Source: Gordius sp. MW1 (taxonomy: Eukaryota > Nematomorpha > Gordioida > Gordea > Gordiidae). From it: a stretch of DNA of 64,000 bases. The position numbers were made by a program, and so were the translations under genes. This document shows, piece by piece, positions 1-64,000 of this stretch (its first letter is position 1; each line of letters opens with the position of its first letter). The stretch covers positions 1,116,001-1,180,000 of the forward strand of contig OZ038528.1 of the NCBI GenBank assembly GCA_964036665.1, read 5' to 3'. Below the pieces are notes generated by a model that saw only the letters and a program-made list of their open reading frames with translations, was not told the origin of the DNA and did no database searches.

Positions 1-485
1 CTTTACCAATAAATTAGTTTATACAGACATGAAATTCCTCTATAAAACTCTTTTTAAGTTGTTTCCCCTTTTCAACTTGATAGCATTTAATGCCTGTGAT
101 TGTAGATTACAATTTAAGTCTCTAAATTTGTTATTTATAACACCTGCTTAGGCGAATTTAGAGTCCTGCTTATGAATTTATCTTGGAGCATACAATAAAT
201 TTAATTGCTAATAAATGAGAAAAACCATAAAAATTTCGATAAATGATTTGTTGAAAATTAATTTATTATGCAACGATGGAATTATCATATTTTTCAATTC
301 AATATTAAAATTCTGGGCTTTGCAGGTTAAAAAAATTTTTTAAAATATTTGAGAAGCCCGATCATTTTAATAGAAACCAAGATGCAGGAGTTTTCTGAAC
401 CCCAATTGGGGCTCAATATCCAAAATTGATTTTCTTTAACTTAGTTGATACAATTATATTAATTTATTAATAGCGTTATTTCTGA

Positions 486-558
486 CGTTCTGTATTTGGA
501 GGGGGGCAGCCGCCCTACCCTTCCCTGCCCCCCCCCCTCCCCCTTGGCTACGCCCATG
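486..558. repeat. MITE-A fragment (one end only)
   Basis: A G-rich/C-rich stretch ends in TTGGCTACGCCCATG, the right terminal repeat of the MITE-A family seen throughout the window. The left half is not recognisable. A second G-run with CCTTAGGTACGCCACTGG at about 645-702 looks like a more decayed relative. Nothing else is recognised in bases 1-1080, which are probably upstream or intronic sequence of the Pitx-like gene. Confidence 0.6.
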
Positions 559-1067
559 ATTCATTTAGTAAAGGAAAATTGAGTATTACGCCGCTATTGT
601 ACTTATTAAATTTTGTATTGAATTACATATTTTATAAATTTTTGTCCGCGGGCGGGGGGGGGGGGGTTTCAACCCCAAAACCCTCCCCTTAGGTACGCCA
701 CTGGTTTCATAATAGAAGGTAAATTAAAAATCACTGAAAGAACCCATAAAAAATTTCAAGAGCGATAAACATATTTATTGAACTAAGATTATAAAAATGG
801 AATAGAAGATATTATATGAACGTTATATTTTTTAATGAGGATAAAGTGTAGGAAATTTGATAATTCCCGACCATCGGGACGGTCTTTTATGAAGCAGTTA
901 ATAACCCAAAATGATTAAAAATTTTGATTGTCTTGCACTTCTATATAAATATCAAATATCTCATTTAAAATGTCGTATTTCTTTAACTATTAATTTTTTA
1001 ATGGTTAAAAAGTTTATTTTCACGAAAACAAATTTATGGGGAATAGTTCTAAAATGATAAATGTTAA

Positions 1068-5943
<4,876 letters not shown>

Positions 5944-6824
5944 CAATCTGAAAGGATTGTTGATAAATGAACAATTATTTAACAACGAAACAAGCGTAAT
6001 TAAACCTCAATAATTATTTCAATAAATCAGGGTTTACGCTTGCAGCATCTAGCAATGTTTAGATATCTTAATATTCTTAATATTTCGGATATTTATAAGA
6101 TTATTTTATTTCTTTGAAATAATGTATAATAACTAAAGAGATTGAGAAATATAGGTTGCAGTTATTTAATAAACTTGTATATTAAATGTGTTATAGCTTT
6201 TACTATTACTATTTAAAGAGGTGGCAGTAGTATTGATAAGACCGGACCTCCTATAGCCTAATGCAGGGCACGCAAAATTTCCTTAATAGCAGGGATAAAA
6301 ATTAAAGTCACATGTTAAAAAAATGGTGATAGGGGAGCTAAATATATCAAAATAAATATCTACTATAAACTAATGAGAGCGCTGAGCATACATAAGAAAG
6401 AGTCTACCTTAAATTACTTCGATCATTCTTTATATTGTTTAAAATAATGAATATTAAATAGAAGGGATTTAAATTATTAACTTTCAGTGATACGAATTTT
6501 TTTACGAGTCAAAAGAAAAACAGGTGGATGAAATTGCTATACAATTTAAGACCAAACACTTTAAAATAAACAATAAATTACGTATTTAGCCAATTATTGA
6601 TTTTGTCAAAGTTAGTAAACAATCTTAATTAATTATGATATAGGTACCCAAGAATTTCGGATGAAATAGATGTACAACTTTTCAAAAGCTTAAAGCCTAG
6701 AAATATAAGGATCAAACAACTCTCTTGTTTAAAAAGAAATTTGATCAATTAGTTCATATAGCTCACTGCAATGTCAAATTTGATTTGAAAATAACGACTT
6801 AGATCAAAAAAACATATTAATTTC

Positions 6825-7065
6825 TATGCAATTTATGGGACCACTTTTAGTGCCCTGTCCTGTCCGTCCTGCCCAACGTGGGTTTTTTACAATTAATACT
6901 TATCATTCCGTATAAGCCTCTTTTTGCTTTCACATAAAAATTAGCTAATGACCCCTGGTTGGGTTTAATTTTTCCGACCTCGTCCCAGTCAAATTCTATT
7001 TTTATTTTTGTGCCCCACCTGATGCCTTCATAGATTTTTTTTTGCAATTTGTCTAGCTTGTTGCT
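6825..7065. repeat. Dispersed repeat R5, copy 1
   Basis: Similar along about 240 bases to 26636-26920: both begin near GCAATTTATGGG, contain a CCGTCCTG(C/T)CCAAC block, TTTGCTTTC(A/G)CATA, a GGTTTAATTT block and end near TTGTCTAG. No coding capacity was recognised, and the class is unknown. Confidence 0.6.
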
Positions 7066-7492
7066 CTATTATGCATAATTGCATTGGCTACATTATTTCC
7101 TAAAAATTGATGAAGACCCTAGCTTCTAATTGTATGAACACAGCCCGAGGCCAAGATCTCTACAGATTGTATTTAAAAGTGCTAAATATTTTTTTTGATC
7201 TGGTAAATGGCCGTGTGTTGACTTTAATTAGCTTTGTCCCAACCGGCGCCGAAAGTCCTCTCTATTTCTGTGCTTGAATTACATTTTTTTACGCGCGTGC
7301 AACTTTTCTCTTATAAGGGCAATAAATTCTTCCCACATCAGCCTCAGCTCTAAGTAAATCATTAGCCGTCAACAGACTGAACAATGAGCTCTCATTGTAA
7401 CCACTTTTCGTTGATAGCTTACGGCAACATATACTATCATGGACGTAGCCTCAATTTAGGCTCATTTTTCACTACTGCTCAAATTGCATTGC

Positions 7493-7690
7493 AAATGAAC
7501 TGCTTCCATATTAAGTGTAAAAGAATCTAAGGATAAAGCTGAACAAAAAACATGGCCCCCGGGGCTGTAGTAAGGTTGACGAGACGTTATTAGTTCGTGT
7601 CAGGCCTAAATTTGCAAATGAACTGCTTCCATACAAAGTATAATAGAGCCTAGTGTTAAGGCTCAACAAAAATAACAAGAAGCCTGGGGT
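7493..7690. repeat. Imperfect tandem duplication, period about 120 bases
   Basis: GCAAATGAACTGCTTCCATA occurs near 7491 and near 7615. Each copy is followed by a diverged AAGTRTAA...AGG(C/A)T(C/G)AACAAAAA segment. It may be a remnant of a short interspersed element. Confidence 0.5.
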
Positions 7691-8426
7691 TTGAGAGAGA
7701 AGACTCTGGTGTGAGTCCAGGCGTCTGCTGGCCAGGTTCAAAACACCTGGTTTCTTATAATTAATCTTAACATTTATCAAATAAATAAATTTACCGAATT
7801 AGTTACTTAATCGCTTCTTTGCATATAATTAATAACCTTAAGGGATCGCAATTAAGTTCAATAAAGAAGACTTTTAGATATAATGGTCAAAATTTGCAGT
7901 GATCTACAATATCACAAGCACCTTTTAAAGTGTGCAAGCCAACTACCCATTAAATTAAATCATTGTTGATTGATAACTTAATTCCTTATTCATGATTTTT
8001 GGTTTATACTCATTTCGATATTATTAATTATTGTCTTCATCCCATATTTAAATAAACCACTTAATGGTTTTGTGTATCGTCCTGGTTTTCCCAAAAATAA
8101 TGCCCACTCTGATAGAGATTCAAAGAAGATTTTATTAATTTTAAAGACCCCGTTTTTATTCAATTATAATAATTTCTTAAACAATTTGAAGCTTTACTTA
8201 CAATAGAAAAACAAAGGCGACTAAACTCGATTAGCTATATGTTAAAGATTTAACGCAAAAACAACATCCAAAATTCAAGATCTCCTTAAAAACAAAAATC
8301 CTAACTTTCCACGATCAAAAATTAGAAATCCATTTTAAGAGAGATAAAGCCAGCAGAGTCCTGCAGAATTAATTTTCTTTCAATCCGATTGCGAACCAAA
8401 ATTTTAAAAATTTAGCACAACCTGGC

Positions 8427-8599
8427 ATTGGCGTAGCCAGGTTTTGGATTAGGGGGGGGGCAAAACGTTTAAAAGTTCAATTAGAGGGGGGTAAAACATA
8501 AATTTTTCTAATTCTTCACAGTTTTTGCATTGAATTTTTTTTTCCCATAAATTAGGGGGGGGGCAGCCTTGCCCCCTGCCCTCCCTGGCTACGCCCATG
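8427..8599. repeat. MITE-A copy
   Basis: Left end ATTGGCGTAGCCAG, right end TGGCTACGCCCATG, with three separate G runs of 6 to 9 bases inside. It matches the MITE-A layout but is inverted in part relative to the 1630 copy (GGGGGGCAGCC near the right end). Confidence 0.8.
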
Positions 8600-9285
8600 C
8601 AACCTGGACTTGACCTTATTTTTTACATGAACCCGAGTTAGACCCTATCTATAATTAATATTAGTCTACCAATTTTAAACCATTTTTTAATTTTGATTGA
8701 AATAAAACTCGACCCAAAAATTATTTCAAAATTAATTCACACCGACGCGTTATTCGACTAAGGCTTAAGTTGATAGTGGAAGCCCACTTCAGTCCAATCA
8801 GATAGGAACGCCTTCGAGGCAAACTTGCAGCAATCAAGCGATTGAGCTTCCTTAAAATTAATCCTCAAATTAAAATTTTATATAGAATTTTTATGATGGA
8901 TGTATCTATTTAAGGCAGCTTTAGCTAAATATGCCTAAAATTATAACAGGTAAATTAACTCTCACTGACATAATAAAGAAACAGTTTCCAAACATTAATT
9001 CTTTGAATATATGTCACCAGCACTTGGGGCACGGATGGTTGCCACTTAAAAGATAGAACATCCAAATAACATTGTAAAATGCATAACCGTTTAGATGATA
9101 AGGAGATAAACAAATTCTCTTTTATCTTTTAAATACAAGAAAGTTTTTTAATGTCATAAAAACGAATTATGTTACTTAATGTATCCAAAAGACCATTTTA
9201 AATCCTGATTTATTACCCTTGATTATTTTCATTGAGGATCTAGGTATTATCAATAACAGCTGATGATCATATGTAATCATTACAA

Positions 9286-12200
9286 ATGAGAGTTAGCACG
9301 CTTGACCATTTAAACCGACGCACATTTATAGAATGCCCATATTTTTCTTCGGATTTTAATAAATGTCGTTTAGATTCTAGTCTTGGCATATTTTGTCAAG
9401 ATCTTCTAGGGCATTTTGGTTGTGTTAATGCTCTTGAATTTTCAGAAGATGGTAAATATTTGGCCTCAGGTATACAGGCTTAAGAATACTTTGAAATTTT
9501 TTTTTAGCTGGTGATGATAGAAGGATATTATTATGGGATTTGGATAAAACACTAATATCTGATGAGAAACCATTAGTGTTAAATGCCCTTCATAATAGTA
9601 ACATATTTTGTGTAGCCTTTGACTCCAGAACCCAGAATATTTATAGCTCAGGTTGGTTCTTAATCAAATTCATTTCTATATGTTTTATTAGGAAATGATG
9701 AACAAGTTATTCATCATGATCTTATAAAGTGAGATCACAATGTTTAATTATTTTATTTCAATACATAATACAAAGATAGTTGTATTTTTCTTTTGTTTAT
9801 CCTTTGTAATTTAATTGTTAGATAGCACTAGTTAATTTTAATTCTTGATCTTTATTTTTATTTAACTTTTCTATATTTACTCACTAATTATTATGATTTA
9901 ATTATAAAAATGCACAAGGGTATCTTTCAATTTAATATCAATTGATATTTTACAACCAATATTTTTTTGTACAAATTATTGAACTATATTTAGGGGTTAG
10001 AGTTAAATAAAACGCATTTATAGATCCGAAAGAATAATTTTTTCTGCTAAAATTATTACAAAAATAATAAAGTTATAATCTGGTTAAATCATATATAAGC
10101 TAGTTAAGTCAAAAATGAAGACAAAATTTAAAAATTTGACTGAACCAACTCCTAATGTGTTTCACAATATCTCCTGTAAACAATTTAAAGACATTCAGTC
10201 ATTTAAGTGGCTTAAAAATTTTAAAAGAATTTATTATTAGGTAAAAGGAGTATAAATTAATTAATTGCAAAAATGTGCAATAATTCTCTCATGCTGTTTC
10301 TTAGATACATTTATGTGATCACATTCCCTTTTATAAAGCACCAGTAATAAAAATTTCAATCTTATGGCTAAAAACATTTTATAATTAATACTATTTATAA
10401 AATTGTTTAAAATAGATTTGATTATTAAAAAATTATATTTTGGGACAATATTTGTTCTATTGTGGTATCTCTCTATAAAACCACAAATCAAGTTGTGTGT
10501 TAAAATACATTAAAACATCTACTTAGTCTAAAGGTCAATGCCAGAAACATACTCCACAGCACTTTTAATCAAGCTACAACATGCATAGTTAAAATATCTG
10601 ACACTTGCTTTAGAATTTAGAGGGAACATTATAAACTTCTTTAGTAAATTAAAATTTAACATTTAACTTCCAAATTTTAACATTTATAGTTAATAGGGGA
10701 GATATATAAATGTAATATATGTTTAAGACATAAAATATTTTTCAATTTTCACATTTATTTAAGTATTTTATAACTTAACTAGCAAGCGATTTAAACAAGC
10801 TTGAGCAACTAACTTTTCTTTAAAGCAAAACCCATCTTAGTTGTTAGATCGATATATATTAGTAATATTCTCACAAGTTACCTTGTAGTCTTTATATTTT
10901 ATTAACAAATGAGATGATTAGTCAAAACAGCACCTCCTATAGCCCAATGAGCATTTGTCTCCTTACCCTAGGTTTAAAAACAATATATATATATATATAA
11001 TGTATGTGTCTATATTATTTGATTCTATCATAAAACCCAACCTCTGTTGAGCTTTTTGCTACCCTACCCCCAATTTCAATTTACGGTCAAATGTGTTGGT
11101 GAACATTGCATAAGTACTATGTAGTGTTATAAAAACTGCTAAGTTTTGTTGCTTTTGGTTTTAGTCGATAAAACATAAACGGATCAAGATTTGACCAATT
11201 ATGTTTAGTCGACTGAAACCAAATGTCTACCAAGCAACAGAACCCAGCCATTTTTACAACAATAGCACTAACTAATTATAGTATTGTACCCATTTTCCCA
11301 AACAAAGTGAGATAAATTTTGGTAGGGGGAAGGGGTTCAGGTTAATATGGATAAATATAAATTTATAAGTGATACAAGAAGCAATATTATGGCCCTTTAG
11401 ATTAATCAATCGTCTATAAAATCACATTACTAGTGCTAACATGAAAATGGAGTGTAAATTTAGACGCAAGAGATAAAATTAATGATCTCCGGCTTAATTT
11501 TTATAAAATACCTTTAAATGGAAGTTTCTAGTTTCGCAAACCCGTTAACAATAGTTGTTTCTAAAATTAATTTTATCCATTATTTGCATGGGCTTAGTCA
11601 GCATTGGAATAAGAAGGGGGCAATAATGATTTAGGGAGTGACAAAATGATAATTTTTTAAAACTTTTAGCCATAATCGTGATAAATTACAGATTTAGAGG
11701 GGGGCAGCCGTCCCTCCCTGCCCCCCCCCCCTTGGTTACGCCCATTGTATTATTTTGTGAAAGTAGGGCAAAAATGATGATGTTTGAATGGATTATTATT
11801 GTATAGGAATGCGGCTAAAAATGTATTCGTATACGATGAAGCAGTCTATGGCATTTCTATCGATCCCACCAACGATAATCTCTACTGCGTTGCGTGCGAA
11901 GATGGTCAAATCTTACTGACCGACACTAGAACAGTCGGAGGTCAATTTAACATTTTAAATCATGGCTATAAGCTGTTGTTGTAAAAACGGCTGGGTTTTG
12001 TTTGGTCGACCTTTTTGGGCCAAATATTTTAAAAACGAAAAAATTTTCCACGAAAATCCGAATCGAATCCTTGAAAAATCGAAAAATAAATATTTTTACC
12101 TCAAAATTTTTAGTCGACTAAAATTACAGGTCGACCAAACAAAACCCTGCCCTTTTTACAACACTACTATAAACAACATTTTTTTGCCTACGCTCATGAC

Positions 12201-15200
12201 GAAATTATGAATTTATTGCCTGAAAAAATGAAGGAAACGGAGATATAACCGTTAATTTTGGGAAATTGCTTTAAATTTTTATCATGGCCATTAAATATTT
12301 TTAGAAATACATAATTTGGTGGTATATCAAGTGAGCACTGCAAGGACATCAAATACCAAACACGAATAATTAAATCAAACGAGATAATAGATGAGAGCTC
12401 TTTAATATAATTTCACGTTAATCTAACTAATGGAAGAATCTACTCCGGTTAAACATTTTAGCGTTGCCTATTTATCGAAATTAAGTTATTCGTTTTTGAA
12501 AATTGAAAAGTCTCCAAATAGTGCTGAACAATTTCTATTTTTCCGTGATTATTTTTGACAATGCATTCTGTCTTTTAGGTAGAAACTTTGCGCCAGAAAA
12601 ATTTTTGCACATTTAAATACAATACAATACATTAGTGTTGTAAAAACGGCTGGGTTTTCTTGCTTGGTCGACCTTTAATTTTGGTCGACTAAACATAAAC
12701 AGATCTGTATAAAATCTTAATTTTAACCGTAGATCCCCTGAGAATAGCCAGTTATGTGTCCGCCTTTCATTCTGTCATGTACGACCCCATTGATGCAAAC
12801 TACCTCGTGACGGCAAACACTAAAGAAGGCGTCGGTATATGGGATATCAGGAGACCGGGGAGGTTGCTACTATTTTTTATTATTATCTGCACTTACAAAA
12901 TTTATTAGTATAAATTTTAAAGTGTCGGAAATCAAATGGCAAGCTCCTGGGGCATGGACGTAGCTAGGGGGAGGCAGGTGGGGCGGCTGCCCCCCTCTAA
13001 ATCGATTAAAATTTAATAAGAACATGGCTAAAATTTCAAAATATTATTATTTTGCCCTTCCTTAAATCATTATTGCCCCTCCCCCTCTAATTCAAATGCT
13101 GGCTACGCCCATGCCCGGGGCTGTTTAAAAAATATAATTAAGTCTTAATCATGACTTTCAGAGGGTAGGGTTTAGATTAGATATTTACCAACCTAAATGG
13201 ACCTAAAGCTGAAAAATCTATTTAGCTCCCCCTAGCCCTACTGTGTAATTGCCTTTAGTGGCCAATTTAAAAGCGAAAAGCGAGAAATACATAAGTTGCT
13301 GAGTTTTTAGGAGCCTGGTGAATTCACATTTCACATGTTCTGCTAATTGGGATAAAACGACTGGCTTTTTAAACGATCCTATATATTCATAGGAAAATCC
13401 GTGGCAATTCTATAATTACCAATCAAAGAGTATTTCGCATTTAAAGCATTCAACTTTAATATTACTTTCTCCCTTCTTTGTCAAGTATTTGGTTCCATAG
13501 TCGTGAGGTGCGTTTTGATGAGTTTCTTCCATCTTGATTGGGTAAGTGTCATGTTTTTCCTCTTAGGCTCTTTCCACGTGACACGAGGTCGTCCTCTTCC
13601 TCTCTTCCCCCAGGTACCTCCATGCCCAGTACTTTTCAATTTACATAAGCGTCTCTTCTATGTAATTTAGCCGATTACCATTAATCAACCCATTTGTCAT
13701 GAGAACATAATTAATTTCTCTATTTTTTTATTATAAATAAGCAACTAGTTTTAGCAACTGCACACCGCAAACACCCTTTCTTATATTGATAACGGTTACT
13801 TTAAAGTTTTTGAGGAAACGGGCTGTTCTTTCTTAAGAAATATTTCGTATGAGAAATTAGACAGATTTGTTTTACTTTTTAAGCTACGCCCATGGAGCCA
13901 ATAATGCTTTAGGAAGGGGCAAAATAATAATTTGTTAGAAATTTAGCTCCTGATTAAATATTAAATCATGAAAATTTGTTGATTTACAGGAGGGGTTTTC
14001 ACCCAAAGCTTATCAATACATTAATGGAAATCCTCGAATAACGAACTAAGTAATTATTATGCAATCTTTCATTAGCTGTTTCTACCGTTACGGCTCGAGC
14101 CCCGTAAATGGGGTTTCGTTGTGTGCTCTTCAAGGCGAAGATTATGAAAATTATGCTACGAGTGCCAAATTCAACAGCCAAGGCAGCTTGATCATGAGCT
14201 TGCGTCGCAAATCGGGACCACAAATTTACGCCAACATCATTAGGAATTGGGGTCGGTATGGGGCAGAGAGAAACCATGCCTTGCCTTTGTTCACGTTCGA
14301 CCACGACACTTACTACAATAGCTGTACCATGAAGAGCGGTTGTTTTGCGGGGCAAAATGATGAAGTTAGCCGCGTTTGTTGAACATTAATTTGCAAAACT
14401 TATAGTGATGTTGTAAAAAGGGCTTGGGTTTGTTTGGTCGACCTTCGCTTTTAGTCGACTAAACATGAACAGACCATCGGTTTGTTGGTCCATTTTTCTT
14501 AGTCGCATGAACGGATCACAAGTTTTTTGGTTCACTTTTGTTCTGCTTATGTTTAGTCGACTAAGACAAAAGTCTACCAGACAAAACTCAGCCCTTTTTA
14601 CAACCTTATAGAATTGGAAAGGCATGTTATTTATTTAAAGGATAGGTTGCCCATCCTCAATTTTTAGAGTTTTTAATTTCCAAGGGATCCTGTGGGTGAA
14701 ATGTTTTTGGTCGTTATTTTAAGTTTGTCATTTAAATTAAAACGTTATTTAATTTAAGCTACGTAAAACGAAATTCGGTTAAAATGAATGGATCATGTTT
14801 TTAAGCGGTGAGAATCTACCTTAATTGTAATTTGTGTATATTTAAGCTAAAGGGAAAAAATGCATTTTTGCCGTTTGCCAACACCTTATACAAGGCCTTA
14901 GCAGGAGGGGGGGGCAGATACGGTCAGCTGACGCCTTTACATTCAGCAGCGCGTATACTATTGACAAATTGGATGTTGGATATTATTATGGGATGGGGGG
15001 GGCAAAAATTTAATAAAATATAGGGTCTAATTTCTTGTAGTAAACTCAAAATATAGGACTTGGGTGAGGGGGGATGACCCATGCCTTCATCATCCTATAT
15101 AAGCTTATTGTCGGAAGCGCTTTAGAAATGCACTTTTAACAAAAATTTTATATGTATTTATATCTTATTGAGAACGCTTTTTAACTGTAAATAATTTTAT

Positions 15201-18200
15201 TTACTTGGCACATTTTTGATAAAAATTATAAAAGTCCGTTGTTTTTTGTTTCTCAACAATTTAGTATCCTTAGAAGATTTTTACCATTTTTTTATCTAGT
15301 CTCGATGCCTGTTTTTTACAATTGTAAACATTTCTTATATCTAATACAATTTGCAGTACGTCGTATCTGGGTCGGATGATTTTAGCGTTTACGTGTGGAA
15401 AATTCCTGATTGCACAACGGTCGAACCTACTATTGAAAATGACATTCATCAGGGTAGGGCCTTATGCTAAGTTAAAGGACGAAAGTTTATTTTATCGGAC
15501 AAGGGATTTTTAAAGATTAATTTTTATATATAATAACAATCGAAACTTCATCATTTAGTATAGGGTTTTGGTGAAAAGCATAGAACCGCGATTGATTATT
15601 ATGTAAATTAAGCATTAGTTTAACTTGTTTAAATAATTTGCAGGGATATAAAACAGTATAAATTTTTTTAAAAGCTTCCATTTACAAGTTATTGTGTATG
15701 ATACATGCTAAAATATATTAGATTAATGAGCTGGCGCCATGGATTGAAATTGTATTGTATTTAACAATTTCCATGGCAATTTTCTGCTTGATGTAAAAAA
15801 ATTCTTTGGGATTGTGTAATTTTTTTAATTGAGGTAATTTATAGCTTTCTTTTTTTTGTCAAGAATTGAAAAAAAACAATGTTTACTTACATTTGATTCA
15901 ATATAATATTGGGTTTAGACACGGAACCGCATCTAATATTGACCGGTCATCGATCAATAGTTAATCAGGTCCGTTACGAACCGATCAGAAATTTAATAGT
16001 TTCTTCTGGCGTCGAGAAAGTCATAAAGGTGCCGAACAGAATCTAATCATAGGAGATAACTTATTATATACATCTAGCATTTTTGTAGCTAATTTACTAA
16101 AGTTTTCTCCAATTCGTACACTTTTATTTAATATTAAGTACAGGAGACTCTTTTAACAAAATCTGATTTTCTATTGCATCTATAGTTTAAACCGTTTTAA
16201 CACCCATAATATACAGTCTAGTTTTTAAAAAACGTTAATTATCTTTACAGGTCCCGTGTTTTTTCACTCGTAAATTCAAGCGCTAACATTAATTTATTGT
16301 TGTTATCTCTCATATCTTTTTGCAGGGTAACCCATTGTTTAAACAGAAAAAGCGAATTTAACTTCCTCATTAGTTAATAAATAAAAAGGAATGTTAATAA
16401 GAAGATTTAATAAAATCTAGAGGACACTTAATTTAACTAGTTCCATATTTTTTTATTACGCTTTTTGAAACACTTTAATTAATCAAAATTACTACAATCT
16501 ATCTGTCGTTCCCTTATTTGTGCACATTTCAAAATGGCGGAAAAACGCTCACTTATTTAAAGTTCACAACCCTATATTATGTCAATGGGTACTTCTCTTT
16601 TTATTTTTCGTACTATTAAGAGTCATCGCATTTTTAAATTGAACAAATTTTATCAGCCTCATCTTTTACGAGACATAATTTATAATATAGGTGTGGAGCC
16701 CAAACCCGATAGGATTAAAAGATAAAAAACTGCTAAGGTATGGACCAAATGCTCGGTCTACACAACCTTGCCAGGACCAATTGCCTAGCAAAGATTTAAC
16801 AGTATCACCCCTCAAACACGAACGTTCAGCGCTATCTTACGATACTGGAATATCAACGAGTTCATATCTTTTCGAAAATAGTAATAAAAATAATATGGTT
16901 TGGTACCAATACCGTCTAACAAACGAAAAGTTCTGTTTTGGGCAATTTTTTATAAGTAGAAGACTTAGGTAGGTTTCAATAAGATATTATGGTTAGCAAG
17001 TTAGTATAAAAATCAAACAGACAGTAAAATAAATCTACAATTAATTGCAGCAAGTCTTTAAGATAACTAGAACTACTGCTTTAATCATTTGATGAAATTT
17101 AGCAATTCTAAACTGCAGCCCAAGTCAAACACGACGTCGATTCAAAAATATTTATCACTTTAAAATAATATTAGCACATCTATCATAATATTTGCTGTTT
17201 TGTCTTGCCTTTTTAAAATCAACCTTGATACTTAACTTATGAAGCTTTACAGATACATTATGAAGCACAAAAAAGATTTGCAGATAATAATTTTGATTTC
17301 ATTTGATACCCTCTAATTATTTATTTGAAAATAATTTAAATCTTATAATTTTAACAGTGTTAACTTTTGAAAACGAGTATTTATAAGATTTAAGATTTTT
17401 AAAACTGAAGTTTGCCTTTTAATTGCTATGCAATTTTTCAGCTCACTTTCGACAAAAAATATTCTGTCGGTCTTGTCTCGTCCAACTTGTCGGTTTTTAT
17501 GTTGTATTTATATGTCAGGTTTGTCCAGCCAAGAAGACGGCGTTACAGCTGCTACAATTCCAAGCCCCAATTTAGATGTATCAGAGATCGCTGTTTCTAA
17601 TCCAGAACAACAGCCAATTGCAGCAGAATCTGAACGCACAGACGAAGAAACTGTGGACAGATTTCGAAACGTTATATTAAGGGCACATGCTTTGTTATCC
17701 TACGATTTGGCCGAACACAACGTGAACGAGGATGCGGGAATGCTCTCTTTTTTCGACACCTTACTTCAGCGCGAACTTAATGGTATTTTTGAAGAATAAA
17801 ATTTAACTAGGGCGATCTGTTTTTTTTTATTTACTGCTCTCAGTTTGCATTTTACCATCTATAATTGCAGGCCTTTTGTCAAGCTTAAAATGTTATGTGA
17901 TCATGGGCGTAGCCAGGAGGGGCAGGGTGGGGCGGCTGCCCCCCCCCCTTATTTTGACTCCCCCCCTCTAATTTCAATGCAGGCTACGCCCATGTATGTG
18001 ATTAAAATGCTCCAAGATGTTGTTGATATCTTTGATATTCCTAAATGATGCTAAAAGAATGCTAGGTATCTAAATATTTGCGTTATCAATTGTCGACGGT
18101 TTCGAGAATTTTTCGTTTACTCGTTTCCATGAATTATGATTATCTCCCCATGATTATTTTGATTTTTAAAAAAACTTTCTCGAAATGCTAAAGGAAATGA

Positions 18201-19694
18201 ATCTGGGTGGGAGAGTGATGTTTTAGAGGACCAGGAGCTACGTTCTTACGACATAACGACATCGTTATCGCCTTCTATAGCTACTACACGCACCACCACT
18301 AGTACATCACTAACGGGTTCTCCACGGGCTACTAGCAGCAGCCATTCTTCATCTAACTCTTCTTCTCCCATCCAACGCAAATCGAGCCCGACCCGCGACG
18401 TTTTAAGGTCTAGGCCATCGGTTCAAAACTTAAATACTTCTTCGGACTCCGACGATGGGGTCACCAGAGACCCCAACCTTCATAATCGTAAAAGATGTGC
18501 GAGCACTAAGCATCGACAATCGGAGAGGAGTTTAGCTAGGTTACCGCTCAAAAAGAGGCTTAAAATTGATGTAAGCGAGTCTCCTCCCCAACGCCATTAT
18601 CATCATCATTCTAGGAAGGAAGTTGGGGAGAAAGAAGATTTAGTAGCGTTTTACCGGCGATATTATACGTCATTCGAAGATAGAAACGATGTTAAAACTA
18701 ACCCCACGACGACATCACAGCTCGAAATTAGCAAGCGGCCTGATAGTCACGATTCCCGAAATTCGCGAGGCAGATTGCTACGATTGATTCGGGAAAAGAA
18801 GCACAAAAATACTTTGATCAAACGGCGACGGGCACAAGCTAAAGTGCGAGAAAGGGGTGGGCAAGAGCTAGATGGAGGTTTGGGTAGACGCGTTTTACTA
18901 GCCCTGACTTACGGGGAAAGGCAAAGTACCTCGGATCCTCCACTGCCTAGCTCGCAAAGCTCGTGCGACAATTTTTATTTGAGGGTTAGCGATGAAGTAG
19001 TCGTAGATTCGACTAATGGCGTCAAAAACGGTGATTACATTGCCTTTGCCATTTTTTATATCAAAATACTTAGTTATTATTCACGATGGTTTCAAAACTA
19101 CTATAGAGATAACAAATTTACTGTCTCTTTATTATCGTATTAATTTTAACGTTTGAAAGATATTACTTTAACATATAATTTAGCTATGATTGGTTTGGAA
19201 TATTTAGGGAGTTAAAAATAGGTTCATCATTTAAAATGGAGGATTACGAAATATAAATTAAAAAGATTACGAAAATTAATTCATTAAAATTGAAAGAAGC
19301 TGTAAGCTTTAAAATTCTTGATAATGTGCTATATTGTACAAATTCATTTATTAAATAATTTCCAGCACCATTTTAATTTCGTAATATGATTCCACCTAAT
19401 GTGCCATTTTTATTAAATCATCTTTAATTTTCTTCATACGAGTCTATTTGGGCAATGAAGTTTACATTCGTTAAATCATATTTTAAAGGTTCCTCTGGCA
19501 CAACTCCCAAAACTAAACCGATAAAAGCATCAAAAAGTCCTCACCACGCCCCACAAAATGCTCAAGCCATAAGGGAAAAGATTCGAAGATTGGCCGCTCT
19601 CAGGCGAGAAACATCTTCTAGTCGAGAAAATTGCACTTTTGAGACGGATTCAAAAGTTATTCCCTCAAGATCACCTAAACAAGACTCATCTTGA
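9286..19694 (+). CDS. DCAF5: DCAF5-like WD40 protein (CUL4-DDB1 substrate receptor), 12 exons
   Basis: Orthologue of DDB1- and CUL4-associated factor 5, a substrate receptor of the CRL4 ubiquitin ligase. Exons: 9286-9469, 9508-9651, 9692-9728, 11807-11940, 12733-12862, 14076-14364, 15357-15453, 15919-16028, 16691-16968, 17442-17782, 18194-19030, 19489-19694. All junctions are GT/AG, all phases agree, and they sum to 929 codons including stop; human DCAF5 is of similar length (about 940). WD40 signatures: DLLGHFGCVNALEF and GDDRRILLWD (residues 45-75), DEAVYGISIDPTNDN, SAFHSVMYDP with KEGVGIWDIRRP (about 185-207), SCTMKSGCFAG, VVSGSDDFSVYVW, and LTGHRSIVNQVRY with SSGVEKVIK. One DDB1-binding WDxR box (WDIR) is kept; the other expected box reads TDTR. 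The family block ending MLSFFDTLLQREL follows. The C-terminal 350 residues are Ser/Arg/Thr-rich and disordered. The first two introns are only 38 and 40 bases; the later ones are filled with MITEs. Exon 10 start is the least certain boundary. Confidence 0.93.
11124..11261. repeat. MITE-B copy in DCAF5 intron 3
   Basis: A TA precedes GTGTTATAAAAACTGCTAAG, and the element ends in CCCAGCCATTTTTACAAC. Both arms contain TTTAGTCGA(C/T) with GGTTTTAGTC or GACTGAAACC, so the whole copy can fold on itself. Non-coding. Confidence 0.75.
11587..11745. repeat. MITE-A copy in DCAF5 intron 3
   Basis: CATGGGCTTAGTCAG on the left and TTGGTTACGCCCAT on the right; inside are GGGGGCAATAATGATTTAGG and AGAGGGGGGCAGCC before a C run. 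It ends about 60 bases before DCAF5 exon 4. Confidence 0.8.
11974..12164. repeat. MITE-B copy in DCAF5 intron 4
   Basis: GTTGTTGTAAAAACGGCTGG opens and CCTTTTTACAACAC closes the copy, which is followed by TA. The arms contain TTGTTTGGTCGACCT and AGGTCGACCAAACAAAA. It starts about 34 bases after the exon 4 donor. Confidence 0.82.
12635..12712. repeat. Half MITE-B next to DCAF5 exon 5
   Basis: Only the left arm is present (TA, then GTGTTGTAAAAACGGCTGGG, GGTCGACC, GTCGACTAAACATAAACAGA). It stops about 20 bases before the acceptor AG of exon 5 at 12731-12732, so the end of intron 4 is largely element-derived. Confidence 0.75.
12953..13113. repeat. MITE-A copy in DCAF5 intron 5
   Basis: CATGGACGTAGCTAG left end and TGGCTACGCCCATG right end, with GGGGCGGCTGCCCCCCTCTA and TTATTGCCCCTCCCCCTCTA inside. 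Same orientation as the 1630 copy. Confidence 0.82.
13493..13720 (-). pseudogene. LINE reverse-transcriptase 3' fragment
   Basis: Diverged copy of the 3' end of the LINE at 56318-57632. Both share TTTCCACGTGACAC followed by GGTCGTCCTCTTCCTCTCTT and ACCTCCATG(C/T)CCAGTACTTT. It covers only the last 70 or so codons and is broken by indels. It lies in DCAF5 intron 5 in the antisense direction. Confidence 0.75.
13883..14000. repeat. Decayed MITE-A in DCAF5 intron 5
   Basis: GCTACGCCCATGGAGCCAAT is followed by AATGCTTTAGGAAGGGGCAA and a GATTTACAGGAGGGG end. It looks like a rearranged MITE-A: a right-end motif abuts left-half sequence. It ends about 75 bases before exon 6. Confidence 0.55.
14405..14606. 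repeat. MITE-B copy in DCAF5 intron 6
   Basis: GTGATGTTGTAAAAAGGGCT to GCCCTTTTTACAACC, flanked by TA on both sides, with internal GTCGACTAAACATGAACAGA and TGTTTAGTCGACTAAGAC arms. It begins 40 bases after the exon 6 donor. Confidence 0.8.
17902..17994. repeat. Short MITE-A (internal deletion) in DCAF5 intron 10
   Basis: Only 93 bases: CATGGGCGTAGCCAGG, a G/C-rich centre with a C run, then GGCTACGCCCATG. The AT-rich middle of the full-length copies is missing. Confidence 0.8.
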
Positions 19695-20200
19695 TATATC
19701 TGTGCTTGAATCCCTGTTAATAATTAATCTATGATTTTATCTAGTCATGTATTACCACACCGTTATGACTAAACTTTAACTTACCCTTCTTATATATTGA
19801 TAGTATTTGAAGTTCGGGTGCCTCGATTACTCTTTAAGTTTAATATATTTATATATAAATTATAAACGTTATTTATTTATAAATCATTACGTCTTACATC
19901 ATTAATATATATCAACGAATTGTGATCATCTCCACGCCTAAATAGAACTTTACATTGCGTTTTATCTTATTTCAATATATTTGTATAAAACGCCATTATA
20001 CTGGAATTTGTTTGATTTGATATTTGCTAACTGTTTTTAAATTTAATTAAAATAAAGGCAAATTCCAATTATTTTTATATAGATGGCTTTCATCTATTAT
20101 TGTTAAGATGTTTTCAAACCTTTTTTTTATCCTTTACATCAAAGGTGCATACTAAAAATAAATATGAATTCACTAAGGTTTTCAAATTTAATATATAAAA

Positions 20201-20394
20201 GTGTTAACGGCTGGATTTTGTTTTGTCGACCTTAAATTTAACTAAAACTAATGGTCGCCTCTAGTCTGTTATTCGAATTTTGACTAACCTTAATGGTCGT
20301 TAAAAAGAATTGGCCAAAATATTTTTGGTCTGCTTATATTTAGTCGACTAAAAACAAAGGCTTACCAAACAAAACCCAGCCGTTTTCACAACAC
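20201..20394. repeat. MITE-B copy downstream of DCAF5
   Basis: GTGTTAACGGCTGGATTTTG to AACCCAGCCGTTTTCACAACAC. A 5-base loss has removed part of the left tip. It lies between the convergent DCAF5 and ZSWIM-like genes; the rest of 19695-20568 is AT-rich with a likely DCAF5 polyadenylation signal (AATAAA near 20050). Confidence 0.78.
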
Positions 20395-20568
20395 TAATAT
20401 ATCTATAGCCTCATAAGCTTTTTAATTACAAGTTCGTAAAATCCTTAATTACGTTTGCCATTATTATTATAAGTTTAAATTAATTTCATATTATAACAGT
20501 TTCATATTATTCGTTATCACTATATTATAACGACTTATCGTTAATGCAATTTTATAATACAAATGAGG

Positions 20569-23500
20569 CTAGTTTTTTGAAGTAATTTTCATTCGGAAAG
20601 GGTTACTAGTCATGGTTACAATTTCCGAGAGGGACATGTTTTTTTTCTTCAAAACGGCCAAAAAACTTCTCAGTTGTGGCATAGAAGGGACAGGTTGTTT
20701 GAGTCTTTTAATATTTTCCATTATCGCTTTAGGTTTGATTCCAAGGTAAAACATTTTGCAAATTTCCTTTTTCACGGGATCCTTAATGTTTGACAATTTT
20801 GTGGGCAATATCATCTCATGAGAGTGTTGCGCCGTACTGGCATACATTATAACCTTTTTCGTCATGTATTCGTTTAATAGATAACACCGGGCTTGGCATT
20901 GAGGTCCACGGTATTTTACACACTTGCACCTAAATAAATGTGACTAGTGTTGTAAAAACAGCTGGGATTTGTTTGGTCGACATTTGGTTTAACTAAGACC
21001 AACAATTGATTGGTTGTTTTTCATATTTCGACTAAGCCTAGAGGTCGACAAAGAAAAATAGACCACAAAAACGTTGCTGTTTATGTTTAGTCGACTAAAG
21101 CCAAAGGTCGACCAAACAAAACCCAGCCGTTTTTACAACACTATAAATGACAACGTTTCTACGCTTAAAGTACCGGTAATAAATTTTTTGGCCTCGTTCA
21201 GTTTCATTCTTATACCAATAGCCCCATACGTTTTCGGCGTTTAAAGCTTCTTTAGCCTCTGCTTCGGTATCATAAATGGCTTTCTGACGCCATTCAATCG
21301 ATTTATATTCGCGTCTCTTCTTTTTCTGCCTACTTGATATTCCTTTCCCTTCCTCTGAGTCTGATATGCAAGAAAATTCATAAAATTAATTGACCCGAAC
21401 CTTCTCATACACTCAAAAAAATCTACCTTTTTTTGACTAATGCCCTACCAGAAATAAAATAATAATATAATGGTCAGATTGGGTGTGGATCAATATCGAC
21501 TGTAAATATCTATGAGTGAATTATTTTTGTATTTGATAAATTAGACAATATAAGCTAATAAAAATACAATTTCCCTCACACCAAATTGACAAAAAATGTA
21601 TTAACATAAACATTTATATAATTCAAGTTCGCTTTAAGTGGTCCTGTAGTCCATGGGCTAATATTACTCACTAGTGTGCAGGGCTTCGGTAAAGTAGGCT
21701 TGAGCTTCTAAAATAACGGTAAAATTAAAACGGTTTAATGAACTTTACCGGGACTGAAAATTCTGTAAGAATCCCACAAGGACGGCTGAATTTTAGGCGC
21801 TATAACGTTAGGTTCCAAAATAGATTTTTCAATCCGAAGTTTTTCCACATCTAACAAAATTAAATTAAAAATAACAAATTCGGGAAATTTAAAGCAGTTT
21901 ACTTGATTTAGACAGCATATGATTTTCTTCCAACTTTACCAACACAGTTTCTAAAGCATTTATCAAGCAGTTTTACAAATAAGTAGTATACCTTTGGTAA
22001 CAGGATCATAACAAAGGGGCTGTTCACAAATATCTCCCACTCCAATGTCCATACCTATGTAATTTCAATTAAAAAAACACGTTAAAAATAAACTACTCGT
22101 AGTGCCCGCCAATTTGTGGGCTTTCATGTCGGCCTTCAGCTCATCCAAAAATTTCATGCAAGCATCAAATTTAGCATCGTCGAGTTCACTAGCGATAGTA
22201 GCCAATTCCGTCAACTTATTACTAAAGACTTCATGTTTTTGACTTTTCGTCAGTTCGACCTTGATCGCCTTTAAATCGGACCCATCATTAAGGGGTAGTG
22301 CCGATTGAGTAAAGTCGGCCACTGAGGTATTAGTTTCAATGGATTTGGACCATCTTTCGTGGCAAAGTGCGGGGTAGAACAGAGGCAGCTGAAGCGTTTC
22401 CCTAAGCTTGAAAATGTGCGAACATGGTAGGAGAACGGAAGAAAAAAAATCGCATGTACAGTTGGTCGGTGTAATAGCCGAGGCGATTTCGGGTGCGAGG
22501 GCGATGATATCTTTGGAGGCTCGGATTTGTTGAGAAACTATTTTAAAGGCGAAAGGAGTCAGCATTTCGTTAAAATGGCTTTCGGGAGTCCTGAGCAAAG
22601 TTGACGAGTTGCCACAGCATTTATCGTTCCATTTGGCTACATTAGTCTCAAGCTGCCCCGAGCTCATGCAAAAAGTGTAATTCTTCCAAAATTCGTTCAC
22701 GGACGCGAATCTTTTGTACAGCGCGGCCGTTATGCAGTTGTAACTTTCCCCCTTCCCGCTCGTAAAATTTAATCGGCAAGCGAGGGTCCGTTTAAAGGCG
22801 AAAGACCAATCCTCTCGCGCACCATGCCAGGTCTGGTCGAAATGAGTGAGTACGGTGGGAAAATTGAGTCTTGCTAGCATGGCGTATGTTTGATCGTAGT
22901 GCGAAGGACTTTTGGAATAAAGCATGGATTTGAGGATTTTATGCACTAAGGCACATTGGGTATCGGTCAAATTCATTTTTTGTGGGCACATCTCTTTCCG
23001 GAACGTTTGATAAACGTAAGCAGGGCTCAATTCTAGCTTAGCGGCTGGAAAAACTTCTTCGAGCGCCTGCCTATGAGCGGTCTCGTTATCCGTTATAATG
23101 GTTAGGACCTCGGGCCAGGCCGGATTATTTTTCGCGAAAATATCGTAAAAATAACGAATTTGCGAATATTTCGTCGTTTTAACGAGGAAAGAAGCCACGA
23201 CGCGACAGGTTCCGTAATTGTCTATGCACATGAGGAGGAAGAAGGGTAATTTGTAAGCGTTCAGCTTGTAACCCGTCTCCACGCATAGGAATTGGGGGAA
23301 AGTGTTGAACAACTCTCGCTGGGCCCGGCTTTGGAAATAGATGCCAGCAAATTGCTTGCCCTCCAAGTAAACTTCTATCACGCTCTTGCCCCCCTCGTGG
23401 CCGCATAAAGTGTCAATGGCGTTTATGAGATCTTTTTTGTCCACGTTATTCCGCAAGTTAGCTCGCAAATTGTGCAAATCTTTAAGGAGAACGACCTTTC

Positions 23501-24830
23501 CGTTTTGCATGAGCAAGGATTGCAATTTCATAACGTTCCCATCCGTATCGAAACCTTCTTTGGCCATGGCAACCTCGGATTCTGTCATCTTACGTTGACG
23601 CGGTAACAGCATATACGATTCTTCGCCTGTGAGTAGGGACACATTATTTAATTTACTTAAAATAACGGCTTATATGGTTTTATTTAACATATTTCAAATG
23701 AAATAAAAAACTCAAATTTTAATGTCGTCATGGTGAAAAGTTTGAGATAACATTTGTTTATTTTTTTTAACTGAGTTGCAGTTTATTAGGGCGATTTTAT
23801 ATGCAGTAAACCCATTGACACTGAATTCGTATCACTTTCACTATAAAGTTAGTGTTAGGCCACAACCCTAAACGTTTTGGACGATAAAGGTACGTTGTAA
23901 AATGACAAAATTAATGTCGCACTTTACTTGCAGAAACTAAAATATCATAGGCACATGGTAAGGTACCACGTTTAAGAAAACTAAATTATATTAATTTGGG
24001 ATAAAGATCGTCAAACGTTATTATCTATCTAAATCCATTATTTCAACCTAATCAAGTGTTATTACAAGCGAAACTTTTTCTCCCATACTTTGTTGTATTT
24101 TTACTTATATTCCTATTAAACTATTTTAAAGTACGAAGCAACTAAATCAGGACGACCTTTAAAAGCGATTTCAATCGCTTTTCGACAACGCTTGTGAAGC
24201 CATTATACCTGGCTATCACCCCTCTCATACATTATCACTGATGTTTTTTGGTCTCCTTTTCTTAGTCGACCTGTAGGCTTAGTCGAAATTTGAAAAACAG
24301 ACCAGAAGCGACCGTTAGCCTTAGTAAACCAAAAGTCGACCAAGCAAAACCCAGCCGTTTTTACAACACTAGCTATCACTACCCTCATAAAAACTCACTG
24401 TTCTTACCCTAAAAATTCACTCTATAATTCGCATTTCAATATCAAAAAATGTGTCCTTTAAGAAAGAGCTCGGGACGTTTAACTCACTCAGGGGGTGATT
24501 ATGTTCCCAGTGGAACTTGTTCAGCACGAAGGCGTAAGAAGACTTTAAAGCTATGAGCTTGAACGAAACGAAATTTTTGCAATCGCTCTTCCTGCTCACG
24601 GCATTCCTTTGGCCCGACGAATGGCTAATAAATCTCTTACCACCCTTGATGCAACTGAACTTCAGGGATTTATATCTGAAACGCTTAATATCCTCATCCG
24701 TATATTTGTCACCACGGGGCAGCAGCAGGGAGGTTGAGATGTAATAATTCGTAAATACGCAATCTTCGTACCGCTTTTTAGCATCCAACAACTCGTCGAT
24801 CGATTTGAAGTATTTACCAAAAATTTCGTC
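20569..24830 (-). CDS. ZSWIM1/3-like MULE-derived protein with a second zinc-binding domain
   Basis: Multi-exon minus-strand gene. Exons: 24830-24421, 23626-22097, 22054-21992, 21950-21903, 21850-21749, 21707-21672, 21360 to about 21163, and 20929-20569. The five introns from 22096 to 21361 are 42, 41, 52, 41 and 311 bases, all phase 1 and mutually consistent. N-terminus: a FAR1/FLYWCH-like domain (YFKSIDELLDAKKRYEDCVF, then C..H motifs ending EHNHPL). Centre: an RNase H-like transposase core aligned to ZSWIM3 (WPEVLTIITDNE, LEEVFPAAKLELS). Then a SWIM finger CxCx9CxH (CTCDFFSSVLLPCSH). C-terminus: a second FAR1-like block (WGYWYKNETERG, KCVKYRGPQCQARCYLL, AQHSHE). It sums to roughly 910 codons. 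Two junctions are unresolved: 24421 to 23626 (phase 2 to 1, so an exon is probably missing) and 21163 to 20929. A possible start exon, MASKFNYHQFTGLSI, lies at 26085-26041. No terminal repeats were seen, so a domesticated host gene is likelier than a live transposon. Confidence 0.8.
20947..21141. repeat. MITE-B copy inside the ZSWIM-like gene
   Basis: Flanked by TA on each side (20945-20946 and 21142-21143); GTGTTGTAAAAACAGCTGGG to CCAGCCGTTTTTACAACAC. It fills most of the last intron, about 20 bases from the end of one exon and 17 from the start of the next. Confidence 0.88.
24240..24369. repeat. MITE-B, left end missing, in a ZSWIM-like intron
   Basis: The right arm is intact (AAGTCGACCAAGCAAAACCC, then CAGCCGTTTTTACAACAC, then TA). 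The centre has the CTTAGTCGACCTGTAGGCTT block shared with the 26356 and 59575 copies. The left tip is lost. Confidence 0.78.
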
Positions 24831-26040
24831 CTAAATCAGATTGCAACATAGACTATTAATTATAAAATAGACGGGCGAAGAGCGGATGATTATTAAGTAA
24901 GGGCTTGTCTTAATATCGGATTCAGATTCAAATCGCGCAAATTTATTTTTGTCTAAATATTCGGTCAAACTCGGTTGTAATTTTTAATATTTTGTTTTTT
25001 TGATAGTTAAAAACGTTTTGATTATTTCAACTCTTGAGATTAAATCTAAACTTTGTTCATACCTTAAAATTTAAACACATACAACATTTAAGCTAAGGAA
25101 AAAGTTTGCATCTTACAAAATCGCTGTTATGTTATGCGTCTGAAATGTTAATATGTTTTGAATTTGAAGTTAAGACTCGGCTATTTTATAACCCGACGAC
25201 GATTTGCGCAGAAAAATCCGATATTAAGACAAGCCCTGAGGGGTATTCATTTTATTGACTAATTTAATTTTAAACTTATATATAGCGATAAATACAATTT
25301 TTAATTGCTATGCAATTTATGGGTTTAATGATGGCATTATATTTTCTCCCACAACTTTCGCAATTTTTGCCGCACAAGTGCGCATTGTGAGAAAACTTTA
25401 CCCAAAACTTGGGCTTAATTGCTTAACACATTTTAATGCAAAAATCAGTAGTAAGCCAGTCGATAGTGTTATTTAGAGACCTGCACGAGGGACCCGAAAC
25501 CCGACATAGGGTCTGGTTCGGGGGAAAAAAGACTCTGCAATTCCCTAGTGTTATTAGTGTATGTTATTAAAGCATATTTATAGTTGAAAATCATAAACAA
25601 AAGCCTTCGCTTTTATAATCTTTCCCTGTAATTTCAATATTATACTCAACGAAAGACTTAAACGAATGTTATATAATTTTATAATTAATTCTAGTTAGGT
25701 ATAATCATAGGGTACAATATAAAAAAAATTATCATATAAGAAGACAAAAAATTTATAAGCAACTTATTGCTAAATCTATATTATTCACATAAGCCATTCC
25801 AAAAACGGCTGAGTTTTGTTTAATCGACCTTTAGTTTTAGTCGATTAAACATAAACAGACCAAGATTTTTATTCCAACCTTTGGCCTGTTGATGCTACTA
25901 AGAATAACAGATCAAGAGTTTAGTTGACTAAAATCAAAAGTCGACCAAACAAAATTCAGCCGTTTTTACGACACTAATGTTTGAATCCTGACGCTAACTT
26001 ACATTTAGGTTTGTCCTCCAAAAATTTGGCCTAATGTCAC
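24831..26040. other. Possible first intron or upstream region of the ZSWIM-like gene
   Basis: No sure coding sequence. It includes a small hAT-type end fragment near 25484-25530 (TAGAGACCTGCACGAGGGAC, GACCCGAAACCCG) and one MITE-B (25801-25974). If the start exon at 26085-26041 is real, this is a 1.2 kb first intron. Confidence 0.35.
25801..25974. repeat. MITE-B copy
   Basis: AAAAACGGCTGAGTTTTG to AATTCAGCCGTTTTTACGAC followed by AC and TA. The arms contain ATCGACC/GTCGATTAAACATAAAC and AAAAGTCGACCAAACAAAA. The first bases of the left tip are lost. Confidence 0.78.
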
Positions 26041-26355
26041 TATGGAGAGGCCAGTAAATTGATGATAATTAAATTTCGATGCCATCTTAAAAAACTAACT
26101 GTATTTGCGGCCACGTAAAATATTTATTCGTTCGAATCGCATTTTTAAAATGGCTACTTCGCAAATGTGACTAAAAAACGATTGTGATAGTATTTCGCTT
26201 ACCATAGTCTCAGGCAATGTGGTTTAGTCCGGTTACGACGATTCTGGCTAAATATAAAAAATAAACCCTTTAAATTACTTAAAAAATAACTTTACAACTG
26301 ATTGTGAAATGCAACATGCAGCGCATATATTAGAAATATGAAATAATCTAATACG

Positions 26356-26552
26356 CGATGTTGTAAAAACGGCTGGGTTTTGTTTGGTCAATCTTTAATT
26401 TTAGTCGACTAAACAAAAACGGACCAAACGTTTTATGGTCTATTTTTCTTAATCGGCCTCTAGGCTTAGTCGAAATTTGAAAACAGAGCAGAGTAACTCT
26501 TAGTTAAGCCAAAGGTGGACCAAACACAACCCAGCTGTTTTTACAACAGTAC
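26356..26552. repeat. MITE-B copy
   Basis: GATGTTGTAAAAACGGCTGG to CCCAGCTGTTTTTACAACAG. The centre carries GGCCTCTAGGCTTAGTCG, placing it in the same subfamily as the 24240 and 59575 copies. Confidence 0.8.
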
Positions 26553-26635
26553 TAATACGACAAAAGGGCTTGAATAAGTGAAACCCCGTTATAAAAAATA
26601 TAATAAAAAGGGCTTAAGGAGCGCCCTTAAAATGT

Positions 26636-26920
26636 ATATAATTTTAAGCAATTTATGGGCTCGTTTTTTATTGTTCTTCGTCGGTCCGTCCTGTCCAACT
26701 TCTAATTTTTTAACAATTGTTATGGAAACTCATATGGGTTTTTAATGGCTGTGGACTTATGCTTCCATAAAAGACTTTTATTTTGCTTTCGCATATAAAT
26801 TAACAAAAATGACAGCTGGTTTAATTTCTTTTGGGCTCGTCCTAACCAAATTCCGTTTTTGTTTTATGGTCTGACTGATTACCTTTATATAAATTCTTAT
26901 TTAAAACTTGTCTAGGTTAT
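26636..26920. repeat. Dispersed repeat R5, copy 2
   Basis: Matches 6825-7065 in order and direction, with an extra insertion in the middle. Non-coding and unclassified. Confidence 0.55.
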
Positions 26921-28732
26921 ATCAATATATATACTGTAACTTTAATTAAATCATAGTCTTTCTGTCTTTCGTTGAAAACTAATAAAGGCATTTAAAGTAA
27001 TCAGTGTGCAGCCATAATTTTTCATGGGGGGGGGGGGGTGCAGAAGGATTTATTTTCAGAAATTGTCTTTGATGCTTTTAATTAAAGTTCAATGAAAATA
27101 ACAACTTAGTGTAAAAAAATCAAAACGTTATAATGCCTCTATATATTCAAAATCATATTATTTAATTTCTCTATTGCCCAAAACGTTATTCTACATAGTA
27201 CAAGATGTGAAAATATATTGAAAAGATTAATAAAATTATGCAGTAAGTGCCCAAACACTAGTGGGCTTTTTGATTTTAGTTCTGCCTTGAGGAAAGAGCA
27301 TCTTGCCCCTCAACCAACGGATGGAGGGTAAATAAACTTGACCAGAAATATCAGAGATGCATAGAAGGTACTAAGGCCTAAAATTAGCTGGATTTTGTCG
27401 CTTATCTTTGTTCAAAGTAATGTGCAGAGAGCACTACAATTCAAGTAGTGATACAGAGTAGTTTATCAGGGTAATCTAGTAAGTTGCTAGCTGAACTTTA
27501 GTGTTCGACCTTGGAATGTTTACCTTAAATTTAGTTTATGTTCTTTGGGTCAAAAAAAAATATGCAAGTGTATCTTTCTAGGTTGATCAATTATATTGTC
27601 TAAACAATTCATACTAGAACTTGACCATTTTTCATTGGCATTATTTGTAAAGAATCATATGGATGCAAATTAATCACCATGCTTATAATAAGAACATAAT
27701 GAGATTTATAAAAACGTCTTAAAAAGCTTTAAAAATTGTTTTTCATTATTTGTAATATTTTTTAAAATCTTCATGCACCTATAAAATAAATCATTTAAAA
27801 TAAAGAATCTCTTAAAGATGTTAACTGTACAATTCATATCTATGATTATTAAAAAGTTTAATCATCAGTAAATTTCAATAACAATTATTTTAAATTATAG
27901 GACTTTAGATGAGATAATTAATTGCTAATTAAATTATTTATATATATTTAACTTTTATTAAAATCTAAAAATGTTGAGTGTAAAACTGAATATATAGGGG
28001 ATTTATAGAAAAAATTACCCACAAATATCTGAGTTAGTTACTACTATATATCATAATTGGACAAAGACAGGTTATGAACAGATAACACTTAAAAATAAAA
28101 AAAAAACATTTGGCTTAACAACCTAAGCAAATTAAACCATTTTTATTTTAAATACAAAATATATTTATAATAAGGTTTAATCGAATCATTTAATTGTAGC
28201 TGAACAATAAGAATATAAATCCTACAAGCAAAATATTGTATTTACACAATCCGACATGATCTATAGTTTTTATTGTAACATATTTCATTAAACTATTAAA
28301 TTAATCCAAGCTTTTAATTAGAATATGATTAATATTGAGCAACATTACCGTTTCCAATTATGCTAACGAATAAGCGGTAAAATAGATTCTAATAGGTATC
28401 GAACGATGAAGCTGCAAAAAATTACAAAGTAAAATTGTTGAGTTTATCCATAGACTATGAGTTTATCACACTAATTATATGTATACATTAATGTCTATAA
28501 TATAAGTTACGGTAAAGGCTGATATGTAATTCTCTCTTAAAAACTTAGACAGGGCAAATTATGAAAAGTAGAAAACAGCTATAATTTTTTTCGATCTTAG
28601 ATTATGTAGATTACAAATAGTAGGACAATCTAGGCAGGTTTGACGAGTTTTTTTTTAGATTTAATTAAGTTTTTCTTTAATGCTGCTTGTTTTACGGCAC
28701 CCCCGAAAAATAAACATCTCTTAATTAAACCT
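26921..28732. other. AT-rich intergenic sequence
   Basis: No exon, RNA gene or element with clear ends was recognised. A G run of 13 sits at about 27025. The segment 27250-27420 is less AT-rich and could be a decayed repeat, but no second copy was found in the window. Confidence 0.4.
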
Positions 28733-29390
28733 AAAGCCCTGCACAGCTCGTCCGAGGCCCGGCCAGAGTTCGAAGCGATAAATTACAATTTAATTGTGCC
28801 CGAGCCTTACTAAATTTATAATATACCGCAAACCGGTATTAGTTTGGTACTTTAGAGAAGAGCGTTTTAACTTTAAAAAAACTCAATAAACGCTGACGTC
28901 CCTTGAAAATTTCTAATAGTTTTCTCAGACATCTGCCATGGCAAAGACTCATCTTTGCTTTATTGTGAATGCATGTTGTTTCTATTTTCCAAATGAAAAA
29001 CATTTTAGAAAGAAACATAGCAATGCGATATTTATAAATATTCCCTGGTTTTAGTAAAGTGCGAATTCAAACATTATTTATAATTAAATATAACACAAAC
29101 CTATACTCGAGGTTAAATATAAAAGATGCTTTGTTTCCCTCTTATACTAAATAGGCTATGATGATGAATGATTTTTAAAGCAATAGACTATATAAATATG
29201 TTTGTAAGAGAAGTATTGCATTGCAAAGGGATAGTAAAAGAGGCGGATGAGCAGGACTATTTTAAAATTAATAAGAACGGCATTTAATATTTTGTACATG
29301 CTTAAAAGATGATATTGGTGTAAGTATTGAATATATTTGATTTTCGGTGAAAAATATGGCAATTGTCTTTGCCAAAGTAAACCTTCATTT
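28733..29390. mobile_element. Decayed hAT-type non-autonomous copy (left part)
   Basis: Begins TAAAGCCCTGCACAGCTCG and follows the same order of landmarks as the outer element starting at 29626: CGAGGCCCGG, ATATACCGCAAACC, a CCCTT(G/A)AAAA block, CACAAACCTATA, and AATAGACT. The right end was not found. Two neighbouring copies of the same family suggest local hopping or duplication. Confidence 0.55.
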
Positions 29391-30488
29391 TTTTTTGTTT
29401 TTAATAGTTTTATGACACCTTAACCCACTAATTTTCATTTGAATTATTGTATACTAAAAATGTCAAGACAAATGCCACCAGAGTAAACAAAAATATTTTT
29501 TAATAATTTTATGACATTTTAATCGATAATAATGGTTAAAATAATATTAAGTAGTTTTTATGTAGATATACTAAAATTATGATCAAATAAGTGTTATATG
29601 CCAACTGCCTATAGTACGCTATAAATAGTGCCCTGCACAAGTCGGACTAGGACCAAAAATTAGAATTTAATCGGGCCTCGGGCTCGGATCGGGTCCGATA
29701 GGTCGGCTCGATCACGGCCCTTAACAAAATCTCGCTAAAAGAGTTTACCAAATTTTTAATATACAGCAAACCCGTACTTGGAGGTTCGTGAAGAGTGCCA
29801 ATTTTTTATAAAGAACTTAATAGCTCGCATCCCTTAAAAAGATTTATTAGTGCTCTAAGACAATTGCTATTGCAAAAATAAAGAAATTAGCGCGCTGATT
29901 GGTTTCTAAATATTCTACCAACTTTTTGCTTAAATAAAAAATAGGTATTTACGCAAAGTATTATTTTAAATCTCTGGCCGACAGCTGGCCGTATTACATG
30001 AGACGCTTTCTTTATATATTTCCATTTATATACTTCACCTTTATAATGTTTCCATAGAATAAACAAAATATTAATAAAAAATGTCAATGCAGGTTTTTTT
30101 AACAAAAACGCTTCATAAATAATAGGATTCGATTTTTATAAATATCCTTTGGAATTAGTAAATATGATTTTTAAACTGCTATAATTTTAAAATTATTATC
30201 TATAATTTTTGTTACACAAACCTATAAGAGGCTTAAAACTATGTTTAAAAATTGGTGTTCCTTTATTTGTGTTTATGATCATTTAATAATGGGGTTCGCT
30301 ATACCCTACAACAATGCTCAGGATTAGGGCTGCACCGATATTGGTATCGGTATCGGTACCGATATCACGATTTTTAACGATATCGGTACCGATATTAATC
30401 GTACCAACACTTGAAACTTTTTTTACAAATATTATATTTGTTAGAGCTGTTCTATATATAATCAATAATTTTCAATCCGTTTATATAA

Positions 30489-30625
30489 ATTTCATTGTAT
30501 AAATACGGTGGATTTGGATTGATAGCGTAGGTAGAGGGAAATGGAACGCAATATTTCGGACACTTATAGTCCATCTTCAGGAAAAAAAAAAAAGGAGAAG
30601 ATGAAGTCTCAAAAAATAAAAATGA
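30489..30625. repeat. Inverted copy of the Penelope 5' end
   Basis: Near-perfect reverse complement of 33081-33218, sharing GATAGCGTAGGTAGAGGGAA and CACTTATAGTCCATCTTCAGG-type blocks with only a few differences, chiefly in the A run. Confidence 0.9.
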
Positions 30626-30889
30626 AGTAAAGTGATTATAACAACGATGATATAGATACAAAAAAAAAATTACAAAAACTGGTTATAGCGAGAAATTAAC
30701 AATAGCGATTGTAGGGATGGATGTTTTTTATAAGAATAGAGTAGATACATATGGAGATAGGAAAAAGGTACGAAAAAAGTAAATAGCTAAATAATAAGAG
30801 AAAAGGGGGAACAGAGTTATTTAATATATAAATATAATAACTGTGCTTAACAAATTATAGTTTTGAGTATTGAACGGGTAGGTAGACAT

Positions 30890-31245
30890 AGTGAATAATA
30901 TAAAAATATGTGTGGATGTATGGGTTTGTGGTAATGAAATTGGATGGTCGTTGATTTTGTTTGTTTGTTTTTTGGGCTTGACGCGGTCGATTAAAACGCT
31001 TTCTACGAAATTCCTTTGTTGTATCACGCTATATGAATGGCAGTCGAGTTATCCAATCTGCCATGTTGAATCTTTAACGATAGTTAGGCTTAGGGTACGG
31101 AGTAGGTCGCGCATTTTTGGAGCTTTGTGTCAGTGTTCTTTTTTTTGTTGTTGTTGTTGTCTCTCCAAGTCTAAAAATTGATGGTAATCGACACAGGAGA
31201 ATATATTAATTAAAATTAGAGTATTATCTGTTATGATATTATAAA
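30890..31245 (-). pseudogene. Tandem partial copy of the Penelope endonuclease end
   Basis: Same direction as, and homologous to, 31239-31600. On the minus strand it encodes NFVESVLIDRVKPKK, matching RKFVESVLIDRLKPK of the main copy. It has stop codons and indels and covers only the GIY-YIG C-terminal end. Confidence 0.8.
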
Positions 31246-33023
31246 GGTAGGTGAGGATGGGTGTGCTTGTAGCTTCGAAATTGGCCGGGTTGGTCGTTGA
31301 TTTTCGGCTTGAGGCGATCGATCAGGACGCTTTCTACGAATTTCCTTTCTTGGTTGAATCGTGCTTTGTAAAGAACGGTCGGGTTGTCCCAATCAATGCT
31401 ATGTTGATTGGTTAGCGAGTGTTCGGCCACGGCGGAGTGTGTTGCGCATCTTGTTAACGGGGCCTTGTGTTCTTGGATTCTTTGTGCTAAGGTTCTTTTA
31501 GTTTCTCCAACGTAAAATTGGTCGCAATCGGCGCAGGAGATTTTATAAATTAAATTAGAAACAAGATTTTTATCTGTAATGTTATTAATGGGCTTAATTA
31601 ATGAGAATAGGTTGGATGTGGTTTTCTGAGAAAACTTGAAATTGTCTATTTTGTGAACATGTAAAATCTTTTTGATTTCTTTTAGGAAATTATTACTAAG
31701 ATTAGTGTGAAATGGAATAGAGATATAATGATCTGTATTAGGAGTGGAGTCTACATTAGTTGACATTTTAGGGAATTTTAAAAATTTATTTTTAATGTTT
31801 GTGAGCAAATCAAGGGGATAATTTAGCTCTAAAAATCTTTGTGTTATATTATCCATTTCAATGTCTCTATCAGATTCCAGAGAGCAAGCTCTTTTAACCA
31901 TCATCCTAAAAGTGTTGATTTTAAAAGATGAGGGGGAGTGGCTGTGCCATGGTATAAATTGAGAAAAGTCAGTTGGTTTACGATAAACTGTTGTGATAAT
32001 TTTGTCATTTAGGTTGTGGAGGGTTACATCTAAAAATGGTAACTTGTTGGTTTCTATTTCCACTGTAAAGATTATCTTTTTATGAAATGAATTCAACACA
32101 TTTAAGAAGTCGTTTAAGTCAGTGGTTAGGTTATGAGGCCAAATACATAAAATATCATCAACGTATCTGGCATAAAAAGGGGGGAATAAACTGGAAGTTT
32201 GTATGTAGGATTCTAGTTCGTTAAGGAATATGTTAGAAATAATTGGAGCAAGGGGATTACCCATAGCAGTACCATCAATTTGATCATAATTAATGTTATT
32301 AAACTGAAAGTTATTTGTTGTGCAAAAATTTAATAAATCTTTAAAGATAGTTTTGGTAAAGGGGGGTTGTTGAATTTTGTCATAAAGTTTAAAGCAATAA
32401 TTTATGGCATGGTCTAGAGGAATGTTTGTAAATAGTGATTGGATGTCAAAACTTACAAGTGAAAATGAATCTGGTAAAGGGAAGCTTTTCAAGCGATTAA
32501 TCAAATCTAAAGAGTTTTTAAGAATTAAGGGTGAATCAACATATGGTTGTAAAATTGATATTAGGTACTGACTAACATTAAAGTTGTAGGAATTATATGA
32601 AGATACTATTGGTCTTAATGGAATTGAGGGTTTATGAATTTTGGGTAACCCATAAATTTGAGGAGTGCGGGAAGTGGAGGGTCTTAACTTCCAATATAAA
32701 GAAGAACTTATTATATTATTTTTAGATAAGTTTAATAAAAAGCTTTGTAGCTTTTTTGTAGGATTCTTTTTTAACTCCTTGAACAAACTATTATCTTTTA
32801 AAATATCAAGCATTTTTTTGTTATAATCTTCTGTATTCATTACTACTAGCTGTCCTCCTTTATCTGCTTTGCATATTCTTATATTACTATTAGACTTTAT
32901 TGATTTGACAATTAAAAAGGCTTCTTTTTCTTTTTTTAATTTACATTTGTCAACTTTTGAAGGACAGTCATTGTTTAAAGTATTAGAGAGAAAAGATTCT
33001 AATGAATTTTTAAATGTGTGTTG
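31239..33023 (-). CDS. Penelope-like reverse transcriptase with GIY-YIG endonuclease
   Basis: The reading frame is open from 33023 to a stop at 31239, about 594 codons; the first ATG is at 32840, but coding clearly starts upstream (RICKADKGGQLVV, the typical DKGG motif, precedes it). An upstream TGA at 33026-33024 suggests 5' damage or a missed intron. Reverse transcriptase landmarks: GLPKIHKP, LRPIVSS, FTNIPL, GTAMGNPLAPIISNI, the catalytic YARYVDDILC and a LPFLDVTL block. The C-terminal GIY-YIG nuclease has YKISCADCDQFYVGETKR, RIQEHK and an ESVLIDRLKP end. This pairing is diagnostic of Penelope-like elements. The long frame implies a fairly recent insertion, and autonomous activity cannot be excluded. 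Confidence 0.9.
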   Translation of the reverse strand, partial: QHTFKNSLESFLSNTLNNDCPSKVDKCKLKKEKEAFLIVKSIKSNSNIRICKADKGGQLVVMNTEDYNKKMLDILKDNSLFKELKKNPTKKLQSFLLNLSKNNIISSSLYWKLRPSTSRTPQIYGLPKIHKPSIPLRPIVSSYNSYNFNVSQYLISILQPYVDSPLILKNSLDLINRLKSFPLPDSFSLVSFDIQSLFTNIPLDHAINYCFKLYDKIQQPPFTKTIFKDLLNFCTTNNFQFNNINYDQIDGTAMGNPLAPIISNIFLNELESYIQTSSLFPPFYARYVDDILCIWPHNLTTDLNDFLNVLNSFHKKIIFTVEIETNKLPFLDVTLHNLNDKIITTVYRKPTDFSQFIPWHSHSPSSFKINTFRMMVKRACSLESDRDIEMDNITQRFLELNYPLDLLTNIKNKFLKFPKMSTNVDSTPNTDHYISIPFHTNLSNNFLKEIKKILHVHKIDNFKFSQKTTSNLFSLIKPINNITDKNLVSNLIYKISCADCDQFYVGETKRTLAQRIQEHKAPLTRCATHSAVAEHSLTNQHSIDWDNPTVLYKARFNQERKFVESVLIDRLKPKINDQPGQFRSYKHTHPHLPL

Positions 33024-34726
33024 TCAGGATATTTATAGTTTATTGTGTTTAAAATATTATTGAAGCTATTCAAAGTAGATTCATTTTTATTTTTTGAGAC
33101 TTCATCTTCTCCTTTTTTTTTTTTTCCTGAAGATGGACTATAAGTGTCCGAAATATTGCGTTCCATTTCCCTCTACCTACGCTATCAATCCAAATCCACC
33201 GTATTTATACAATGAAATCTGTATATCTATATTCTAATATATACTTTTTAAATTAAATTTTACTTAATTGCTCTTAAATCTAATTTATTTTTTAAATGAT
33301 TCATTCATTCTAATTTCTACCGCCACTTAATTATATTATTACGTATGTTAGTTTCATAATTACAATTTATAATATAATGTATTTATTTTTATATTATATA
33401 TTGTGTCTAATTTTTATAAGATGTAAAATATCGGTATCGGTATATTAATTTATTTAAATATCGGTAGTATCGGTATCGGTTAAAAATTTGATATCGGTGC
33501 AGCCCTACTCAGGATTGATATTTTCACAATTATTCTCGAGTTAAAAATATCTATATATTATATCCCGCTAGTACTAAATATATACTAGTAGCTTTAATGA
33601 AAATTTTCATAAAGGCTTTGATGATGGTAGATTATGTTTAAAACAATAGACTGTGTGTGTGAGTGTGAGTATGTTAGTAAGAGGAATATGCATACGCAGA
33701 GCATAGGGATACTAGAGAATAGGGATCATTGAGAGGTGGGTGGGCAGGACGTCAAATACTCTCATGAAGTGCAGTGCAATTTATTTGTATGATTGAGTAG
33801 GAAACAATATGGAGATACATACAGATAAGGAAAGTGGCTTAGGACTTGACGATGAAAAGATTGTATCAAATACGGTCCCCCTGCCATTCCCAAATTGTAT
33901 TGCAAAAATATTCATATATTTATTAATGTGAGTTTTTTTTATCAATTTTCATATTTTAGAAGTAGATTGTTATCTACGTGGTACAATGCATCCTTTTGTT
34001 TTGTTTTTCAATTATTATTTGCATACTATTTAATAAAATTAAATTTTAAATTTCATTTTTGTTAATATTAAAAAAGTATAAATAAAGTAAAATTCGATAA
34101 AAAGAAGCTATTGAAAATTAATGCCTAATGTAATGTTCACAGGACTATGTAGATAGAATTTTAATTTTCTGATCGATTTGAAGTCCCATCCAATTTATAA
34201 CTTAAAAGTGCCGGGTCATTCATATGCAGCCTTATCCTAATGCTGATCTACAAGTTTGGTTTAAAAAACTTTCTACTAATTCCTTTCTTGAGTAGGCTTA
34301 GGGGAATATTTTTTTGTTAAATGAAAGGTGCGGGGTAGTATCCTGAATAAATTGTTTTGTATAAATTTACATTTCAAAAAAGTCGGGCCGGCCTTAGGCT
34401 CGGGGGGGGGGGCCTGAGTGAAAAAAAAATTTTGGGCTTGGGCAATTTAAATAAAAAGTGTCGGGCTCTGGCCGAGCTCGAGCCCAAGAATTTCATTTTG
34501 TAGGGCTCTAGCTATATTGAAATTTGTTGAAGACCATTTTCAGTTTCAAAAAAAAACCTGCTCGATACCGGTTTATTTCAAGCAACTCAGTTCGATGCCA
34601 AGTTATTTTATATCTTACTCAACAGCAGCCATAAGCAGCTTTAATCTGCCAGTGCTGTAACCGGGTTATTAGGCAGCATGTGATCGTTGTGCTTGGTGGG
34701 AATGATAAAATTTATGTGCCTATTAC

Positions 34727-35335
34727 CAGGGTTGAGCATGCCTGCACGGGCCACCCGAATCGGGCCGGGCTTGTGCGTTTTTTCTTAGCATAACTGACGC
34801 CAACGGCGCCAACACAGCATCTGTGTCTACCCTACCCCCAGCTTGATCTAAATGCATCGCCACATCGACCGCAACTTCCTTTATGCCGGGTAACAGATTC
34901 ACCCGCGGTGACGCTTCCTATCTCCAGCGGCGCTGTAGGTTTGCACGCCGGCCTTCGGTGCCGACGTTGGCATCCACACCACCTTCGGCTAACCCTGCGC
35001 CGCCCTCCGCGCGCTGCCGGCAGGGCAATCTCCGTGCCCCTCCGAAACGGACAGACCGCCGGAAGGACTTCTCGGGGATTCCTCCGAATCCCTATTGCCG
35101 AGGAGACGTTTCTCCCTGCGTACCCTCCTCGGCTCACGCTACCTTACACTCTGTTCCAGGGCTGCGTGGATCCGCCCAAGGAATGACCCGTTCACGAAAA
35201 CTGACGATATGCGGTATACCATCTGGCCCAACCACGAACGAAACGTGCAAGTTGGTCGGGGTGTATAGAGGCTTGATCATCTCCACCACCACCCTGAAAT
35301 GGGACCACTATGCTATGACATTTATCTAATACAAA
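34727..35335. other. GC-rich segment of unknown origin
   Basis: A segment of strikingly higher G+C than everything around it. It opens with CCAGGGTTGAGCATGCCTGC and CGGGCCACCCGAATCGGGCC, resembling a hAT-type end. Between 34800 and 35290 the sequence is balanced in codons, and frames of 90-150 codons overlap on both strands without a recognisable domain. No rRNA, snRNA or tRNA motif was identified. It could be the untranslated region of a retroelement or foreign DNA; no function is assigned. Confidence 0.4.
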
Positions 35336-35400
35336 TTAATTTATAGTTATACTATTACATATAAAAAGACGTATTATCATCGTAACCGTAAGACAAAATA

Positions 35401-35570
35401 TTGCAAAGGGCTCATTATAATGATTTCCAATGGTAAAATTGATCAGGAACAGAAAAGGGGTTACTATGATATTTTATATTATTGCATTTGAAATGGAAAA
35501 TTTTGCCGAAAAAAATTGTCCAAAACCGTCTATATTCTCTATCAAAGTCTATACTATTAAATTTTTGCCC
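35401..35570. repeat. Dispersed repeat R3, copy 1
   Basis: Over 90 percent identical by eye to 60711-60892, including GGGCTCATTATAATGATTTC, GGTAAAATTGATCAGGAAC and ATCAAAGTCTATACTATTAA. Non-coding. The high identity suggests recent spread or membership of the same element. Confidence 0.85.
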
Positions 35571-35579
35571 TGCAGAAGC

Positions 35580-35960
35580 CTGTTTAAGCCCGAACGACTT
35601 TAAGTCTAAGGCAATTTGTCGTTAAAAGAAAGAGATAAGTTAATTTTCAATATGTATTAATAAATTAATAGAGCCATGGTAAACAAAATTTATGGATTCC
35701 TCTCCACTTTATTTATAAACCAAATTTATTAAACTAGAATTTTACCAATTGACTTGCAAATTATTGACGTTTTCAAAACGTAAAAATCGCTGTTTTTAAC
35801 AACATTGACAAAACTTTCAAAAACTTGACGTATAATGAAAAAACTTAAAATAAATCTGTATCCACCGTAAAAAAACTCTAACAGAATCTGCAAATAGTTG
35901 GCTAATTGATTTTAAAAATCCATCATTTGTTGACCAGTGTAATAAATGTGAGATCTGACA
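35580..35960. repeat. Dispersed repeat R4, copy 1
   Basis: Shares TTTAAGTCT, GCAATTTGTC, TTTATGGATTCCTC, CACCGTAAAAAAACTCTA and following blocks with 50520-51190 in the same order. It carries a short hAT-type CCTGCAG...AAGCCCGAACG start. No coding capacity. Confidence 0.6.
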
Positions 35961-36503
35961 TTGTAGTATGATCATAAAATTATAATTGCTTTGCTGCACA
36001 CAAGGAAACGCTGTTGAGTTTACACTTTCTTCGTTAAGGATCAAGTTTATAAATTTTAATAAATTGTTGATTCTAAAAAAGAGATAGGGATATTTTAATC
36101 AAACTAGTCTCTAATTTACATTGTGTCATAAATGGCATGTTAATTAGGGTTATAATTATTTGATTCACGGTTACCACCAGTCGTAAATCGTACCCTCTTT
36201 ACATTAAGTTTATAAATATATACGTTTTATAAAGCCACAACAGATTTTTGGACTCATGATTTTGAAAATAACATATTAAATCATAAGATGTAGTTTTATA
36301 CTTGGGAATTATAAAAAGTGTATAATTCACCTGCCAATTTGAGGAGGAAGAAAATCAAGTGTCAATATAAAAACTAATCATGTTGTGTAATTGGGTAAAA
36401 ATTATGTTATATATTTAAATAAAATTGACGTTTTAAATTTGATTTTTATAACGGATCAAGGAAAACATGGTTAAGGCATGAGGATCTCAAACCTCATGCT
36501 GCC

Positions 36504-36666
36504 ATAAGCATAGCCAGGGGGTGGCGGAGAGGGGCGGCTACCCCCTTATAAAACCGTAAATTCCTAAAAATTTAATATAATTATTGCTTAAATTTTGAAA
36601 AAATATTATTTAGCCCGTCCCTAAAGCATTATTGCCCCCTCTAGTTTTAATCCTAGTTACGCCCAT
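36504..36666. repeat. MITE-A copy
   Basis: ATAAGCATAGCCAGG to TAGTTACGCCCAT with GAGGGGCGGCTACCCCC and TTATTGCCCCCTCTA inside; both ends carry substitutions. Confidence 0.75.
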
Positions 36667-37221
36667 ACATGTTGCCCATTTATTAAATACTGTTTTACGA
36701 AATTATTTTAGGATTCGACAGGCGTCAATAATTGCTTTAACGATCGCAAAGACTTGGTCGTTTTTATGAAACAAAAGATTAACCTAAAGGTTTTGAATGC
36801 ATACATAATTTATAAACTTTTAAATAACTTTACCATAGTCTGTGTTTAGTTTACCAACAGAAACAAGGTGGAATTCAAGGGTTAAAATGCTTGAATCATT
36901 TTGCAATGATAAATTACGGCTGTTTGCGATCACAAGGTGATCGGCTGTCGTCGATAACATCGATATTGAAGTCGTAAAAGGCCTAACAAAATTTATGAAG
37001 CCAATGGTGCTCTTGTGCCACTATAAATTAATCGCATTTTTAATTCAAACCTTTTTGCACGACATTTAAATACGCTGGCCAAAAAGAGTCTTTTAATTTT
37101 AAATTCACAAATTTAAATTAGACTTTTACAAAAATCGGCATATTAAATCCCATAATTGATATTTGAAAATGCTCCATTAACTCAATGATTTTAGAAATGT
37201 AGATTTAAGCAAAGCCAACAG

Positions 37222-37374
37222 TATGGGCGAAGCTAGCATTTGGATTAGAGGGGGGAAATAATGATTTAGGGACGGGCAAAAGGATCATTTTTTGAAATTT
37301 TTTTCATATTTTTAATTAAGTTCTATTATGGATTTATAGAAAGGCAACCCCCGCCCCCTCCGGCTACGCCCATG
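37222..37374. repeat. MITE-A copy
   Basis: TATGGGCGAAGCTAGCATTT to CCGGCTACGCCCATG, in the opposite internal orientation to the 36504 copy (AATAATGATTTAGGG on the left). The bases between the two copies are AT-rich with nothing recognised. Confidence 0.78.
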
Positions 37375-37797
37375 TCCACGAGTATAAACAGCTTAATCCA
37401 GCATAGCCATCGAGCAGGGTAATATTTTTATTAATAGCACCTAATTATTTTATAAGATGACTTTAGTAATTGGGAAGAGTCGAGGAGAAATTTTAGAGCA
37501 AATTGAATAAATAAATTATACTGATGGTATTCAAGTTTTGGATTGATGGAAGATGCCCCACTACCACTATAAATTTCTCTGTTTTGCAATTTGGTTCGAA
37601 AATATTTGGCATTACCTTCTACATCAGCTAGCAGTGAACGAACGCTCTCGTCGGCAGGACGAGCTTACGGATAGAGAAGGCCGTCCTTACTGAGAAATTA
37701 TGCTCACCATTATTTTACCATAATTATTCATATATTAGATCACTTAATATTTGCAATCAATTTATTTACATATAATTTTTAAAATAAACATGTATAA

Positions 37798-37918
37798 AAT
37801 TACATTTCAAAAAGTCGGACCTGGCTTGGGTCAGACCTGATTAACAAAATTTTTGCGGGCGAAATAAAAAGAGTCGGGCACGGAGCAAAGAAATCCCATT
37901 TTGCAGGGTTCTAGTTAC
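37798..37918. repeat. hAT-type right-end fragment
   Basis: AAAAAGTCGGACCTGGCTTG to TTTTGCAGGGTTCTA parallels 34374-34510, the right end of the outer hAT-type element. No matching left end or target duplication was found. Confidence 0.55.
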
Positions 37919-38442
37919 ACCCTACACCACTAAGACACTAACTTAAAATTGAGCCTAAAAATGGTGCGAATATTAGGGGAAAAGTTATTTTTGTCATTAT
38001 ATAGGAAAATTAGTGATGTACCTAGCTTAAATTTCTAGGCTCAGAATAGCATGGAGAAGATTTGTATCCGAGCTTTTCAGAGAGTAAGTGGGGGAGGAAA
38101 AAATACCTGAGTGATACAACCAATGAAAAATTTCAGTCTCGTCTCTGAATATTTAAGTTGAGATAGGACGAGATTTTTGACGACGAGACGATAATAAATT
38201 TTATAATTGAGATCATTACTTAAAATTTTAAAATCATCTATATAAATTTAATTCATTTCTATTTTAGATAATTCACGTTTAAAAGAAATATAATTGTAAT
38301 TCCTACACTATTGGATATTTTATACAGTTTGGGTATTTTAATAAATTCAGGATTTCCAATAAAAGATAAGTGGCTCTAAGGGCCTGTAGAAAATTTTTAA
38401 ATGTTTTTTATACTGAGCCATAAAACATATGACAAACAAACC

Positions 38443-38634
38443 GATACGACATCGTGATTGGAATTTATTAGGAATTTATCGAAACCAAATGGGATGGTAC
38501 ATACGCGAAATAATTAAACACGTAACACGCGATAACGCAAACACACTTTGAACGAAAAAGGCAAAGAACAAAAATAGCGATTCACGTGGATCATTTTACT
38601 CCACAGGCAACATAGAGCTTTAGCGTACATTACA
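38443..38634 (-). repeat. Gypsy element 1, 3' LTR
   Basis: Matches 40520-40704 over its length (ACGACATCGTGATTGGAATT, ATTTTACTCCACAGGCAACA, TTTAGCGTACATTACA), with a 10-base duplication of GGAATTTATT near its left end. Confidence 0.88.
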
Positions 38635-39447
38635 CATCGTCCCCTTTTCAAAAAGATAATGTTTTAGGTAGTTTGGGGCCTGTCGTACACGGCGTGGGTA
38701 TCTAAACTCAGGCGGGGCCTTGTTATGCTCTAGAGCCATGGAAAGGGCATTGTGTTCACCCAATTCTGTAGCGGCATTGTTAAAGGAAATCATTGGCAGG
38801 GAACCTTGACTGGACGCCGTTGGCAAGGGGCTTTAACTTAGTGGCTCATTTGCAATGGGACGATCGCGCGAGCGTATCTCGATTCGGCCATCCATTCTCA
38901 TGTCCAATCATTCTCCAGTCTAATATTTTCCTTGGTCTCAACTGATCCAAATGTCGATGATGACTTTTCCCTAGGGCCCTAACATCGAACGAGCGCGCCC
39001 CGCGCTTGGAAATAATGGTGCCTTCTGCCCATTTATCGGGCCCCAGAAACATACGCACCAACACTGGGTCTCCGACGTCAAACACTCGCGCCTCCTGTAT
39101 CTGGGGGCAATAGGTTCTCTTAATACCTCCGACTTGGTTCGGATTTTCTTTTTGAACATACCCTCGGCCGGGCTTTCACGTGTCGTTGGGTGAATCGTAG
39201 CTCTGTAATTTTCCAGTAACATGTTTAACCCGATGTCAGATTCGTTGCGGACTATTGTGCAGAGCCTTAGGCTCCCGTCGCTTTTTCGCACTGGCACCAA
39301 CGGGCTTGCCCAGCGCGAAAATTCCACCGGCTCGATTATTTCGTCATTAAGCCACTTGTCCAATTCTTCCTCTACCTCCCTCCTCCAAGCTAAGGGTACT
39401 CGCCGTGCTGGGATAAATACCGGTTTCATCCCGCTTTCAACTGGCAC
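38620..39447 (-). pseudogene. Gypsy element 1: fused reverse-transcriptase start and integrase end
   Basis: The frame at 39447-38971 starts with reverse-transcriptase N-terminal sequence (PARRVPLAWRREVEEELDKW, SRWASPLVPVRKSDGS) and then jumps to integrase C-terminal sequence (YRATIHPTTRESPAEGMF). Frames at 39085-38846 and 38826-38620 continue the integrase end (VGDPVLVRMF, GPDKWAEGTI, HLDQLRPRK, RYPRRVRQAPNYL) with frameshifts between. The junction lies near 39260-39240. No catalytic YxDD or integrase DDE residues remain. Confidence 0.85.
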
Positions 39448-39454
39448 GTCGACT

Positions 39455-40460
39455 TCACCTCACCGCTTGCGGATTTGCCCCCTTCTGCACCGTCATCCGC
39501 CGAACCATATATTCGACGTGTCTATTGTTACGACCGGCTCTTTTGGGGCCTTCTCCTCGACGAAATTCACTATGTAACTCCATGACGGTTCGCGAATTCC
39601 ACGTGGCTAGCTCCCATATGTCTTTCCCGAACTCTTTTATCCAATTCGTTCCGAGTAAGGGTGGTCCTTTAACATCAGCCACTAACAGCGGCAGGCGCTT
39701 CCGGGTGGAACCTAGACCTGCTTAGGCTTTTACATCACCGATATATTTATCTCCTTGCCGCCGAACGCATATACAGAAGGTCTCGGGTTTGTTTGCACCG
39801 GTAACCGCTTATACCACAGGTTAGCCGGCACGATTGTAACGGTGGTGCCCGTGTCCACAAGAAAAGTTATCAAAGTGTTATTTATATATAAATCAATCGT
39901 CAAAATATTTAATGCATGGCCAAACCTGGTCATATTCGGGTCCGTCCTCATCGAGTCGACCGCCAATGCCTCCTCCACTACTGGTGCATTGTCCTTAGGG
40001 CTTCGCCGATTGCCTCCCGACCTAGGGCGATCTCCATGGCCTTGTCCCATTTGAGATCCCTCTCGGCCATCAACGTAGCATGCACCGTTGGGTCGCGGAG
40101 TCCCAGAATCAGCTGATCGAGCATCCTGGCCGTTAACTCCCCCGCACTAAAACCGCAGTCTTTCGAGGCCTGCTTGAGCCTGCCTATGAACAGCATCAGC
40201 TCCTCTCCCTGCATTTGTCGAATATTTTCAAAAATAAATCTTTACGCAAGAGGGCAGGTCTGCTCCTAAACACCTTCTTCGCTCTCCTGGTGGCTTCTTC
40301 GAACGACCATTCGGTAGGGTTATCCGGGTACGCGTCGTCAGCGATTAACCCAAACGCTTCCGCCGATAAAGAACTTAGCAACCTGCACGTTTTCTGGGTA
40401 TCAGACAACGTCCCTGTTTGTGCCTTGATGTTGGCCTCAAATTTAGAGACGTTTCAATAG
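39455..40460 (-). pseudogene. Gypsy element 1: gag and aspartic protease remnants
   Basis: Broken frames. 40408-40196 and 40214-39978 resemble a capsid end (GEELMLFIGRLKQASKDC, LDQLILGLRDP). 40050-39730 carries the protease active site LVDTGTTVTIV; 39682-39455 continues with LLGTNWIKEFG. Zinc-knuckle cysteines were not seen. Several frameshifts separate the pieces. Confidence 0.8.
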
Positions 40461-40519
40461 AATCTCGAAACCAAATGGGATATTCCCGCGTAGGTTAAGA
40501 TCCTACTCACGACGCCAAT

Positions 40520-40704
40520 TGTTACGACATCGTGATTGGAATTTATCGAAACAAAATGGGATAGTACATATGCGAAAAAATTAAACAAGTAACATGCGAC
40601 GCGATAACGCAAACACACTTCGAACGAGAAAGGAAAATAAAATAGCGATTCACTTGGTCTATCATTTTACTCCACAGGCAACATAGAACTTTAGCGTACA
40701 TTAC
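40520..40704 (-). repeat. Gypsy element 1, 5' LTR
   Basis: Begins TGTTACGACATCG on the plus strand and ends GCGTACATTACA; partner of 38443-38634. Downstream to 41650 the sequence is AT-rich with nothing recognised. Confidence 0.88.
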
Positions 40705-41653
40705 AAATCGTCAGTTATCCTCTACAACACACACAAACAGGAGTTCTGATGAAACAGTAAATATTACTAAAATAGCTTTTCGCAAAAATTAAATCATCCT
40801 GTCTATAAAGTATCCGGTATATTAGGTAACATATAAGAAACAAAACGAAAGGTGACTGATGGTAATTACAATAACACGTTTAAATAGACATTCAATTTAC
40901 AACCAATTAACAATCAGTTAACATTGCATTTCAATTCGAACGCTCAAGGTCATGCCAATTAGGTAGATAGTATTTGCATACATTACACTTTCTGTTATGA
41001 TAATTTTCCTTACATTTTACGATATTGCAGAACAATAACAAGCTTTATTAGTAAATAAATATCTTATGAAGGGATACTTTAGGTCATAACCCTACTTTTC
41101 AAGAACACGTAAAAGCAATTTTAATTGCCCTACTGTATAATTAAAAATTACTAAAAGTAAAACGGGTTTTATTTATTAAAAACCTACGTAAGATTCTAAA
41201 TCGATTTTATAAAGAGCTTTGGAAGAATATGACAAAATTTTAGAACAATTATTTACAGCAAATATTAAATTATTTTATAACATTTGAAAAAATAATAAAG
41301 GTTGTGGTGAATTTTAATAATTGATAACGTTGAATTGTCTAACCATAATTTGATGGGGTTAAAATTTAATATATCAATCTAACTGAAAATTTTTCTTATA
41401 TAAAAACACAATCTTAAAATTTTTAGTATATCAAAAGAACCCCTATTTATATTATATAAAGTCTAAAGCATCCTATTTTCAACGTAAAAAATATACATTA
41501 GCAATGGAAGAAAGATTTGAGACCAAAACGCTTTTTTGGGTACACCAATGAAAAAACAACATTTTATTAGATAGATAACAAAATAAATTTAATAAACTAA
41601 ATGGGCTTTTTGATAAAATTTGCATCATATTGAGTATCGTGTATGTATCCTAA

Positions 41654-43241
41654 TTAAAAAAAAATAGTTTTAGGATAATGATTTATTAAATAATAAATAA
41701 AATATAAATTCTTTTTGAAAAAACCTCGTTCTCTACATTCTTGCGTATCTGGCATGCCAATTGACCAAAAATGTTCTGGTGTTAATGGTGCAACATACTC
41801 AGCTTTATGTTTACAACTATTTTTTTGTAAAAAGTCATCAAAATTTTTATAAATAAAATTAGACTCATTGTTCTTGGTATCTGATTCTTGCTTCATAAAT
41901 TCATAATACTATAAAAACATAATTTATATTAATTTAGTAAATTTCAAATAAATTACTTGTTTGCAATCAGGACAGGCATAAGTCTTTAATCTTTGCTTTT
42001 TAGAGTATTTTCTTGGCAATTTATTTTTTTGTTTGTAGTTTGGTAGATTTGATTTTTTTGGAGGACTGTTATAAATATAATTAAAGATTAAAAATGTTTC
42101 AACTTACACATCAAAACTATCATTAAGACAAAGGTTTAAATCATTTTTCTGCTCTTCTTTTTCCACAATAGCTATTAATAATACATAATTTTAATTCCAA
42201 ATTTTACGTTACATCGATTTCCTAAAACGTCTTTATTTGAGTAAGATGAGTCATAAAATAAAGGCGAATTTATATTTTTGGTATTTTTGGAAGAAAGAGA
42301 TTTTGGTGTGCTAACAAAATTGTTTGTTATATCATTCAACTTGTTTTTTTTAATACAATTTTTGTCTAATTGACCAATTTTCAAGCTGTTTCCATCAGTG
42401 TATGTTGTTTTTTCATGTACTTTATTACTAAGTGCAATATTAAAGGACTGACATTCAATTAATTTTTGTTGCTTATAATTGTGGCATGTTGATATTTTTG
42501 AGTTTGTATTTTTAATAACTTTATTGATTTTTTTTCTAATTTGACTATATGCAGACTTATTCACATGTGGGGAGATAAATAATTGCTTTTTAGACAAAAA
42601 TCCATCACTTCTAAAAGCAAATTGTTCTTGTTCTTCCTTATGCTCATGAATCTTATCACAATTTTCAAGTATCTGATCCTTTAAATTACTCAAACATATA
42701 TTTTTAAATTTTTTATATACCATATGACTGGGTCCCTTTATAATTTCCGAATCTAAGAAAAATTAATAATCTGAAATATTAAGGGTACCTGATTTTAGAT
42801 CTATGATGGGGATTATAGAGCTAATTTCATGTTTCATAGGTTCACTTACTATCAAAAATAATTAAATTTCATATTATTTTACCTAAATTTATAGCACCTG
42901 CATTAGATGGTGTAACATTGTGATTTAAAAATGTATTATTAGTTTTTTCAAATTTAGGACTGCTCTGGGCATCCATCTCGTCTTTAGGCAGCATGGCAGA
43001 ATTATCAAAAGTGTGGCATGAATTTGTTTCAAAAAGCGCAACATGTCTAAAAGTTTTATATATGTTAGTACATATATACCTACCTTTTATTATCTAATTG
43101 CAGCTTTAATTTTTTTATTTGAGATTTTAAGTCTAAAATTTTTATTAATCATAAATAACATAATTTACCCTTAATTTCTGCTTTATAAATTGTAAATATT
43201 TGTCTTAAAAGATCTTGTACTTTTAATTTGTCTTGTCTCAT
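41654..43241 (-). CDS. RBBP8: CtIP/Sae2/Ctp1 orthologue (DNA end resection), 8 exons
   Basis: Orthologue of CtIP, the cofactor that stimulates MRE11-RAD50 at double-strand breaks. Exons: 43241-43169, 43132-43084, 43046-42883, 42848-42789, 42752-42213, 42171-42108, 42065-41957, 41908-41654. All GT/AG, all phases agree, 437 codons plus TAG-type stop. The Sae2-like C-terminus is decisive: YACPDCKQYYEFM (about 346-358), then CKHKAEYVAP (about 385) and LTPEHFWSIGMPDTQECRER, matching human TCKECEIYYADM, CSRHRFRYIPP and [20 protein letters not shown]; the CxxC...CxH zinc ligands are kept. The N-terminus is a short basic/hydrophobic coiled coil (MRQDKLKVQDLLRQIF, LKSQIKKLKLQL), much shorter than in vertebrates. 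The middle is Asn/Lys/Ser-rich and disordered. Introns are 36, 37, 34, 36, 41, 42 and 48 bases. The start codon is the first in-frame ATG and opens the coiled coil. Confidence 0.92.
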
Positions 43242-43573
43242 TTTAAAAAAGCGCCTTTACTCAGCTGTTTTATAAAATAGAATGGTGCCCTATTAACTCG
43301 CCGAAACCCATCTTGCAACTTGGGACATTAACGAACATCTCTCCATTATCATAAAGAAGGCCCTAAATTGAGTACCTTTTATAATTATTATCAATTTTAT
43401 TATAAAAAATACCTAAATTTTTTCTTTAATCCGAAATTGAATGATTAATGTGCTTATTTGTTGGGGGACGTTTTTTAACATTGGGACATTCAATACGGCA
43501 AGATGGTTTTCGTCAAATTGACGGGCCACCCAATATAAAAGCCGACACTTCAGTGAGATATATAAATATGACG

Positions 43574-43688
43574 GTTGAATATGAATAATACTTTATTTAA
43601 ATGAATCGGGAAACATGTTATAAGAATACTAAAAGATAATTGTGATTCGTAGTAGTGTTTATAATAGATTTAATTTTATAAAGTAACA
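43574..43688 (-). repeat. Gypsy element 2, 3' LTR
   Basis: Pairs with 46090-46206 nearly base for base; differences include GGGAAAC against GCGAACAC. A duplicated block GTTAGATTTCCTCAATAAGT follows at 43727 and 43761. Confidence 0.85.
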
Positions 43689-43739
43689 CGTCTTATATAT
43701 ACAACATACGCCGTTTCTTTAAATGAGTTAGATTTCCTC

Positions 43740-45000
43740 AATAAGTCTGGAAGGTGGCCAGTTAGATTTCCTCAATAAGTTTGGAAGGAGTGCGAACAAG
43801 TCGTTTAGGGCGGCTACTAAGTTCTTGACTTTCTCCCGCTAAGTATTTATTCGCACCAACATTCTGATCAACATGTTGTTGAGAAGCTGTCTCTACTGGT
43901 GTAGGAGGTAATTCAATTGTGCCAACGGCACTCCTATTCCTAAGCTGATTGGCATAACTCCTCCGCAATCTACATTCAAATTCCCCCTCGTTTGACACAG
44001 GACTTGTACGTGAGACCATAGCTACCTCTGAATTATTATCACCCAAAATCAAGCCACCCAAGCTATTAGAACAGACTCGGGAAGGTGAGCCTCCTCGATG
44101 TTCATTGTGCTGCTGTTGTTGGTGAGGATGGTTGGAAGAGTAGTAATTAGGGGCTTCTTGAAACCCCAGTCTCAATTTTCCACCTCCCCCGCTGCTGTTA
44201 TTTACGCTTGACAGACCCTCTCCCCGGGGCCGACGAACCAAATTGAAGTTGACATTAAGTTGACTTGGCATAGGGTAAATGGCTTGAGATCGCACCGAGT
44301 TCCTGCTTTGGCTATTTTGTAGGGGAGATGAACCGAGCATCATTTGAATCTGATAATAACCACCGCCATCACTACGATAGAAAGGAAAGCGAGGTTTAGG
44401 AGGGCTAAAGGGGCTTCGAGGTCTAATCCTCTGTTTCCTCCCTTTATAAAGTCAATCAGGAGGGCTACAGGGGCTTCGAGGTCTAATTCTTTGGTTTCTA
44501 TTAGCATCCATAAGAGAGGCCGGTCCTCTTCCTGCTCCTCTGGAGTCTTTTTAGGGTTGTCTTCCAACTTCATTTAGTTGTGTGGCCCCAGCGGGAAATG
44601 ATTGGCGATATCCTCCGCTATCTAAAGAAAATTCCCGCGATAACGATCTATTGTTACTATACATGGGCGTAGTAACTTTATTTAACCCTATTGCCATATT
44701 ATTAAACCGATAATTTCTATCGTTCGAACCTGAAAATCTCGTGGGCAATTGCCTAACATTTTGGGTACGATTCAAACCTCCCCCGCCGCTCCTATAAGAT
44801 GTGGACGGGAGGGCCGAGCAGGGACGATGAATCTTGTTGGTGCAATAGATGCCTTTGTCGCGTTTGTGCTTGCTTCATCAAGCCTCCGGAACGTCTCGCT
44901 TTAAATTTTGAGATAAATGAACGCTCGTCCAATAAATTTAACTTTTGAACCTTTACTATTGGTGGCAAGGCAGCTTGAAGGCTAGGCTCCATGGTAATTT
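43740..45000 (-). pseudogene. Gypsy element 2: downstream open frames of unknown role
   Basis: Four minus-strand frames (44992-44792, 44775-44551, 44573-44340, 44343-43762) are separated by frameshifts. The last, 193 codons, is Ser/Gln/Arg-rich and ends SSRPKRLVRTPSKLIEEI, resembling the basic end of gypsy pol polyproteins. A 60-base tandem duplication (44396-44455 and 44456-44515, sharing GGGGCTTCGAGGTCTAAT) interrupts the third frame. No catalytic motif is visible. It may be the pol C-terminal tail fused after a deletion, or an accessory ORF. Confidence 0.55.
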
Positions 45001-45088
45001 AAAAAGCGGTACGTCATGTTTTTTTGGTTACTAGAGCCGTTAAGGTTTTAGTTTGTGACCCAACTTGCACTTTCATTGAGGTCTCGCC

Positions 45089-46067
45089 TCAAATCTCTAA
45101 AGCATTATTCCCGTACACCATGGGCGATATGGTCGATTTTATTTCTGGAGATCCAATTTTCTTCCACAAATTACTATTAATTATAGAAACTTGAGCTCCA
45201 GTGTCGTAGTCCATAAGAGTACGAATTCCATTAAGTTTTAATTCAATGACCGCTCGACGCCCCCGACGTTTAATATGATTGATCGCATCAATGGTAGCAT
45301 CATCGCTGTCGTCTCCGTTGACATCAATCTTATGAATTTTAGGGTTCTCCCCACAACATCGCGTATAATGATCTTTCTTATGGCAATTCATACAGATCAC
45401 CTTGAAAGCGGGGCATTGGGTTTGCCGATGCTGTTGATCACAACGTCCACAATTGAGGCTTCTGTTAACTGTATCCTTATAACATTCTAATCTTGGTACT
45501 ACCTCTTGCGCTACTTGGACCTCCGTATCGGCCCTTTCGAATGTCATTCAGCACCTTGCTCAATGCTAGCGTTCCATCCTTCTCGTCGCAGTTTGGATAG
45601 GTGATTTTTATTTCCAATTCTAATCGAGGAATGCCTGCCCCAAAAATGAGTTGATCCCTTATACGAGATTTAACATCTGTATTGAAATTACAGGACTGCA
45701 CAATAGTACTTAATTTTCTATAAAAATCCATAATCGACTCACCAGATGTTCGTTTCGATTTCATGAGATCCATCCTGGCTGAAAAAGCTGTAACCTTTTT
45801 CTTAGAAATTTTGCGTACGGCACACAGAACTTCTTCCCAATCCGCGTCCTTGAATAATTTAAGATTAATGAATTGGGATAATTTTTGTAAATTTGCCAAG
45901 CCAAAATAAGCTCTAATCAGCTTCTTCTTTGCCGAATTCGACGATATCCCTGCAATATCGAGTTTTGCATCAATGTGATCTATATATAATTCGATATCGT
46001 CTTGCGTTGGATCGAAACTGGCTAATATAATTCTCCCCAGTTTTTCATTCTCCGAATTCGCAATCAT
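45089..46067 (-). pseudogene. Gypsy element 2: gag, zinc knuckles and protease
   Basis: 46067-45477 is a capsid-like frame of 196 codons (DDIELYIDHIDAKLDIAG, SGESIMDFYRKLSTIVQSC, IRDQLIFG). A frameshift near 45540 leads into 45547-45089, which has two CCHC-type knuckles (CGRCDQQHRQTQC and CMNCHKKDHYTRC) and a protease active site MDYDTGAQVSII. This order (capsid, two knuckles, DTG protease) fits Ty3/gypsy. The frame ends just after the protease. Confidence 0.85.
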
Positions 46068-46089
46068 AATCCTGCCGATCGCGCCAGAA

Positions 46090-46206
46090 TGTTGAATATG
46101 AATAATACTTTATTTAAATGAATCGCGAACACATGTTATAAGAATACCAAAAGATAATTGTGATTAGTAGTAGTGTTTGTAATAGATTTAATTTTATAAA
46201 ATAACA
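46090..46206 (-). repeat. Gypsy element 2, 5' LTR
   Basis: Begins TGTTGAATATG on the plus strand, ends AAATAACA; partner of 43574-43688. Confidence 0.85.
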
Positions 46207-47183
46207 CTACTGAGGTAAAATAAGTTTTGTCCTGGTCAATAAATCAAAATCAGGTAGTCTACAACTGTAGTTAATGTCTTATAGGGGAAATTAAAATTTG
46301 AAATCCTTTTAAAGGACTTAAGTAGTTATCAAAAAAAGTTTTAAGACCACTCTTAAATTTATTTAGTACACCGTTATGCTATCCTAAATATTAAACAAAT
46401 GTGAAATATACACACAACTAGAGTGTAATAATGTCCGTCATATAGTGCCCTTTTCTTTAGATTTTGCCTTGCTTTAAGCCTATGAACTAATTAAATAGTA
46501 CCATAATCGCGAATTAACTTTAATGAATTACGATAGTTATATCAAGTATTTGTGTTTGTTTAGGATTGGCTGGGTTAAAACTAGGCATTTTTTTTAAGTA
46601 TTTGACTACATTTTGAAATATTTTTAATTTATCGCTTTAAGATATAATTCTTAAAGCTTACAGCAAAAACCAATAATAAAAATTGTGTGGTAATATTTTC
46701 CTTTTTGCTTTACACACGGTATTAGACGCATCTAAAACTAATTTCAATTAAAACCATTCCAGATGCTAAATAATAATAATGTTCTTTACACTCGTTAAAT
46801 TTTAAAACTTATTCTTAAGTCATATCTAATTGAATTATAAAGAAAAATTAACTGATTGAATTTAAAAACAGGCAATGTATGCAATTATCTTATCTTATTA
46901 AATAAGAGAATACTGAGGTTCAATGTAATATAGCTCGTGCGTTAGGGAGGTAGCATAAAAAACCTATAAAATTACAAAGGGTGTGGTCTTTGAATCGGCT
47001 ACTAAATCCCGGCCAAATTCCAATATTATGATTAACAATGATTAATGTTTCTTTAACAAGTTGTCGACGCGGATGATTAAAGAATTGCTATCTGATAACA
47101 ATGATTTTGTGAAATGATTATTTAAAACCACATATGGATCCCTGACTATGGTAAATTATAAATATGAATAATGCTCGATGCAA
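46207..47183. other. AT-rich intergenic sequence
   Basis: No exon, repeat boundary or RNA gene was recognised. Confidence 0.4.
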
Positions 47184-49665
47184 CCCATTTAGACCTACCG
47201 TCTTATTTTTCATACGCAAAATAGACCATTTTTAGTCTAAAAATTTTAATACTTAATGGCCCTTAGATATTATCATACATAGTTTTTATTGAAGCTTAAA
47301 ATGTGATCTACCTTCCTGGTGGATCATTTTTATTGTGTTTCCTTATTCAATGCCTTCTTTAACTCGTAAAAGCAAGTGTAATTCTAGAAATTCGAAAAAA
47401 CAGAACCTTCCGTTAGTATTTGTTAATAAAGTTTTATATAAACAATATTTAATTAATTTAATTTGATATATTATTAAACTATAAAAATTTCTCTTTAAAA
47501 TGATATGTTTTTTATATAAAATTTATAAGACTTTAATATTAAAATATGTCTTTAAAATTGAGTGTCGTATATATCATACCGTAGGCCTTTGAATACAGAA
47601 GAAGTGCTTACTCTATTGGAATCTAATACTACCTTATTGAGCAATGTTCAACAAATTGATCTGGCCTTGGTTACCTCCAGACTATCTTGATTCTGATAAA
47701 GATGAAATTTCAGAGGATGAAAATGAAGTTTTGATTAATGATCCTTAAAGTTAGGACCTGGGGTCCTATCAAGAAAAGCTGAAGTTTTAATAAGAGATAT
47801 AGATAATGAAGTAATTCAATTAACTACAGAAATGTTATTAGAAATTCCTATCCCAAATTATAAAAATGACAATCCTTCAAAAAACAAAAACTCTTATCTT
47901 GGAGTCCAATAAATCTTATGCCAGAAACTAATGAACATACAAAATTTAGAATTCAAAATATTAAAGAAAATGTTCCAAACATATTGACTTTTATACAAAA
48001 AGATGCCCTGACACCTTTACAAGTGTTCCAACTATTTTGGGATCCAAGTTTAATAGAGATTATATGTAGAGAAAGTGAAAAATATGCTAAATATAAGTAT
48101 AGTGATGAAACTTTTAATGTTTCATGTGATGAAATTTACAAACTGCTAGGTGTGTTGTTATTATCAGGGTATTGTAAGTTGCCACAAAAGCGACTATATT
48201 GGCAGACTCAGGCAGATGTTAATAATAGTGCCATTGTTAATTGTATGGCAAGAGATAGGTTCAATACTATTTTTAAGTATTTACACTTTTCTGATAACAA
48301 TATTAACAGGGAACTTGGAAGCATAAAAAAAGTTAATGTTTTAATGAACCATATCAACAACAATTTTGAAAAATATATTGCGCCTAATCCGATGATATAT
48401 TCTTTAGATGAGGCCATGGAGCCCTACTATGGTAGATTTCATTTGAAACAATTTATCCGTGGTAAGCCCATAAGATTTGGGTTTAAATTTTGGTGCTTGA
48501 ACAAACCCAATAGATATTGCTGTCGCTTTAAGTTATATGAAGGGCGCGAAGAAATAGAAGTCGGAGTACCCCTCGGTTCTGCGATTTTTCAAAAAGCTGG
48601 TCACAGGGTATGTCCCTCCACAAAGTCATGTATACATTGATAACTTCTTCAATTCTTTACCTTTATTGCAAGATTTGGCTAAGCAATCAATTAGACTTAC
48701 AGGTACGATACGGAGTGATAGAATCAAAAATGCACCCCTTGAAGATTTAAAAAAGGACCAAGAGGATCTTGGCGAGTCCTACAGGAAAAAAATTCAAAAA
48801 CTCAATTGTTCAGATGGAACGATAACAGCCAGGTCACACTGGCAACTAACCGGACAGATGTCCTGGCTAGCACAATAACAAAATGCAATAGATATAGCAG
48901 GTCGGCCAAGAGTCGAATTACAGTACCTCAACCCACCATTATTAGCGAGTACAATAAGGGAATGGGGGGTGTTGACCTCTTCGACCAATTTCGGGGCTCT
49001 TATCGGGTGGGCATACGATCTAAAAAATGGTATTGGCCCATAGTGCGGTTTTGCCTAAATGCTGCCGTAGTAAATTCTTGGATTTTATTTCGTGAAGTTC
49101 ATAAAGGGATTTCTTTGTTAAATTTTGTGCGAAAGATTACAATCCCATTACTATCAACTCCAATGATTCCCCGACTGAGGACGGTATATCCAAGCGGATC
49201 AGCAATGTTTATACCGAGGTTCGGTTCGATAAGCTTGAACATTGGCCTCCTAAGAACCCAACACAAAGGGGGTGTGGGGTTTGTCACAAGTCTGTGAAAT
49301 TTATATGCACAAAATGCAACGTGGGACTTCACATAAATTGTTTTCAATATCATACTTTATAACTTTTACAATATTATTTCATATTTTCTGTGATAATTTT
49401 TTATAAATGTTGAAATAAACTTTAAAACAATTTATCTCCAGCTATGCTTTTACAGAAAGTAGAGTAGTTATAGGGTTAAAAGTTCGTTTTATACAGCCAT
49501 AAAGACAACATGTCCTACCGTATGATATATACGACACCTTAAAAATGGCAGTAAACAAGTTTTTTTTTCAATTTTTTTTAATTTGTTTTATTGGTGCAAA
49601 ATCACCTAGGAATTCCAAATTTTATGAAAATCTGTCGAGGATTTCTATGGTCCGGTCTTAATGGG
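47184..49665 (+). mobile_element. Decayed piggyBac-type transposon
   Basis: Right end AATGGG is followed by TTAA (49666-49669). The left end CCCATTTAGACC mirrors the right end GGTCTTAATGGG, and is preceded by GCAA instead of TTAA. A longer internal inverted repeat lies at 47563-47586 (GTGTCGTATATATCATACCG) and 49514-49537 (complement), 24 bases with one mismatch. Ends of CCC..GGG and a TTAA target are piggyBac hallmarks. Confidence 0.82.
47585..49363 (+). pseudogene. piggyBac transposase, frame-broken
   Basis: DDE transposase of the piggyBac family. The longest piece is 47918-48640 (FQLFWDPSLIEIICRESEKY, YKLLGVLLLSGYCKLP, DRFNTIFKYLHFSD). All three catalytic aspartates are still visible: SLDEAMEPYYGRF, YIDNFFNSLPLL (about 48645, after a frameshift near 48600) and MGGVDLFDQFRGSYR (about 48960). 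Another shift near 49110 leads to a C-terminal zinc domain, CGVCHKSVKFICTKC then HINCF, at about 49273-49360. The N-terminal part (47585-47750) has stops. It is inactive as it stands. Confidence 0.88.
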
Positions 49666-49989
49666 TTAAGAATAGTAATTAAGAATTTATTTTGCGTAGA
49701 ATTATGGAATGTAACTAAGATTTAAAGGATAAGTACAACAACTAATAAAATAGGATATCGACAAAGATATAAAGAATAGTGAAGTCACATTTATATAATT
49801 GCATTAATAAATTTTAAACTACTTCCCTTCAAAATTTGGAGATCGACATGGACGGTATTTAATTAAATCTATTTTTAGGGTATTCAAACTGAACTATGGG
49901 AAAATTGAACAATATGAATTTAATAAATTTTGGATTAATTTTAAGGTTTAAATAAAATCTAAAATTAGTCAAAAATCAGATACAATTTT

Positions 49990-50200
49990 AGACTTTAAAT
50001 TACATGATTCGACAAACCGGCAAACTGTTACCAGATTTTGGTAGAAAATTTTGCGGTGAACACGAATTTATTTTTATTTACATCAGTTTTATGGAATATT
50101 TGCTGTCAAAGTTGTTAAAAACAGCGATTTTAGCGTTTTCCAAATGTCAAATTTTTGATTAAAAAATTTGTTTTATAAATAAAAAGATGAGGAATTTATT
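49990..50200 (-). repeat. Dispersed repeat R4, inverted copy
   Basis: ACCAGATTTTGGTAGA, TTGCGGTGAACA and AAAAACAGCGATTTTAGCG are the reverse complements of blocks at 50960-51190 and 35750-35890. With the copy at 50520-51190 it forms a loose inverted pair around a hAT-like GC-rich core at 50330-50465. Confidence 0.55.
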
Positions 50201-50329
50201 AAATACTTGTTAATTTAATAAACATCGAATATAATTATAAATTGGTACGTTAAAAAAACAAACTTATGTTTATACTTTATAGCACAAATAAAAATCTAAA
50301 CAAAGGGCTTTTAGCGTGTAATACATCTA

Positions 50330-50465
50330 GGCCCGGCTCGAGCCCGTTAGGTTAAATTACTGCCAATCTATGCCCGGCTTGTTATTTTATTTTATAGCAG
50401 AATCTCGTTCAAGATCGGCCCGGGGAACGGACTGGGCCCCGGGGAACGGACTGGGCCTAGCTCAA
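50330..50465. repeat. GC-rich hAT-type subterminal fragment
   Basis: GGCCCGGCTCGAGCCCG, a GATCGGCCCGGGGAACGGAC block and a 17-base tandem duplication (GGGGAACGGACTGGGCC twice). It resembles the subterminal motifs of the hAT-type copies elsewhere. Confidence 0.5.
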
Positions 50466-50519
50466 TTAGTTATAGATAAACACCAACACGCACTTAATTC
50501 CTAGTGTTAAAGGGAAGGG

Positions 50520-51190
50520 AGGCGATTTTAAGTCTGGAGCAATTTGTCAATGTAAAGAGATGGATATACGTTTATTTTGAATGTATCAAAAATTAATAAA
50601 ATTAGGGTAAAAAAAGCTTTATTGGATTCCTCACCCCGTTATTTCCAATTTAAATTTAATAAATAAACCTTTGTAGAGGTTTAAGTCTACTTTATTACTA
50701 AATATGGAGTAAGTTTATTATTATAACCAAAAGTGTGATTCTAATGAATCCTTTTAGTTAAAACATCGTGTTTATATACACATGTCGCGAGGTTATTAAT
50801 ATGAATAATATCGATGAATTGTAAGGTATTTAAATTAAACATCAACGTGTCCCTTGTATATTCAAATTATAATGAAGGATGTGAATAGAGTAAGGAGGAG
50901 TGTGAATAGAGTGATATCCAAATCATATGGGTACAAATATTCTAATTAGGTAATACTATACCTTTATCGATTAATTTGCAAGTTATTTAGGTTTGAAAAA
51001 CGACAAAATTGTTGCTATTAGCAACTTTGACATCATCTATTGATAACTTGACGCACAAGGAATAAACTCAAAATTATTTCTGTTCACCGTAAAAAACTCT
51101 ACCAAAATCTGGAAACAATTTGCAGATGAATTTTATAATTCCATTAGTAAATTGATTAGTGTTATTTGTACCGTATCACCATTAGCGCCA
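50520..51190. repeat. Dispersed repeat R4, copy 2
   Basis: Collinear with 35580-35960 (TTTAAGTCTGGAGCAATTTG, TTATTGGATTCCTCACC, CACCGTAAAAAACTCTACC). Contains an 18-base direct repeat GGA(T/G)GTGAATAGAGT at 50877 and 50898. Bases 51191-52205 show nothing recognisable. Confidence 0.55.
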
Positions 51191-52205
51191 TAAAATTAAA
51201 TCTTCACCCTAGCTAAAATTTGTCTCTCATTGTTTTGCTCAAACATTTTATTAATCGATGCTCCTAGAGTCATAACATATGTATGGAAAAAGAAAGGTTT
51301 GTGTGCGTTAAGGCTATAGTTGTATTTAACGTGGAGCTAAAATACTTTCTACTAATAATAATACATCCATGGCAGAGCCTGTTAAACTACAAAGAATGCA
51401 GTCGGGAAACATCAAACAACTATTTAATTAACTTATTCATGCAAATATCTAAAGGTCTTTATATCTTAAGATCACTAGATCAAGATTGTTTAAATAATAC
51501 TTAGTTCAATAATTATGCAATCATACTATAATTCAAACGCTCTTTTCTTTTTAATTCTTAATGACAAACTAAGTAATCAAACTACTGACATACACAAATC
51601 AACTTATGATATTTTCTACGAAAACCTGTTACCGTGATTAAACAAACACCAAGAAATTTATGTAGAGCGCGGCACCAGGACCAAAAACTGTGCAAACTTT
51701 TTTAACTTACATTTTTTTATAATTTATTTGATAAATTTCAAGATGAAAGCTATACCAAGCTTACTAGCCTGCCTATAACAATTATTATAATTTATAATGA
51801 ATTTCAAACCTTTATTATTATTGGTTAAGGCTTATTTTCACTGTTGGTTTTTAATTTTTAAATTGCATTATTTATGCAGTAAGGTTTATTTGACGATTCG
51901 CTCAACATTTTGGCCTTTTAGGTTGGTTGATTGTTATTAGATCTAAACTTTTAACGTTTCGCTTAATACTTTAACTACACCAAGTTGGCTTCTAATGCCA
52001 TCTTCTTTGCCGCATCACATTCTTTAAAATACAAACGGAGATACCTATTTTGGACGCACTATTGTCAAGGTCGCTTTAATTGTCCCTGGTTGATAATTAA
52101 CAAATAAACAAGCTTTAAGTAGAGCATTTAAACTGGGTTAAAACTGTTGAAAATTTTGATTGAATTAAATCTTTAAAGTTGAAATACATTTAAAAAATTA
52201 TTCTA

Positions 52206-55200
52206 ATGGCTGATAGTTTGGAGACAATATATGCGATGGAATGGTCGGGTGTATTGACGTGTATTTTACAACAAGGCATTCTCCACGACGTCGAATTCCT
52301 AGTAATATTATTAATATTCGCAAATTTTAACGCTATTTTTATGGTTTTTTCACAATTAGATAAGGGTTTTCATAAAAATTTTGTGAGCCTTGTGAGTTAC
52401 TGTATTTATTGTTAGCTAATGCCATGGGCTTAGCCAAGGGGGGGAGGGGGAGGCAGGAAGGGGCGACTGCTCCCCTCTAAATCCAAAACTTTGTTGTAAT
52501 TTATTAAAATTACGGCTAACATTTTTAAAAAAAATTATTTTGCCCCTCCCTTAATCATTATAGCCCCCCTCTAATTAATGCTAGCTAAATCCATGGCTAT
52601 TGCTTACTATTTTCTAAACATCACCTCTTTGAATATACAATCTTGGTTGCATTGCTAACCGATTGCATATATATTAAAAAGGAATGATAATTAATAATAC
52701 AAGCGATCAGAGGTCAGTTAAAAATTTTGCAGCCACCCGGCCCGGTCCAATTTTTTAACTAAATCGCCTGCCCGAGCCCACCCGAACCCTTCTACTTGTC
52801 AGTCCGGCAATGCCCGAATCACTATAGCTGTCCGAACTGCCCGGCCCTAAATGATGATTTAAAAATTTTTGCCAATAATTTTGTTCTTTATGTATAAAGA
52901 TTTTTAATTTAATTCTTTTTTTGGATATATTATATTATAAATACGATTAATAAATATTATACAATCAAAAAATTGACAAAATAATACACTAAAACAAAAT
53001 AACACATTAAATAAGAAAAGCTATCTTTGCCCGAACCACCCGAATCTTGTAAGTCCGCCCGGGCCCGCTCGAAAGTTTAATTTTAGGACAGTTGCCCGGC
53101 CCGGCTTATCTGATTGTAAATTTGGGGCTGGGTTTACACAGTTTGGTAATGATATGGGGAATAATAATGTTAATATTATATCTATACTTTTCATATAATT
53201 TTCTTTGTGAAATTAAAAAAATCGATCAATGTTTTAAAAAGCACGGTGTTCATATTAGAAATTACGCAGTTATTAAATTTATAGACATACTATGTAAAAT
53301 ATTGTATTCAATAAAAAAGTTAAGTTTATACCATTATATATTTTTTTTTAGTTCGACGATAAAGATATTGCGACCACCTTAAAGGCTCACAAATTGATCT
53401 TAGCTCTGCGTTCTCCAGTATTTAATCGAATGTTTTATGGAGACATGTGCACGAAGAACTCATGCAGTAATGGGACCATTCAAGTTAGAGTGGAGGATAT
53501 GAGTCCCGAAAGTTTCACCATTTTGCTAAAGTAGAATCTATTATGGGCGTAGCCGGAAGGGGGCCAGGTCGGGGCAATTGTTCTTCTAATTCGTAAAAAG
53601 ATGTTTCTCTTATGAAACTAGATTAATGATTTTAAGACCTTACGGCCTCCTCTAATACAAAACCTGGCTATGCACATATTCATTATAAATTCTTTATTTG
53701 TATAATCTTTGCATTAAATATTTAAGTTGTTTTAAAAATCATTTTTAGACATATGTATACCAGTGAGGTTGCTATCAAGGATGTACAGGTTGGTAAGAAT
53801 GAATTTGACCGAGAAAAGTTTCTAATAGAAATATTGTATGGCGCTAAGAAATATATTTTGCCTTCTCTTCAAACGCAAGTCATCGCGTTAATACACGAAG
53901 AAATTAATTTTACGAACGCTTTCTATTTCTTTCAACAGAGCGTCGCCATATATTCTGAAATCGGTGAAAAATTATGCTTACAGGTAGATTCCCCATCGGG
54001 GTTCTAAGGGGGGGGGGGGGGGTTGAGCAGAGAGGGCCAAACCTCACCTTTATCCAAAACAATTCTTAGGGACTATTTTATTATAACAAGAAATTTTTGC
54101 AGCTTGAACTATTAATGGCCTTTTATTACGTTTACGGGTTCATATATATCTAGATGTAAAAAACTCTTAATTTAGCAATTAAAGCGTCTAAAGAGTGACT
54201 CCAAAATAGCCTATTTGTATCAACATCAAGCAATGGGAGTGGGACTGATAATTTATAAAGGAATCTATGATTAGTTTTAGTTTGACATTTTGACGGCTTC
54301 TTTAGGGAGGTATAATAAAGAGATTGTAATAAAAAATATTGTTGAAGATAGAGTTATAAGAAAACAATTTACGGCCCAAATGTCTATCATTATCATAAAG
54401 CATTGGCGATGATTTTATTTACTGACATTTACTTTCTCGTATATGTTATTAGATTTTGGCAGCTAACGGCAAAGCTTTTATTCACAGTCCTTCCTTCTTA
54501 ATCTTAAAACCTCAAGATGTTTTTGAGTTTATATCGCGGGACGATTTAGTTGTACCAGAGATGGATATAATGGCTGCAATTCTTAAATGGACCAGTCACA
54601 ATTATGTCGATTTAACAAGTCCTAACGAGGTACGATGCAAATTAGGACCTATTTTCGATGCCATCAGATTTCCCCTCATGCCCTTGCTAGACTTTAACTC
54701 ATGCATAATAAAACATAAATTCCTTTCGCCAGAAGAAATAAATGAAATTCTTTTAATGCATACCTATCTTCCCGATTTGTCGCGCACCAAATTTTGTAAA
54801 CGTCCAAGACGAAATAGAACACAAGATTCGCAAATGTTTGCCGATATATATAATAGCTGTCTTCCTAACAAGTACAATTGCGACGAAGTTACATTAAAAT
54901 TTTGTGGAAGACTTATATTATTTGGGATATGCTTACTCAAACCTACTGATGATCGCCAACAAACACCCTTAATTAGAGTTCTAATTAAACAGAACCAGCA
55001 TGTGTTAATCAAACAAAAATTTGAAGTTGAAAAAATTAATAATGCTTATTCTTTTTTGCCCGTGGAGTTTGGTGTACCAATTTTGATTAATGCCAAAGCA
55101 TTAGACATTATCGCTATTAAAATTGAAGCCGATCCTTGTTATATGTCAAGTAACTATATTCATCATCTAGATCCTATTACGTTGGTAAATGGCTTATGTA

Positions 55201-55256
55201 TAAGACCACAAAATGAAAGAGAGCATCACAATTTCATGTGTGGAGTTTTAATATAA
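52206..55256 (+). CDS. BTB-BACK-PHR domain protein (BTBD1/2/3/6-like), 4 exons
   Basis: Exons 52206-52301, 53352-53530, 53749-53983, 54453-55256; GT/AG boundaries, phases agree, 437 codons. BTB fold at about 25-130 (HDVEFL, KAHKLILALRSPVFNRMFYG, then SPESFTILLKHMYTSE); BACK domain at about 150-265 (YGAKKYILPSL, VFEFISRDDLVVPEMDIMAA, ILKWTSHN); a diverged PHR-like end (about 295-437). Vertebrate relatives serve as adaptors for CUL3 ubiquitin ligases, binding CUL3 through the BTB and BACK regions; that role is inferred here. The BTB loop is expanded with KNSCSNG, and the PHR part lacks the usual tryptophan-rich start. Intron 1 holds a MITE-A and a hAT-like GC segment, and intron 2 another MITE-A. 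The start ATG is the only in-frame one in a short first exon and is moderately sure. Confidence 0.85.
52433..52595. repeat. MITE-A copy in BTB gene intron 1
   Basis: CATGGGCTTAGCCAAGG to GCTAGCTAAATCCATG, with a G run, GGGGCGACTGCTCCCCTCTA and TTTTGCCCCTCCC inside. The right end is mutated. Confidence 0.75.
52725..53115. repeat. hAT-like GC-rich element in BTB gene intron 1
   Basis: AGAGGTCAGTTAAAAATTTT, CCACCCGGCCCGGTCC, CTGCCCGGCCCTAAATGATG and a right block CCCGGGCCCG...CCCGGCCCGGC. The order and wording match the element at 61977-62619, so it is probably the same family, with its right end damaged. Confidence 0.6.
53543..53677. repeat. Decayed MITE-A in BTB gene intron 2
   Basis: ATGGGCGTAGCCGGAAGGGG to AAACCTGGCTATGCACAT. 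It starts 12 bases after the exon 2 donor, so the donor lies almost at the insertion edge. Confidence 0.7.
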
Positions 55257-56317
55257 TGTGAAAAGCTTAACATTTGAAGCACTTTGTTAGTAAAATTTTT
55301 GAATTACAAGTTTTTGAACTAAAAAACACAGTTAATGTGTATATTAAAATCTTTATTTATTTATACACTACACGCTATAGCATTTATTATTTAAGTTAAA
55401 AGTTTGTCACATTATATAAACGTAAAACACAAGAAAATGGACATAACAAGGATCTAGTCGAAAAAAGGTTTTCTATGCTGGCGTGTACCTTCCTAAGTAA
55501 GTAAAGGGATGCGTAATTGTTGAACTATAGAGCCTAGATATAAGTTTTATTAAGTTGTAAATCAAATTGATTGGTATCGGATATAAGATGACCAAGACCT
55601 TGATTTACGCAAGTTTGAACTAGAGCATGTTTATTCTGATGGATACTTGTATTTTTTTATTAAAAATTATCTCAAGCTTATTTTGTGTCGTTAGATTTAG
55701 AAAGACTATATTTGTTAATGGCGGATACAATTATAAGGTGCGCAACAGGCAAAGATAATTTAAATTAATGTTTTCGCAAACGAGGAAAATTTAATTTGGT
55801 TAAAAATAATAAAATTTAATAATAAGTCGACTTCCAAATGCGCCTTTGAAGTTAAAACAAAGCTTTTGATCTTTAAAACAACCCTTAGTATTGCTTAATC
55901 ATATAGGTTAAAAGAAAAAGGAAGGGCAGAAATAAAAAAAATTCCTACAGTTAGATACTTGATTTTACACAACATAATCATGCATTAAATGTCTCCCAAA
56001 AAATTATATTTAAGCTATAATCACCTGTATTAACCAATTAACTCAATTTTTTCCTTTAATATACATTAAAGATTTTTTGCATTTACGGCCGATTATACAT
56101 TTTAGTTTATGAACACACAATCTATAGAGGAAGGTGCCCACAACAACTCGATGACAGTAGGTGGCAACGGGCACTGTGCACTCACTGGCTTAAAGAGCAA
56201 CTGCACCATTACAACTTTGCGTCAAGCAGCTTTTCTTAAGACCCGTTTCTATAAAAATAGATTTTTATGTTAGCAAAATTTCAACCAAATAGCGTTGTTG
56301 AGCTATCTTCTTCTTTA
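55257..56317. other. Intergenic region
   Basis: No coding sequence was recognised. The last 200 bases (from about 56110) are less AT-rich and probably belong to the 3' untranslated end of the LINE. Confidence 0.4.
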
Positions 56318-57632
56318 TCAGTTATTGGGTCCCAGATTCGTGGGGTTTGTTTTGATAAGCTTCTTCCATCTTGACCGGGTGAGTGCCATGTCTTGACTAA
56401 TCTCTTTAGTTTTCATAACTTTATCGACTTGCCCTTTCCACGTGACACGGGGTCGTCCTCTTCCTCTCTTCCCCGGTACCTCCATGTCCAGTACTTTTCG
56501 ATTTACGTCATCCGTGCCCCTTCTTAGTATATGCCCATACCATCTTAGCCGATTTTCGTTAATCATGTCCGCCATAGGTTGAATACCCATTTTTGTCATG
56601 AGAAAGTCATTCGTCATATGGTCGAGCTTAGTATGCCCCAAGCTCCACCGTATCATTCTCATCTCTGTGGCTTGTAATAGCTTGCCTTCCGTGGTGTTTA
56701 GTGCCCATGTTTCACTTCCATATAGTAACACCGGTCTTACGATGGATTTGTAAGCTTTGCTCTTCAACCATATTGGCATTTTTTTGTCGCACATTACACC
56801 GGATATACTTCGCCATTTAAGCCATCCTTTTTGGATCCGGGCATTGACTTCTGTTGTGCAACCTCCCTCTTGATGTAGCATCGAGCCGAGGTATGTAAAC
56901 CTGTCTACTTTGGGGTACTTTAGATGGTCATCCAGCGATGGGGTGCTTGTACCGTTCATTTCCATGTATACCGTTTTTCGATCGTTGACCTTTAAACCAT
57001 ATCCAGCTAAGCGCTTCGACCACTTTTCGGCTTCTTCGAATACTTTGTCCCTTGTTTCCTCGCATAGTACTATATCATCGGCATATAGCATACACCATGG
57101 CGATGGCTTTTGAATGTCCCTCGTTATCGTGTCTATAATTATATTAAATAAAAAGGGACTTAAAGCAGATCCTTGATGTAATCCAATTTTAAACCGAAAA
57201 GATTTAGAGTCTCCAACTGTCGTCCTAACGCAAGAGTTTGAGGCTTCATAAATATTTTTCATAAGCCGTATATATGCGTCAGGAATATTTTGTTTTCTCA
57301 GGCACCACCATATTAAATCGCGGGGGACCGTGTCATAAGCTTTCTCCAAGTCGATAAAGACCATATGTAGGTCTTTCCTCTTTTCACCATACTTATCCAT
57401 TATTTGTCTTAGTGCGAAGATTGGGTCGATTGTGGATTTGCCGGCCACAAATCCAAATTGATTCGCCGATATTTCCACCTCGTTTTTCAGCCTTGTTACT
57501 AAGATCCTTTCCATAAGCTTCAAGGAGTGGCAAGTTAGCTTGATACCTCTGTAATTGCCACAGTCTTGAGGGTCTCCTTTGCCTTTAAATAAGGGTATAA
57601 TCGTGCTTGCTCTCCATTGATTAGGAATTCGG
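56318..57632 (-). pseudogene. LINE reverse transcriptase, 5'-truncated
   Basis: Open frame of 401 codons from 57523, extendable upstream in the same frame to about 57632 (PNQWRASTIIPLFKGKGDP, CGNYRGIKLTCHSLKLMERI). Reverse-transcriptase landmarks: NQFGFVAGKSTIDPIFALRQ, MVFIDLEKAYDTVPR, GLHQGSALSPFLFN and the catalytic LYADDIVLCEE, then the thumb region ending LRWYGHILRR and GRGRPRVTWK. The endonuclease is missing: similarity stops abruptly near 57640, as expected of incomplete reverse transcription. The clade looks RTE-like, but this was not tested. A decayed relative is at 13493-13720. Confidence 0.88.
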
Positions 57633-57639
57633 AGCTATG

Positions 57640-59574
57640 ATATCTGTTATTTATACACCTCAAATTCTTAATAATAGAAGAGGCGGGCCACTTTCAATAT
57701 TTTTGAATAATGTTTTGAGCTCATAATTATATAATTAGTCATAGCCTTTTAACATGTTTTCCGACTAATTGCGTGGTAAATTAAAATTTAGGGTTGGTTT
57801 GAGGCAAAAGTCATAGATGAGCTTAAAGTCTGCTTATAATTAAGATGTGAATAAGCGTATTATCATATCTTTTTTTGCAGACAATTTCATATTGACCTTA
57901 ATACCTTTTGATGTTTTATACTATGGTTGTATACTTGAAATTTTATATGTAACTTTATGTCGATTGATATTTTAAAACACCTGAGTTCACCTGGAATACA
58001 TTTTTTAAAAGTATATTATGTTTTAAATATCTATTTTTTAAATCTTAATACCTATCATAAGCACTTAAAAAATAACAAATTTTGCTTTATCTAAGTTAAA
58101 TTTAATTAGTGACCTATGTAAATTTTTATATAACTTGATATACCTTTTTTAAAATAAATGAAGGGGACAGAGAACTACTCGCTTAATTAATAGAATAATA
58201 ACTATATATCTATTAGAAATTACAATTTTTAAAAATTTTTGTATAGCCCCCCTTTTTAATTTATCCTTGACTATGCCTAAGCTTTTAATTATTATATTAT
58301 TTTTAATTAATTTTGGATCACTGTAAGCTTAACAAAACATAACAAAAGAAAAGTGGGGTATAAATTTATTATTTTTTTCAATATAAACATTTGATTAAAT
58401 TAGTGATTAATAAATATTAAATTGAATGATAATGTTGAATTGACATTTGTTGGCTAGGCAGATTATTTATTTTTATTTAATTTTTGCAATAAACCAATCA
58501 TTTGATTAGCAGTCAACTCAGATTTTGGATTAATGCTTGTTTTAACTCAATTATGGAAGTTTCCCATGTCTAAACATATGACCTTATATAGGTTTAGGCA
58601 TTATTTAAAAAGGGGATTTTAGATATGGACATTTGTCTTTCCATGCCATTATTGCCAATCCTAATGACAAGTTTTAAATGACTTAAATTGAAGACACATA
58701 ACCACATTATTTAATTCAATATTATCACCATACTACAACCATGAAATATCAGCTTTTTAATTTATTTTCACGAGAGGCATGAACATACTCCTAAATTTAA
58801 CATTGAATATTCAATGTATTAGAATCAAAAATTTATTAATTACTTCTCAAAGCAATTTACCCATATTAAATATAGTAAAAATAGTAAATGTAAAACCGAT
58901 TTAACAACAATTAAATTTATAAATCTCACATTTTTACTGATATAATTGATTACCTTATAGTTTTTCTATTTTTTTAAATATAATTTGCGTATTTTGTGGC
59001 ATAATTATTTTTAATTTATTAATTATACACATTTTTGTGCAAAAAAATTAGCAAATTTCAAAATTAGTTATTTTTTATATATTTGCAATTTTTCAAGGTA
59101 ATTTGTAATAGTATATGAATGGCAATACTCCAATATTGATTAATGTATAATAGGTGCCTGCAAATTAAGCCATATAGGTGTGGTAGATGGCCTTGTAAAA
59201 TCTCACCTTTATTAGCTATTTCCCATTTTTTTGTAATTCAATTATTTTATGTTACACAATTTTCTTTTAAAAAACGTATTTTTTTAAAAATTTTTGTATG
59301 ATTTGCTAAAATACTTTCTATTTAAGCCTTCTTCATATTAAAACGTATGCTTTTATTAACTTTAAATTGATTCTTAATGAATGTTTAACTGGCTTTTCTT
59401 TGCAAAAATTAGTATAGGGGAAACCTGATAAACGGGGTATTGTTTTTTCTATTGATCTCTTAATCTGATAGCAATCTACGAAATCATCCTATTTTCATTG
59501 ATCAAAAAATAATCAATATATTAATATTGGACTTCCAATTTATTGATTTACCTTGAAATATCGTTAAACAATTA
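57640..59574. other. AT-rich intergenic sequence
   Basis: Very AT-rich, with no open frame, RNA gene or repeat ends recognised. Confidence 0.4.
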
Positions 59575-59728
59575 GTGTTTCAATAGCGGCTGGGTTTTAT
59601 TTAGTTGGTCGACCATGGCCCTTTTTCTTAGTCGACCTCTAGGCTTAGTCAAAATTTATAAAATAGACCAAAACTGACCGTTAGCCTTAATTACAAGGTC
59701 GACCTAACAAAAGGTCTTTTTACAACAC
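59575..59728. repeat. MITE-B copy flanked by TA
   Basis: TA, GTGTTTCAATAGCGGCTGGG, the CTTAGTCGACCTCTAGGCTT block, and a right end TCTTTTTACAACAC followed by TA. A shorter subfamily related to 24240 and 26356. Confidence 0.8.
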
Positions 59729-59847
59729 TAGTAACAATATATCCCTTTTAACCAAATCCAATAATCCGAAAGCATTTTGGGGTTAAAAAGTATTTTAATA
59801 GTTATTAATAATAAATGTGATTAATTTAAAATACACACGAGAACATA

Positions 59848-60020
59848 GAGTGCTTTAAAAACGGCGGGGTTTTGTTTGGTCGACCTTTTTGGTTTATCTG
59901 GTCTGTTTTTCATATTTCGACTAAGCTTAGTGGTCGACCAAGAAAAATAAACCAATTGGTCTGTTATGTTCGACTAAAATTAAAGGTCGACCAAACAAAA
60001 CCCAGCCCTTTTTACAACAC
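59848..60020. repeat. MITE-B copy
   Basis: GAGTGCTTTAAAAACGGCGG to ACCCAGCCCTTTTTACAACAC. The arms include TTTGTTTGGTCGACCT and AGGTCGACCAAACAAAA. It sits about 120 bases after the previous copy. Confidence 0.8.
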
Positions 60021-60146
60021 TGGCTTTTAGCTCTACAACAATTTTTTATTGTAAATCTAATATTTAAAGCATCTTTTTAAAGAATCGATGAATATTTTAA
60101 AAATTCAAAAGATGGCTACAGTTGTTTATTATTATTATTATTAATT

Positions 60147-60313
60147 ATGGGCGTAGCCAGCTTTGGAATTAGAGGGGGCAAAAATAATTTAGGGAGGGGC
60201 AAAATAATAATTTTTGAAAATTTAGCTTTAATTTTAACAAATTTTTAGATTTAGAGGGGGGCAGCCCCCCCCCCCCTCCCTGCCCCCCCCCCCTCCCCTT
60301 GGCTACGTTCATG
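60147..60313. repeat. MITE-A copy
   Basis: ATGGGCGTAGCCAGCTTTGG to TTGGCTACGTTCATG. It contains AATTTAGGGAGGGGCAAAAT, GATTTAGAGGGGGGCAGCC and two C runs of 9 to 12. Confidence 0.82.
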
Positions 60314-60710
60314 CTATTAATTATTTAATAGGAATCATCTAGGTAATATTCAAGCAAGAATAATTTTATAATTGTAAAGTCTTCTCTTTTAGGAGTGTTA
60401 GCGGGGCCGGAGGAGGTCTTTGAATTAACTATATAAAAAATGAGAGAAAAGTAATTTTAAAGTAGGCTTAATGGAAAATTTCAAGGTTTTTTGTGCTGCT
60501 CCGTCCACCTTTGCTATATAATAGCACAAGAAAGTTTTGGCCACTTAACGTATATCAGCTTATATTATAGTTTTTTCCCTTTTGTCGCGTCACAAAATAC
60601 ACCACCTTTGATTAATAGATTTTTCCCAGTACCTACCTAACCTTACATAACCTTGTGTTGTGTGCTTAGGGGGAGGGGAAGGCCTTTATATTATTTGAGC
60701 ATAATAAGGT

Positions 60711-60892
60711 ATTGTAAAGGGCTCATTATAATGATTTCCAATGGTAAAATTGATCAGGAACATAAAAGGGGTTACTAAGATATTTTATATTTGATATTAC
60801 TGCATGTGAAATGGAAAATTTTGCCGAAAAAAATTGTCCGAAACCGTCCATTATATTTTCTATCAAAGTCTATACTATTAAATTTTTGCCCT
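60711..60892. repeat. Dispersed repeat R3, copy 2
   Basis: See 35401-35570: same direction, about 180 bases, a few small indels. It lies about 90 bases before the next gene's start, in what would be its promoter or leader; an (AAT)n run follows at 60932-60976. Confidence 0.85.
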
Positions 60893-60976
60893 TGATTTTT
60901 TAGTTTTTTTTTCGTACATATAAAATAGTAGTAATAATAATAATAATAAATAATAATAAATGAATAATAATAATTA

Positions 60977-62956
60977 ATGAATAATAATAATGAATTAGAT
61001 GAAAGGAATGAAATTAATATGGGAGAAGTGACCCCTCCAGATTTTCATGATTACGAATCTACGATTTCCCAAACAGAAAAAGCTTCTCATTCAACTAAAG
61101 ACCAAGACAATTTAGACGTCACTCTACTAAATTCAAGTAATTTTTTCCTTGTAATTTAATTATTATTTTTAGTTATTTATTTTATATAAGATTTGAAAGT
61201 GTATATTTCGATACTACTACATGTATTATTACTAAACTTTTTTGGATGTGCCTGCTTTTCTTCATTGTAAATTTTGAATATTTTTTTTTTAGGTTTTAAC
61301 CATTATTATGCGCTTAAAATTTCAAAAACTTTTTAATGTACTGATGCTTTTAAAATGTGGAAAAACGTAATGGAACTCCTCATTCACAAAAATAAAAAGT
61401 TCATAAATAATAATTTATGAGCTGACAAAAACTATATTTTTTCTTTTTCATTTATACGTAATTATTTTTTACCTAATAAATTTAGTGATTTTTTTTAGTA
61501 AAAACTAAAATAAGGCTAATGGAATGATCATACAAGCTTAATTTTATATTCTTTGAAATTGGTTAGAATGTTCAGTTTATAATATTTTTTAGACTCATAA
61601 AAGGTAACTTTTGTTATTTTTAAATTTAATATATCTTCACATGGGCGTAGCCAGTATTGGAATTAGGGGGGGGGAATAATGATTTAAGGAGGGGCAAAAT
61701 GATAAATTTTAGAAATTTTATCCTTAATTATATAATTTTTATGAATTTTAAGATTTAGAGGGGGGCAGCCGCCCCTTCCTGCCACCCCAGGCTACGTCTT
61801 TCAATATCAATAATTTACCATCTTTTTGATTATGTATTTATTCTCCGAAGTAGGTTTGATTTATTAACTAGAGCTCTATTGATATTTATTAGTATTTTGC
61901 AATAACGCAATTGTAGATATTTTTCTACATAGCCTATTCATCTTGGTTCCTGGTTGGGGTTATTTATACAGGACTTAGAGGTCGGTTAAAATTTTTCCGC
62001 TCGAACCAGTCACGTCCGATTTTATTAGTCTACCCGCCCGAACCCTTCAATTAGTTCAGCCGGTAATACTCAAATTATTTTAACTGCCCGGCCCGAAATG
62101 ATGTTGTGAAATTTATTTCTTAAAGAATTTTATATTAATATTTTTATTTTTTACGATGAGAACTAGGATTAGCGAACATTATAGGTAATCAAATAAAAGG
62201 TGCCGACAAATTAGAGACAAAAACAATGTAAAAAATTATTTTAAAAAACATCTTTGAGCCCAAATTACCCATATCGGCCCGGCCGAAAGTCAAAATTTAC
62301 GACAATTGTCCGGCCCAACGTGGCCGGGCGGGCAGCGGGCCGGGCCGGACTTTTGTGGTCTCTGTTCGTTATATTTTTTGAAGAACTTTTATTTTAATCT
62401 CCGATTTTTTTGAATGAGAACTAGGATTAACGATCATTATAGGTAATCAAATAAAAAGTGGCGACAAATTATAGCCGAAAACAATGTGATACATTTTTCA
62501 AAAACACCATTGAGCCCGAATCGCCCGATTCGGCCCGGCCGAAAGTCAAAATTTACGACAATTGCCCGGCCCGACCTGGTCGGCGGGCAGCGGGCTTGGC
62601 CGGACTTTTGTGGTCTCTGATAGGACTGTATTGTTAACTTACAATTTTTAGACCTACCTTCAAGTCTTACAACCAAGCGAGATAAGTTTGAACTTCAAAA
62701 TGTTAGCAATAAGATTGCTTCGGACAGAGTAGACCATGGCAAAGTAGAAGAAAAGGCCGCGTTAAAACCACTTTGTCCGTCGTCAACTAAAACCGCATTT
62801 TCCCCGTTCGCTGCTGTGGAAATTAATGATGGCTCGAGCAGCACACATGTGACTCACGACCAAAGCACTATCGGGGATAATCATAGGGGCAAAGAAACTT
62901 TTTACGCCCCGATACTACCTAAAAATAACGGGAATATGGATAGCAAGTTAGATTAA
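60977..62956 (+). CDS. Two-exon gene of unknown function
   Basis: Exons 60977-61136 and 62652-62956; phase 1 intron (TTCAA/GTAATT donor, TTTTTAG/ACC acceptor), 154 codons. Not recognised. The protein is acidic and polar (VTPPDFHDYESTIS, then FSPFAAVEINDGSSST and ETFYAPILPKN), with no signal peptide, membrane segment or known domain, and is probably disordered. The ATG at 60977 follows an AAT-repeat leader; an in-frame alternative ATG lies 14 codons further (NMGEV). The 1.5 kb intron holds a MITE-A and a hAT-type element that ends 32 bases before exon 2. G+C in exon 2 is clearly above the flanks, supporting a real exon. It may belong with the next gene, whose N-terminus (MNRENRSSTENNEFD) is similar in style. 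Confidence 0.6.
61640..61800. repeat. MITE-A copy in the intron of the unknown gene
   Basis: CATGGGCGTAGCCAGTATTG to CCAGGCTACGTCTT. It holds AATAATGATTTAAGG and TTTAGAGGGGGGCAGCCGCC. Confidence 0.8.
61977..62619. mobile_element. Non-autonomous hAT-type element with duplicated right end
   Basis: Left end TAGAGGTCGG, right end GTGGTCTCTG; flanks ACAGGACT and ATAGGACT give a 7 of 8 duplication of hAT size. Subterminal CCCGGCCCG motifs are abundant. The right half is present twice in tandem (62147-62362 and 62395-62619): both contain GAACTAGGATTA, ATTATAGGTAATCAAATAAA, TTTACGACAATTG and CGGACTTTTGTGGTCTCTG. No coding capacity. Confidence 0.72.
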
Positions 62957-63027
62957 CATGAATTTTTATTTAGAGTAAAAGTTTAATTTTGTAGTGTTTT
63001 GCTTATTTTGTTGGCTAATTTGATGCC

Positions 63028-63151
63028 TAGGTGTAGCTAGGGCAAGGCATGGATAGACACTCTTATTTTAAATCATCTTTTTTCAAAATCGTTGACAAAC
63101 ATTTTGCTCCCCCCCCCCCCTTTTCTAATTCAAAATTAAGCTAGGTTCATG
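63028..63151. repeat. Decayed MITE-A
   Basis: GGTGTAGCTAGGGCAAGGCA to a C run, TTCTAATTCAAAATTAAGCT and AGGTTCATG. Only the ends and the C run are recognisable. Confidence 0.55.
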
Positions 63152-63363
63152 TATTTCTTGTAGTTAAATTAAAATTTAAAGTTTTTAGTCGTCTAGCTCC
63201 CTGATTTATAAAAGCTTCTATGGTGAAAATGGAAATTGTGAAATAGTTTTTTGTTTTGTTTTTGGCAAACAACTTTTAATTTTAATAATGATAAAAAATA
63301 AATAGAATTATAAATTTAAACTTCAAGTGTATTCATCATTATTTTGCGTGAACTAGATCCAAA

Positions 63364-64000
63364 ATGAATCGTGAAAATCGGAGTTCTACGGAAAATAACG
63401 AATTTGACCGAATGGATTCTGAGGAATCAATAAAGCCCATGTCGGAAAATTTGCTTCGCTTCCCACCCTCCAACCTCGATTATCCAGTCGATTCAGCCTT
63501 AGTCGATCCTTATCGCTATTCAGCCGGATCTTGGTACCGGGGTCCTGTCAATCAAAATGATGGACGTGGGAACACTGGAGATCAAACTAGGCCCGAGGGA
63601 CAACCCAGTACCGCAGATTTCGCACGATCTTTCGGAAATGTTATAAGGCATAGCGCTTCGCAAAACAACGGAGAGGGGGGCGTTAAAATGTCACAAGCTT
63701 CCACCCACGTCTCGGATAACCTTATAAGCCAAGCAATGGACTCTGCTAAAGGCGATTACGCTAAAGCAAATAAAGATAAAAATCTGCTAGAAGATGGGCC
63801 AGAAACTAAAACTAGAAAAAGCTCTAATGGCCCGAGTGAAAAATCTTCTAATGCCATGACTTATACAGAGGGCAGTCAACAACCAGATCAAGTTGAAAGT
63901 GACAATTTAGCGAAACTTGCAAAAACTAGGAAAAAGTCTAAATGTTCTAGTGGTTCGGGTGAAGGTTTTGAAGATAGGGGAAAGAATGACGAAGAAAAAT
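63364..64000 (+). CDS. Unknown polar protein, N-terminal part, runs off the window
   Basis: Starts ATGAATCGTGAAAATCGG at 63364 in a good context (AAA before ATG) and stays open for 212 codons to the window edge without a stop, in sequence clearly richer in G+C than its surroundings. Not recognised. The residues are mainly Ser, Asn, Lys, Asp and Glu, with one aromatic patch (DPYRYSAGSWYRG, about residues 52-65) and a duplicated Lys-Ser motif (TRKSSNG and TRKKSKCSSGSGEGF). No domain or targeting signal is visible. It lies 400 bases after the previous unknown gene on the same strand and could be a relative. Confidence 0.65.
   Translation, partial: MNRENRSSTENNEFDRMDSEESIKPMSENLLRFPPSNLDYPVDSALVDPYRYSAGSWYRGPVNQNDGRGNTGDQTRPEGQPSTADFARSFGNVIRHSASQNNGEGGVKMSQASTHVSDNLISQAMDSAKGDYAKANKDKNLLEDGPETKTRKSSNGPSEKSSNAMTYTEGSQQPDQVESDNLAKLAKTRKKSKCSSGSGEGFEDRGKNDEEK

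Follow-up and report, generated by a model that had tools for sequence, protein, structure and literature searches.

The window analysed here is a stretch of 64,000 nucleotides of a Gordius genome (C2:1116001-1180000; 212 Mb in 12 contigs were searched), and three mobile elements are stacked in it: an outer hAT-type element (29626-34510) contains an inner, non-coding hAT-type MITE (30325-33507), and this in turn contains a Penelope-like element (PLE) at about 30456-33218. As a locus, a three-layer stack of this kind is ordinary. The nest had been proposed in a preliminary description and is borne out here. Each of the layers belongs to a family with multiple copies in the genome, each shell having been queried separately. 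Elsewhere in the window, open frames at 1068-1559 and 4915-5943 together look, by eye, like the two parts of an intron-interrupted homeodomain gene, and frames at 22065-23669, 47870-49297 and 56318-57634 resemble by eye mobile elements (transposase-like, piggyBac-like, LINE-type reverse transcriptase).

The hAT-type shells and the order of insertion

The hAT superfamily is recognized by 8-bp target duplications and short inverted ends, and the inner element has both in common with MITEs of this superfamily. Its ends, TAGGGCTGCACCGATAT, match in inverted orientation at 17/17 bases, and it is flanked by CTCAGGAT at 30317-30324 and, exactly repeated (8/8), at 33508-33515; without the PLE it is about 410 bp long. 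The outer element, about 1.7 kb without its insert, starts at 29626 with TAGTGCCCTGCAC and finishes at 34510 with GTAGGGCTCTA, exactly the base positions first given for it. Its ends match as short inverted ends that are weaker than those of the inner element, and its putative 8-bp duplication, GCTATAAA (29618-29625) versus GCTATATT (34511-34518), matches at 6/8 positions in the window copy, the one copy to which this count refers. In five other printed copies the right end reads GGGCTCTA (four copies) or GGGTTGTA (L040), and the left end reads TAGAGC in two of the five, the three remaining printouts having started just inside the end. Both shells are classed as putative hAT elements on their end sequences and 8-bp duplications; in a list of their open frames of at least 60 amino acids, no transposase was seen. 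Match pieces, the window's own included, number at least 67 (left arm) and at least 50 (right arm) for the outer element, and at least 61 (right arm) and at least 44 (left arm) for the inner one.

Empty sites and uninterrupted copies, the checks suggested in the preliminary description, are both present in the genome. The site of the inner element is read once, without the inner element, in 5/5 printed outer copies, as CTCAGGAT in four and as CTCAGAAT in one, and it is empty in the outer copies L026, L030 and L032, where the matches to the left and right flanks overlap by exactly 8 bases. As L014 and L024 overlap, the 14 fetched inner loci represent 13 places in the genome, eight of which were aligned: PLE sequence is found in 0/14 loci, and 8/8 aligned copies run through the PLE site. 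In the window copy the greater part of the inner element consists of the PLE, as would be expected if it were an ancient, integral cargo of that element and were present in every copy of it. The PLE-free inner copies rule out this hardly conceivable reading, against which also stands the median identity of 97.3% between the window PLE and copies at other loci. L037 is the sole locus with a PLE match among the 14 fetched outer-element loci.

The divergence from other copies agrees with the relative age order that had been read from the nesting. Median identity is 71.2% (left arm, 10 loci) and 74.7% (right arm, 14 loci) for the outer element, 89.1% (left arm, 13 loci) and 87.8% (right arm, 11 loci) for the inner element, and 97.3% (45 loci) for the PLE; these medians come from the best-scoring fetched loci and are thus upper estimates. 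Identity therefore ranks the outer element as the oldest, then the inner one, with the PLE as the youngest, which is the order of the nest.

The Penelope-like copy in the window and its family

The window PLE is composed of two inverted arms. The long arm (30456-33079, minus strand) has a tailed 3' end at the left and is 5'-truncated at 33079; the short arm (139 nt, 33080-33218, plus strand) has an untailed 3' end at the right. The tail, of about 26 nt (30456-30481, minus strand), is present at this outer end only and is followed by the pseudo-LTR region (30482-30626, minus strand), an inverted repeat of which lies at 33080-33218; the arms are 98% complementary over 112 nt and 100% over an overlapping 45 nt. 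This copy is short of full length, as several other copies extend beyond 33079. An open frame of 594 amino acids (31239-33023, minus strand) encodes a reverse transcriptase domain (RVT_1, E 3.9e-10) and a GIY-YIG endonuclease domain (E 1.3e-6), both above the Pfam cut-offs, in agreement with the initial view of the core of the inner element; a frame read with X at stops over part of the PLE gave no Pfam match, and it is the true open frame that gave the domains. The presence of these two domains in one frame, of pseudo-LTRs, of inverted and partial-tandem copies and of a tail identifies the family as Penelope-like. A tandem repeat with 331-bp spacing (30970-31352), toward the 3' side of the body of the PLE, copies part of the endonuclease C-terminus, and its units are about 69% alike within most loci spanning the repeat.

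PLE arms lie on both strands, head to head and with their 3' ends outward, in 24 of 39 loci (the window and 38 others), and on a single strand within the stretch examined in the other 15. Apart from L042 and L052, the one-strand loci show no duplication beside the 5' end of the arm, and some of them are variants with other 3' sequences. L055 and L069 on the one hand, and L068 and L070 on the other, share other sequences in place of the usual 3' region, and all four are possibly PLE variants with different 3' ends; L068 has neither tail nor duplication. The PLE ends in L052 (C5:22865500-22868900) and L042 (C5:22878300-22882100), of which one is tailed and the other untailed, are separated by about 15 kb and have a 13-nt repeat in common, which suggests that they may be the two ends of one insertion, the roughly 10 kb of other DNA between them having been carried along or inserted afterwards.

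Target-site duplication is a property of the family, though the window copy shows it imperfectly. Of 26 insertions with both ends, 24 have an exact repeat of 12 nt or longer that ends at the start of the tail; in the two others, L061 and L081, the repeat is 5 nt and 10 nt, respectively. With L058 (12 nt) and L072 (13 nt), exact duplications of at least 12 nt are present in 26/28 insertions tested. Repeats of this length are present in 22/24 true pairs of flanks versus 1/552 pairs in which the two flanks came from different insertions. The range of 12-17 nt would be explained by a fixed 12-bp stagger with chance microhomology. At the window PLE there is no exact target duplication longer than 7 nt. 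Read against uninterrupted MITE copies, the right copy is CTGTATATCTATA (33219-33231), and the left copy, CTGTTCTATA (30447-30456), is 3 nt shorter, its last bases being ambiguous with the tail, so that the sequence fits a duplication of CTGTATATCTATA from whose left copy 3 nt were deleted. The insertion context is A-rich before and T-rich after in 8 unambiguous of 23 sites, a weak near-palindrome.

The duplications also bear on whether the two arms could be independent PLE insertions lying side by side in opposite orientation, each arm being 5'-truncated as a separate insertion would be. The same arrangement recurs at 46 listed pairs (see below), the arms abut in most two-armed loci, and a single duplication surrounds the whole in 26/28 of the insertions tested. 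For the family, recurrence and the one shared duplication refute this explanation, which was extremely improbable.

One tailed end in nearly all listed pairs

Genome-wide, the PLE 3'-region pattern identifies 265 ends (at most 2 mismatches), and the pattern that includes the tail identifies 127 (at most 3 mismatches). For pairing, 187 ends were listed, 100 of the 127 tailed ends and 87 untailed ends, the latter having a base incompatible with the tail. Among them are 46 head-to-head pairs: 26 tailed/untailed, 19 untailed/tailed, one tailed/tailed and no untailed/untailed. Exactly one tail of about 26 nt is thus present in 45/46 pairs, while about 50% would be expected if the ends were independent (binomial P about 5e-13); a count over a portion of the genome, in which the ends were defined a little differently, gave 28/29 one-tailed pairs. 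The 46 pairs draw on 92 of the 187 listed ends and include one pair with ends 7.3 kb apart, counted from the listed positions; the partners of the 95 ends that are unpaired at this stringency are presumably mutated, short or unlisted. A single tail was confirmed in sequence in 26/26 insertions with both ends, in the window copy, and in L058 and L072. This pattern refers to one family in one genome.

The tail/tail pair, L079 (C2:25682950-25683900), is flanked on one side by an inverted copy of the flanking DNA of the other side, and because its flanks are mutually inverted it looks like a later palindromic duplication. Six pairs of neighbours lie on the same strand. In tandem copies the internal pseudo-LTRs seem to carry a tail, since the ORF begins with it, and four of the six are tailed/tailed arrays whose outermost ends still have one tail, as checked in sequence for L043, which has two tandem pseudo-LTRs 3250 bp apart.

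In L058 and L072 a tailed end and a duplication are present, but the second arm ends at neither of the usual start sites. In L058 (638-3377) the end of this arm is at GTCCGAAATATTG, which lies 26 nt beyond the ATG of the open frame. A distance of 26 nt is published for the cut of the anole ribozyme (in the part of PMC11167929 used here). By the anole distance, the second end of L058 would fall where a hammerhead would cut, a single case that may be due to chance. A hammerhead-like core, CTGAAGA...GGAC...GTCCGAAA, was noticed in the pseudo-LTR by eye only. A comparison of the PLE with Rfam matched no family at E values up to 1; with the pseudo-LTR, four weak matches were obtained (E 1.4-7.6), far below gathering scores, none of them a hammerhead. 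Around the start sites, the RNA folds no better than shuffled sequences do (z 0.10, -0.40 and -0.93).

Proposed priming of the two arms, and known Penelope elements

PLEs form a separate class of retroelements whose insertion pathway is not settled. One proposal, put forward for Adineta vaga Penelope from palindromic junctions (in the portion of PMC3846280 considered), is self-priming, in which a cDNA started on the target folds back and copies part of itself into an inverted arm. It agrees with L063, L073 and L074, where the stop positions of the two arms differ by no more than about 12 nt. However, self-priming always needs a primary arm at least as long as its copy, and the tailed arm is longer in only 8/19 pairs (Wilcoxon P 0.31), neither type of arm being consistently longer; the lengths of the two arms are uncorrelated (P 0.33), arms running to the end of the reference having been entered as minimum lengths. 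Moreover, most arms stop at positions unrelated to those of their partners, and an arm copied by fold-back should presumably have the tail as well. The PLE pattern thus weighs against self-priming, which we consider unlikely; as a general source of the inverted arm it is rejected on arm lengths and unrelated stop positions.

Near-constant duplication length and a near-constant pair of end types would also fit a preformed inverted-dimer DNA with fixed ends, integrated in a transposon-like manner by a 12-bp staggered cut. However, untailed ends vary by several nucleotides, and in L058 and L072 they lie elsewhere in the element. In addition, extension primed by the target on two strands has been observed in vitro for a PLE (anole, as far as covered by the part of PMC11167929 consulted). 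Integration of such a dimer therefore appears very doubtful.

The counts of pairs and of arm lengths speak for priming on both strands, one of the two starts being obligatory and located at the tail site. The PLE endonuclease would cut both target strands about 12 bp apart, and each cut 3' end would prime its own reverse transcription of PLE RNA; the two antisense cDNAs would grow toward each other, stop independently and join 5' to 5'. One cDNA would always start at the distal (tail) site, and the second would in most cases (26/28) start about 26 nt farther upstream, other positions on the RNA being used now and then. A near-symmetric cut in the DNA may be combined with asymmetry on the RNA side. 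A stricter version, one start at each of the two sites in every insertion, is too strong, as the second arms of L058 and L072 start elsewhere. The two arms may be copied from one RNA or from two: where they overlap over a long stretch (11 cases), they differ by 0-0.73%, and in 4/11 each arm has its partner strictly as its closest arm. The arms of L065 had seemed to come from different templates (53 differences), which was wrong: with gaps excluded the differences are 8/1201, the rest being a deletion.

In conclusion, nesting and divergence show the order in which the layers were inserted, and two-strand priming in which the two starts have unequal roles and the arms are joined 5' to 5' is a probable account of the PLE family; our confidence in this mechanism is slightly lowered by L058, L072 and the loci with arms on a single strand. 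We are evenly divided on a more specific proposal, that insertion is lopsided: a staggered cut of 12 bp, close to symmetric, would prime two cDNAs, of which one would have to start at the tail site and the other, more loosely placed, would usually start 26 nt upstream. On this view the published 'optional' tail would reflect a rule of one tail per insertion and record the role in which each strand was primed. This near-strict one-tail pattern, which hints at the insertion mode of a poorly understood class of elements, and not the nest, is the part worth following: many young copies, a near-constant duplication and the one-tail rule lead to a quantitative prediction, exactly one tail-site start per event.

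The tail and the two reverse transcriptase start sites are already known from published work. The one-tail rule was not found in the PLE literature searched; older papers on Drosophila virilis Penelope, outside this search, may describe it. In the part of the anole study drawn on here (PMC11167929), the purified protein cuts and extends both strands in vitro, two adjacent reverse transcriptase start sites bound the tail, and no difference in start sites was noted between the strands, a point against the mechanism proposed here. The anole element, PAc (Penelope/Poseidon group), resembles the Gordius family in having reverse transcriptase and GIY-YIG domains, pseudo-LTRs, AT-rich targets, a short tail that falls within the beginning of the ORF, and reverse transcription starts at both borders of the tail (same part of PMC11167929). 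As reported there, the tail is optional in anole and found in a fraction of copies, whereas here it is present at exactly one outer end in 45/46 listed pairs; set against PAc, the Gordius family also shows inverted pairs at 24/39 loci and duplications of at least 12 nt in 26/28 insertions tested. In Adineta vaga, a tail is optionally present at one of the inverted pseudo-LTRs and self-priming is discussed; there are few copies, duplications are missing from some of them, and self-priming was the reading given to the inverted junction (in the portion of PMC3846280 considered), whereas in the Gordius family the lengths of the arms argue against this reading.
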